From Heterostelium album PN500 (Eukaryota; Evosea; Eumycetozoa; Acytosteliales; Acytosteliaceae): a DNA stretch of 64,000 bases. Of the stretch, positions 1 to 64,000 are shown one piece after another. The stretch's first letter is position 1. Each line of letters begins with the position of its first letter. The stretch is taken from NCBI RefSeq assembly GCF_000004825.1, contig NW_008805089.1, positions 1,116,001 to 1,180,000 on the forward strand, written 5' to 3'. The notes under the pieces are model-generated. The model was not told the DNA's origin. It did not search any database and saw only the letters and a list, made by a program, of their open reading frames with translations. The translations under genes and the position numbers were made by a program.

Positions 1-246
1 CGCTCCAATTCCCACAATATTTTCAAATTTCCAACCGTTAAACTTTAAAAAAGTTGGTTTGGAAAATGAATTACTTAATTTTAAAGTTCAAACTCTAACA
101 TTATAAATTAAATTTAAATAAAATAAATTAAAAAAAAAAGATAGAGAGAAAAAGATAAAGTAAAAGATAGAGAGTGGAGATTGTGTTATTTTAGTGAAAT
201 TAAATATTATTTTCTTTTTTAATAAAAGTTAAAAAAAAAGAAAATC

Positions 247-3200
247 ATGATTAGTGGATTAGCCATTCATAATCAACTAAATAAAAAAGAAGAAAAGAAA
301 GTACAAAATGTACAGGTATTCGTTAGAGTTAGACCGTTGTCAGAGTTAGAGATCAACAGTAAAGAATCTCTGCCATTGGATTGTGATTCCGAGAAGGATA
401 TCACTTGTAGTTATAAAGGTTCTTCTAGAACCTATCAGTTCGATCATATATTTCCACCAGGTAAGGTTTATTATTATAATAATAGAATACTATTTAGATA
501 GATAATGGTTGGAAAAATATTCATAAAAAAAATTAATAATATTTATTTTAGATTCAAGACAGAATGATGTTTTTCAAGTAGCAGTTAAACCGATTGCAGA
601 TGAAGTTTTAATGGGATTCAATGGAACCATCTTTGTATATGGTCAAACTGGTACCGGTAAGACATATACAATGGAGGGAAAGATGGATAATCCAGAGGAC
701 AACGGTATCATTCCACGAACGATCGATTATATATTCCAAACCCTTGAAAAGGCAGGAAACGACTACAACGTGCGTTGTACACACCTCGAAATCTATAAAG
801 AAGACATCTTTGATTTATTGACTTGTAATAATCAAAATGAAAATCGTCCATTAAATATTTATGGTAAAGTATTCAATTTGTCATTGGTTTACAAAAAATG
901 CAAAATAATTAAATATTAATTTATTTTAATTTGTTTATAGATGGAAAGGTACCGGAACTTGAAGAGGTAATTGTAAATGATACACAATCAATTTTATCGA
1001 TATTATCAAAGAGTTGGAAGAGAAGACAGACTGCAGAAACTGTCTATAATAAACAATCCAGTAGATCGCACTGTATCTTCTCCATAACAATTCATATTAA
1101 GGAGACTACGCTGGGCGGTGAGGATTTGATCAAGATTGGAAAGTTGAATCTGGTCGATTTGGCAGGTTCTGAGAATGCACAGAAATCAGGTACCAGCGAG
1201 CGTATGCGTGAGGCAGCAGTCATCAATCAGAGTCTTCTCACACTTGGTCGTGTCATCACTGCACTGACCTCTGATTCCAACAGTCACATACCCTATCGTG
1301 ATAGTAAGCTGACTCGACTTCTCCAGGATTCACTTGGTGGCAAGACAAAGACATCGATTATCGCCACCGTTTCTCCGAGTGGACTTAACCTAGAGGAGAC
1401 AGTCAACACACTGGATTACGCACTCAAAGCAAAGTCCATTAGAAACACACCACAGATCAACCAAAAGATGTCAAAGAACTCACTTTTGAAGGAGCAATCG
1501 GCAGAGATTGCTAGGTTGAAACAACTACTCCAATCTGCATATGACAAGAACGGTGTATATCTCTCAATGGATCTCTACAAGAGCATGGAGTCAACTATCC
1601 AATCACAAAGGGAGAAACTTGAAGTATTGGACATGGCATATCACACCGAAAAATCTGGAAGTGAACAACTTAGAAAACAATTATCTACTACTTTGGTATG
1701 TGTAATAATTTATAATAATATTTTTTCAAATTAAATATTAATAATTAATTCTATTTAGACAAAGGCGAATAAGTTGGAAAAAGATTTCTCTAAATTTAAA
1801 AAGGAGCAGAAAGAGCATTTGGAACATTGTCAGAATGACGATAGAAATCTTAGAGAGACACTGAATTCGGTTATGGATGATCTGAATATCTATCATTCAA
1901 AATATGATAGTGCCATGACTTTGGAGAAAGAGAATGTAAAGAGATCAGAGATTGCTAGAAAACAGTTGGAGGAAACTTTCAGCACAATCTTCAATACCAA
2001 TCGAGCGATTTTGGGTGAGAATGTAGATTTCTGTGAAAAGATGAAGAATTCCTTTGAGAAGCTGAGAGGTGATATCAGTGCGGATGCTGATACCACCAAA
2101 CAGATGGAGACAGTTGCCAATCGATTGGAAATCAGTCATCAAAAGTTGAATGAACTTTCAGAATCTGTTTTAAATTCGATGAAGCCACTGACAAAGTTAC
2201 AGGGAGATCACGACCAGCTTGTAGAGCGTATGGATAAGGTGGTGAGCGATCTAAAGGATAGTATTGTACAGGCAAGAGAGTTGACAAAGAAGCAGATCAA
2301 TGAGAATAGTTCGATTGTTGCCAAATCATTAGCTCATTGCATTGAGCTGCTCAACAATAGTAAGAACAAATCTGGAGAAGCCGTTAGTCAACAGATGAAA
2401 TCGTTGGATCAGTTGTCAGATTTCATTGGTAGTCAGAAGCTTGGTTGGATAGATTATATTACAAAACAAAGACAACAGAAAGAATCGTTTACAGCTAAAC
2501 GAACCGAACGAAAAGCTGCACTCGACAAGAAGCTTTCCCAACAGCTGTCTGCATTGATTTCACAACACACAGAGAAACTGTTAAATGAATACGGTGGCAT
2601 TGATAAGTGTTTGGACGAACAGTTGAACTACTTTGAGGACAATATCAATGGTATGGACAACGAGTTGGTAGAATCAATAGAAGGAATCAGAGGTGGAGTC
2701 AACAAGATAGTCGAAGAACAATGTACTATGATGACGGACAGTTTGCAATCAGAGATGAAGTCAATGAATGAATCGGTATCACAGCTTGCCAACGATGGAT
2801 TGACCAGCATGGAGGAGATCAATAAGAAGGTGGATGGTGTCACAGTCAAGCATATGGCAGCAATCAAGAAGAGTAAAGTTCAGTTGAGTAGTAAAGTTGC
2901 TGCTGGACTCAAGTCGATCAACCAATCATTGATAGATCAACAGAATACATTGGATGATCTGAGAAGTATTGAGAGTAACACTCGCTCGTTGGTACGATCA
3001 AAACAACCAAATTTACAATCAATTCAAGATGGAATCGAGTCAACAGAGATGCTAATCCAAAGTCAAAGAGATACACTCGACCAGCACGTAAAGAGCACCA
3101 GCAATTCCAACAGTTTTATTTCACAGATTCCAACGTTGCTTTCGACAAAGAAGATCGAGAGAACTGGAAAGACGCCTATCAAGAGAGAGTTGGTACTGCC

Positions 3201-4077
3201 TCCAAAGAGAGAAATCCAACAGCATTCATTGTACAATGAAGAGGATTCGACAATAGAAATGTTTAGGCAATCAACAATATCAAATGTAATACCGACATCC
3301 ATGGAGGGTATCAATGACAATCCATATGATACTGATATTGATAGTAGCAGCTTGAAGAACAGTAATCATTCATTATTGTCAATATCAACAATCGAAGGTA
3401 ACAATAGCAAGGGTACCAAAGAAACTACCACCACAACAACAACAACCAACACTGTAACACCACCAGTACCTCCACCACGCTCCAGAACACCCGTTGAAAT
3501 TATATTTAGTCCATTCAGAAAGATGACTAAACAAGATTCACCTTTTACCAATAATAATAACAACAATAACAGCAATAACAATAATAACAATGCACCTTTC
3601 ATCTTTACTGGTAGTACGAAAAAGCCTACTTTGAAAGCAAGCTTGAATTCACCATTAAAGACATCGATTACATCGTCTGGTTCTGTTGGTTTGTTATCAC
3701 CATTCACTCCAAAGAAGAGGAAGGTTGTCGAGAGACCCCCATCATCAAGCTCATTAAATCGGGCATTTGAAGAAACACTGAGCGACAGCGGTAGTTGCAA
3801 ACCAGAGCCACAACCATTGAAACGTGTCAAAGTTGTTACTAGTGGTAATTCCACTGCATCCTTACCACTCAAGCCATTAAACATTCAAATGCCAAAGAAG
3901 TCAGCGGCAGTTGCCAAGCCTACCAATGCAAAAAAGACAAGTAGCAGGGTTACAGCAACCAATAGTAGCAGCAGAACAGGTTTAAAGTCAGCAACAGCAA
4001 CTAGCAAACCATCTATCAAGAACAAAGAAAATAGTGAAGTATTATCTTTTAGTTTTGAACAACTACCAAGTTTCTGA
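247..4077 (+). CDS. kif13: Kinesin-5 (BimC/Eg5-type) mitotic motor
   Basis: Plus-end-directed tetrameric kinesin of the BimC class, which cross-links and slides antiparallel microtubules in the mitotic spindle. Predicted exons are 247-460, 552-863, 941-1695 and 1759-4077, giving 1199 residues with all junctions in frame. The N-terminal motor domain (about residues 17-385) shows the P-loop GQTGTGKT (102-109), switch I NKQSSRSH (212-219) and switch II DLAGSE (248-253). A long coiled-coil stalk follows. The tail holds a BimC box with a TGKTPIKR core; Thr899 is the expected Cdk1 site by family knowledge. It also has a basic PKKRKV stretch (1078-1083) that looks like a nuclear localisation signal, Thr/Asn-rich low complexity, and a Lys/Ser-rich end. 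The stop is TGA. The start is the first ATG in a frame open into the motor domain. The symbol is taken from the D. discoideum kinesin-5. Family assignment is firm; the exact start is less so. Confidence 0.93.
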
Positions 4078-4250
4078 GAAACATAATCAACTCGGTACAC
4101 TATAAAAGTATTAAATAATTAAAAAAAAAAAAAAAGTAGTTTGTTTAATTACAAACTATAAAATATATAACGAAATTATATTATTTTAAATAAATAAATA
4201 AATAAATACTAGATATAAAATACATTTATTTTTGTTTTTGTTTTTTCGGA

Positions 4251-5271
4251 TTAATTTGAATCAAATCCTTCTCTCAATCCAATCGTATACCAGAATAGTA
4301 GTTTGTGAATTGGATCGGAATAATGGAATGTCTGGAATTGTTTCTGAATGTTTTTAACATTTTCGGCAACCAGTTTCTGCTCCATTGAATTGTGAAAGTT
4401 TCTCTTGATGAATCTATCCATTTGGGATTCACCAATCACAGGAATATATCTTTTCAATGTCAACATTAAAATTATTTCTCTAACATAATCGGATACTAAA
4501 AAATTTTCTAAAAAAAGATCAAAACAATTATAATGTTAATAAAATAACTATTGTGTGATCATATAATTTCAACCTACCATGTATCTTTATATCAGTATGT
4601 GCTAATGTCTTACAATTACTTTCCAAATTAATTTTGTGAGTATTATCTGCCCATCTATATCCTCTTGTTCCAAAGAAATTTCCTCTTTCTCTGACTCTAG
4701 TGACAACTCCTTTACTAACCAATCCATTGGATACCATTTTAAACACTTTTTTCTCACTAGAAAATAGAAATCCTCTTGATAGATCATTAATAGTTACACC
4801 AATGCTTCTATTTGGTCTCCTAGAATTATATTTATTAATAATTTTAATAGAGATTTACAAAAAAAAATAAAATAAAGAGGTAGTTTAAATATTTACTTTT
4901 CGATTTTTTCGAATACATATGCCAAAAAACAATCATCTTGGATTGGTTGAGGATCCAATACAACTAAATCTACATCACTATATATTTTCAAGTAAATTAT
5001 TTGATCTAATAATTATTTCCAATATATAAACTTACAATTTTCCATTGAAAGAGCTTTTTTTTGGTTTTTGTACTCCAAGTTTTCCTCTTATCATTAATTC
5101 TGCAATTGCTGTACCAAAAAATCCAAAAAACAAAGGAATTCCAGTTGTTGGAAGTCTACATTTATTTTCATCTAATAATAATACAAAAAATTCTTCGGGA
5201 AGTGTCAAAAATCTTTCATTTTTGTCCTGCCATATACATTCGTCATTTATTTGAATTAATGCTTCATTCAT
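4251..5271 (-). CDS. GOLPH3/Vps74-like (GPP34 domain) protein
   Basis: Four predicted exons read right to left: 5271-5036, 4977-4897, 4819-4578 and 4507-4251, giving 271 residues. The first exon contains an LTLPEEFFVLLLDE segment followed by a helix ending in AELMIRGKLG. The third has LVSKGVVTRVRERGNFFG. This is the usual order of the GPP34 fold, in which an N-terminal helix is followed by a winged-helix-like segment. GOLPH3/Vps74 proteins are peripheral Golgi proteins that bind PI4P and retain glycosyltransferases. Length is close to the family norm of about 300. The N-terminal tryptophan-bearing PI4P-contact segment of animal GOLPH3 is not clearly present, so lipid binding is uncertain. It is tail-to-tail with the kinesin gene, 173 bases apart. 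Similarity was judged by eye; the family is likely, the function inferred. Confidence 0.65.
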
Positions 5272-5885
5272 TTTTTCTTTATGATCGAACTATCTAGTAT
5301 TTATTATTGTAATCTATTTTATAATTTGTTATTTTATTATATATAACAAAAAAGTTTGTTTAAATTTTTAAAAAAATATAAAATAATTTTAAAACAATTA
5401 TTTATTTAAAAAAAGATATGATCTTCACATTTTAATTAAAAACTTTCGTTTTTGATAAATATTCCCACCATTATATTATTTTTATATTTAAATATGATTA
5501 TAATCTTCTATGGTCTTATTAATTATTGAAAAAGGTTGACTCTTTTGGAAATAATCAATGTATTTCCTGTGGTGATGTGTGATTGACTTTTATTTTTATG
5601 AGTGTTGAATACAAGAGTGATATTATTTTACCACTTTCCATTCAATTCACCTCATATGAAAATTTCACACATTTTTATCGATTTGGTTTCATTGTCCATT
5701 GAGAAATAGAGTATCACACCATATAATCTATTTAATTTAAAAAGAATGAAACTTATAATAAAATAATAAAATATGTATTTTTTTATAACAGATTCGAATA
5801 GAATTGATTCTGCTAGTTGATTTCATGAATGTATTATTCTAATTGATTTATTGTGGATTGAATATTCAAATATAGTAATAGTATC
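5272..5885. other. Intergenic region, AT-rich
   Basis: This is the upstream region of the GOLPH3-like gene and the downstream region of the small membrane-protein gene at 5886-6461. It contains poly-A/T runs. I see no open frame worth calling and no RNA gene. Confidence 0.7.
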
Positions 5886-6461
5886 TCATGAAAATGTTCC
5901 ATAGTTCAATGAGTTTGTTGGTGATCCTATGGTCGAGTGGAAATAGTCACCACTAGACACTGTATTCGACCCAAGTGAGTAATGATAATAGTAGTTTATA
6001 ATAAATAATAAAATGGCGACCAATAAAAAAATGGATGTTAAAGCAATTATTAGGAATGGTGTTGTCAGTTTTGGGACTATATAGATAAATATACATTTTA
6101 ACATGTTATAATGTTGAATTGTTTGTTAGATTGATCAACTTTAGAGTAGTTGTTGATAGATATTTAGTATTTTAATGTATTACATACTGCACTCTTTACA
6201 TATAGCTATATTTTGTAGATAAGGAGAATTCATTTGCTCCTCTGAGAGCATAGTTTGATTTATACATTTGAATTTGTAGACAAAAGTGTCTATCTTTCTT
6301 TCGTTTCTACATTTAAAGAAACCGTCTTCTTCATTCTTTATCAATGGTGATTTGCAGCAATCATACTTTGACGATGCATCTACTTTATCTATCCAGCTTA
6401 AACATGATACTACCAATTGGAGAAATAATATACAATGAATGGTTCTATTTGTTATAAGCAT
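5886..6461 (-). CDS. Small type I membrane protein, Cys-containing ectodomain, unknown function
   Basis: Two exons (6461-6188 and 6076-5886) join in frame to give 154 residues. I start at the second of two in-frame ATGs (6461, not 6482) because it places a typical signal peptide at the N-terminus (MLITNRTIHCILFLQLVVS). The short luminal or extracellular part has about seven cysteines, including a CC pair, and one N-glycosylation sequon (NQT). A single hydrophobic segment of about 23 residues (FLIIALTSIFLLVAILLFII) follows, then a roughly 35-residue Ser/Thr/Tyr-rich cytoplasmic tail. The intron (6077-6187) has GT...AG ends. I recognise no domain. The layout suggests a small cell-surface or secretory-pathway receptor-like protein, but this is inferred from topology alone. 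It lies in a gene-sparse area. Confidence 0.55.
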
Positions 6462-9400
6462 GTTATATATATATAAAAACAAATAGAAATCCTATTTCTT
6501 TCTTTATTATTTTTATTTATCTATATAAATGTTATTTGTTTATTACTGATTGTGTTCCATATATATATATATATTTATATTTATATTTTAAAATAGACTA
6601 ATAGATTTGTAACTAAAAAAAGAAAATTTGAGTAGTGTTCTTATATGATATAGATATAACTATTTCTAGTAATGAAGTAAAAAGTTTAATGGTCAACAAC
6701 AAGTGAGATAGCAACAATCAACTTATCACATGTTTTACATGTCCATTATTTAATGAACAACATTCTGATGGATGTGTGTGATGGTGGTATAATATATTAG
6801 CTTTTAATAAAAAAAATGGGTGTGTGACACCAATCAAACTGATCATTGGCAAGGAAGCACACCCTTTCCCTTTTATCTTTTATTTTTTAATTAATATAGT
6901 TTTTATTTTTATTTTTTATATTTATTTTGTTTAAAATTGATAGATTGATTAATTGATTGATTGATTTAACACAAACTAATCAGATTCATCAATATCAAAC
7001 AAAAACAATAAATTGGTACTAGGTAATGAGTGACCATTACCTTTGACACTAGTAACAGGTTTAACTTCGCTGTTTGATGAAGGTTCCAATACAGATTGCT
7101 CTGTATTGTGTGAAACTTTTGTTTATAGTGTTATAGCATTGATACGCTCTCTAAACGGTCATTGTGCACCAAACTAAACCACTTGACATAGAAATCACAC
7201 TGAGGAATTCAAAAAAAAATGTTAATTGACAAAGTAAACGCTTTTTATTCATTTCCTTTTTTCTAAAAAAAAAAATAAAAAATAAAGATTCAATTTTTAC
7301 AGAACGTTACCTATTTTTTAGAATACCACCATTTTAAATTTTTTATTTTAAAATCTATTAATCAAAGAATTTGATCAATCGGAAATAGTACCAAAACTAT
7401 TAATTGGTCCCACAATTATTATTCTTTCATGTTGCTAAGCACAATTGGTACAGTAATTTTAGTTTTAATAGTTCAATTAGTTGTTGCTAGGGAAATGAAA
7501 AATACTTTTGTTCTTGCAAGTGTGATACCAATTAAACATTATAAGAATCTTCATTTTTTACAAATAGTTCTTAAAAGTTTGATGTTTAAACTTCATATTT
7601 CTAAGATTTAAATCATCTTGGATTCATTTTTAATGAAAATTGTAAAAAAGGAATTTCAAAAAATTGGTCAATATTTCATCGATCTAGGAATTTGAACCAT
7701 TACGGAGTGGGTTTAGGGGTTATAACTAAAGTCAATGCAATGGTGACCATTCGGCATTATAAAAAAAAAAAAAAATACAAAAAATTAAAAAAGTAACAAA
7801 AAAAAAAAAAAACTAAAAAAATTAATTTGAACTTTAAGTTTTAAAAAACTTTTTTTAAACAAAAGAAATTAAAAAAATAATAATTATATATATATATGTA
7901 GATAAAAACTATAGATTTAAAGTAGATAGGATAATTATTATTGTTTATTGACAGGTAAGCGAGATATATTGGGTTAATTGATTTGGAATTTATCAAATTA
8001 TAGACAAACTCTTCTTGTTAGAGTCTCATGAATTACTATAGGAAATAATCTGTCGATCTTAGTAAACAAATCTCCATTTTCGAGAACATTGCTTATTTTT
8101 TGTTTCTTTGACTCCACTTTATCACAAATCAATAGAATTGTAAACATAATTCACCATTTACACATCCATTTCATTAAAATGTAATAATTTTGTAATATCA
8201 TTGAAACACATATTTTTTTTTGTATAAGTGGTGTGTGTTTGTTGTGTTATTCATCTCTAAAATATGTGTGTTTTTGTGAACTGTTGATTTTAACAACATA
8301 CATCAAAATTAAATAAATAGAAAGCTAATGAAATAATACTATAGTATAGATTTTATCAATAGAAAAAGGTAATTTCATATTAATGTAATCATCATTTAAT
8401 TAATAAAGGCAAAAAAAGCGTTTGTGTTGTCATCATTGTCCAGTATTCTTATCATTTTTTTATTTTAGTTTGCAAAGGGGCAACAAGAATTTCTCTCATT
8501 TTTGTGAAGATTTTTATTTTTGGTTTTTTTTTTTTTTTTGTTTCCATCGTTGTTTTTCAAATTTCTCGCAGTGTGTAGAGAACAAACAAAAAAGGGTGTC
8601 TCTTCATCTCTGGTTGGTCAACAAACAACAACAACAAAAAGCACAACCAACAACTAATAATCACATTGATGACCACCAACTACTACTCAAATTTTCAAAA
8701 AGAGAAAAAGAGTTCTTTTTGAAAGCTGAATCATATAATTTACTATAATTCAATGTTTTTCTGGTTTTAGTCAATCAACAAATAAAATTATCTTTACAGA
8801 TCAAGGTCTGGTCGCGACAACTCTTCTTGTTGACCAACAAATCATACCAAATTTGAAACCAAACAATATTTAAGAAACTAGTAGTATTTTTAAATCAAAT
8901 CCACTATTCTTTTTACTTTACTCATTCATTAATTTTTTTTTTTAATAGCAATTATAATAATATTCCACACAACACAGTTATTTTTTTAATATTTAAAAAG
9001 AAACAAGTATACTTATATATTATTTTTATAACAAATTTGTGAGTAACCAATAACAATGAAAGGATATCCTGGATATTTTTGTTTTTTTTTTCTTTGGCTG
9101 TTGCAATGTGGTTTATTTTCTAAATTCTATACCACACACATTGCACATTGATATTATTTTCTTTTCTGTGTTATGTTTGTTTCTGTGTGTGAAATTGAAA
9201 TTGGTTATCGTTGTGTGTCTTTTCGAATTACTAAAGTGCTACCTTCTAATTCTTTATCTATTAAATTCTCAAAGAACTTCTCACTGAAAATAGAACGAAT
9301 TAAATCAAAACAAACAAAATTAAAATTATAATTATTACCAAAAGACATACAACAACAATATGTTTCGAAACCATTTTTCTATTGTTGTTGTTATTTTGTT

Positions 9401-9741
9401 AGTTCATTGGATCATTTGTGTAAGGAAAATAAATAGATAATCAACTTAGTTAAAAAGTTAATAGAGATAAATAGATTAAATCTATAGAGTAGATATAGAT
9501 AATTATAATGCATTTTAATAATATAGTAAATCAAATGGATTATCAATCTGTTTCTGATTTAAAAAAATTGATTGGTATTACACATTTTTATTTTCTACAT
9601 TTCCCCAACTTCCCCGCCCAACTTTTTTTTTTTTTTACCTTTTAATTTCCCCACGTAGCTTATACTTATATAGTTTAGGTGATTGTGTGTGTTGTGTTTT
9701 GAATGGGGTGTGAGATGGTGAAGTTGTATAATAATAACTCT

Positions 9742-9772
<31 letters not shown>

Positions 9773-9905
9773 TTTAATTATTTTTTGTGCATTAAATTTT
9801 AAGAAAGATGTTATCAAATTACTAATATTTAATTTTTAATTTCCTAAATTACTTTCTTTTTTAAATCTTTAATAATTAGTATCTATTATAGAAAAACTAA
9901 ATGCA
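6462..9905. other. Long intergenic region with possible structured RNAs
   Basis: No convincing protein-coding gene lies in these 3.4 kb. The segment 6817-7210 is less AT-rich than its surroundings and holds three clean hairpins (6818-6864, 7021-7042, 7087-7108), described under findings. The 7429-7611 frame begins with a signal-peptide-like sequence but is only 60 codons. The 8422-8748 frame has no ATG start. The stretch just before the START-F-box gene is pyrimidine-rich and has a (TA)n run. Confidence 0.6.
9746..9772. repeat. (TA)n dinucleotide tract
   Basis: A pure alternating TA run of about 27 bases lies 133 bases upstream of the START-F-box-WD40 start codon. Such tracts are common in dictyostelid promoters; no specific role can be assigned. 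Confidence 0.9.
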
Positions 9906-12900
9906 ATGCAATATGTAAATGGACTTGATGTAGCTCAAGACACTATAAATGAGCTACACTATATAGCATTTTCACCTTCTATAAAATGGGACTTGATTAT
10001 GGAGACACCGGACATCATCCTCTATTCAGCAGAGGATGAGCTTGGAACTTTGCAATACAAGAATATCGGCGAGTTTAATTGCAGTGCCGAGAACATCTGG
10101 AATATTATATATAGATCTCAACTTCAAGAGGAATGGGATGACTTTTGTTTAAAAGTAAGTTGTAAATATATAATTGATCGATAGTTGATGGAAACAAGAC
10201 AATTTACATGGTTTTTTTAATTTTAAAATTGATCAGGCGAAAATATTGGAAGAATTGGATGGATTAAATTTCATTGAGTTTAGTGTTATGGCATCTCCAC
10301 TCGGAGGAGTTCCAAGATATTTCTGTTTGTTCAAATCGTGTGCAATTGATCTTGAGAATCGAAAGTATACATTGACCTTTCGTTCGATCGATCATGAAAA
10401 TGCTGACCAAGAAATCAATTGTATCGATGGTAATGCTTTCTTTACTGAGATTGGAACTTGTGGCTGGGTTATCGAAGAGATTGGTCAGAATCGTTCAAAA
10501 GTAACCTACATCACACAGATCTCAGAGAGTGCTTTGGTACCACTCGTACCAAAAGACTCTTTTCCACACTTTAAGCAACTCTACAAGCAGTCAGGAATGC
10601 ACACTATCTATAAGCTTGTCTCACTGAAGCGTTATGTGAATGCCTTGAACGATCAACAAATGTCTTCGCTTCACCGTTACAGATTTGGCTTCTCACAGGA
10701 ATCACTCGAGATATTCAAAGCGGTATGCGAAACAATCGAGCAAGTAGAGTTGACAGAGTGGCATCTCTTTAGAAAGCAACGTGATATTGAATTCTATTAT
10801 CGTGATAGCGATGCCAAGGTAAAAGACAAGCTAACTGAGAATCCAGAGGATAGCTGTTTCGACATGATCACCACTGGATTCATGAGCTGCATGAATTGCA
10901 CTACTCCCGATATTGTACAATCGTTTGTGTTATCGTACAACACTCATCTAATCGATACATGGACTTATTACTGTGAGACTGTCAACCGAATCAACGATAG
11001 TACCTCTGTTATTGAGGTCAGATTTAGATCAGTACTTACACCAAACACAGAGATAAGCCATTTCTTGTTGAAACAAGTACTGAACTTACCACTAAACATC
11101 ACATTCATTGGTTTCAAATCATTGGATGTTCCACACAACTCTCGAAATCTCTGGTATTCTCCATCCGGATTCTATATATTCCCGATTGAAAATGGATGTT
11201 GTATTAGACATCTCTCTCACTTTACAACTGTATTACCAGCATCACTTAAATCAATACCTCAGAAAAAAGTAACAACTTTATTTTAAATTCAAACGTTAAT
11301 CCATTACTAACCTATCCTATCTTTAAGATTTTACTTTCAATATCAGAAAGATACACTGTAACGATGCAGTCAATGAGGAATCAAATTATTAAACATTCAA
11401 TGAGCGAAGTAAATTTGAAAGCTATTCAAAACTATCAACCTCTATCAAACTGTGCTAGTTGGACAGATTTCAAAGATAAGAGCATAGATGAAGTTTTGGA
11501 TTTATTTTTTAACCTGGCACTTAATGAAATGGATAAAGAGGCAGATGCTATCAATGCAAATAAATATTTAGATATCTGGTATGTATATTTTACTAATCAA
11601 TACAAATCCATATCCACAATTTATATTAACTATTCAAATGATTATAGGAAATGCGATCTAAATTACAATACAAATATATTAAGAAAAGAATTGGGTGCAC
11701 CAAACAAGAAACTTTTGATGGACAGCAGGCAACAACAACAACAACCACAACCCCAACAACAACCCCAACAACAACAACAACCAAAAAGAAAATATCACGA
11801 GATCATCGAAAAACCATCAATCATGTCTGTCAATCCAAAGTTTTGTTTCACAAAACCAGTATGTTATACTGATCATACTATTATTAAAATCATTATTACT
11901 TATTTCTTTTTTTTTTAATATCAATAGAATGTCAAAAATCAGAATAAATCATCAATTTCACCAGCACCTTTTACCAATGATTGGGATCAATATATTAAAC
12001 GTCGTCCTTTTCTGTTGTTGGTTTCAAATAAACGTAGCTTTAATTCACACTCAAAGATGCCAAGATACAATGCCACCTTCCATTCAAACTCACTATTTGA
12101 TCAACTACCAGAAGAGATTGTAGAGCTCATTTTTTCACACTTGGATGCAAGAGACTTGACAAAACTCTCAATGACCTGTACAACATTCCATAGTGCCGCC
12201 AACAACAACTTCTTGTGGAAATCACTATTTGAATCAAAGTATAAATCAGTAAACCTAATCAACCAAAATAACAGAGATCAAAATAATAATAATAATAATA
12301 ATAATAATGAAAATGATGGAAATCATGTGCTTCGAAATGAAAGTAGAATTACAGAAATCGAGAGTGAAACCAACGATTCTCAATCCAATGATAGCTCTGA
12401 AAATTGGAGAAACATGTATATCTCTCAGGAATGCGTGCAGAACAATTGGCGTAAAGGAAGGGCTAAGACTGGATTCCTTCGCGGTCATAAAGCCAAGATT
12501 ACTTGTCTACAGCTTGGTCCAGAGATGGCTGTTACTGGCTCTAGAGACAAGGAGCTCCGTATCTGGAGTCTGGGCACCAAGCTTTGCGATGTCGTGTTGA
12601 AACCAACAAACTGCAGTGTAGTGTCATTCGAAAACGACAATCTCTCAAAGACCAACAGCCAACTGTTTCCCTATTGCATCGAGAAGAATCCTGTGATTCG
12701 AATTGGATTCTCCAATGGCTTGATCTACCATTACAATATGGCCACCAAACAAATAGTTTCACAACAAAGATATGTTTATCTGGCCGATGGTTTCATTTTT
12801 GACCACGAGAAAGTATACATATGGGAGAGCAACAGTATTCAGATATGGGATAGCACCACTAACCAAAGAACAAACAACCTGCTGAATGACAGAACTAAAG

Positions 12901-13361
12901 TCCACCAGGTTCGACTTGGATCCAACTCTACTATCTACTCGTGTTGCTCAGATAAAACACTCAAACTCTGGGATCTGTCAGTGAAGCAAGATGCTCCGGC
13001 AATCGTTCTTCACGGACACACGGCAGCTGTCAATTGCCTCGACTTTTGTGGTAGCAACTACATTTTCACTGGATCCAACGATAAGACAATGAGAATGTGG
13101 GACTTGCGTAATCCAACAGCTTCATTGCAAATAATTAAATCACATAAATCGCATTTGCGATCAATCAAACTAGTCAACAACAAAAGACTACTCTCAGCCG
13201 ACGAACACTCCATTCACATTTGGGAATTAGAAAACCATATTCCCAATCACACAAGTGTACTAGACAACTATCAAGTTAGTTTATCAGCACTTTCATCCGA
13301 CGAAGAATCTGTATTAGCTGGATTCAACGATGGAACAGTAAAGTTTTATGATTTTACTTGA
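9906..13361 (+). CDS. START-START-F-box-WD40 fusion protein
   Basis: Five predicted exons (9906-10154, 10237-11268, 11328-11578, 11648-11858, 11928-13361) give one 1058-residue protein. Every junction keeps frame. Residues from about 40 to 460 hold two START-like lipid-binding folds. The first has the helix ENIWNIIYR and a strand segment ending TQISESALVPLVPKD. The second begins near FDMITTGFM. A poly-Gln/Pro linker follows. An F-box at about 637-686 begins LFDQLPEEIVELIFSHL. The C-terminal half carries WD40 blades, for example GSRDKELRIWSLG, CSDKTLKLWDLS and GSNDKTMRMWDLR. By family knowledge, F-box proteins bind Skp1 in SCF ubiquitin ligases and the WD40 propeller takes the substrate. The START part could bind lipid or sterol. 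A lipid-gated or membrane-recruited SCF receptor is inference. The intron 11579-11647 is 69 bases without stops, so its retention would still encode protein. Confidence 0.82.
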
Positions 13362-13430
13362 CCAAACACACAAACAATAAACTACTATACAAGTATAAAT
13401 TTTATTAAAATTAAAACTCTTTCGACAATT

Positions 13431-15444
13431 TTAATGTTTTATTGATGATTTGTTGAATATAATATATTGAATGATTAAACAAAGTGTAAATCCAATGATA
13501 AATTGTTTGTAGTTTGATAATGATCTTAAGATTTGGTAAAACCTATTGCTTGACGCACTAAAAATGTATTCAAATGTGCTTGACAGTTTGCTTTGGATTG
13601 TTTTGCCCTCACTATCGATTGAGATGTTGTCGCTACTCTGTTGCTCTTCTCCATCACTTAATTCTAATTTTGATATTCGATGAGCTATTTTTGATTCATC
13701 CTTTGAATTAAATGTCACTGCCAATAAATCGGTATCGCTTGTGAAATCTACTTGAAAAGGTGCTTTCTTTGTTATATTTATCCTATTATCTTGAATATTG
13801 TAGCTATATTTGTTATCTGTCGAGTTATTGTGATCAATTCCATTTTTAATGATATTTCTAGACCTACTACTTGTCGGACTTTGATTGATATTACTACTAT
13901 TAATATTACTACTACTATTACTACTAATAATATTCGAAGAAGACGAATTTGTTATTGTACTATTGATAACTATTACACTATTCCTTATTCTTTCTAGTCT
14001 ATGAATAACTATAATCTAAAGATCATCAAAAAAAAATTGGTAAGTTTTAACAATAATTTAATCATAAAATAATGTAAACATACAATGATATAGACCATAA
14101 ATGAAAATATATAATCTGATGCAAAGCGACTCCATATATTAACAACTGTATCGACCAACCTTGTATTTAGACTTTGATATTGATGAATGAGATGGTATAC
14201 ATCTGGATATAAAATAGATAATACTTTGAGAGTCTAAGAGATAGTTATTAAATTAGATAATGATTCTATTATTTAATATAAAATCAAATAGAATATATAA
14301 ACTTTATACATTACAACTAATAGATAATAAAATAAAGATTCCAATGTTAACACATTTCTCTGGGGATTCTTTAAGATTGATTGTGACTTGTATGATTCGA
14401 TAATTGATAGAGTAAACTTCAGCAGGAATAGTATGAACAAGCCTACTATCTCTACCTTTTCGGTTGTAATATTTGAAAAATTGTCATTGTTATTTCTTTG
14501 ATATCTTTGATCGACTGTATATCAGTTTTTAATATTAGTAAGCGCTATTAATCATCGTATATCTATAATCTCTGTATTATAATTACTTTTTAAAAGATTG
14601 CCTATTGCAAATACAATAATGATAGTATAGATTGTGAAATTAAAAAAGGTTGTAAGGTTTGATAGTGATGAAACCAGTGAAAATAAAGGTAATTGTCTTG
14701 TTGTCTTTGTTGTTTTTGCAGAGTATGGTGCTGTGGAGTATGATTTTGAGTATTGAGATGATACCGGTAGGTATTGATTGTTGTATTGAGTCGATACAAT
14801 ATATCGATTGATTCTACTGATTTCGCTTGAAACAAGGAATTCACATTGTTCACAAAGCTTGAACTGCTTCTCTCTGTCATCTTGGTAGTTACGAAACAAT
14901 CGATTGTCATCGCTAACAGGGTCAAACATCTGTAAGTCGTTATTCTTGGTTTGCAAATTAAACTGACACTTTGTACATAATATTATATTATCGACTTTTG
15001 AATTTATACCTATTCTATTGCTGCTGCTACTATTATTATTATTGCTACTATTCTTTTGAAGCTCATGATTTAAAAGATCTAAATGTTGATTCTTAAACAT
15101 TGCATTATAACCTCCATCCTAATTGTTTTCAAAAAAAAAAAAAGAAGAAAAGAAGAATTAGTTTAGTTTTATATTAGATTGATGTTTTATGCTTATATAA
15201 CTACTTTATTGAAACCATTATATTGTTCACATGTTGTACAAGTCCATTCGTTTCTATAGTTCAAAGGTATTTTATTGTATGATAAACAGAAATGACATCT
15301 TATATCGACCAATCTAAAGGGATCGATTAGATTCAGAATCAATGGTTTTAGTATCCACACTGCGAAAACTAAGACTATCAATGTAATCTCTACCAATACT
15401 ATATTATCTTTAGCTCTCTCAACTAAAGTTTGATAATTTTCCAT
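13431..15444 (-). CDS. Samp1/TMEM201/Ima1-family inner nuclear membrane protein
   Basis: Five exons (15444-15205, 15118-14587, 14514-14315, 14233-14084, 14015-13431) give 568 residues, all in frame. After an N-terminal hydrophobic helix (about residues 16-38) comes the Ima1-type zinc motif: CHFC, then WTCTTCEQYNGFNK followed by DGGYN. Further CTKC and CEQC pairs are in exon 2. Several transmembrane segments lie in exons 2-4 (FFNFTIYTIIIVFAIGNLL and VGLFILFLLKFTLSII are examples). The last exon has an Asn/Ser-rich loop and a final membrane helix near the C-terminus. Samp1/NET5 (animals) and Ima1 (fission yeast) sit in the inner nuclear membrane and link chromatin, LINC complexes and microtubules. 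The gene is tail-to-tail with the START-F-box gene, 69 bases apart. Family call rests on the N-terminal Cys motif and topology; the later exons are less conserved. Confidence 0.75.
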
Positions 15445-15609
15445 TCATTTAATAATAAATAAAATAAAAAAGAACTTAAAATAAATAAATAAAAATTAAT
15501 GAAAAAAAATGACACTTTTTCTTCTTGTTTTTTTAAATGGTAACAAATGGTCCAATTTTTTTTATATATTTTATTTCGATTTTTTTATTTATATATATTA
15601 TATTTTAAG

Positions 15610-16668
15610 TTATAGATCTAAATATATGAATCTTTTCATTCTTTGTCTAAACTCTGAGAAATCTTGTGAAGTGACACCGAATTTTTCCAATAGTTGCTCC
15701 AACCACTTTTCTTCGTATTGAATGATCGATAAAATGAGATTGCGCGCTCCATGACCGATTTGTATCCAATACAAAAACCAGGTGACATCATTTTCGATTG
15801 ATGCTGCGTAGAGATTCCTAAACAGGTTTTCTATATATATTCTGTTTTCACTGATTAACGGTTTCAATTCTCTCGGTCTGGTAAGACGACCATTTGAAAA
15901 AATAAGCTCAGTCTCATCTGTGCCAATCGATTGTACTCGTTCTGGCATTGGAATTATTTCTATAGGTTTCCTGGATCCTGAATCGAACAATGGTTTTCCA
16001 ATCTCCAGATAATCGATAATTCCAAACTCTGGGTTCATCATACTGGTTCTTAATCTTTCCAGTATATCATGACATACAGGAGTGAGACGGGGAGTTGTTG
16101 GTGCTTGATATGGATGTGTATGTTGTTGTTGTTGATGTGAGATGACGGGTTGAGTTATGCCAATAGGATAAGAGGGTTGATGTGAAATTGGAAATGGATG
16201 TTGAGGAAGTTGAGGATGTTGTGGAAGTTGAGGATGTTGTTGGATGATAGGTGGACTTTGAGTGCGGGAGGGTGGAGAATTTGTTATTTGATATTGAAAA
16301 GCTGGATTTTGACTCTGTCTTGGTGTTAAATAGTTTGTCGGTTCATTTATATTGCTATTTGTACTTGTAGTTGTTGTCGTTGTTGTAGTTGTTGTTCTTG
16401 GTGTTCTTGGTGATGATGTTGTTCTTGGAGTTCTTGGAGTTCTTGGTGATGATATTGTTGTAGGTATTGGAATGTTATCAATAGTATCAATGGTGGTGGG
16501 TAAGGGTGTAGGAAGTAATCTCGGTGGTGTTTTATCCAACAATGATTTGAATTTATTCTTGTCTGTATAATTTTCTTGATCTTCATCATCAGTCGGTTGT
16601 GTTCTCTGAGAGTTTGGTGGTTTTAGCTGTGACTTTTTTGTATAAGGTTTATTTGGTTGTCTTTTCAT
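15610..16668 (-). CDS. Unknown protein with Pro/Thr-rich N-terminus and conserved-looking C-terminal domain
   Basis: A single exon of 352 residues. I start at 16668 (MKRQPNKPYTKKSQ). The frame extends upstream to 16767, but the extra residues come from AT-rich DNA resembling 5' untranslated sequence. Residues 1-200 are low complexity: basic start, then PRTPRT repeats with TP sites, a poly-Thr run, and His/Gln/Pro-rich sequence. They suggest a disordered, possibly proline-directed-kinase substrate region. The last 150 residues look folded, beginning near CHDILERLRTSMM and ending in a helical EEKWLEQLLEKFGVTSQDF segment. I recognise no domain. It lies 165 bases downstream of the start of the Samp1-like gene, on the same strand. 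Confidence 0.6.
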   Translation of the reverse strand: MKRQPNKPYTKKSQLKPPNSQRTQPTDDEDQENYTDKNKFKSLLDKTPPRLLPTPLPTTIDTIDNIPIPTTISSPRTPRTPRTTSSPRTPRTTTTTTTTTTSTNSNINEPTNYLTPRQSQNPAFQYQITNSPPSRTQSPPIIQQHPQLPQHPQLPQHPFPISHQPSYPIGITQPVISHQQQQHTHPYQAPTTPRLTPVCHDILERLRTSMMNPEFGIIDYLEIGKPLFDSGSRKPIEIIPMPERVQSIGTDETELIFSNGRLTRPRELKPLISENRIYIENLFRNLYAASIENDVTWFLYWIQIGHGARNLILSIIQYEEKWLEQLLEKFGVTSQDFSEFRQRMKRFIYLDL

Positions 16669-18378
16669 TCTCTCTTTTCTGAAAAAATAAATAAAATAGA
16701 ATAAATAACAATATATATGTGTGTGAATCTTTTGATCTGTTGGCTGTGAAAAAGAATATTTATACAATGATTCGATTTATATTATATTATTTGTAGAGTA
16801 ACATGAAAGATCTAACTTTGAAGTAATTATATATACAATATAATTATATAATTATATAAAAAACTAGGTGTATATTCCAAGTTGTTATCCTAACAAACTT
16901 AGTTTGTTAGTTTGATGAAAATAAAAAGTTTAGATTTATGAAGTTGAAATCACCATAAACTAAGAAAGCTCACACAAGTGTGACTGTGCACCCCAAAGAA
17001 CCTACTAATAAGGTAGCTTCTCAGCATGTAAAATCCTATTTGTTGATAAATTCACATGTGTGGGGTAGTTGTCATTTATTAGTATTATTAATTGTGGCAT
17101 CTCAAAAATAAAGTTGCTGTTGTTAAAATAAAAAAAAATGACAAGCAAAGAAAACAAAAAAAAAACTTGTGATGTTCTAATTAGACCAAGAAATGGACAC
17201 CCTCAAAGTGTTAGTCCAAACCAAATTTTGATGTATGTTTGAGCGCCATGCATCTTTTTATTAACAAAAAAAAATATCAACCAAACCAAACAAATCCATC
17301 ACTCTCACTCTATGTGATAATTTCAAATTTCAATACATCTATTAAATGGATGCCCACAGCCGGCTCCAGTCTTCAATTTATTAAAAGATGATTTAAATAA
17401 TTAATCGAAAGATAGGTGATGTTATTCTTGGGGTGATCATGATCTCAGATTTTTAGCTACCTTTTGGCTATAGAGTATAGCTCTGTTTTTAGTTTTTTCA
17501 TTCCCTTTGTTTTTTTTTTCTTTTTAATAATAAACAAAAAGTTTGTTTTTTTTTTCAAAGTGGTAGAAACTAATCGCTTTCTTTTTACGTGATTTCAAGG
17601 GTTTGTCGAACCACACACCACTTTCCAATGAGAATGTCAGATAGTTCTACTGCCACCTGCTGCTTTTTATCTAAAAAACTTTTGGTTTTTTTTTTTCAGT
17701 TTTTCTTTTTATTTATTTATTGCAAGATTCAAAAAGATCAGTTTTTTTTTTTGTAAAATTTTGCCTGCAAAAATAATAAAAATTATCTTACATGGCGGTG
17801 GTTTCACACCATAATTCGTCTACAATTTAAATTTATATTCACTTCAGGGGTTCGATCAAATTTCAAAAAATCTAAGTCTTTTTGTTGTTTTTTTTGATTC
17901 AACCATTCCAAACTTTCTCAACAAGTTACCATATTGGGAATATTTTCCTTTTTTCTTTGTGTCTCACGTCATTTCAAGTCTTTTTATTTTTTTTTTATAT
18001 TTAGACTTTTTTTTACCCTCATAATTACAAATCAGATAATAAACTGACCAAGGTTCTATCCATCTGGAATTTTCTTAAAATTGATCTTCACAATGAAATA
18101 TCACAAAAAATAAATAAATTAGAACATATTGAAAAAAAATATCAATAACTTATCTCAATTCTGTACATATAATGAATAAAGAAATAAAAACAAGTAATGT
18201 AATTTATTACTACTTTTTAGATCAAAGAAAGTACGATGCACCAGTTTTTTGCTATTTGAATTGTTTTTTGTTATTTGAAAAACTTTAAAAAAAAAAAAAA
18301 AAAAAACCATGTTTATCCACCACCAATTTCAAAAGATTAGAATGAACTCTATTGATTGATTTTAAAGTTAAAAATAAT
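16669..18378. other. Intergenic region, no gene seen
   Basis: This 1.7 kb separates two divergent genes. It has many A/T homopolymers and a few short palindromes, such as TCACA-CAAG-TGTGA at 16970-16983. A segment near 17454-17490 resembles a U2-type 5' stem-loop but lacks the branch-point recognition sequence. No open frame is supported. Confidence 0.6.
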
Positions 18379-18871
18379 ATGTATTCTGGTGTAATAAATT
18401 TTGAAGAGATAGGAAAAAAGACTCTTGAATTGACAAATGTCCAAAGAAGAGCGAAAGGTTTGAAAGACCTTCAATGGGATTCAGATTTGTACAAGATTGC
18501 GGAATCTCATTCAAAACAGATGGCTGACGGAACTGTTCAATTTGGCCACCAAGGAATCAATGATAGATTCAAAAAGATTCCATTCCCAACCACCGTAAAC
18601 ACAGAGAATGTTGCATATCATGATTATCGACGTGACCCTGCTGAAGTAAGTATAATTCAATCGACAATTACCCTATCCTATCATATAACCACAAATAATC
18701 TAATCATTTTTAAAATCAACTCACACAAAGATGGCTTTGAAGATTTGGATTAATACAGAGGGCAATTTGAGAAATATGTTAGGACCATATACACATGCAG
18801 GTGTTGGTGTTGCAAAGAGCAACAAAGGAGAATACTTTTTTACACAATTAATAAGTTGCAAGTCACCATAA
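18379..18871 (+). CDS. CAP (SCP/PR-1-like) domain protein
   Basis: Two exons (18379-18645 and 18731-18871) give 135 residues. The CAP fold is recognisable from the segments TNVQRRAKGLKDLQWDSDLY, AESHSKQMADG, FGHQGINDRF, TENVAY, KIWINTEGNLRNMLG and THAGVGVAKSNKGEYFFTQL. They include the His and Glu positions of the CAP cavity. The start at 18379 is forced: an in-frame TGA sits at 18343-18345 and this is the first ATG after it. As modelled the protein has no signal peptide. This differs from most eukaryotic CAP proteins and is more like compact bacterial YkwD-type members. An unseen upstream exon with a signal peptide is possible. It converges on Rad23, 249 bases away. Role unknown; CAP proteins are often secreted and some bind sterols. 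Confidence 0.78.
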
Positions 18872-19120
18872 ACCAAGCTTGTTTAGACACTTGCTAGCCC
18901 ATAAGTTTGTATTATAAATAAATATATGTGTTGTTGTAATAATAAAAGAAATGTAAAGAATAATATTATCACTATCTAAGATTGAATCACTATTTTATTA
19001 CATTTTAAAACGGAATGATAGAGAGTTTCTTTTTAGGTTATTGATGTTGAGATGATTTAGTAGTCTTTTTTTTGTTCTTTTTTGATTTTTTTGGTTTTCA
19101 TTATAATAATTGTAACTTAA

Positions 19121-21247
19121 TTAATTATCTGGGTCATCAGCACGTTCAAATAGATAGGAGGCAGTAAGTTGTTCATCTTTATCACATGCAAAATAGGCTT
19201 CGACAACCTCAGCCTTTTCAAGACCAGTAAGTAGTATCAGCTAAACAACAACGTTGTTGAAATGTTAGTCATGATAATGTTATGTAGTTAAAAATAAATA
19301 AACTTACTCTTTCGATGGCTTCTCTTTCCTCTTGTGAAACTTGAATGGCAACTTGTTGTGGCTCTTGGAAGAGACGGAGGAATTCTTGTGGGTTCTCTGT
19401 GATTTGTCTGACCAAACCTGGATTGGTCTGGCTGAATTGTTGCAAAAGCTCTGGAATTACAGCTGGATTCTAAAGAATTAAATAAAAAAAATGATTAGCA
19501 CATCAATTGTTAATTAAGCAGACTCCAAGTTGTTCAACATTAATAATAGATACTCTTTGGATAGTTTCACGAAGCATTGGGAAGTGTGGGTTGTTTCTAA
19601 GAGCCTCGAAAATGTTTGGTTCACCAGTACCTTCAGCTTCAGCCATCATTTCATCGTCGTATTCATCGTCGAAATCCACATGATTGAAATAAGTTTAAGG
19701 TAGTCAGTATGTTACATTGATTGATTGGTTGGGAAAATGTAGGAAGTAGGTAGTAGTTTGATTGATTAAGTTTGATTGGTAGGTAGTAGGTAGTAGGTAG
19801 TTTCATTCAATTTTAATTTGTAAGTAGAAAAAAAAAGGAAAGAAAATAAGAAATTTAGCAAAACTTGGTCATATCATTTATCAACTCTATTAAAAAAAGT
19901 TATATCAAAGACCAACAAAACTCTGGAGCACACTAAAAATAATAATTCACTATTGATCTATCGCATCATCGCAGGTAAATTACAAAAAAAAATTGAGCAA
20001 ATACTGTCTTCATTGTCGCAAGTATCATTTAAATATAAGATCGTCTTTTTTTTTTTGTTTTTCTTCTTTAAAAAAATCATCTTCTAACCAATCAAAGTAA
20101 AATAAAAAAGGATAATAATAATAATAACATGTGGTGATTGGTGATGGAGTTAATAATTTACCTTGTTGTTCACCAATATCTTCATCTTCTTCGTCATCAG
20201 CAGAGGCAGCTGGAACGGAACCCTATTCATTGTTTAAGGTCAAATTACAATTTAGATAGTTAGTTATTGGTTTAATTTTTAACTTGCAAAGAAAATGATA
20301 AACTTACGGTTAACAATAACTCTACTGCACGCTCTGGGTTGTTGTAGGAAGCTCTCAAGGCACGGGTAATGTCGTCTCTTGAGAAACCCATATCTTCTAT
20401 TTGCTTTACAATAAGTTCGTACTCTGGTCCACTAACGAATCCTGTGGAGTCACGTTGTGGTGAGGTGGCGGTGGCTGGTGATGGAGTGGTTGTTGGTGTC
20501 GAGGTGGCAGTTGGTGTTGGTGTTGGTTGTATTGGGGTGGTGGTTGGTGCGGCTGGAGTGGCTGCCTGTGGAGTGGAGGTAGTGGTTGTTGAGGATGGTG
20601 CTTGTGGAGCGGCAGTTGTTGTTGTTGTTGGTGGTGCTGGTGTAGATTCTTCCTTTGGCTACAAATATCAATAGAGATTAGTTATTATAAGTATTTAAAA
20701 GAATGATATTTTTCTTAAAAATTTCTCTTTATCAAATCGATCGATCGATCATTTGATCAATCAATCAATCAAATGGATTGATCATTAAGATAAGAGGAGC
20801 AAGTGACAATTACCTTTTTAACCATACAAACAATGAAACCATTCTCGGTGATATTATAAGTTGAAAGTTGGTTATCATTCTCTAAAATTTTACCACTATA
20901 AATTAAAGTTTGCCATGTTGGCAGATGTTTATGTTTATCGGCAATCATTTCCTTTAATTGTATAACCTTTATTATGATGATGATCAAAAGTTAGTTTATA
21001 AATTACTTTTTATTTTTTTGATCAACTTTGTTATAATAATATTGTGATGACCATCATCTAAATTTAAATCTTTGATTATTCATTAAATTAAATGTTCACT
21101 CTTTTTTTTAAATAATTTTCGCTGTCTAATAATTGTTGTGTTGATTTGATTGATTTGATTGATGTGATTAGTTAAAATTACCTTCTCCTCACCGGTGACA
21201 TCGAATGTATAGACTTCTTTGTTTACGTTTCTAATAGTGACTTTCAT
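19121..21247 (-). CDS. rad23: Rad23 (UBL-UBA-XPCB-UBA) ubiquitin shuttle / NER protein
   Basis: Seven exons: 21247-21182, 20966-20814, 20658-20308, 20222-20162, 19636-19554, 19469-19308 and 19240-19121, giving 331 residues. The order is an N-terminal ubiquitin-like domain ([17 protein letters not shown] start, residues 1-73), a Thr/Pro/Ala-rich linker, UBA1 ([20 protein letters not shown]), an acidic linker, the XPC-binding domain ([15 protein letters not shown], then [18 protein letters not shown]), and UBA2 ([20 protein letters not shown]). By family knowledge Rad23 delivers ubiquitinated proteins to the proteasome and stabilises XPC/Rad4 in nucleotide excision repair. The intron before exon 5 is unusual. 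The first AG in its 3' region is at 19637-19638, and 43 bases of acidic, coding-looking sequence lie just upstream. See findings. D. discoideum has the same single-copy architecture (dictyBase name rcbA, from memory). Confidence 0.92.
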
Positions 21248-21836
21248 CTTTAAAAGTTTTTTCTGTAAATCTTATGATTATGTGTTGTTATTGTAATTTA
21301 AATATATATAAAAGGATAAAATGTAAATATTAAAAAAAGAAAAAATAATTGTATTTTTAAAATGTTGAATTCACACTATCAAGAAAAATAAAAATTAAAT
21401 TAAATTAAACGTTAAGTGGTGAAGTCCCTTTTTTTTTAAAATTATAATTTTTAAAAAAAAATTTTTTATTTTTTAGAATTTATTCATTTTTTTTGGTTAG
21501 TTATATATAGTTATTTTCTAATTAGAAATTAATTCCTTGATTTTTCTTTAGAATTTAATTTATTTAGCAATTTTTAAATTATTAATTAAAATGTTAATAA
21601 ATGAATGAATCTCTCTGAGTCAATCAAGCAACAATTTTAAAACACACAAACCAAACCTTCTTTTTTTTTTTTAAGTTGTATTATTATGTAATCTATTTTT
21701 ATTTTTCTGATCGAATTATTTTATAATATGATTTTGAATCATTAATGATTGATTATCAATTTGTTTTATTGTATTTATTTTTAAATTAATTTTGTTATAT
21801 CTTATTTTTTATCTATCTAACCAATAAATAATTAAG
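21248..21836. promoter_or_regulatory. Divergent intergenic promoter region (Rad23 / TMX2)
   Basis: This 589-base AT-rich spacer separates two head-to-head genes and must contain both promoters. It has poly-T/poly-A blocks near 21429-21440 and 21660-21673. No distinct element is recognised. Confidence 0.5.
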
Positions 21837-22751
21837 ATGGATATAAAATCAATAGTTGGACAATTAAAACAACCATATTATATATTGAATTTTAGTATTG
21901 TTTTTAGTTTCATCTTACTGCGATGTCTAGGTGTTGTAGAGAGATCATCAAGTGAACGTCTGACAATCTACTATACATTGTTTGCCATTCTTATAAAGAC
22001 TGTTAAATCTCGTGTCATCAAGAGTGTAGACTTTGTTCTAACATCTGCACTCTTCATTATAAAACTATCGATTCTATATTTATTATATGCAGTTGACAAC
22101 TATTATCTTTTTATCACTTATTTATTATCTTTTATAGGTATGTATGATTTACTTATTAATTTAATAAACTAATTTGATATTATATCAACACTAATCTAAT
22201 CTATTTTCATAATTAAAGTTTCATATATTCTTTATTCACAGCCGGTTTATCAAATACCATCTTCTTCAGATTTAAAAGTTACTTATTTCAATCCAATTAC
22301 ACTGTCAAATACATTGTCAAATCATTCAGTAAAAGATGATGGTGATAAGGATGATAATCAATATTTAATAGTTACATTCTTTGCATTATGGTCACCTGTT
22401 TGTACATATTTAGCTCCAACATTCATTTCATTGGCTAATAAATATGGAAATGATAGAATTCAATTTGGAAAAGTGGATATTGGTCGTTGGAAACCACTGA
22501 CTCTGAAGCACAACATCGATGACTCTGTTAAAAGCAATCAGATACCAACTATCATCCTCTTCAAAAATGGTGTAGAACACAAAAGAATACCAACCATCGA
22601 CAAATCAACTGCTTTCACTCTGAAAGAGAATGAACTGATCGACTATTTCAATCTTGATCAACTTCAAACTGAAACAAAGCAATCAAGGAAAAAACCATCA
22701 TCAACAAAATCAATAACCTACTCAAAGAGTTCCAAAAATAAAAAAGATTAA
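21837..22751 (+). CDS. tmx2: TMX2-like thioredoxin-related transmembrane protein
   Basis: Two exons (21837-22137 and 22219-22751) give 277 residues. The N-terminal half has several hydrophobic segments (YILNFSIVFSFILLRCLGVV, then ALFIIKLSILYLLYAV and YLFITYLLSFI). The thioredoxin fold follows: LIVTFFALWSPVCTYLAPTF, a strand FGKVDIGRW, a conserved QIPTIILFKNG with cis-proline, and a C-terminal helix ENELIDYFNLDQL. The active site is SPVC, not CxxC, as in animal TMX2, which has SNDC. A redox role by the usual dithiol mechanism is therefore unlikely. TMX2 proteins act at the ER/mitochondria-associated membrane in calcium and redox control. The C-terminus is Lys/Ser-rich (ends KNKKD), compatible with ER retention, though not an exact KKxx. 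It is tail-to-tail with EF-Ts. Confidence 0.88.
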
Positions 22752-22854
22752 ATTGGAACACGAACAAAACAAAGCTAACAACTTTCTTATTATTATTATT
22801 ATTACTATTTATTTTTAAAAACTCTAGTATTATTATAATACTAGTGGTTTTATT

Positions 22855-24028
22855 TTACTTTGCTTTGTTGATTTTCTCCATAACTTCAGCACCGTAGTTT
22901 TCAACTTTCTTTTCCATTCCTTCACCTACTGAATAACGTACAAATGATTTAATGGTGATGTTGGTTTTGAGTTGCTTGGAGATACGTTGAACGGCTGCTT
23001 TGACAGTCTCGTTGTCCTCACCGCTGATGTATTTCTGTTCCAAAAGTACTACTTCGTCGTAGAGTGAGTTTGGATGACGCTTGTTGGCGATGGCCTCGTC
23101 GAGCAGTACCTTTGGAACGCTCTCGATCGATACGTAGCTTGGTCCGACACCGACGATGTGCACTGCAATGTTTCTGGCGAGTTGGTTGAGTGCTGCGATA
23201 TCGGGCTGACCACCTTCATACTGGAGTTGAACCAACGATCCCAGACGTCCAAATTGATTGGTTCCACTTGGATCGTGTGCATAACCGGCGACTATGGTAT
23301 TTGGTTGGTTGGAGGCATCGATTGCGTGTACACGACGCAGACGGATGTTCTCACGCAACTTGGCGACGGTACCGACAATGAGGTCGGCGACAGTCGATCC
23401 CGATGCTGGCTGTGGTGCGATTGTGTCTGGCTTGATCTCCGCTAGACTCTGGGCGAGCAGGTTTGATTCGAGAGTGGCACGTGAGATTTGATCGGCCAAA
23501 GCACGGAAAGTCTCACCACGCGATACAAAATCGGTCTCACTGTTCATCTCGAGAATGACGGCTTTGCCGTTGTTGACGACGATCGAGATGGTTCCCTCGA
23601 CGACCGCACGATCAGCGAATTTGTTGGCAGTTGACTTACCCTTCTCGTGTAACCAGCTTGTAGCTTTTTCAATATCATTCTTATTCTGGATGAGTGCTTC
23701 CTTGCAATCTTTGAGAGGTGCCGATGTTCTGTTTCTCAACTCTTTGATCAACGGTGCCAAATCCTTAACATCTGTTGAGTAGAATCTATATTGTTGATTT
23801 GATTTCATCGAAAACAAAGCTGTTTGATTTACAACTTGATTATTCTTGAATGATAACAATGATCCATTGTTATTTGGTAATCTACACTCTACAAATTTTT
23901 CAGAATATTAAAAAAAAACAACAAGTTAATTAACGCTTCTTGATTTTGATTATATAGTTTTATTTATTGATTATTATTATATTATTATTATATTTACTTT
24001 GTAGAAGTGATAAAGTTGATCTCATCAT
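22855..24028 (-). CDS. tsfm: Mitochondrial elongation factor Ts
   Basis: Two exons: a 31-base first exon 24028-23998 (MMRSTLSLLQ plus one base) and 23888-22855, giving 354 residues. EF-Ts exchanges GDP for GTP on EF-Tu. The signature is clear: an N-terminal UBA-like region (LIKELRNRTSAPLKDCKEAL), the TDFVSR motif (here NSETDFVSRGETFRAL), and a later VGVGPSYVSIESVPK segment. A Arg/Ser/Phe-rich, acid-poor N-terminus ending near YRFYSTD is a typical mitochondrial presequence. The small first exon was chosen because it supplies an ATG in frame across a 109-base GT...AG intron; without it only TTG starts are available. The gene is head-to-head with a TPR gene that also appears mitochondrial, 182 bases away. 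Confidence 0.92.
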
Positions 24029-24210
24029 CTTTAATATATATATAGTTATATCTGAAAATAGATATCTGATTGATTGATAAAAAAAACAGACGAAATAAGT
24101 ATGTGTGATCAAAAAAATTTAAGAATTTTTTTTTTTTTTTTTTTAAGCACCTGACACACATTGATGTAATGATTATTAAATAAACTCTATGTTTGTCAAA
24201 AATTACAGAT
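24029..24210. promoter_or_regulatory. Short shared promoter between EF-Ts and TPR genes
   Basis: Only 182 bases separate two divergent start codons. The interval has a poly-T run at 24125-24144 and little else. Both products carry predicted mitochondrial presequences, so a bidirectional promoter with shared control is plausible. This is inference from spacing. Confidence 0.45.
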
Positions 24211-25604
24211 ATGTTTAGATCAACTTTTTTAAATATAAAAAGATTTAGTTATAGTTATAGTAGTAATTCATTATTAAGAAATAGAGTTACTAATTCAACA
24301 AAGTTATTATCGATTCAAAATATAAATATAAACAACAGAAATGATAGCAGTATAATAGGAGAAACACAACTTGCTAGAAATATATTCTTTAGTAGTTATA
24401 TTTCAAATGTTACAGATTATCAAATTACCAAGGAGGATGAGATGTTCAGTGAGATCGAAGAGAGCAAAACATATGAGCGTAGAGGTAATTTCGTGGCCTC
24501 TAGGTCCATTCTTGGTAGATCGTTGGAAATGACAGAGCGAATGATCGGCAAGAAGAATCCGATCACTCTTAATATTCTATTTAGGTTGATCAATTGTGAG
24601 ATGGCAATCGGTGAGCTGAGTCGTGCACAACAGTTGGCCAATACAGTGTTGGAGAGAGTGGACCTCGCCGATAGTTCAAACGATCGATACACCATTCCAA
24701 GTCTCAACAATCTCATACTTTGCAATAAATATCAGGGTAACCTACAATTGGCGGAATCAAATTCCGATAAACTGATTACACTCGCTCGTGACAGAGGCAA
24801 CCGAGAGTTGGAAATTGGAACACTTCTCAACAAAGCGATCATCCAAGGATTGCAATGCAACGATGAATGTCAAAAGCTCTTTGAAGAAGCAATGATTCTA
24901 TCCAATAAATATTTGGAACCAACTCATCCACTTAATGGTAAGTTTAGTTTAATATCGGAAAAAAACAAGGATATTATTCTTATATTAATTTTTTATTTTC
25001 CTATTTATAATTAATTCCAGAAATTATTTATGGAAATTATGGTAGCTATTGTCATTCAGTGGAAAAGGATGAGATGGCAGAGAGTCTATATAAGAAAGCA
25101 ATTGAATCGGCTCAATCGAATAATAATCAAAAGGAATTGTCAAACATATTGACAAACTATTCAGAGTTTCTGTTGGATAGTGAACAGCTAGACAGAGCGG
25201 AGGAGATGTTAAAGTTGGCATCGGCCAAGGCAGAGGAGGTTTACGGTCGTCAGAGTGCAAAACTTGGAAGTGTTATTTATATCATGGCCAAGTTGTATCG
25301 TGCCAAAGGAAATGCTCAATGGGCAGAAGGATTCTTCAATCGTTGTATCACCATCTTTGAAGACCACAAAAATCTTAGCACAATGGCACAGAAAGAGCAA
25401 GCACAAAAGGAGAGACAGGAAACTCCACAATACCAAGCAGGTAAGCGTGAAATTGAACTGCGGACCAACAAAGAGGTCGACATTGACTATGGTAACGTTC
25501 TATGGGACTTTGCTCAAATGTTAAGAGAAAAAGGTAGAGTACCAGAGGCTGTCAATCTCGAGCAGCGTGCAAGAAAATTAAATGCTTTGGAAGATGATGA
25601 ATAG
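24211..25604 (+). CDS. TPR-repeat protein, probably mitochondrial
   Basis: Two exons (24211-24937 and 25021-25604) give 436 residues. The N-terminus (MFRSTFLNIKRFSYSYSSNS) is rich in Arg, Ser and aromatic residues, lacks acids, and resembles a mitochondrial targeting sequence. From about residue 75 onward there are tandem helix pairs with TPR or kinesin-light-chain-like spacing. Examples are YERRGNFVASRSILGRSLEM, YGSYCHSVEKDEMAESLYKK and MAKLYRAKGNAQWAEGFFNR. A final repeat is DYGNVLWDFAQMLREKGRVP. The layout resembles TTC19, a mitochondrial complex III assembly factor, but similar arrays occur widely. I therefore call only a TPR protein. The ATG at 24211 is preferred over upstream non-ATG codons. 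It converges on U2AF. Confidence 0.8.
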
Positions 25605-25762
25605 ATAGATAGATAGAGAGAAAAGATAGATAAATAAATAGAATAAAAAAAAAAAAAGAATGAATAGTAAACTATCATTATTAATATATTATATTGGTAT
25701 TTATATTTCTATTTAATTATTTTGTTTATTGGTTTATTATTTTTTTGTTTGTTTTGTTTTTG

Positions 25763-27889
25763 TTAGAATTCCATATCATTGGAACCATTTCTAAATCTTT
25801 GATTTTCATTGTTGTCGTTTTCATAAGGATTATTATTATAGTCGTTATATTCATTGCCATTTTCATTTTCATTTGTAGAGTTTTCGTTGTTTCCTTCGAT
25901 AATATAAAGATCCTCTGGATAAAAAGCGGTGATAATCGTTCTGTAATTATATTTTCTGCCTCCTAGTCCCACCCATGCTTTCTGAGCAGACTCTAACTGA
26001 CTGAAACAAACAAACACTTTGATTATATCCAATGGGCTATCCTTTGGTCTACTAATAAAAATCGATTCTATCTCTCCAAACTCTTCACATGCATCTTTAG
26101 TATCGAGCAATAGATTTTCATAGTTGTTATCGTCTTGAATCTCTTCTTTATCTGTCATATTCAAAAGTTGTACAACTCTAGATGGTTTTGAATTATCTAA
26201 AATAGTAAATAGTAATCAAATTAGTTAGTACATGTAGGGAGCGCTATTTAATTCAAGGTATTATTACTACTTACTGTCTGATGATACATTGGATCTTATT
26301 GCACCTAAAACTTGTGGTAGTGCAGTTGTTAAATTTAAAAGTGATGAAACCGATGAATCTACTTTTACTTTGCTTGGATTGTTGAGAGATTGGTTGTTGT
26401 TGTTATTGTTGTTGTTGTTGGCGATCGCTTCCTTTCCGAGAGATGCTTTCTGTACGAGTAGTGACTTGTCTCCAAATTTGGTTCCGTTGAGTTCTGCGCA
26501 TGCCTTGTCGGTGTTCTCGGGGTCGAGAAACTCGCAGAATGCAAATCCCTTTGAGATACCGGTCTTTGTGTCCTTGACCAAGTTGAATGCTTTCAGTCTA
26601 CCGATTGCGCTCAACATCGATTTGATTTGCTCTTCGTTGAGGGTGGGCGGAAGTCCACCAAGGAAAATCTTGTTTTCGCTGTCGGGCACGTTGGTGCTGA
26701 CAATGGAGAGTCCAGTGGGCATTGGCTCGTTGCTGCCCGATTGGTAATCCTTGGGACGACGTATCTTGAGCGAGTAACCCGACAAACTGATTCCGTCGAG
26801 TCCCATGCCCAGTGTCGCTTCCTCACTGGAGCGGAACTCGATGAATGCAAACGACTTGCCAGTTGTGATCTGGCAGAGTAGCACTGGCTGGCCAGGCTTG
26901 GTGGTGAGTGCCGCCGCAATAATGGCGGCGTTAAAGAACTCGACGATCTGTGCCTCTGTGACATTGGGTGGAATGTTTCCAACGTACAATCTTCTACTTT
27001 GTTTGGCGAGTGCTGCACTTGCCGACTGGACAGACGGCATGTTATTGGCACCGCCCATTCCCATGGCACCACCACCACCACCAGACATAGCCATGTTCAT
27101 ATTATTCATGTGAATACCACCCATTTGTTGCTGGTGTTGTTGATGTTGTTGCTGTTGTTGTAGCTGTTGGTGTTGCTGCTGCTGCTGTTGTTGTTGCTGT
27201 TGCTGTTGTGGATTCATGCCCATGGGCATTGGCGCGCCACTATTTTGTTGGCCGGTATGTCCGGCGACGCCACTATACGAAGTCAGTCCCATCATCATCT
27301 GTTGTTGATGATGATGTTGAATCGATTGTGGTGGATGTGCTTGTACCTGGTAGTTTGGATGCTGTTGCTGCAGTGCCTGACTTCCATAGACCTGACCGAC
27401 CGGTGCCACCATATCATTGGGATCGGGTGGTCTGTCCCAAAGTGACGACTTTCTACTTGATGCACTTGGGGTTGTCGCAGCAACACCATTATTGTTATTA
27501 TTACCATTGTTATTGTTGTTATGTGCAGGTGAAGTTGTTGAGGTTGCAGGTGGACCGTATCCACCACCACCACCACCGCCACCACTCGAAGATCTACTCG
27601 AAGGTGATCTACTTCTCTTTCTATCTCTACTATAACGATAACCATCTCTATCTCTATCACCTCTGTCGCTTCTATCACCTCTATCGCTTCTATCACCTCT
27701 GTCACCACCTCTATCGCTGCCTCGTCTGTCACGATCGCTTCTGTCACCACCCCTATCGCTTCGATCCCTGTCACCTCTATCTCTATCGCTTCTGTCACCT
27801 CTATCCCTATCACTTCGATCTCTGTCTCTATCTCTATCTCTATCACGCTTGTCTCTATCTCTATCTTTATCTTTATCCCTCTCACTCAT
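25763..27889 (-). CDS. u2af2: U2AF large subunit (U2AF65-like splicing factor)
   Basis: Two exons (27889-26275 and 26196-25763) give 682 residues. The N-terminus is a long Arg/Asp/Ser repeat region (residues 1-95) in place of a pure RS domain. A Gly run follows, then a candidate U2AF-ligand motif with its key Trp (RKSSLWDRPPDP), which in animals binds the small subunit U2AF35. After a poly-Gln/Met linker come RRM1 (RRLYVGNIPPNVTEAQIVEF), RRM2 (KIFLGGLPPTLNEEQIKSML with KGFAFCEF) and a C-terminal UHM-type RRM (SRVVQLLNM, CEEFGEIESIFI, KAWVGLGGRKYNYR). U2AF binds the polypyrimidine tract and recruits U2 snRNP through SF1/SF3B1 contacts. A 23-residue Asn/Glu-rich tail follows the UHM. It is head-to-head with the poly-Q gene at 28616. 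Confidence 0.93.
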
Positions 27890-28615
27890 TCTCTCTCTAT
27901 TCTATCAAATAAATAAAACCAAACAAAAATAAAACAAACAATTAAAAAAATACTTATGCAAAACCACAATTTTTTGAAAATTTTTAAAAAAAAATCACAT
28001 TGTCTCCTTATTCACAAAAACTAAACTTAAATATGATTAATGAAAATTCAATAATAATAATATCTTTTTTTATTTTTATTTTTTTATTAATGTATTTTAT
28101 TATAAATCCCTGTTATAACATATATGGATAAAAAAAAATAAAAATAATTGTATTAAAAATAAAAGATGAAAATAAATATTTAAATATTGAAAATATTTAA
28201 CGAGATTTATCAATATTTCGATTGCAAATAAAAAAAAGATATTCTTATTCTCTCACTTTTACCAAACAGAACAATTGATTGATTGTTGTGAACAAACAGT
28301 GCAGTATTGGGTTTTTTCACTTTTTCTCTTAAAATTCTTAAAAAAATTGGAAAAAAATTTTATTTATAAATAAAAAAACAAACAACTTCACAATATTATT
28401 TTAATTATTTTAATTTTTTTTTTCAAACCAAACAGTAATAATAAAATTTAAATCACATAACTAATAACAATCATATATATATAAATTAGTTTTTTTTTAA
28501 AAAATAATTAAAATAAAAAAATAAAAATAAAATAAAATAAAAATTCTAGGAAATCAAGATTAATAAATTAAATTAGAGACAACCGATTTACAGTCAAATA
28601 AAACTAAAGATAACC
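27890..28615. promoter_or_regulatory. Divergent intergenic promoter region (U2AF / poly-Q protein)
   Basis: This 726-base spacer is extremely AT-rich with long A and T runs. It must hold the promoters of two divergent genes. No defined element was recognised. Confidence 0.5.
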
Positions 28616-29416
28616 ATGTTCAACTTATTTAATAAGAAATCGAATAGAAACGAGAATTATAAGAGCGCTGAGAGAGAAGACGATGATTTCGTAATTGTAA
28701 ATGATGGTGTCACTCAATCTGGATGGGTAGCACTCAACGATGATCATCAATATATTCAACAACAGTATCAGCAATTACAACAACAACAACTTCAACAACA
28801 GCAACAGCAACAACAACAACAGCAAGAACAACAACAACAGACCAATTCAAATATATTACCAATCTATCAAATTAAACAACAACAATTGAATTTAGATGAA
28901 TTAGAAGTACAAAATCAGGATGAACAGCAAGAACAAGAGGAAGTAGTGCAACAAGTAGAACAACTCAGTGAGGAAGATGTTCCAAATATTATTGATTTCA
29001 GAGTTGTCAGAGAATCAAATCCGTTGGTCGATTTTGATGTTGTAAATTGTAATAATAATAATAATAGCAACAATAACAATGAATGTGATATAGTTGTTCC
29101 AGTTGCTGAGAATTCAATTGGTTCACCAATGATTGTAGAGGACCAAGAGATTGTTCCAACAATCAATACTGAACCAATCTTGATAAAGACCACCGGTAAA
29201 TCAGAGAATAACTATGCTTCGCCAAGTAACAACATCAAACCATATTTCACAAGAACTACCAACACATCCACCAGCTACACCAACACTTCACCAGTTCCAA
29301 TCCGTGGAGGTTTCACAAGATCCTCAGTGCCAACCACCAACTACGTTTCCAACACCAATGTCACATCCTATATTTCTACATCAAAGACAACCGGTACCTA
29401 CTGTAACAGTTTCTAA
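28616..29416 (+). CDS. Low-complexity poly-Gln protein with candidate LC3-interacting motif
   Basis: A single exon of 266 residues. The N-terminus is basic (MFNLFNKKSNRNENYKSAER), followed at once by an acidic-aromatic motif EDDDFVIVND. A long Gln-rich stretch (residues about 46-90), an acidic Glu/Gln region and an Asn run come next. The Ser/Thr-rich C-terminus has repeated YFTRTT and GFTRSS type segments and ends SKTTGTYCNSF. No folded domain is recognised. The DDDFVIV segment fits the acidic-[FWY]-x-x-[LIV] pattern of an LC3/Atg8-interacting region, but such matches arise by chance in disordered proteins. Codon use matches neighbouring genes, so I believe it is expressed. Function unknown. 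Confidence 0.7.
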   Translation: MFNLFNKKSNRNENYKSAEREDDDFVIVNDGVTQSGWVALNDDHQYIQQQYQQLQQQQLQQQQQQQQQQQEQQQQTNSNILPIYQIKQQQLNLDELEVQNQDEQQEQEEVVQQVEQLSEEDVPNIIDFRVVRESNPLVDFDVVNCNNNNNSNNNNECDIVVPVAENSIGSPMIVEDQEIVPTINTEPILIKTTGKSENNYASPSNNIKPYFTRTTNTSTSYTNTSPVPIRGGFTRSSVPTTNYVSNTNVTSYISTSKTTGTYCNSF

Positions 29417-29764
29417 TTGATCACAATCACCAACAAACAATGCGCACCACCAACCTTTTTTCATTTCTAGAAATAACAACAACAATAATAACAAAACATC
29501 TATAATAATAATTAATTAATAAGTTGATTAAGATATAATAATCAAATCAAAGCTTATTTTAATTATAATGTTTTGTTTTGTTGATTTCTAAAATATTCCA
29601 TTGTTTTTTTTTGTAAGAGTTAAGAGTTTTTTCCAGAATTAATTAATTAATTAAAATAAAGTGTTATATATATATATAATTTTTTGTAAATAATAACAAT
29701 TAAAATGATGATTGATACTTTATTTATATATTTATTTGTTAGTTTTAAATTGATATCTTTGAAT
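29417..29764. other. Convergent intergenic spacer
   Basis: The shared 3' region of two convergent genes. It is AT-rich with AATAAA-like signals (for example near 29655). Nothing else is seen. Confidence 0.6.
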
Positions 29765-30280
29765 TTATGGACCAAGAGAGAAGATAATTTGGCATTGTGC
29801 ACAACAAAATAATGGTGGGAACGGGGGAATGTACATCTGATGTTTTGCTTGACATTCCTTTGGGTCAATCTTTGGACATTGAACATTAGCACAGTGACTG
29901 ATGGCATCGTTTTTAGAAGCCATCATTTTTATTGACCGTTTTCCACCTCTATGCTTTTTATGTTTTTTCTCTTTTTTATCCTTATTATCTTTTTTATCTT
30001 TATTGTCCTTGTTTTTATCTTTATTGTCTTTGTCTTTATGCTTCTTGTCATCTTTAGGCTTGTTTTCAGCTGGTACTGGTTTGACATCGATTGGATGACC
30101 TGCAGTAGAAGTGAATTGAATGACAGGATTGGATGTTGTCATTTGACGAGTTGGAACAATAGCTGGTTCAATATTAGGTCCATATTCGAGGTGTTCAACT
30201 TGATCTGTTCCATCTATCGTGTTAAATCCACATAACAACAGACACACTAACAACAAGCATAGTAATAGCTTTTTTTCCAT
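29765..30280 (-). CDS. Secreted Lys-rich protein with C-terminal Cys module, unknown function
   Basis: A single exon of 171 residues. The signal peptide is clear (MEKKLLLCLLLVCLLLCGF). A Pro/Thr-containing spacer leads into a Lys/Asp-rich repeat (KDKDNKDKNKDNKDKK and similar, about residues 75-105) and a basic HKKHRGGKR stretch that could be a processing site. The C-terminal 50 residues hold seven cysteines (CANVQCPKIDPKEC then FCCAQC). This is a compact disulphide-rich module somewhat like VWC-type Cys motifs, but I do not assign it. It may be an extracellular matrix or slime-sheath component; that is inference. It is divergent from the ceramidase gene over a long 2.1 kb spacer. Confidence 0.7.
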   Translation of the reverse strand: MEKKLLLCLLLVCLLLCGFNTIDGTDQVEHLEYGPNIEPAIVPTRQMTTSNPVIQFTSTAGHPIDVKPVPAENKPKDDKKHKDKDNKDKNKDNKDKKDNKDKKEKKHKKHRGGKRSIKMMASKNDAISHCANVQCPKIDPKECQAKHQMYIPPFPPLFCCAQCQIIFSLGP

Positions 30281-32375
30281 TGATTTTTATTGCAAACAAA
30301 TAAAAAATACAAAATGCATATTTGAAATGATTCAAAATCAATATTTATTATTACTACATTTATTTATTTAAATATGAAAAGTGTTAAAATCACACAAAAA
30401 AAAGCTAAATATTATTTGAAATTACATATAAATATTTGTTGGTAAGACAGTTAACTTTTACAATGACAACATTCACACATCAAAAAATAAAATAAAATTA
30501 ACATCATTGAAAGAAAATTTGTGTTTTGTAACAGCTGAGAAATTAATTTTAATATGTATATTTGATTGTTTAAATAATATATCTATCTTTTTTAATTTAT
30601 TTTCTTTAATTAATCTTTTCTTTCTTTTCTTTAATTAATGATGGTGAATTCAATGGTGCTACTGTTGTTGCATACATCGCATTAAACAATTCTATTTTTG
30701 GATAACTACAATTAGTGATGTCAACAAAAGGATATTTTGAATTCTACACATTTTGTTGGTAAAGTAAAGTGATCCGACGAATATTATATCTTTCTCTTAA
30801 TGAACTGAAACGGAGAGACACCCAAACACTACACAACTTTAATATAAAAATCTTGTTAGAAAATATCACAGCGCCAACTTCATGCTATCTGCTGTTGTTG
30901 TTACGACGACAACACTGATGGAGCTCTCAAATTTTCTGCTTTTGGTTCATTGGTCTCATTAGAATCTTGAATAATAACAAAATGCGAAATTTAGATATTT
31001 TGAATTTTCATAGGCAATTTTGAATTTTGAGAATTTCAAATTGTGGTTTTGAAGGAACAATCACCAATAAGCTGTTTGAAGATTGATATTTATTTTGAAA
31101 AATTTTAACAAATTTTGGGGTATTTTGTAATGCCCCATTTGTCGGCACAATCGGATGTTAAAAAAAAAAAAAAAAACTTTTCACTTACAATTCAACAATT
31201 TTATTTTAATTTTTTATACAATTTTATTCTTCTTCCACAAATTTCTAGATTACTTTAAAGTTGCAGATTGTAATTTTTCAATTTAAATTAGAAATCGATA
31301 TATATAATATATATATTTTAAATGTAATTATCTCTTTTTTTTTCCTTCTCCTATCCTATACAATTCAATACTTTTATATCAATCTTTCAAAACACTTTAT
31401 CCTATAAATATATATCATTATTTTTAAGAATTCTTTATTGCAAACAAACAAATATACAATAACAAACATTCAAACTTTGAAAAATGTAAAGTGATTGATC
31501 ATCATCACCATCATTTAAAAGTTTCAATATTTATTGAATAATATAATAGTATATGACCTATCTACTGACGTTTTGAATTGATGTCAATGAAATATTTATT
31601 GGTGTGATCTATTCAAATAGATGATGGTGATTAGGAGTTTGTTATTGGTGTTAATCAACGACTCTTCTCACCCCAAAACCATGAAAGGAAAAAATCAACT
31701 CAAATTTTTGGCTGTTTTTTTTTTTTTTGCAATTTAATTAATTTTTAATTAAGCAAAATATTAACTCCTACAATTTAATTACAAAAAAAACAAAAAAACA
31801 AAAAACCAACTTTGTACTGCCTACTTAATCTACAATTACATAAATTACACTTCTCAGTCTCATTTCATAAACACACACACACATCACACATTCCTATTCT
31901 CTTAACACACACACACACACATATAAATACACACAGTTCCCATTCAGTCAAAATAATTGATACACATATAAATAGCATAAAACCTCCTATTCTTTAATTT
32001 CATATTTTAAACTACTATTCAACAGGTAAATTATACAGATAATCAATTATTATTACAAATTCAACATTCACTTCATTACCATTACCATCATCACCGCCGG
32101 ATATTTATTTGTTATTGTTAATTCTATTGTGATTGTTTGTTCTATCTAATCTACATAAAAATTCAATCGATAGAAATTAGGAAATAGAAAAAGAATTTTC
32201 GATTGTAAACAACAACAACAATAATAATAATAATAAATATATTTACATTTTAAATTATTGATTTTGTTTTTTTTTCCCTAATATAAATAAAAATAATTTA
32301 CAATTGTCAATTGAAAAACTTAATTAATTAATATACATTTATATATAATTTTATTTTTATCTTATAGATTAAAAG
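30281..32375. other. Long intergenic region between divergent secreted-protein genes
   Basis: About 2.1 kb with no well-supported gene. The part 30640-30970 is less AT-rich. On the minus strand 30965-30901 could be a short terminal exon, but no partner exon is visible. Two CA-rich tracts lie at 31870-31887 and 31904-31935, within 510 bases of the ceramidase start. The remainder is homopolymeric A/T. Confidence 0.5.
31870..31935. repeat. CA-rich microsatellite-like tracts
   Basis: Two clusters of ACACAC separated by a short pyrimidine-rich spacer. CA-rich upstream sequence is frequent in dictyostelid developmental promoters, but no factor site can be assigned. Confidence 0.7.
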
Positions 32376-34576
32376 ATGAAATATATATTGTTACTTACTG
32401 CCCTTCTGGTGGTGGTGAGTTCAGCTGTAAAAATTCAAATCGAAAACAACGTTAGATTGGAGGATAACTCTGATTTCCAAATTGGTACCGGTATCTATGA
32501 TATTACTGGACCAGCCGCCGAAACAGGTATGATGGGATATGCCATGCCAGGTCAAGTCACCGGTGGTATCCATTTCCGTTTGAGATCACGTGCTTTTGTA
32601 TTTATAGATTCAAATGGCAACCGTGCCGTCTATGTCAGCACTGACAGTTGTATGATTTTCCAAGCCGTCAAGATTCAAGTCGTCCAATTGCTCGAGGAAC
32701 ACTTTGGACCAAATGTATATAGTCACGAAAATGTTTTGCTCTCTGGTATCCACACTCACAGTGGTCCAGGTGGTTACTCAATGTATGCCCTCTATGGTAT
32801 CACCACCCTCGGTTTCTACAAGGAAAGTTTCGATGCCATCTGTGAAGGTATCGTCCAATCGATTATCCGTGCTCACAACAACGTCAAGCCAGGTAAAATC
32901 ACTGCCGAACAAAGTAAATTATATGACTCAAATATCAAGTATGTATTAATAGTAGTTGGAAATCGATCAATTTACTTACCACCAACATGTAATAATTTAA
33001 TAGTCGTTCACCAACTGCTTATTTGAATAATCCAGCTGAGGAAAGAGCTTTGTATGAGAATGATGTCGATAAGAATATCACTTTGATTAAGATGGTCGAT
33101 ACCAATGGAAGTCCAATTGGTGCTTTGACATTCTTTGCTGTCCATTGTACATCGATGAACAACACCAATCATTTGATTAGTGGTGACAACAAGGGTTACG
33201 CTTCATACGCATGGGAGAAGTTGTTCAACAATAACTCATTGCCAGGTACTGGTCCATTCATTGCCGCTTTCGGTCAATCGAACGAAGGTGACGTCTCGCC
33301 AAACACACTCGGTGCATTCTGTCCAGATGGTTCAAGATGTTACGCTCCAGACTCGACATGCAACGGTAAGAACGAAGGTTGCAAGGGTATCGGTCCCGGA
33401 AAGGATGGTGACATGTTCGAATCCACTCAGATCATCGGTAACAACCAATTTCAAAAGGCTTTGGAGATGTGGGAGACCGCATCCATTCCAGTCCAAGGTT
33501 CCGTTCAATACCGTCATACCTGGTTGCCAATGACCAACATCACCGTCTACCCACCATTCACCCCAACTGCCGAGCCAGCTACCACCTGTCGTGCCGCCAT
33601 GGGTTACTCTTTCGCCGCCGGTACCACCGATGGTCCAGGTGCCTTTGACTTCACCCAAGGTGACAACAACACCAACGGTAACGTCTTCTGGAATTTCATC
33701 TCCAAGTTCATCGCCAAGCCAACCGAAGACCAAAAGCAATGTCAAGCACCAAAGCCAATTTTGATCGACGTCGGTCTCACCAAGCCACTCCCATGGACTC
33801 CAGATGTTGTCCCAATCCAAATCATCACCATCGGTAACATCGTTTTGTGTGCCGTTCCAGGTGAATTCACCACCATGTCTGGTCGTCGTTTGCGTAACAC
33901 TGTCTACGAGATTTTGAATGCTCAAGGTAGTGGTATCGAGAACCCAATCGTTTTGGTTGCTGGTCTCTCCAATACCTATTCCGGTTACATCGCCACCTAC
34001 GAAGAATACGAAGTTCAAAGATACGAAGCTGCCTCAACCATCTTTGGTCCACACACTTTGGGTGCCTACCAACAAGAGTTTGCCAAGCTCGCCACCTCCA
34101 TCGCCCAAAACAACCAAGTCGAACCAGGACCCTTCCCAAGAAACATGACCGGTCACACCTTCTTCTTCTTGCCACCAGTCGTCTATGACGAAGCCCCAGG
34201 TGGAAACTTTGGTGCCATCTACCAAGACGTCGGAACCACATACGCCGTCAACGACACTGTCACCGCTGTCTTTTACGGTGCTAACTTGAGAAACAACTTT
34301 ATGATTGAGAGCACCTTCTTGTCGGTCGATCTCGAAGTCTCACCAAACCAATGGGAAACCTTGTTCGTCGATGGTTCATGGGAGACCAAGATCTACTGGA
34401 AGATGCACGTTCCAGAAATCGCCCAATCACTCATCACCGTCGAATGGACCATTCCACCAACCATTTCCGCAGGTACCTACCGTATTACTCACCAAGGTTA
34501 TGCCAAGCCATCAATGTTCTCCGATAAGCTCGTTCCATACTCCGGTCAATCAAGTACATTCACTGTCACCGCCTAA
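32376..34576 (+). CDS. dcd2: Neutral ceramidase, secreted
   Basis: Two exons (32376-32938 and 33004-34576) give 711 residues. It hydrolyses ceramide to sphingosine and fatty acid. A signal peptide (MKYILLLTALLVVVSSA) precedes the catalytic domain. Family hallmarks are visible: GIYDITGPAAETGMMGYA near the N-terminus, the zinc-site segment SGIHTHSGPGGYS, NRSPTAYLNNPAEER at the exon junction, and GDVSPN, whose Ser286 matches the catalytic serine of neutral ceramidases. The C-terminal immunoglobulin-like domain ends around SSTFTVTA. Length agrees with bacterial and animal enzymes (about 650-780). Codon use in exon 2 is strongly biased to C-ending codons, suggesting high expression. The symbol follows the D. 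discoideum dcd2A/dcd2B pair; which of these is orthologous was not determined. Confidence 0.95.
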
Positions 34577-35003
34577 ACAAAATATATATTATTAAATTAA
34601 AAACACAAATTTATTTTAAAATTAATCTTATTATTCCATCCCCATTCCAATCCTTTTTTTTTTGATTTATTTTAAATTATTTCAATTTAAATAAACTTTA
34701 TCATTGTTCGATTTGCTTTTCATTAAAATAAAATTTTAGATTGTTTAATCATATATTTTTCATTTATCAACTAATTAATTAATCGGTACCAAGTTTGGTC
34801 AATTTGATATAACATAAATCAACACAGAAGATCAAATAACAATCAGATTACTGATCTAATTATTAATTCAGAAAAAAGGTAAAAGAAAATAAAAAACTAT
34901 TGTATTCCACAGGTATAATGTCATTGTTTTCAATTGTTAGATGATATGAAATAATTTAATTTATTTAGAATATTAAATTAATCAAATCAATAAGATTTGT
35001 TGA
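34577..35003. other. Convergent intergenic spacer
   Basis: The 3' ends of the ceramidase and CBM49-like genes face each other. The left edge of the inverted duplication falls at about 34994. Otherwise it is AT-rich with AATAAA-type signals. Confidence 0.6.
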
Positions 35004-35775
35004 TTATAAATAAGTGAGGTATCTGACAGAAAGGTTGGCAGGTGTTGATGGTGATCCAAGAAGAATAAAACCAAAAGTGTAGCTGGCACCTGCATTGATT
35101 GATGTTTGGTATGATGGAAGTGAAAGATCTCCATTTGGTAATCTGATAACATTCCAAAAGGCATTACCATCACGAACTTTGAAAGTGTAATCAGTATCAC
35201 TAATATTATTATTATTAAAAATAAATAATTGGTTATTAATTAAAAAATTTGATCTATTAAAATAATTGATTGATTAAAATATATTTACATGAAAAAGTTC
35301 TTGATATTTCTTCCAGATACGTTGGTTACGGTGACATCATATTGAGTGTATTGACGATTTCCACGACTTCCATCAGTCCATGTTCCAATCACAGTTTGAT
35401 GGATATTGAGGTCAGAGTTGACTTGTTCATTGGCTGCAACGAATGCAACACAAATGAGGAGTGAACAGAAAAGTGCAATTAATTTCATTGTTGTTAAGTT
35501 TTCTTTGAGTTTAATAGTTTTAAAGTTTAGTTTTGTTTTTTAACTTGTTTAATACTTTGAATTTGATTTGATGTTTCTACTCACAAAAACAATTCATTAT
35601 TTATAGTTTTATTCCTCCATCAGATTCTCTCATTGTTTAATAAATAATATAAAATAATTAGGTATGAAGATCCCAAAATCAAATATAAATGGAAATCAAA
35701 ATATTAGATAATAGCATTGAGCAGAATGTTTTGCAAAATAAACAAAGATAATAACCGTTATTGCTATGAAGTTGT
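34994..35775 (-). repeat. Inverted duplication, copy A (CBM49-like gene plus promoter)
   Basis: The reverse complement of this segment aligns with 48837-49626 over its whole length. It covers the gene, its intron and about 290 bases upstream. The right edge is TTGCTATGAAGTTGT (35761-35775), matched by ACAACTTCATAGCAA at 48837. The left edge is GATTTGTTGAT (34994-35004), matched by ATCAACAAATC ending at 49626. Exons differ at 7 of 396 bases by my count. The intron and parts of the promoter contain indels. Confidence 0.92.
35004..35488 (-). CDS. Secreted single-domain CBM49-like (cellulose-binding type) protein, copy A
   Basis: Two exons (35488-35289 and 35199-35004) give 131 residues. A signal peptide (MKLIALFCSLLICVAFVAA) is followed by a single beta-rich domain of about 110 residues. 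Features are QTVIGTWTDGSRGNRQYTQY, DVTVTNVSGRNIKNFF, FWNVIRLPNGDLSLPSYQTS and a closing GSPSTPANLSVRYLTYL. The alternation of DVTVTNVS-like strands, conserved Trp residues and the closing strand fits the CBM49 family. In dictyostelids these occur on many secreted cellulose-binding proteins of stalk, slime sheath and spore coat. It has two sequons (NVS and NLS). The family call is by pattern, not search. Its near-identical twin lies at 49124-49616 on the other strand. Confidence 0.8.
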
Positions 35776-36309
35776 AGTCAGGAAGAATATAAAAATTCAA
35801 ACAGATAATCTGTTTACTCATCAATTTAGAAGTGACTTGAACAAATCCTAGTTTGAAGAGATAATAACAACGGTTGATGTGTGGTGTATCAAAAAAAAAA
35901 TATAAAAATAAAAATAAAAAACAAATTAAAACTGTTTAAAAGAGTGTGTTCTTCTTACTTTATTAAATATTTAAAATGGAATCTGTTGGTGGGTCTATGG
36001 AAAATATAAATATATTATAGTTGAAAATAGTGGATCTATAAATTTGATGATAAAGTAAATAAACAGTTAAAATAGGTATCTAAAATAGGTATCGAATCAC
36101 CCTCAAAAATCTATATTCTTTGTGATTTAGTTTCTATCTATATTTTTTTTCTGTTCATCATTTGACAGACTTGAGTTCAAAAACAGAATGAACATCATCA
36201 CAACATGATGATCATGTTATTTAACCCTTTTCTTGAAAAAAACATCACAATCTTGTAGATGTTGTTAATTTTATTTATTTACAAATATATATTTTATAGA
36301 ATAGTGTCG
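35489..36309. promoter_or_regulatory. Upstream region of CBM49-like copy A
   Basis: The first roughly 290 bases (to 35775) are shared with copy B and hold the conserved promoter. The block next to the start codon, about 35489-35640, is nearly identical in both copies. The block 35700-35775 is also conserved. The rest is AT-rich 3' sequence of the glutaredoxin-like gene. Confidence 0.55.
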
Positions 36310-36720
36310 TTATCTTTTATATTTTCTTTTTCTTGATTCATTTAGAAAATCAGAGTATCCACCGACAAATTGTTTAGCTTCTTCACTACAACCCTCCTCT
36401 ACAATAGGGCATGTCTTGTGATAGATAGCTTTACCTCCGTGTTGCTGAGTGAGATTATTCATTAACTCTGGCCATTGATCTCTGTCAATCTGTACAGTCT
36501 CTACTTTAATGTTGTTATTCTTATCTGAAATTACTTCACCCAACTTTACTGCTTTCTGATAGTAAGGACCTTTTATAATCATCATCTAATTATTAGTCAT
36601 CTCTATATATTTTGAACTATATCAACTATCATATATTTCCTACATACAAGAGCTATATCCATATACTTTAAAGCAAGTATCTTCACCAAAGAACATCGAT
36701 GATATAGATTTGATATTCAT
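36310..36720 (-). CDS. Glutaredoxin-like protein with CPYY active site
   Basis: Two exons (36720-36648 and 36569-36310) give 110 residues. The splice was chosen because it rebuilds a thioredoxin-fold active site exactly: KVYGYSS joined to CPYYQKAVKLGEVI (Cys25-Pro-Tyr-Tyr28). Later segments are IKVETVQIDRDQWPELM, the cis-Pro-type KTCPIV and FVGGYSDFLN, as in glutaredoxins (…GGYSDF…). The active site is a monothiol variant of CPYC. The C-terminus is strongly basic (ESRKRKYKR), which could be a nuclear signal. It lies 238 bases downstream of the RNA ligase start-to-end unit, on the same strand. Role: glutathione-dependent reductase or iron-sulphur related, inferred from family. Confidence 0.75.
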
Positions 36721-36958
36721 TTTACAAACTATAATGACGATGATATCGAAATGATTAAACGAGTATGCATCAATTTCTCATAAATAATAGAAATTTTTTT
36801 GATCAAAAAAAAAAAAAAAAACTAGATTGGTTCGTTTTAAATTATACAGTTTATTTTCAACCTATCTATATATTTTTGGTTGTTGATACAAATATATTAT
36901 ATATTGATTACTATTATTACTATTATTATTATTATTATAAATGTTATTATTTGTTGTT

Positions 36959-38349
36959 TCAAAATTGTTCAACAAATTTAAGTCCACCTAAAACCTTTCT
37001 TCCTTCATCTAACTTTGAAGCTGATCCACACTGATTCTTGAGTATATAGATGATATATTTGGAGACGGCCGACATGTAGGAAGCTGGATCCTCTTCACAA
37101 TCGATCTCGTCGATGAACTGGAACAAGAGTTTCTTGAACCATGGCTGAATGCTCTTATCGTTGTTGATATCCTTTCTGCAGTTGGTCGATGTCTTCTTCA
37201 TCGAGTGAATGGTGCTGATCACGAGGGTAGAGACGCTCTCTATCTTTTCAAAGAGCTCCTTGGCAAACGATTGGATCTGAATGTAACGTCTTGGCAATGG
37301 ACCCAAAGTACACAACTCACTGATGGTATCGTCGAGCTTGTTCTCCAAGATCAACAACCAGATGTCTTTCTCCTGATTCAAGTTGATCGAGCTACACTTG
37401 GAGAGATCGAAATACCATGCGCACTTCATCTTGAAGACACGTCCGTCGTCGAAACGCAAGATGTATCCTTCGATATCACGCATCTTTTGTACCTGTTCCA
37501 AGAGTTCGGCGGCAGTGCGGGCACCTCCACCAAACACCTTGTGCTGCTCGATGGCACCGGTCACTGGAACATTGAATTGCTTGGCCGACTCTACCATTTC
37601 ATCGTACAAAATATATTCACCGGTCTTGATCGAACGGATCGCTGTCAAACTCAACAAATCCTGAGCATAGTACAATACGATTCTCTGTGATTCAGAGCAC
37701 CATTCGTACATTGGAGTGTATCCCTTCTTCAACCACAACTCTGAGAACTCACCGTACTTGATGGTGTCGGCTTGCGAAGCGATATACTTATCGACCTTGG
37801 CCGAAAGATCAGTTGCTCCGGCCTTTGAACCCCATGTCACCTTATTTTCTTTCGACGAATAGATTGGAGCGATCAAACTACCATCCAACTTTTCCAAAAT
37901 AATATACTTCTCACCCTCCAAATTGATTTTATCCTAAAGTAAATGTGTTAGTTAGTTGTTATTACAATTTTGAAAATCATTTTATATAAATGTTAACTTA
38001 CTTGATGTGTTTCATCTAATTCGTTGATATTAAAGAACTTATGGAATTTTCTACAAACGAGAGCACCTGTCGATTGCTCAAAAATGATTCCACGACATTC
38101 ACGACGCACCTTGTACAAGAATGAACTACGAGCATCCTCGGCTGTCAATGGGTCTGGGAAGGATTGTCTAGTTGAGAAATCATAGTTGAAGCAAATCATA
38201 CCGTTTTTGTTGGTCTCACGGAATCCTGGTACACCCTTGATAGCATCTCTACAGTCTTGAATGGTAATATCATGTGGGAATCTAGTTTGATTTCTCTTTT
38301 CATAATCGATTCCATTGTTTTCTAAACTACCATAATTAATCTTTAACAT
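36959..38349 (-). CDS. T4 Rnl1-type RNA ligase
   Basis: Two exons (38349-38002 and 37933-36959) give 440 residues. This is an ATP-dependent RNA ligase of the covalent nucleotidyltransferase superfamily, which joins 3'-OH and 5'-phosphate RNA ends through a lysyl-AMP. Visible motifs are the upstream RRECRGIIFE (82-91) and FHKFFNINE (102-110), and motif I KLDGS with nucleophile Lys131. Also present are motif IIIa-like MYEWCSESQRIVLYY, the TGEYILYDE segment, motif IV EGYILRF and motif V VFKMKCAWY. After this comes a C-terminal helical region as in the phage Rnl1 family. No kinase or cyclic phosphodiesterase domain is fused, unlike fungal or plant tRNA ligases. Its substrates are unknown; RNA repair or tRNA/mRNA splicing are candidates. 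It is upstream of the glutaredoxin-like gene, on the same strand. Confidence 0.9.
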
Positions 38350-39494
38350 TTTTCGTTTGTTATCTTCTATCTATTATTATAAATATATATTATATACAAA
38401 AAGTTTTATTATAAAACTACACTAATTATATTGATTTTACTACTATTTTTAATATTATTATTTTTGAATAAGCAAAAAAAAAAAAAAACAGGTCAAACTA
38501 AATACTTTAGTTTAAGTGAAAATGTTTAAATAAATAATATATATGAAATGAGATCGTTGCAACGATATATTTATAGTCTCTCCATTTTTCTTGAAACAAA
38601 AAAATAGAATCACATGATTAATTTTCATATTTTTTTTTGGGAATTTATCAAGATTTTTTGCAAAAACAAACAGATGCCTAATAAATATTTTCAGGATTCA
38701 AAGACAATAATTAGTGTTTTCAAATTACCTTTTATAATTTGGTTGCTACCAGTATATCTTATTTTATTGTGTGTTTTTTCAGTTATTTAAAATAGAAATT
38801 CTAAAGATTCAATAGAGTTCCAAAACCCAGATCACTGTGATCTGATTAAGGTCAAGTCAAATGGGGAGTAAAAAAATAAATATAGTACAATATAGATTAT
38901 TTTTTTTTGAATAATGAATCCAACCTATTATAAATAATCACAATATATTGTAATTAACTAAATTTCAACAACGACAATGCTTTAATGAGAATAAATGTCC
39001 AACAACAACACCATTTAATGAACGTAAAATAAAAACTATTATTAATCTCTATATCTGTGTTTATCCTCTGATCAGTTATGGCAACGACTATGGTTTCGAA
39101 AATAAATAATATAATAATGATTGATTGAATTATATTGTTTCTTTAATTTGTTGATGATGGTGTCGTTCGTTCATTCATGCATTCTCCTCTCTTATTGCGC
39201 GATGTGAGTATTTAAATACTTCACTCCAAGCAAAAATAATCCCAAGAAAAAAAACAATTTTTTTTAATTTTTTTTTTCCAATTTTTTTTTTTTTGAAAAA
39301 TTGCAATTTAGTTTGGTGTGTTTGTTCATTGTGCTTTAAAAAACACACAAGAAAACAAATAATATCTATTAGATTGATAATTATAGTTTTTATATTATTA
39401 TTAGTAAAAAAGTATTTTAAATATTTTTAATATTTATTTTTTATTTATTTTTAAACGTTACATATATATCAATCATAAATAATAATAAAAAAAT
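38350..39494. promoter_or_regulatory. Divergent intergenic region (RNA ligase / villin-headpiece gene)
   Basis: This 1.1 kb AT-rich spacer has long poly-T and poly-A runs close to the plus-strand gene (39240-39300). No coding potential or RNA gene is seen. Confidence 0.6.
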
Positions 39495-42400
39495 ATGGGA
39501 CCAAAGAAACAGTCGAATAAGAAGGGAACCAACACTACCGCTACAAAGGGATTCGTGATTGAGGAACCAGAGGAATTCACTCAATTGCAAAGAGAGAAGG
39601 AACAAAGAGCACAACAATTGGCTCAGCAAGAGCAAGATCGTAAGACAAAGAAGGAGAAAGAGAGATTGGCTGTCGAGGAGCAAAAGAAGCAGGAACTGGC
39701 TGCCCAAGAGGAGATGCAGAGATTGGCAGAGGAGCAAAAGCTAAAGGAACAACAAGAGAAGGAGAAGAAACAAGCCGATGAAGTCGCTGCCCTTGAGAAT
39801 CTAAAGTTGGAGGAGGAAGAGAAGAAGAAGAGCAACAATGCTTCTGACAGCAGCAACATTCCAATCATACAGGAACACGCTGTCGTTGTCAACTTTGTAG
39901 ATAACTTGCACGTAAGTGACTCTGCTGAAGTGACACCAGTCAACTTGATATCGCCAAAGCCAGTTGCTTCCCCAGCAACCGAATCAAAGCGTGCCAAAAC
40001 CAAGGAGCAACAACAACAACAGCAACAAAAGAAGAGAAAACACTCAACACAATTGACAACATTCGAGATTGTCGAAGCCAACTTTGACAATTTGTCATCG
40101 GATTGGACAAATGAGGATATCGTTCGTTTGAGATCGAAGCTTCAAAAGCCAGCACAAAAGAAGAAGACCAACAAGGGAACAAAGAAGACACCAACTTCAT
40201 CACCTGTCATCACATCGACTACACCAACCACCTCTGAAACCTCACCTTTGACCTCACCAACAACAACCACCACTACCACTACAACCACCACAACTGCTGC
40301 CGCACCAGTTGCTCCAACACCAACACCATCTCCAGTAACTGAAAAGGCAAAGTCAACAACCACCACCACCACCAAATCAAATGAAAAGAAACCATCCATT
40401 CCATCACCAAAGATCGATTCAAAGACAGCTACAAAGAAACAAGAGGAGACTAAACAATCACCAAAACAACAACAACAACAACAAAAGAAACCAGAGAAAC
40501 CAAAGGGATTCACAATTATTGAACCAACATTTGATGATGAACCAACTGTACAATCAAATAATGCTGCAACTACCACCACCACCGATCAAACATCAACCAC
40601 AGCAACCACTGTCACTTCACCAACTAACTCCAGCGCAGGAAAGAAAAAGAAATCACAAAAGAAACCAGTCGTCAAGAAGGAGGAGAGCGATATCGATTTG
40701 ATGTTAAAGGCAATTAACGATCCAAAGACAAAGAAGATTCCAAAGGAATTGTCACCAGTACAAACACAAAAGCAACCAACCCAAAAGCAAACAACTCCAC
40801 CAACCGCCAAATCAGAAAAGAAACAAGCTCAACCTCAGTCAGTTGCTGCTGCTGCTGCTCCACCAGCCCCCTCTGCTGATGAAATCAAAAAGAGAGAGGC
40901 TGCTGCCGCCGCCGCCGCCGCTCAAGCTGCTGAGCAAAAGAGATTGGCTGAGGAGGCTCAAAAGAAGGCCGCTGCTCAAGCCGCTGAGGAATCACAGAAA
41001 CAAGCTGCTGCTCAAGCCGCTGCCCAAGCTGCCGAGCAAAAGAGATTGGCTGAGGAGGCTCAAAAGAAGGCTGCTCAAGCTGCTGAGGAGTCACAGAAAC
41101 AAGCTGCTGCTCAAGCCGCTGCCCAAGCCGCTGAACAAAAGAGATTGGCTGAGGAGGCTCAAAAGAAGGCCGCTGCAGATCACGAGGCCGAGGAAGCAAG
41201 AAAGAAGGCTGCTGCCCAAGCTTCTGCTGCTGCCGCCGAGCAAGCTGCTGAGCAAAAGAGATTGGATGAAGAAGCTGAGAAGAAGAAGGCTCAACAAGAA
41301 GCTGAAGAAGCTGAGAAGAAGGCTGCCGCCGCCGCTGCTGCTGCTGCCGCCGAGCAAGTTGCTGAGCAAAAGAGATTGGCCGAGGAAGCTGAAAAGAAGG
41401 CCGCTGCTGCTGCCGCCGAGCAAGCTGCTGAGCAAAAGAGATTGGATGAAGAAGCTGAGAAGAAGAAGGCTCAACAAGAAGCTGAGGAGGCTCAAAAGAA
41501 GGCTGCCGCCGCCGCTGAGCAAGCTGCAGAACAAAAGAGATTGGAAGAGGAGGCTCAAAAGAAGGCTCAACAAGAAGCTGAGGAGGCTCAAAAGAAGGCT
41601 GCCGCCGCTGCCGAACAAGCTGCCGAGCAAAAGAGATTGGAAGAAGAAGCTGAGAAGAAGGCCGACGAAGAAGCAGCAGCAAAGCAAGCTGAGGAGCAAA
41701 AGAATGTTTTGGATCAAGTCACTGAGGAGCCACACCAAAAGCTTTCACATCCAACCTTGTCAAGACCAACCAAAAAAGGAAAATCATCTCTTAATCTTGC
41801 CACCGAGGTATGTGAAATTAACAGAAACAAAACTACTATTATAACAGACATAATTTCTAACATTGACTGATATTCACACATTTGTTTGTTAGGTACAAGA
41901 GGAAACTACCAAAGACACACAATCACCAACTTCAGAACCAATTGAATCAACCGAATCCAAACCAACAACCACCGAAACCGAAACTGCACCAGCAACCACC
42001 GAAACCGAAACCACTTCAACTCCAGCTGAAGAGACAGCTAAAAAACCAGTTGGAGGTATCAACATTTTTGGAGATGCCAAAATCAACCCAGTCAATGTTG
42101 TCCTTAAGAAGACACCATCCGCTGTCAACGTTGTACCAGCCGCTCCAAAAGAAGCATCTGTTACCGATTTCAGATCTGTTTTAAAGTCAAATTCTCAACA
42201 AAATTTGATGTCAACACCCACCAAAGCTCCAGCACCAGCTCCAGTCACACCAACTCCAGCTCCAGCACCAGCTCCAGCAGTCACCCCAACCCCAGCTGCC
42301 GCTCCAGTTGCCGCCAGTGCACCAGCTGGCCAATACTATTCCTACGAAGACCTCAAGGCCAAGAGAGTTCCAGATTTAGTACCAACCAAATTAGAAACCT

Positions 42401-42510
42401 ATCTCTCTGATGATGATTTTGCCAAATACATGAAATGCACAAGAGACGAATTTACCAAACTCCCAGCATGGAAGCAAACTCAAAAGAAGAAGGATGCTGG
42501 TTTATATTAA
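39495..42510 (+). CDS. Villin-headpiece protein with long Ala/Glu/Lys helix
   Basis: Two exons (39495-41807 and 41893-42510) give 976 residues. The last 60 residues form a villin headpiece: YYSYEDLKAKRVPDLV, LETYLSDDDFAKYM, EFTKLPAWKQTQKKKDAGLY. These domains bind F-actin. The middle (about 470-745) is a highly repetitive AAEQKRLAEEAQKKA-type stretch that should be a continuous charged alpha-helix or coiled coil, like a single-alpha-helix spacer. The N-terminal half is Lys/Glu-rich, then Thr/Pro-rich linkers. Three short related motifs are spaced along it: GFVIEEPEEF (19-28), TFEIVEANFDN (about 191) and GFTIIEPTFDD (about 339). None of the gelsolin repeats of villins is present. The likely role is an actin cross-linker or spacer. 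Other repeats at DNA level could cause length variation among strains. Confidence 0.85.
40900..41690 (+). repeat. Imperfect tandem repeat coding for the Ala/Glu/Lys helix
   Basis: Units of about 45-105 bases built on GCTGAGCAAAAGAGATTGG and GAGGCTCAAAAGAAGGCC blocks recur about ten times within the villin-headpiece gene. Several longer blocks are almost identical (for example around 40937-41035 and 41037-41130), so unequal exchange has probably changed the repeat number. Confidence 0.85.
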
Positions 42511-42858
42511 AACAACTAATATACAACACAATCATTATAGTAACATTATGTAAAACACAACATTAATAATCATCAAATAATAATAATAATAATTATAAGA
42601 ATATATAACAATGAAAATAAATAACAAACAACGCAATATATTTATTTATATAAATATACAGAATTTGATACTATTTTGATTATGTACAAGTTTAAACTTT
42701 ATTATTACTATTATTATTATTATTATTATAACAATAAACCAATTTTTACTATGGATTTGGTAGCCAATATCTGTGTATTCACACATTATATATTCTATAT
42801 CTGTCTGTATGTTCTATATTATATTATTATTATTATTCTTAATCTTAATCTTTAAGAT
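42511..42858. other. Convergent intergenic spacer
   Basis: The 3' regions of the villin-headpiece and GID8 genes. It is AT-rich with ATT/TAT triplet runs near 42710-42735 and 42819-42835. Nothing else is seen. Confidence 0.6.
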
Positions 42859-43823
42859 TTACTCTGATTCATCTCTATATTCACCAGTTACGAAATTCTT
42901 CATCTTTGGGTAATTACATCGTTCATCTAGCTGTGATTGTGCCCAGTGTAGTAGTTTGAGAATGGTTGGGAGCTTTGGGTCTTTATCTTGACTCTGACTC
43001 ACTAAAATAGCTGCATTCAACTCGCTTGCTGTCTTTTGTCGTTGTGAACTATCAACCAAATCAGAGAGTGGTGATTTCAGTATATCATCAAATACCAACA
43101 ATGACATTGTTCTTTCTAATTCCTCTAAAAATTTACTCTAGAAACAAACAAACAAACAATGTTTTCTATTAATAAACAAAATCTAGTTTGTGTATCATTG
43201 TATTAATAATTTACATTTTCTTCACATTGCGGAGCTAGTTCCTCTTGAGCAAATTGAATGGCTTCTGCCAACTTGCCTTTCTTTATCAGCTCTATCAATC
43301 TTTGTTGTTGTAAATGAAAGTATAATTGTGGATTCGTATCTAATATCTATTTTATTTACAAAGCAAAAGAGTGTTGTTAGTAAATATTGAGATAACACTA
43401 AACTCTCTTCTTCTTCTTACCTCTGGATTCAAATCATTGACAATCTCAATACCTTGTTCTATATCACCTCTTTGTATTGCCGATCTAATTGCCATTCTAT
43501 CTTCAATTGTATGCAAATCAACAGAACTCTTTGTTCCTGATTCCTTTTGAAACATATCAGCTGCTTCTTTATAACCTTCAATAACTAAATAATTCATAAC
43601 CAATTTATTTAAATCACTAAGACAACAAACAACATGATAAATTATTAATATATCCTCTTTCTCTCGCTTTCTCTAATAATGTATATAATAAATACCTCTT
43701 TGTAATATTTACTTCATTCAACTTTCTCTCCCATTCATCAGATGTAATTGTTTTCTTTGAGAATGAAGGTGTTGAAGATGATGACGATGACGATGACGAT
43801 GATGACACTGGTATATTAAACAT
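42859..43823 (-). CDS. gid8: GID8/TWA1 subunit of the GID/CTLH ubiquitin ligase
   Basis: Four exons (43823-43696, 43616-43421, 43346-43215, 43137-42859) give 244 residues. After a Ser-rich start and the family opening EWERKLNEVNITKSDLNKLV comes the LisH motif (LVMNYLVIEGYKEAADMFQK). The CTLH domain follows (RSAIQRGDIEQGIEIVNDLN, QRLIELIKKGKLAEAIQFAQ), then the CRA region (ERTMSLLVFDD, SELNAAIL, LLHWAQSQLD). Order and length match Gid8 closely (about 228 in animals). The protein is a scaffold of the multisubunit CTLH E3 ligase that in yeast degrades gluconeogenic enzymes. All splice junctions are in frame. It is on the same strand as the CrcB gene, whose stop lies 157 bases upstream. Confidence 0.93.
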
Positions 43824-43980
43824 TGTTTTAATGTTGTATGTATCTATTACTAAAGGTATTCTTCTTAAAAAAAATAAACAATAAACAATACACAATTTAA
43901 CTAATTTGAAATTTTAATTTAAAAAAAAAAAAAAAATAAGAAACAAAATTAAAATTTATTTTGTAGATCTTAAAAAGTTT

Positions 43981-44670
43981 TTATCTTTGTTGTAATTCAA
44001 TATCATTATGATTGTTATTATTGTTATTATTGTTATTATCATTGCTATTGTTATGATTAGGTTGTTGTCTTTGTTCAGGTCGAAAGAATCTTCTTGTTAG
44101 GTGAATTGATATGAGTGTTACAGCTATGCCGGCGACAGGTGATAGGATGTAGTAGAATACACCGATGATTGTATATTTGGTTTGTTTTTTCTCGAATAGA
44201 AGTACGGAATCCAAAGCATATCCCGAGAATGTTGTAAATCCACCGAGTAGTCCAACCAAAAGACCGTACCTCAGGTTGACATTGATTGCTTTCTTCTCGA
44301 CACCCACCACATGAAGGAATCCAATGATGGCACTACCAATGATATTGATGACAGCGGTACTCCAAAACGAATCCTTATGAAAACCACGAACAAACAGAGC
44401 ATTCGCCATGTATCTAATTAGAACACCGACTATTCCAAAGAGAATGATATAAGCAAATCTAACAAGACTTATATCATCTCTAATCGATGTCACTTTAACA
44501 CGATCATTATTGGTGTTATTGTTATTGTTATTGCCACGAGTTTCATCATTATTCTCTTCAACATCAAATTCATCTACAACTTCATCATCATCATCATCAT
44601 CATCACCATCATTATTATTGTTGTTGTTGTTGTGGTTATCATCATCATTATTACTCTCAATATCACTCAT
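43981..44670 (-). CDS. CrcB/Fluc fluoride channel, single domain
   Basis: An intronless 229-residue protein. The first 75 residues are Asn/Asp-rich low complexity, and the last 30 are Gln/Asn/His-rich. Between them is one CrcB domain with four membrane segments: AYIILFGIVGVLIRYMANAL, AVINIIGSAIIGFLHVVGV, RYGLLVGLLGGFTTFSGYAL and YYILSPVAGIAVTLISIHL. The family signatures are the Asn in VINIIGS and the GGFTTFSG loop (Phe-box and central Na+ site region). Such channels export fluoride. Eukaryotic FEX proteins usually contain two fused CrcB domains. This one has one, as in bacteria, so it should act as an antiparallel dimer. Bacterial origin by transfer is possible, but codon use and flanking low complexity look native. 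Confidence 0.9.
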   Translation of the reverse strand: MSDIESNNDDDNHNNNNNNNDGDDDDDDDEVVDEFDVEENNDETRGNNNNNNTNNDRVKVTSIRDDISLVRFAYIILFGIVGVLIRYMANALFVRGFHKDSFWSTAVINIIGSAIIGFLHVVGVEKKAINVNLRYGLLVGLLGGFTTFSGYALDSVLLFEKKQTKYTIIGVFYYILSPVAGIAVTLISIHLTRRFFRPEQRQQPNHNNSNDNNNNNNNNNHNDIELQQR

Positions 44671-45357
44671 ATTATTTACATTTACACTTTTTTTTTCTTA
44701 ACTATTATTGGACATACTTAATTTATTTAGTTTAGTTATTATTATATAAAAAGTAATATAAAGGTTATAATTTTACAATCATTTTCATCACGGTTCCAAT
44801 CATTTGAAAGTGTGAAAATGGTGAGTAACGTTGCATATTTTTTTTATTTTCATTTTGGGTGGTTTGTGGTGGTAAACCAGTAATCAAAAATTATTATCGA
44901 TTAAAAATTTGAACGGTTGTGTGTGAATAAAGGGTTTTTGGTTTTTTTTTTTTTTTTTTGGATTTTTTGTTATTTTTTGAATTTTTTTATTTTGATAGTG
45001 ACAAAGGGGATTCTGTGAATAAAGTTAAAAGCCTCCTTTATTTAAAGATATATATAACTTATTTTTAGCTATAATATTATAAATATATATAATAAATTAA
45101 AGCATAATAAAAGAAAAAGGGTAAGGTCTTTACTTTTAATAATTCAATTTTGATTAAAATTTAAATTAATTAATCTTTATTATTTTTAAATTGATTTTTT
45201 TTTTTTTTTTTTTTTGAAACCAATTTTTTTTTTTTTTTTTTTGTCTCTTTTTTTAAATCAACCATATATATTTTAGTTTATTTTTATTTTTATTTATAGG
45301 TATAGTTATTTGTAATATAGTAGTAGTAGTAGTTGATAGATAGATTAAATAGTTTGG
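44671..45357. promoter_or_regulatory. Divergent intergenic promoter region (CrcB / aquaporin)
   Basis: The 687-base spacer has very long poly-T tracts (44939-44959, 45198-45242). A GTTCCAATCATTTG segment near 44794 is the only non-homopolymeric part. No gene is seen. Confidence 0.55.
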
Positions 45358-46386
45358 ATGACACAAAAAATGGCAACATTGCAAACTAGTGAAAACAATA
45401 ATGAAGATTATCACGAAATGGAAGAGACAGGTATCAACGTTGCAGAGGACGAAGAGGACGTCGAGAAGCCAGACTTCCCAGTCGATTTGGCATTGGAGCA
45501 ACAAAAGAAGCGTTGGGTGTTGATTCGTGCTGTCGTCGGTGAACTCCTCTGTACATTCTTGTTTGTTTATATTGTGTGTGCCACCACTGTCAATTTCAAG
45601 ATGATTCCGGGTTCGTCGTCGGTGGTCGGTGGAGCTCTCTCCACTGCATTCTCAGCGGTCGCTCTCATCTATTCATTCGCTGATATTTCTGGTGCTCATT
45701 TCAACCCTGCCGTCACCTTTGCCACTTGTGTCACTCGTAGAACCTCGATCACAAAGGGTCTGCTTTACATCTTTGCACAAATGGTTGGATCAGTGTTTTC
45801 CGCTCTGATCATCTTGGCCACTTTCCCAGGAAACATCGATCCATCGCTTACCGGTGGCAGACCAGGTAACGCTGCCGCCGCCGCTGCAGTCGAACCAAGC
45901 AAATCCGCCAACATCGGTAACGTCTTCCTCACAGAGTTGATTCTCACTTTTATTTTGGTATACGTCATCTTTGCCGTTGCTTTCGATACCGTCGACGACA
46001 ACAAAAACGTCAAGGTCGTACGTGGTGGAAAGAAAGCCGGTAACAACCTCACCATCTATACTACCTCTGGTGCAACCAAGGCTGGTTTTGCCCCAATTGC
46101 CATTGGTTTCACACTTGGTTTCCTTTGTTTACTCGGTGGTTCCGTATCTGGTGGTGCTTTCAACCCAGCCAGAGTTTTCGGTCCAGGTAATTATTTGATG
46201 ATCATTCAAATCTTAATCTCAATCCACTGACACTAACATCAATATCATTTTATTTTATTTAAAATTATAGCTTTAGTTGGTAACAGATGGTCTAGACATT
46301 GGTTATATTGGATTGCTGATTTCTTAGGTGCTGGTATGGCCGGTTACACTCAGAAATTCTTTGCTGTCACCAAGTCCAAGATCTAA
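45358..46386 (+). CDS. Aquaporin (MIP family)
   Basis: Two exons (45358-46186 and 46271-46386) give 314 residues. A long acidic cytoplasmic N-terminus (about 60 residues) precedes six membrane segments and two half-helices. The two NPA boxes are intact: HFNPAV (Asn116) and AFNPARVFGP (Asn269). The last exon carries the WSRHWLYWIADFLGAGMAGY segment that makes the final helix. A charged insert (DTVDDNKNVKVVRGGKKAGN, about 220-240) enlarges one loop and may gate or regulate the pore. A second ATG at 45370 has the better dictyostelid context (AAAAAATGG), so the true start may be four codons later. Water-selective or glycerol-permeable behaviour cannot be decided by eye; an Arg follows the second NPA as usual. 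Confidence 0.92.
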
Positions 46387-47096
46387 AAAAAAAACAATCA
46401 AAACAAAACCAAAACAAAAGTGAAATAATTTAAAAGATGGTGATCTATTGTTAAGTTTTTTTTTATTATTTATAAGAAACAATAGATTATTAAAATTAGT
46501 AATATCAAATAAATCAAATTAAAACTGTTAAAAAAACATGAATGAAATCAAGAGGTCCAATATTAAACTTAATCGATATATATAGTGATATATAGCATTA
46601 TATTTAAAATCAAGGAGGAAACCAAAACTACAATCACAGACACAATGATTACTCCAATATTTAAACTTTTTTTGCCCATTGCACACACAATCACTATTTT
46701 ACTCCAATATGAAGAGTTACTACACTTTTGAGATATTAAAGTGTTGAACAAAATGAAATTTCATTGTAACAAAAACAAATTGATGGTGATTGTTGAAACT
46801 AACCATTGGGATATCCGAAAATCAAATTATTGAATGCAAAGATATTTAGTAATGGGAATTTGAATTGTGCTAAAAACTTTTCAATTCCGTTTGCAATTTA
46901 AAATATCTTATCTTTTGGGAGCCAAAAAAGAATTTTTAATGGTTTTAATTTTAATTTTATTAATTTTTAATGATTTTATTTTTTTAGTTGAATAAATATA
47001 AATAACCTTAGCTCCTACTATATAGTTCCAATCACTTCTTATTTATTAATTTTGTATATATAGATATTTTTTTTTTTTTTGAATTTTAAAAATACA
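46387..47096. other. Intergenic region, AT-rich
   Basis: The 3' region of aquaporin and the promoter of the patatin-like gene. TTACTCCAATAT occurs twice (46648-46659 and 46699-46710). A minus-strand frame starting at an ATG near 46681 would give only about 37 residues with one membrane helix and is not called. Confidence 0.55.
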
Positions 47097-48404
47097 ATGA
47101 AGTTCTTAATTTCATTAATTGTTGTATCAACTATGATTGCTGCCTGTATGGCTCAATCCACATGTAGAACTATCACCTTTTCGGGTGCTGGTGCTTTTGG
47201 TGCCTACCAAGCCGGTGTAGTTTCTGGTATCGTCTCAAAGCGTGCTCCAGCTGGTAAGTAAAAATTATTAGGTTTTTTTTTTCTAATTTTTTGTAAATCC
47301 ACTAATTGTTATTATTTTAAATATTTTTAAAGATGTACAATGGTTATCTGCAACTGGTATTTCTGCTGGTTCGATTAATGCTGCGGCTTTGGCAATGTTT
47401 AATGTTGGTGATGAAGTTGCTGCTGCCAATTTCATGACCGAAAAGTGGTTGAGTATCTCTCCTGAGCAAGTTTTTGTAAACTGGAAGGGTGGTGTCGTTG
47501 ATGGTTTGTTCCTTCACCGTGGTATCTATGATGATGGTCCCTTATTTGTTTTTATGACCAACGCCCTTAACACCACTCAATTCTTGGCCTCGAATCGTAA
47601 CATGATGATTGGTGCCACCAATTTGGATACCGGTATGTTTGATCAATTCTACAAGACCGACCCAGAGATCGTTAAAGCTGTTATTGCTTCATGTTCCATC
47701 CCAGGTGTTTTCCCACCAACCGAAAAGGGTGGATACAGTTATGTAAGTAAAAATAATATAAAAAAATTAATAACAAACTAAAATACTAATTATTATTTTT
47801 TTTTCATAATTTTTTAAAGTGTGATGGTGGAGCCACTTATATGACACCAGTCACTGATGTAAGTTCTAATTTAATTTATTAAAAATATAATTTTATTTCT
47901 AATATTTTTCTTTATTTATACAATTAGTCCGCAAGACTTTGTTATGAAACTGGTGCTACCAATGTCATCGTTGATATGGTTACCATCACTGGAGCTGACA
48001 AATTCAGAAATATGTCAAAGGGTGACACCATCGAACTTCTCTTGAGAGCCGGTGAAATTATTGTAGAAAACATCGGAAACAAGGATATTGAAACCCTTTT
48101 CCAAGCTTGTAAGTACATTTAGAAAAAAACAATTGTAAGAAAACTAATCATAAAAATTACTATAGTCCCAAATACCATTCTCAATGTATATAGACCAAGC
48201 CAAACTTTACCAGGAAATGCCCTCAGCTTTACTTATTCTGCTCCATTAATCAAGATCGGAGTTACCGATGGTCAAAATGAAAATCCAGCTTTTGTTTTAA
48301 CCAAGTATGTATTTTTCAAATTATTAAATTTTATCAAATTAACTAATATATAAAATCAATATAGGCACAATTACAAAGAAATGTTAGAAAAAATGAGACA
48401 ATAA
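47097..48404 (+). CDS. Secreted patatin-like phospholipase
   Basis: Six exons (47097-47253, 47333-47742, 47820-47858, 47928-48108, 48166-48304, 48365-48404) give 321 residues. A signal peptide (MKFLISLIVVSTMIAACMA) leads into the patatin fold. The oxyanion loop is GAGAFG (30-35). The nucleophile elbow is GISAG (Ser63). The dyad aspartate lies in DGGA (Asp191), coded by the 39-base exon 3. Other matches are GATNLDTG and ASCSIPGVFPPTEKGGYSY. By family knowledge these enzymes hydrolyse acyl esters of phospholipids or galactolipids. The signal peptide places it in the secretory pathway, perhaps for digestion in phagosomes; that is inference. The start at 47097 is preferred over 47079 because it puts the hydrophobic core at the N-terminus. 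Confidence 0.88.
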
Positions 48405-49123
48405 ATTATTATTTTTATTTATTATATTATATTTTTTATTTTGTTTAAATATTAATATTTACAATTTGATTTTTTTTCTATTTTTGGAATTAATTTTTTA
48501 ACCTTGGAAGGTTAAACATAGAAATGTATTTCAAGTATCATTAAAAAAAAGAATATCCACCTGAAGAGTGTTTTTACGAATTTAGTAAAATTAAACCCTT
48601 TTTTTTTTTGTACAAAATTAATTAAAATTGTACAAAAAAAAAAAGAAAATGATTGTGTGTTATCAATTAACTCAAGTGTACCTTCACAAAGAATATATTA
48701 TGTGGATAGTTACAAAATTCTAAGAAATAAATTGACAAACCCCCTTAAAATTGTATTTGTCATTATCTCGAATCACATTTTTACATTGTATTACTACAAT
48801 TGATTAATAAATAATTATTCTTTTCTTTTTGAATGCACAACTTCATAGCAATAACGGTTATTATTTTTTTACAAAATATTCTGTTCAATGCTATTATCTA
48901 ATATTTTGATTTCCATTTATATTTGTTTTTTAATCTGTAGATAAAATTCTAAATGGAATGTTTAATATTAATAACTTTTCAACAGAATCTGATGGAGGAA
49001 AAAAACTATAAATAATGAATTGTTTTGATGAGTAGAAACATCAAATCAAATTCAAAGTATTAAACAAGTTAAAAAACAAAACTAAACTTTAAAACTTTTA
49101 AACTCAAAGAAAACTTAACAACA
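48405..49123. promoter_or_regulatory. Upstream region of CBM49-like copy B
   Basis: From 48837 onward this is shared with copy A. The blocks 48837-48930 and 48985-49123 are strongly conserved between copies; the part between (about 48930-48985) has diverged. The 5' part (48405-48836) is AT-rich and includes the 3' region of the patatin-like gene. Confidence 0.6.
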
Positions 49124-49626
49124 ATGAAAATAATTGCACTTTTCTGTTCACTCCTCATTTGTGTTGCATTCGTTGCAGCCAATGAACAAGTCAACTCTGA
49201 CCTCAGTATCCATCAAACTGTGATTGGAACATGGACTGATGGAAGTCGTGGAAATCGTCAATACACTCAATATGATGTCACCGTAACCAACGTATCTGGA
49301 AGAAACATCAAGAACTTTTTCATGTAAATAATTTCTTTATAATTTTTAATCAATCAATTATTTTAATAGATCAAAATTTTTAATGAACAAAAAATTATTT
49401 ATTATTAATTATAATATTAGTGATACTGATTACACTTTCAAAGTTCGTGATGGTAATGCCTTTTGGAATGTAATCAGATTACCAAATGGAGATCTCTCAC
49501 TTCCATCATACCAAACATCAATCAATGCAGGTGCCAGCTACACTTTTGGTTTTATTCTTCTCGGATCACCATCAACACCTGCCAACCTTTCTGTCAGATA
49601 CCTCACTTATTTGTAATCAACAAATC
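48837..49626 (+). repeat. Inverted duplication, copy B
   Basis: Partner of 34994-35775 in opposite orientation, with about 13 kb and eight genes between them. It contains the second CBM49-like gene, its intron and about 290 bases of promoter. Confidence 0.92.
49124..49616 (+). CDS. Secreted single-domain CBM49-like protein, copy B
   Basis: Two exons (49124-49323 and 49421-49616) give 131 residues. It differs from copy A at only two residues: Ile for Leu at position 3 in the signal peptide, and Ser for Asn in DLSIHQ. Five other exon differences are synonymous by my count. Gene structure and splice phase are identical (intron after the second base of an Ile codon). The predicted role is the same, a small secreted cellulose-binding-type protein of extracellular matrix or stalk and spore coat. 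The intron has diverged more than the exons, which points to selection or exon-focused gene conversion. It converges on the CLC gene, 166 bases away. Confidence 0.8.
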
Positions 49627-49782
49627 ATTCCATCATTAATTAAATCTGAATTTAATCTAAAATAAAATGATGCATCATCAATTCAATTATTATTATTTTT
49701 TTTTAAAAGTTCTATATTTTATTTAATATAAATTATAGTTTATCTAGAATCGGTTTGTTAATTTGTACTTTTAAACTTTTGT

Positions 49783-52700
49783 TTAATTAGCTGTATGTCT
49801 TAATCTATTTGTCGATTGTGAAAGTGGATTGTCGTCATCTCCTTCATGGATTAATTTCGAAACATCCAATTTCATATGTGAAAGTTCCCTATATCTTTGT
49901 TCACATGTCTTTTCCAATAGATCTTTCTTTGTGATAATACCTTTTAATTTATTATATGAATTTACTAGTAAAAAGAGAATAGTAAAAAATGTTAGTTGGC
50001 TATTTTTCAATACAATAGTTATATTAATTAAACTTGTTACTTACCAACGGGCATATGACGAAGTCCCATTGTTCTAAATAGTTGGAAAGCTTCACTAACA
50101 GCAAACTCTTCGTTCACTGTTAGCACGGTCAAGTTCATAATGTTTGTGAAATCTACTTGAATCGAGTAATCTTCGGGATCGAATGAAAAATCAGAGAGTT
50201 GTGGTAGCTTCCATGCCAATTTGGTTGTGTAGTCGGTGTGTGAGTAGACTTGTTCGGTGTTTGGAATGTAGACATCGGAGAGACCTTCGAGAACCATCAA
50301 TAATTGAGTTCTCAAAATCAATCCTTTAACGCAACGATCGTCATGGTTATTGACCACTGGGAAACCATTGTGATTTGTATTCTTTAGCACCTCGAGAATA
50401 CGTCCGAGTGTATCTTTCTCCAAAAGGTAGACCGGTTTCTTTGCCATGATATGCTTGCACATGAGAATCTTCATTGCTTTGCTGGCGTGTGGCTCCAAAT
50501 AGGGGATATACTTCATCTCGATGAGAATGTCAAAGAGTGGATGGATCAATGCGTCGGCAACCCACTTGGCAACCATTACTGTCACCATCAGTGGCAAGAG
50601 ATATTGAAGTTCATTGGTTGTCTCAATGAGAATGACCGACAGTGAAATGGTGAGACGCGACACTCCAGCCATGAAAGCAGCTGCACCCATTAGTGCATAG
50701 GCACCGGGGTCGATTGTCGAGTATCCAAAGATGTGTTGGACGATAACACCGATCGCTCTACCATAGGAAGCACCGATGACAATCATCGGTACGAAAGTAC
50801 CCGAGGAAATACCGCAACCCGCTGTGTAGGCAGCAAACAAAAAGTAGAACAAAAAGAATAGAAGCAACGCTGGAATTCCGAAACGATTGGTGTTGTTCAA
50901 CTCTGGCGAGTTGATAGCCAGTAGATTCTGAATCGACTCTTCGTTACCGGCAAATATAATGGATGCCATCGGGTTGTACGAACCCTCTGGACAGTTGAAT
51001 GACTTGAGCAGGTCATTGAGTTGCTCCATTGTTTCGGAGCTTGAGCTGAGAGTTTCGTTACCGGCGTGTACAATGAGACTATCGATTGTATGACATTGAA
51101 ACATGAATGGCAAGAAGAATTGAAGAATAGTCGACACGGTAATGATAACGAATACCTCGAGAACACGTAGCGATTTGATTTTGTTTACGTACTTACGACG
51201 CATCGCAACCACCTTGACATTGATCAAGGTGAAGAGTGCACCTGTGAAACCACCGATGACACCAATCACCAAGAATGGAATCAACTCGAGCAAATTGTAG
51301 TTGTTTGCGGTGGAATTGGTTCCCATATCGAAAATCATGGTTGGATGCTGTGAGAGATGTGAATCCTTGAGGATCTTTGCGGTGAATGTAGCTACCAAGC
51401 AACAAAAGAAGGCACGCCAAGTGAGTGCTGTTGACCAGAAAGAACTGACTTCTTCGAGCGAGAACAATGCACCACCCAACGGAGCACTGAAAGCAGCGGC
51501 GACACCAGCACCCGCACCCATAGTAACGAAATCACGCTTGTCCTTATCGTTTCTAAAGGAACGCAAGAATGGAATCTTAAAACCAAACTCCTTTGATTGT
51601 GCCTGTGAGAAACCGTTACCAACGATCGCACCAATATGAATCATTGGACCTTCGGCACCGACTTGCAAACCTGAGGACACTGCAAAAATCATAGAGCTCA
51701 ACTTTGTCCATAGAGTCTTGAACTTGAGTACATGTGGAATCTTTGTACCATTCAAATAACCTTTAACCTCTGGAATACCGGATCCAGCTGCTGTAGGTTC
51801 GTAATAAACGGCCAACAATGAACTTATAATTGCAAGTACCGTATTACATGTGAAAAATGCAAGAAAAGCAAGCCAATAATCAAGTGTCAATACTGGAAAA
51901 AAAACATAAAATACAATGTTAATATATATATATATAACTATGATTCTTTTTGTTAATTAGGTTTAGTTTGCTGGTTACTTACAATATTTGACGAATTCGA
52001 ATTTATAAAATGTAAGATTGGATATTCCTATGTGACCGAGATAGGCAATGACACCGATGAAAATACCCATGACTGTAGAGATGATCCAACGTTGCCATTC
52101 ATTGCTGGAACCTAGTTTATTAAAGTTTTTGTACATCTCATTACGGTAGGCTTTGTTGTAGATGGTCATATAATCGAGACATTCATACTTTGAGATTTGT
52201 TTCTTGTCTTGAATCCAAATGGCACGCTCTTGATTCTCATGACGTTCGACACGCTTATGATGTTGATCACGTACCTTATCGACTGCTTTAATACCAACGC
52301 CTGCAACCGATTCAAATCCACCTATAATAGTATCTTCAATTTTCTTATTTGATTCTTTTACTTTTTCCTCCTATGAAATTTATCATTATGGTAAGTCGAC
52401 TTTTATATATAAAGTTAATGCTATTCAATCTATATATTTTTATATACTTACAATCTTTTGATTTGAATCTAAAATTGCTTGTTTAATAAGTTTGTTTGTT
52501 TTTGTAATTGTTTTGGTGAATTTAGTTTTGAATCCGTCACCCTCTTTGATATCGTCCTGTGAAGATAAGAGTGGTTTTGGTTGGTAGTTGGTTGGATCAC
52601 GGTTGATTGGCTCAAGAATGATTCCACTCTGAAAGGGACCGTCCTCATCGTCGTATTCATTGTTGTTGTTGTTGTTGTAGTTGTTGTTGTTAAGACGGCT

Positions 52701-52832
52701 GTCTTCGTCGTCGCTTCCAACCTCTTCCAATCTGGCTCTATCCTCTGTAATTGGACTGTAGGTCTGACTGCTTGGACTTGCACCAACAACTCTATTGGGA
52801 TTGAAATTCGAATCAAAAGGATTTCCACTCAT
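49783..52832 (-). CDS. CLC chloride channel/transporter with CBS domains
   Basis: Four exons (52832-52452, 52370-51983, 51892-50045, 49964-49783) give 932 residues. The N-terminal 210 residues are cytoplasmic with Asn-rich sequence. The membrane core shows the chloride-site motifs in order: GSGIPE, GAEGPMIHIGAIVGNG with the gating Glu, SAPLGGALFSLEEVSSFW, and GTFVPMIVIGASYGRAIG. Two CBS domains follow (HIMAKKPVYLLEKDTLGRIL…, and MNLTVLTVNEEFAVSEAFQL… ending in exon 4 with GIITKKDLLEKT). The gating-Glu motif and the LLEK-type tail suit either channels or Cl-/H+ exchangers. The proton-glutamate position was not checked, so the mode is left open. Probably vesicular or contractile-vacuole membrane, by analogy. 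Confidence 0.93.
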
Positions 52833-53823
52833 CCTACTTCTTTTTCAACAAATTATAACTATTACTATTACTACTACTATTAATGTTTAAAGTGAAACGT
52901 TATGTAAAACTCTGTACTATACTAAAAAATAGACAAATAATGATAGAATAAAAAAAAAATAGATTACTTTTGATTTTTTTTTGTATTTTTGTTTTTTTAT
53001 TGATTTGTTTTGTTTGATTGATAGGTAATATGTGGTTAGTGAGTGCCGATGTGGTATCAAAAAAAAAAAAAAAAAGTGTGTGGGTTTTTGATTCTTAATG
53101 TAATATTACAATTTAATTAAATATAGAAGTTTTATATGTATAGATAAATAAATTATAAAAATAACTATGTTTAAAGTGAATGAAAATGATTTTAAAATAA
53201 AAACTAGATGTTTGGTGGTGTAGAGAGTGAATATTGGTGCAATCGAAACGGATTCACCACCAGTAGTGAAATTTTTTGCAAAAAAAAAATAAAAAAAAAA
53301 ACAAATTTAATTTTTTCAACGATGCCGTTTGAGTAAACCCAACAATCTACCAGAGTTAACAGCTTTGCAAAAAAAAAAAAAAAACAAACAAAAAAATAGA
53401 CTAAAAAAAAAAAAACAAATAAAAAAAAATTGATGAATGTTTAGATCAATGAAAAAAAGATAATTAAATCATTGTTATAACAATATAACTTATATATATA
53501 AATTTTTAAAATCAATTTCCTAACCTTTGATTTAAAACAACAACATTTTTCAGAACTTCGAGTTTCTGTTTTGTTACAGATATCTAACTTCTGACCCATT
53601 ATCTCAAAACTTTATGTGAATAAAAATAATTACTAAAAACAAACACACTTGTTTATTTGTTTTTATATATTTTATTTTATTGCATTTTATTATATTTTGT
53701 TTGTTTTGTTTGATTTAAACAAAATATGGACAACATTAACAAACAATAAAGTTATCCAAAACACTTTATTAGTCATATTCTTTTAGTTTCTAATTTATTC
53801 AGAGAAATATCAAAAATAAAATA
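52833..53823. promoter_or_regulatory. Divergent intergenic region (CLC / WAP protein)
   Basis: AT-rich with many A runs. A hairpin-forming TGGTG-c-AATC-gaaacg-GATT-CACCA lies near 53236-53260. An AACGATGCCGTTTGAGT sequence (53319-53335) resembles one at 57724-57740. No gene is called. Confidence 0.5.
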
Positions 53824-54030
53824 ATGCGTAATTTAATTGTGATTTTAGTTATATTTTCACTACTTTCAGCATTGGTTCTTTGTGAAGTCAATCAAGTACA
53901 ACTTAAATGTCCACCACACAAACCTGGAACGTTTGGAGCTTGTATCGAGGCATGTGGAGAAGGTTGTGCAAAAGGTTACCTCTGTTGCTACAATGGATGT
54001 GGTCACGTTTGTATGAAGGGTGTATATTGA
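53824..54030 (+). CDS. Small secreted WAP-type four-disulphide protein
   Basis: A single exon of 68 residues. A signal peptide (MRNLIVILVIFSLLSALVLC) is followed by a 48-residue module with eight cysteines in whey-acidic-protein order: C, C, C, C, CC, C, C. Key segments are KCPPHKPGTFGACIEACG, GCAKGYLCCYNGCGHVC. The central CC pair and NGCGHVC ending match the WAP core. WAP proteins are often protease inhibitors or antimicrobial; here that is family-based inference. The Cys just before the mature part belongs to the signal peptide. The stop is TGA. Confidence 0.78.
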   Translation: MRNLIVILVIFSLLSALVLCEVNQVQLKCPPHKPGTFGACIEACGEGCAKGYLCCYNGCGHVCMKGVY

Positions 54031-54285
54031 AAGTGGTAATTTCATTCTCTTCAAGTAAATCAATTTATGTTTAGAAACAATATTAATTACAAAATAAAAA
54101 AAGTTTATCAAATATTACTTTAATTTGATACCAAACCAAACTATTCATTACTAGTTTATATATCTTTTACAAGATGTAGTTAATTTTTTGAAAATTAATT
54201 TTATTATTATTTCGTCTATAAATAATAATATAATTCGAAGATTTTTTGCGGAGTAGAGACGAGTTATTTTTATATCTCACCACTA

Positions 54286-56273
54286 TTATCCTTGTGTTGT
54301 TGGTTCCATTTGTATTGTTACATTTTCATTTGCTGTTGTTGTTGTTGAGTTTTGATTTTGTTGTTCTTGTTGTTCTTCGTTGCTCGACGGAATTAGATGG
54401 GTTGTCGATACTGTAATCGAAATGTTTGTAGATTGGTCAGTGCTAACATTGCTAATGATACTGTCGGTGCTGACCGGACTTCCACCTGGCGGTGTAGCAG
54501 CGTCTGATTGATTCTGACGGAGATGTGGTGGAATCTTTTCCAATGGTATTTGGTCGAGTGACAAGGTAGGTGCCAATGTCTTTGTTCTGATCTTTGCTTT
54601 CTCCACTTCTACCGGCCACTTTACCAAAACGATGAATATTCCCAGCCCAATGAAAATACTGATCAAACCAATGCATAGACCCCACCAAAGACCAGTCACA
54701 CCAACGTCGGCACCAAATGTCAAACCAACAGCGAATGGAATAGTAATAAGATAGAAAGCAATGAAATTTGAAATGGCACCGGTTTTAATACGACCCATAC
54801 CACGAACTATACCTTGGAATATAGTTTGTCCACCATCGAATATCTGGAAAAGCGCTGCAATAGGCAAGATCTTTGCAGCAATATTAATGACATCTTGGTC
54901 TTTTGTATAGATTTTACCGATCTGATAGCGTGCTGCTACCAAAACAATGGCTACCACAATCATTGCCAACATTGCCAGAATGAAACCTACCCATGCAGCT
55001 CTTCTTGCTTGGAAAGGATGACGTGATCCCAGTAGATGACCTACACGTACCGCAACAGCAATAGATATACCACTGGAAATCTGATAGGTAAGTGTTGTGA
55101 AATTATAACAAACATTATGGGCATCCAAATCATGTGTAGAGATAAGACCTGCCAAGATTGTCAAAACTTCGAAACACCAACCCTCTGAAACATGTTGAAT
55201 CGCTGCTGGAATACCCAATGTAAGATACTCCTTGATTCCCTTGAAAGTAATACTCTCTTTTGTCCATCCAAACCATGTCTTTTTATGTAATTTAAAAACA
55301 TAAATATATCCCCACATTAAAAAGAAACCAATGATTCTCTTTATTTTTTTGATTAAATCAAATTCAAACGAATTAGTATTTAGTAATTGAAATGGTGGAG
55401 ATTGTAAAAACTATACGTACAGAAATAGATGTGGCTAAAGGTGCACCCAAATAACCCATTCCATTATAACTTCCCATTCCATAAACCAATAAATAATTTA
55501 AGAATACATTGATTCCATTTATTGCCAAACCAATATAAATAGAGGGCATCATTAAACCCTGCCCTTGTAGATACTTTTGCATACAAATTGTCATGTTATA
55601 AAACCATAAGCCAGGTAAAAGCATACTATTAATGGAATTTAAATTAGTAAACTATTTTTTTTCATTTGAGAATATATTATTGATACATACAGTGCATATT
55701 TAAAAGCTAAATTAGAAATTTCATGGTTTTGACCAACCAATTTCAAAAAATAATCTGTAATGCACCATAATGCGGCTGTTATTATAGTATTGATATTGTT
55801 AGTTATAAAACTGATATATTCATAATAGAATCAATAAATACATACCAATAAATACAGATACACCTGATGTAATAGAAGCAGCTCTCTGAACTAATATTCC
55901 TACATATTCAAAGTTTTCTGGGAAAAAAAAAAGATTAAATTAGAATTACAATTGATAAATATTTGAAATTTATAAAATACTTACTTGCTCCGTATGATTG
56001 ACTAATTAGGGTATCCAACGCGTTAAGAATACCAAGTGCAATACCACCTGTACCATAGGTCCAAGTGTTAGCTAAAGCTGCGGCAGCCAGTTCATCTTTA
56101 GACTCTGGAGTACCGCCTTGACCAACAAAAATTAGATTAACAAATAGATATAATACATTATTCAATAAATTTGACACAATCATAGGCCAAGACCAACGGC
56201 AGATGAATATTATTTCACTTTTACTATCTTTCCATTGTTCTATACACTTTTGCCTCAGTTTGCCCAAATTCAT
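54286..56273 (-). CDS. MATE-family multidrug/toxin efflux transporter
   Basis: Five exons (56273-55985, 55917-55846, 55775-55691, 55625-55421, 55338-54286) give 567 residues. The fold has twelve membrane segments. Family features are WPMIVSNLLNNVLYLFVNLI in the first segment, ANTWTYGTGGIALGILNALDTLISQSYGA (the conserved ALDTL.SQ..GA block), YLQGQGLMMPSIY and ISIAVAVRVGHLLG in the second half. A Gly/Ser/Thr/Gln-rich cytoplasmic tail of about 100 residues follows. MATE proteins export organic cations or drugs using proton or sodium gradients. The acceptor of exon 3 (at 55776-55777) was set by frame. The short exons 2 and 3 (72 and 85 bases) encode membrane segments. Eukaryotic MATE by overall pattern; substrate unknown. 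Confidence 0.9.
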
Positions 56274-57840
56274 TTTATATTGAATGAATTCAAAATAATA
56301 TGTTTATTTTGAAATTGGTATATAAAAAAATATATAAATATAAGTATAATTTAAAAATATATAATTATAATAATGTAATTTTGTTTTACATCAAGATAAG
56401 ATTTAATTATTATTTAATAAGTGATGATAAGAAAGTTCTGAGGGAAGTGGCTTGGAGTGATTTATAAAAAAAAAGAAAAAAAAAAGCGGAGTTAGGGAAA
56501 GGTTGGAAAAGCTGTAATTTCGATGAAAAAATATCTAGAATATATATTGACTTTTGAATAATATTGTTGTTGCCGTGGAGTTGTTGTTGTGAAGTTGTTT
56601 GTTCCTGAGTGTTGGGTGTATGTATTAGACCTGATATAATGATTTTAATATTCTAGAAAATGGTAATGAATATAAAACTCTAATAATATTTCTGATCAGT
56701 GTTGTAGTTTTGTTGTTGGTTGTTTTGAATGTTTTGTTTTGACAGCCAACTAGACATCTTGTATTAATTGATCAATTAAATAAACTAGTTTTTACCTTTT
56801 TGTTTTGTTTTTTTTTTTCTTTTGATTAATTTTAATATTTTTGTTTTTTTTACTTGATGTAATGACTTCTTTCCTTTCTACTACAGAGGTGTTACTTGGA
56901 TCATATGATTTGATCATGTTTATTTTGTTTTTGCAAAGTTTTTGCAAACCTTTGGTTGTCAACAACACCACCATCATCACCCAGAGTTCCAACAAAATCG
57001 TATTGTGGCACACACACAGAAATCGATTTGATATCATTGATTGGTTTCCACCACCCATCTGAGACCATTAAGTATATCTTTTGATTTTGGGGGGTACTAC
57101 TCAGTAGTTTGTGTCTCTAACAACTTTGAAGATGTCAGTGTGGGTATAAGATGACCCAAATCATTATTTTGTGTTGCGTAATGAGGAATGATTTGATTTT
57201 TTATCATTTTGGAAATGATGATTAGAAAAAAAAAAATCACCAAAACGTATAACCTTGTGCTAAAGTAGTACAGGCAAAACTGTACCTCAAAAAGAGATCT
57301 GGTGTGACATTTTTGCGAAAAAAAAAAACAATCATCACCTACAAAAAAAAATAGATTATTTTTTCACCAACCTGAAAATTGGATATTTTGAAAAAAGATT
57401 TTTTTTAGATCTACGAAAACCCCCACAAAACAAATCACACCATTCCTATTTTTATATTCATGACAAGAAACATCAACAAATAACATCTACTAAAATAATA
57501 ATAATCTGGGAAAAAGAACTTTATAATTCTTTTTATAATCGGAAGGTTCTACTCCTTTCTTGATGATATTTAATATCGATTAATAAAACCACTAAATATA
57601 TATATTTGTACAATTGTTGTTGAGGAAACACAACAAAAATAAAAAAATCTGGAGGATAACCTCGCAAAAAAAACAAAAACAAATATCAACTGAAAAAATT
57701 GGTCTGTTGTCAACAACAATGTTTAACGATGTCATATGAGTCAACCAACTTAGGAAAACATGATTTAGCTGGATTCAAGTAATCTGTTTACACTTTTTTT
57801 TTCAACGATTGTAAGATATGTAGCGACATCTTTAAATTCA
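56274..57840. other. Long intergenic region, hairpin-bearing, no gene called
   Basis: 1.6 kb upstream of the MATE gene and downstream of the histidine kinase. The part 56860-57330 has less extreme composition and several short hairpins (ACTAC/GTAGT at 57096-57108 inside GAGAC/GTCTC at 57061-57117; GTACAG/CTGTAC at 57268-57285). Open frames of about 70-90 codons on both strands across 56792-57062 overlap each other and show no domain. Confidence 0.5.
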
Positions 57841-60800
57841 TCATTTATTTAGATCTGATGTTGATGATGACGGTGGTTTAGTGTCATCTACACCACTGGC
57901 GGATGAGGAAGTAGTGGTTGTTGTAGTAGTTGGATAATGTTCAATTAGAAGAGGTTCATCGTCATCTTCAGGTTCGAGATGTCTCTTGATTGCCTCTAAC
58001 ACCAGGGCACAACTAGCAGGCTTTGGAAGGAAATCGTCCATTCCCACATTTAAACATTTTTGACGATCTTCATTGTTGGCGGTCAAAGCAATAATGATAA
58101 GCTTTGGAGATCTTTTCATCGGTGGCTAAAATATCATCATTAATCAGTAAGATTAGAGCTGTTTTAAATATATTATATTTTTAGATAGTTGGTTATTATA
58201 CATACGGGTTTAATTTTACCAAGTCCTTCTAATTCTCTGATTGCTTTGGTTGCTTGGAATCCATCCATTCTGGGCATTTGACAATCCATTAAAATTAAAT
58301 CGAAATCATATTTCTGACACATTTCAACTGCTTCGACACCATTCAACGCTGACTTGAAGTTGTAGTTACCAATCTTGAGGAATCGACTGAATACTTTGAC
58401 ATTGATATCATTATCTTCCACCAAGAGAATCAGCTCATCATGTTTGTTATTGTTGTTGTTGTTAGATCCACCAAGACCACCAGAACTGCCAACGATTGGA
58501 GCAGGCACAACAGGTACAACAGGTGGAAGAGGTGGTGGTTTGATGATAACTTCTTCTTGTTCATGTTCAGTTAAGACCTCTGACTTTCTGACATTTTCAG
58601 TACTGATCTTCTTGGTGTGATCCTTGTCGTAGGGCGAAGTGGTTGTTGGTGTATGAATGTATTCAGTGGTTGGCGCAGTTGAGGTTGCAGCTGGCACTGC
58701 CATCGATGTTCCAATCAATGTAGCAGCTGCAACTGCAGCGGCAGCAGTTGTAGGAACGTTGATATCCGATTGATTCTCATGTGATTGTTGCATACCGTCT
58801 TTTGGTTGCTGCTGAGATACTGATGGTCGTCTTCCAGAGCGAGTCAATCCAATTGGTGTATTGAAGGTTGGCGATGCCTCTAGACTGTCAACTGACGCGG
58901 CTTGTTCCGGTTCAGAGACGGGTGCTGGGATGGGTGCTGGCGCTTGAACAGGGAAGTTGTGTTTCTTTATTTGCGACTCATTGAAAAAGTCAAGAGTAGA
59001 GCGATTGACAACAAAGAGACAACGCACAATGTCAGTGAATTTACAAGGTTTCTGAATGAGATCTTCAAAGCCTGGCAGTAGCTGTGGAGTTGGACTGAAT
59101 GTAAGCATCACCCAGTGTAGCTCACGAGATCCACTCTTGATGGTCTGCGAGTTCAGTGTGACGATACTCGAGATGATGAGACATGCAGCGTTTCCAGATT
59201 GATTATTCTCAAAGTATTCACGACAATCGTCTTCACCTTCGAATTCCATACAAGAGATACTCATGAGAGAGAAGTACTGAGCAATCGATTTTCGTACCCA
59301 TTGATTAGGATCAACAATTACACCCACAACCGGACCACCACTCTTTCCTACTTTGCGCGGACCGACAAGCAGTGAATCGAATCCCTCCAACTCATCGCCC
59401 ATGAAAATGGCACCTCCCATCTTTTGGAATGTAAATCCAGGTTTTGATACTGGATATCCAAGTCTGATAGTAAAGGAGAATGTAGATCCAATACCAAAGT
59501 CACTGTTCACAAACACTTCACCATCCATCATATTGGCTAGTCTCTTTGAAATACTTAGACCAAGACCGGTACCCTGATACTTTCTAGAGTTACTGGAATC
59601 GATTTGTGAGAATGGAGTGAACAGCAATACGATGTGTTCATTCTTGATACCAATACCAGAGTCTTCAACTTCGAATAGCAACTGATATTCCTTGGTTTCT
59701 GTAATCTCTCTGTCCAACTTGACTCGGATCTTGATTTGTCCTTCATCGGTAAATTTGATGGCATTGGAAATGAGATTCAAGAGGATCTGTCTGACACGAG
59801 TGGCATCACCATGCACCAACACTGGAACATTGCTATCGACAAAACCAACCAAATCCAATCCCTTTGGTTGAGCATTCTTTGAAACCATACTCAGCGTATC
59901 TTCCAACATCTTTAGCAAACTGAAATCATCCAAAACCAATTCCATCTTTCCGGCTTCCATTTTACTGTAGTCAAGAATATCCAACACCAATGAATACAAA
60001 TAGTTTGACGACATTCTAATTGCATCGAGAAATTCACGTTGTCCAGCATCCAAATTCGATCTCTCCAAGATTTCACATGATGCCATAATACCATTGATTG
60101 GTGTTCTAAAAAAAATTGGTTTCAAAAAAACAAATGATTAGTTGATATAATAGCAAAGTTGATTGCTATATAATAACTTACTTTAATTCATGACTGATTG
60201 TTGTAAGGAAAACAACTTTAGCTTCATTGGCAGCCTCTGCTTTACGTAGAGCTACATCTGCTTCAATGAGATTCTTTCTACCAGTGATATCGATAATAGA
60301 GAATACATCTACTGGTTTACCGGCATAGGTAGCCTTGTTAGTACGAACTTCTACATCGAATGCACGACCACCGGAATCTATTGCCGTTGTTTCAATTACT
60401 GGTGGAAGAGGAGTATCCATCGACCCATCCTGTGAATAGATACTTTCAAGATCAGGTAAGAATTCCCAAATACCACTTGGCTGTTTAGTTTTGTTTTTTG
60501 TTAAAATAAAATAAAATAAATAAATTTTTACTATTTTAGATATGATCATTTAAATTTGAATTACTTACAACTGGATAAAGCATATCTTGTAGTTTAATTT
60601 GAAACATTGATTCAAAAGCAGCATTAGCATCAGTTATAAAACCACCTTTATGAACAACCAAAGCCTCATTGCTAATCTTGAATAGACTTTGATTTCTCTC
60701 TTCCTTTCTTTCGATTTCACGTAGATCAATAGATGATAGAATAGAATAAAATAACAAAAGTACAAGTGTCACCAAAATACCTCTAAGCATTTCACCAATA

Positions 60801-62456
60801 GAATCGTATGTCTAATATAAAGTAATAAAGGTTAATCAGTTAGATTAGATGATTGTTAAATAAAAAATCTTACATCTAATACATTTGTTCTTGAGAAATG
60901 ATGTGATACCGCCAGGTAGATACCCATTCCAATATAGCAGAATGTCACGGTAAACAATAATATAATACAAAGAAATAGTCGAGGAAATAAAAGAGATACA
61001 GCTATCAGTACGAGTGTATCCCATGAAAATAAAAGTGCACCACTCGTGTGTTCCAACTTATTGACTGCAACTATAACCGATGTTATATTGATTGTCACAC
61101 ATGTCGCCACCAGTGCAAAGCTCAGTAGAAAATAGTAGTTGGTAAATTTAACAAAAAAAAACAATATAATACAGATGAGAATACCGGGTGAAAAGATATA
61201 CCATATCGGATGGTTCAGAACAGTACCCAAGATAAATACAACAATCATCAAGAGACAAAGCAGCGATAATACTTTCGAACGACGCTTGATCACCTTTGAC
61301 GGATAGATCAAACCGGCTTTTGGTGTAATAATGAATTTCAGCAACATCCAAGGATAATGAAATATTTTCTGTAGTATTTCAATCGAGTGATTCGAAATGA
61401 AAGTGTGGTTGTCGTTGAAGTAGTAACCGGAGGGATGATGCGATGGTGTCTTGTAGCTTTTGTGGATGGAGCTTTCAGAGCTGGACTTCATCATGTGTCG
61501 TTTCAGTTGGTGATGTGCCATTGGCGACGGTGCTGGTGATCGGACAGGTGACATCCTCTCGAACGGACTGAACGGTGACGCCAGTGAGTTGTTGAGATAG
61601 TGACGGTGATTCGGAATAGCAGAGGCCGCTGCCTGTTGTGTAGAAGATGATCCACCGAAAATAGTGGAGGATGACTGTGGAATGGAGTATTTGCGAGTGG
61701 AGGAGTATGCTGGAGTTCGTTGATTTTTATTGATTGTATCAGGACTTATCCTTGGTCGTTCCTTCTTCTTGTTGAAACCAAACATTGTTGACAGAGGTGA
61801 GAAGAAATTCTTCTTCTTTGTAGATTGTAATTGTGGATTGTTTAGTTGTTCTAGCTGTTGACCAGTTTTATCTACTCCAGACTCAATATTCATTTCCTCT
61901 TCTTCATCATCTTCAATCTCTCTTATTCTACTATTATAATTTTTGGTTGTCGATCTTTGATTCCTACTATGTTGCTGTTGTTGATGTTTTTGTTTTTGTT
62001 GTTGTTGATGTAGGATTGTTGGTGTAGATTGCTGCTGGTTTTGCCCACTTCCCATATCCAAGGAAACATATTCTTGTGGCTGTGGTAAATGTTGCGAAGG
62101 TAGACTCTTGCTTGAGTGGGTGGGTGTTGATGATTGATTTCCACGATGAGGCAGGAAAGTAGATTCTTTGTTTAAATCGATGGGTTTGTTGCTCCTGTTG
62201 GTTGGATTTGGTAATGGTGGTTGTTGCTGCAGAAACTGATTATGATATTGCTGGCTTTTACTGAGTAAAATTGGACTATCTGATAGGTATTTATTATCAC
62301 TATTTCTAAAGTTTCCCATTTGTATACTACTATTTAGACTTTGTCGAAGATCATCCTCATCGTCTTCTTCGTCGTCAAAGGTGTCAACTGGATGATTGGT
62401 GAAAAAATTTGGTGGGGGTACATGTGGACTTGATATTCTTTCATTTCTAATACTAC

Positions 62457-62487
<31 letters not shown>

Positions 62488-62556
62488 ATTAATATTATTA
62501 TTATTATTATTATTACTATCTATATTTGGTTTTTGGTTGTTTTGAGATGAGTCCAT
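57841..62556 (-). CDS. Membrane hybrid histidine kinase (Dhk-type)
   Basis: Five exons (62556-60874, 60811-60569, 60480-60182, 60105-58206, 58125-57841) give 1469 residues. The N-terminal 370 residues are low complexity (Asn, Gln, Ser). Several hydrophobic segments follow (about 395-590), then a PAS-like domain. The HisKA box is TTISHELKTPINGIMASCEI with phosphoacceptor His739. HATPase signatures are the N box LLNLISNAIKFTD, DSGIGIK and GTGLGLSISKRL. A degenerate receiver-like domain lies next. The C-terminal receiver is complete: LLVEDNDINV, phosphoacceptor Asp1349 in LILMDCQMPRMDG, IIALTAN and FLPKP. A phosphorelay through RdeA to RegA or other receivers is expected in dictyostelids. Start at 62556 is the first ATG; the upstream frame has only non-ATG codons. 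The exact D. discoideum ortholog is not determined. Confidence 0.92.
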
Positions 62557-63224
62557 TTTTTTAACCAATTTTGTATTTTTAATTCAAACTTGGAAAGTAA
62601 AGAACTCCTCAAACTCACCTCAATATTTTTGGATACCAAAAATATGACAAACCTGGAAGTCTATATATTTTTCTATATAAAAATATTGTATAATTTTAAA
62701 TATATATTTTGTTTTAAATTTTGTAATTTAATATCATCTAATAAATAATTTATTTTTAAAACTACTACTATTATAATTATGTTATTATTATTATTAATAT
62801 TATTGATTTTAAAATTGTAAATTTTAAATTTGTATTCTATATCTATTGAATCTATATCTGTTTTTTTGTGTTTTGATTTTTGTATAAGTATTGTATATAA
62901 AAATAAATAAAATTCGAAATAATATTATTTTTTTGATTATTTTAAAAACGAATATTATTTTTAAAATATATATAAGTTAAGATTGATTATAGATTAAAGA
63001 TAAATAGAATCTAGATAATGATATGTTTTATGTTATCTCTTCTAACCTTTATTCAAAAAAAAAAACAAAAATGCTATTTTAATATAAGAAAATTTGAAAT
63101 TAAACTAAGGATTAGAATTTGATTTATTTATTTAATAATTTCTGTTTTGTCTATCTATTTATCTACCACCAATCTCTGACCGTAGTCATATCACAAATAT
63201 CATAAAATAAACCAACCAAACAGC

Positions 63225-63252
63225 CAACAACAACAACAACAACAACAACAAC
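63225..63252. repeat. (CAA)n triplet tract
   Basis: About nine CAA units in non-coding DNA. Such tracts are common in this genome. Confidence 0.85.
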
Positions 63253-63656
63253 ACAAATGTGAGTGAAATTGGATGTAATGAACAAAATAGAGTGTAGTGG
63301 TGTATATTCTTAATGCGTTTATTTTTTATTGATATTATTATGTCATCTAAAAAACAACAACAACAAATAAAAATAAGAAAAACGATTAATGGGAATGAAT
63401 GAATTGAATTTGATTTTGAAATATCAATAATTATAATTGTAATACTATTATATTTTTGTTATCATACACCAATAATAGAGTGAGTATGATAACTATTGTG
63501 TTTTTTTTTTTTTTTTTTTTATTGATAAGAATAGGTAGGTGGAGTTATATTGAGTTGAGCTTCTATTTTTGGAAAACGAAACAAACATAATAGTCAAAGA
63601 AAAACAATATAACCATAAAGACTACTATACCATATTTATATATGGTGGTATAATTG

Positions 63657-63747
63657 ACACACACACACTCACACACTGACACACACACATGAATTCCATT
63701 CAATTCAAGACAACAGTGGGGGTGGTAAGTATGTGTGTGTGTGTGTG
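63657..63747. repeat. CA-rich tract and separate GT tract
   Basis: CA-rich alternating sequence at 63657-63689 and a GT run at 63731-63747 flank the short ATG frame beginning at 63689. They could pair as an imperfect inverted repeat in RNA. Confidence 0.6.
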
Positions 63748-63888
63748 GTTTTCGAGGTTTGTGTATGTATAAACAAGACGATGAATTTTTTTGTTTATTG
63801 ATTTTTTGTTTAGTAAGGTCGATTAAAAATAAACAGTTTTCTCAAAACCACACAGAACAACATTGACACAATAACCAAAACAACAACT

Positions 63889-63946
63889 ATGATGATCAGA
63901 TCACACAGATCTCATCTCCCACATGATGATAATAATAATAACAAAG
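63889..63946 (+). CDS. Probable first exon of a gene running off the right edge
   Basis: ATG ATG at 63889 opens 19 codons plus one base (MMIRSHRSHLPHDDNNNNK). It ends in AAAG before a canonical GTAAGA donor at 63947. The poly-Asn end and AT-rich following sequence are typical of a dictyostelid first exon and intron. Nothing more can be said about the product, because the next exon lies outside the window. Confidence 0.4.
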
Positions 63947-64000
63947 GTAAGAAAGTTATATATATAATGTCTTATCACAGCAACGAAATTTTAAAAAAAG

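Follow-up and report, generated by a model that had tools for sequence, protein, structure and literature searches.

A T4 Rnl1-family RNA ligase gene, apparently of old amoebal descent, in the dictyostelid Heterostelium album

T4 RNA ligase 1 has a preference for tRNA-Lys and also a tail-fibre role. The T4 pair mends cut tRNA, as set out in the available part of PMC3400036. Even in man, the division of work between 5'-P/3'-OH sealing and RtcB sealing is unsettled (RLIG1; PMC13247085, partial text), and the same partial text reports RTCB in Dictyostelium. A viral RLIG1 homolog of solved structure lacks the RNA-binding domain of the T4 enzyme, according to the accessible sections of PMC11494293. 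Here we describe a gene of a social amoeba that encodes a member of a known enzyme family and is undescribed in the literature searched. No description of a dictyostelid Rnl1 was found there among the matches listed (the 2016 RNA-repair review by Burroughs and Aravind lay outside that scope), and none is named in the available portions of PMC13247085, PMC11494293, PMC2904730, PMC6514570, PMC3400036 and PMC7824862.

Gene structure and active site

The window analysed is a stretch of 64,000 nucleotides from H. album PN500, and the gene sits on contig C27 of a genome of 32.9 Mb in 39 contigs. The original prediction of an intact Rnl1-type ligase gene at 36959..38349 was confirmed by the spliced open reading frame, the motifs and the C-terminal domain. 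Two minus-strand exons encode a 440-aa protein (Table 1), in which ECRGIIFE starts at residue 84, KLDGS at 131, EGYILRF at 271 and VFKMKC at 282.

Table 1 Features of the ligase gene, in window coordinates
Feature	Position	Strand	Basis
Spliced gene, 440-aa protein	38349..38002 + 37933..36959	-	
Exon 1, residues 1-116 (N-terminal part; ECRGIIFE at residue 84)	38002..38349	-	ORF translation
Intron, 68 nt, GT..AG, phase 0, 19% GC	37934..38001	-	Splice reading; position corresponds to C4 paralog intron
Exon 2, residues 117-440 and stop	36959..37933	-	ORF translation
Lys131 codon, motif I nucleophile (T4 Lys99)	37889..37891	-	Alignment; position derived from exon coordinates
Glu193 codon (T4 Glu159)	37703..37705	-	Alignment; position derived from exon coordinates
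Glu271 codon, motif IV (T4 Glu227)	37469..37471	-	Alignment; position derived from exon coordinates
Lys284-Met285-Lys286, motif V (T4 Lys240-Ile241-Lys242)	37424..37432	-	Alignment; derived from exon coordinates
Rnl1-type C-terminal domain, ~residues 290-440, including Asp317-Asp318 (T4 Asp272-Asp273)	36962..37414	-	
Residues 289-356, missing from database model PPL_05697	37214..37417	-	Homolog comparison

The top database match is PPL_05697 (P0001) of H. album PN500, at 95% across 70% of the query. Compared with the window ORF, this model has 12 additional N-terminal residues, and it passes from KMKCA through one Cys to TIHSM, with 1 residue in place of 68. The absent stretch was matched in all 13 dictyostelid homologs compared; P0025 matches part of it only. 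Because this stretch carries the conserved Tyr290 and Asp317-Asp318, the PPL_05697 gene model is probably in error over residues 289-356.

Nucleotidyltransferase motifs I, III, IV and V and the catalytic Lys are all present in the window protein, and a helical Rnl1-type C-terminal domain was recognised by profile comparison and in a structure model of an ortholog. PF09511 is the sole Pfam family of the 440-aa chain, which upholds the claim that no kinase or CPDase domain is fused to it. PF20819, the T4 Rnl1 C-terminal family, gave no match to the window protein at E<=1 and is given for several relatives among the matches listed. No match to PF09414 (Rnl2 and Naegleria-type nick-sealing ligases) was detected in the window protein. 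The UniRef name for proteins of this kind is T4 RNA ligase 1-like N-terminal domain protein.

Residues important for catalysis in T4 were compared in an alignment containing 29 rows from eukaryotes plus 71 further rows, with T4 included twice. The equivalents of T4 R54, K75, K99, D101, G102 and E159 are conserved in 29 of 29 eukaryotic rows, as are those of D272 and D273. At E227, G228, K240 and Y246, conservation extends to all 28 eukaryotic rows having a letter there (the gapped row is P0025, a gene model without the middle of the protein), and at K242 to 27 of 28. The K119 equivalent is kept in 25 of 29 rows and is Met in four. At every one of these catalytic positions, K119 and D272/D273 included, the window protein agrees with T4. 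With these residues in place and the C-terminal domain present, the description as a stand-alone Rnl1-type ligase holds, and membership of the T4 Rnl1 family is near certain. We infer from its sequence an ATP-dependent 5'-3' RNA ligase that would seal 5'-P/3'-OH RNA.

Elsewhere in the window, a plus-strand gene at 39495-41870 encodes a 791-aa protein rich in Ala, Glu, Gln and Lys; its tandem repeats have periods of up to 114 bp, and it matched no Pfam family at 1e-5. Overlapping this gene, in a different reading frame of the plus strand, is an open frame of 321 aa (40879-41844). A neutral ceramidase at 32376-34576 (plus strand) spans two open frames, probably split by an intervening intron. 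A minus-strand gene of the CrcB family, presumably a fluoride channel (43981-44670), lies near a MIP channel (45358-46230, plus) and a CLC chloride channel (50037-51692, minus). Scanning of the window for RNA genes gave zero tRNA by ARAGORN and zero Rfam matches at the gathering score.

Distribution and descent of the ligase

Four exon-sized PF09511 matches in the genome make up two genes with two matches each, the window gene and a paralog on contig C4. The paralog splices to 450 aa with KVDGS intact; 11 splice choices were tried and the one fitting the homologs was taken, which places a phase 0 intron two residues past the ET of NINELxET; the intron of the window gene has the same position and phase.

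The original prediction implied that an Rnl1 is an oddity in an amoeba, but six dictyostelid genera, other Amoebozoa and Heterolobosea carry the ligase. The eukaryotic census covers the best 120 of 608 matches of a first search and all 63 of a second; the first gave at least one copy for Dictyostelium discoideum. Among the matches listed, the dictyostelids are Heterostelium, Acytostelium, Polysphondylium, Dictyostelium (four species), Tieghemostelium and Cavenderia, and the other eukaryotes are Arcella, Acanthamoeba, Naegleria, Willaertia, Acrasis, the diatom Extubocellulus and unnamed EukProt entries. Physarum was assigned from the transcript prefix Phypoly. When the C-terminal region (292-440) alone was the query, the sole return was the gene's own database entry; this search missed even the close Acytostelium ortholog and is therefore uninformative on spread. 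Some eukaryotic ligase models carry extra parts: P0130 has a C-terminal DENR_N domain, P0003 an N-terminal Ras-type GTPase, and P0134 (Willaertia) is 723 aa long with no further Pfam family. All three may be gene-model fusions.

A quick tree was built from 99 rows, comprising 29 eukaryotic, 28 metagenome (hand-picked from the returns), 30 viral and 12 bacterial rows; the viral rows are 25 of 63 proteins left after thinning (60% identity, 330 aa) plus five named phages. For a careful tree of 82 rows, rooted on T4 by choice, 17 rows were dropped (long branches, near copies, the GTPase-fused model and the gapped P0025). This phylogeny, of the kind the original prediction had proposed, covers phage and protist ligases, with fungal Trl1 left out, and places 39 eukaryote-type rows (25 named or EukProt, 14 metagenome) together on one side of a branch with support of 99/90. 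Within it, Heterolobosea are outermost, followed by the Acanthamoeba group and the Arcella group (90/70), and Physarum adjoins the dictyostelids (98/88). The dictyostelids are recovered at 100/100 and so are their second paralogs. The duplication falls within the dictyostelids. The quick tree leaves the order of the eukaryotic groups unsettled; in it the phage and bacterial rows cluster (support 89) to the exclusion of T4 and two Aquificota rows. In the careful tree a long branch of three Bacteroidota rows adjoins the eukaryotes (96/67); the quick tree has them with other bacteria. In both trees the Extubocellulus ligase (P0157) pairs with a Robiginitomaculum MAG, away from other eukaryotes, by separate transfer or contamination.

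The gene could also have come recently from a phage, or be a contaminant, and past the named amoebae the matches listed are indeed largely metagenome and phage-like proteins. The window gene and the C4 paralog, however, share an intron position, and the branching order of dictyostelids, Physarum, Arcella and Acanthamoeba fits that of the organisms. An AU test rejected a grouping of the dictyostelids with the 43 rows of phage, bacterial or similar kind (p 0.0135; the rows were picked after tree inspection, while the phage question itself predated the tree). Recent phage transfer or contamination is contradicted by these results and very improbable. The term 'phage-type' used in the original prediction is apt as a family label and fails as a description of a recent phage gene. 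Instead, the ligase appears to have been long shared among amoebae, by old descent.

Phage gene context, partner genes and possible functions

Viral contigs gave 379 pattern stretches, 332 of them encoding relatives, and 80 loci were retained; 12 loci came from prokaryote genomes. In 63 viral loci with non-identical ligases (near copies retained), a kinase-type gene occurs within 1 kb of the ligase in 39 and a phosphatase-type gene in 10, both raw counts without a random-gene baseline. Pooling the kinase and phosphatase seeds gave 42 of 63, but Pfam showed this to be a mixture, and the split counts were used. All kinase and phosphatase genes found in the viral loci are on the ligase strand. 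Of the 46 loci that extend for 1.5 kb or more to either side of the ligase, 33 have a gene of one of these two types no more than 1 kb away. The same holds for 6 of 9 named phage loci (hand-chosen from the list, plus T4), and one of the 12 bacterial loci has such a gene nearby. Thg1, CCA and Macro genes, searched with one seed each, were found near the ligase at 1 of 101 loci, the seed's own; therefore only the linkage to kinases and, less often, to phosphatases is general. No RlaP was detected among the ORFs of the 101 loci by phmmer with the amoebal RlaP domains as query. In Rhizobium phage RHph_I1_18, genes for a CCA enzyme, Thg1, the ligase and a kinase lie in ~4 kb, with a small gene among them. 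Caulobacter phage Cr30 (L117 1-321, 2992-4188) has two genes annotated as RNA ligase less than 3 kb apart, and P0166, from an alphaproteobacterial MAG, is a single chain in which an AbiEii nucleotidyltransferase domain accompanies an Rnl1-type ligase domain. The phage records matching number 1528, every one below 60% identity.

The original prediction called for a check of the genome for RtcB and for separate polynucleotide kinases, and both are there: one RtcB gene with a 470-aa open frame, and two PNKP genes, which share 57% identity across 398 columns and both encode a phosphatase and a kinase domain. Tpt1 gave two exon-sized matches, unassembled; the two for Archease, likewise unassembled, are weaker and have internal stops. 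The nuclease domain of IRE1/RNase L type, PF06479, has four matches, and there are also two CLP1-type domains and two Thg1 loci. PNKP may instead serve DNA repair, and the CLP1-type proteins mRNA 3'-end formation; Thg1-like enzymes may do 5' editing of mitochondrial tRNA. Two RlaP genes have open frames of 558 and 619 aa and score above the Pfam cut-off, which 3 of 14 control genomes also do. They lie at C38:491272-491748 and C17:653621-655405; the C17 gene has two RlaP stretches, and a second, degenerate repeat is visible by eye in that on C38. RlaP is named for acting with RNA ligases, which it mirrors in jumbo phages (PMC7824862). None of RtcB, Archease, Tpt1, PNKP, CLP1, Thg1, PF06479 and RlaP was found in the window, and the nearest on C27 are hundreds of kilobases off. 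A 270-aa AAA_33 frame on C35 was dropped as a stand-alone partner kinase, as BLASTP against one phage kinase gave no match.

The reading we favour, and hold to be moderately probable, is that the ligase works alongside RtcB in RNA repair, its probable substrates being broken tRNA or other stable RNAs. Lys131 would take AMP from ATP and pass it to a 5'-phosphate RNA end, which the ligase would then seal to a 3'-OH, the ends being healed in trans by separate proteins. Repair of such RNA would be the main use, and tRNA splicing would more likely be done by RtcB. Repair is preferred to splicing because RtcB is present, the Trl1 fusion is absent and the phage relatives are linked to kinases. Counting against this reading are the other known functions of all the candidate partners, their lack of linkage to the ligase gene, the want of RlaP hits in the phage loci and the single bacterial locus in 12 that has a kinase or phosphatase gene.

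In a yeast-like pathway, the ligase would join tRNA exons or IRE1-cut mRNA after kinase and cyclic phosphodiesterase steps, and Tpt1 would remove the 2'-phosphate. The Tpt1 and PF06479 matches and the two CLP1-type domains agree with this, but Tpt1 and IRE1 occur also in species without this ligase, RtcB is present together with Archease matches, and the protein is of Rnl1 type, apparently resembling Trl1 in the nucleotidyltransferase part only. The Trl1-type kinase and CPD families PF08303 and PF08302 had no match in the genome, although the control genomes gave none either. We consider this pathway unlikely. The chances are slimmer still that the ligase serves in RNA circularisation, or in the processing of mitochondrial or other specialised RNAs, a role of the sort reported for an archaeal ligase. 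In vitro, T4 Rnl1 turned a 19-mer mostly into circles (PMC11494293), and knock-out of the archaeal ligase led to less circular C/D box sRNA (PMC9014305); no observation made here speaks for such a role.

Beyond the favoured role in repair, we tentatively raise, as a doubtful extension, that Amoebozoa, and perhaps also Heterolobosea, may retain a full RNA-repair pathway like that of phages, passed down vertically, dispersed in the genome and running beside RtcB. PNKP would heal the ends, RlaP and Thg1-like proteins would restore nucleotides, and the two Rnl1 paralogs would seal. A lead in the same direction is that bacterial-type Thg1 in eukaryotes is said of slime moulds and Naegleria (PMC2904730, available text). 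If true, such a pathway could shield bacteria-eating amoebae from ribotoxins of their prey.

The points of note are the amoebal descent, the second gene copy and the occurrence of RlaP and Thg1-like genes in one genome with the ligase. By this descent, Rnl1 would be a long-established enzyme in some eukaryotes and not confined to phages. Dictyostelids are genetically easy hosts, and where one of them combines a true Rnl1 and its paralog with candidate partners for end healing and nucleotide restoration, knock-outs could separate repair, splicing and circularisation.

Comparison with known ligases

The window protein resembles T4 RNA ligase 1 (RnlA) in both domains, the catalytic residues and the DD pair at the start of the C-terminal domain. 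It differs in that the amoebal gene is nuclear with an intron, and identity in the structure alignment, made with the model of an ortholog, is 22-23%.

The original prediction's grouping with fungal ligases proved loose. The Trl1 ligase domain gave a weak profile match to the window protein (E 2.4e-7 to 0.014), in the nucleotidyltransferase part only, and structure alignments of the ortholog model to Trl1 stop at model residue 288-289 in five of six listed entries and at 318 in the sixth. Trl1 is a ligase fused to a kinase and a cyclic phosphodiesterase, whereas the window protein has neither, which rules out Trl1 membership.

Human RLIG1 (C12orf29) is likewise a 5'-3' RNA ligase in an RtcB-containing cell, as the accessible parts of PMC11494293 and PMC13247085 describe it; the RLIG1 entries 9c6l and 9c6m matched the window protein at E 1.2 over just 23 profile positions. 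The repair cassette of Rhizobium phage RHph_I1_18 has a ligase of the same family, and the amoebal genome too has kinase and Thg1 genes; the repair genes are clustered in the phage, whereas in the amoeba they lie on separate contigs.
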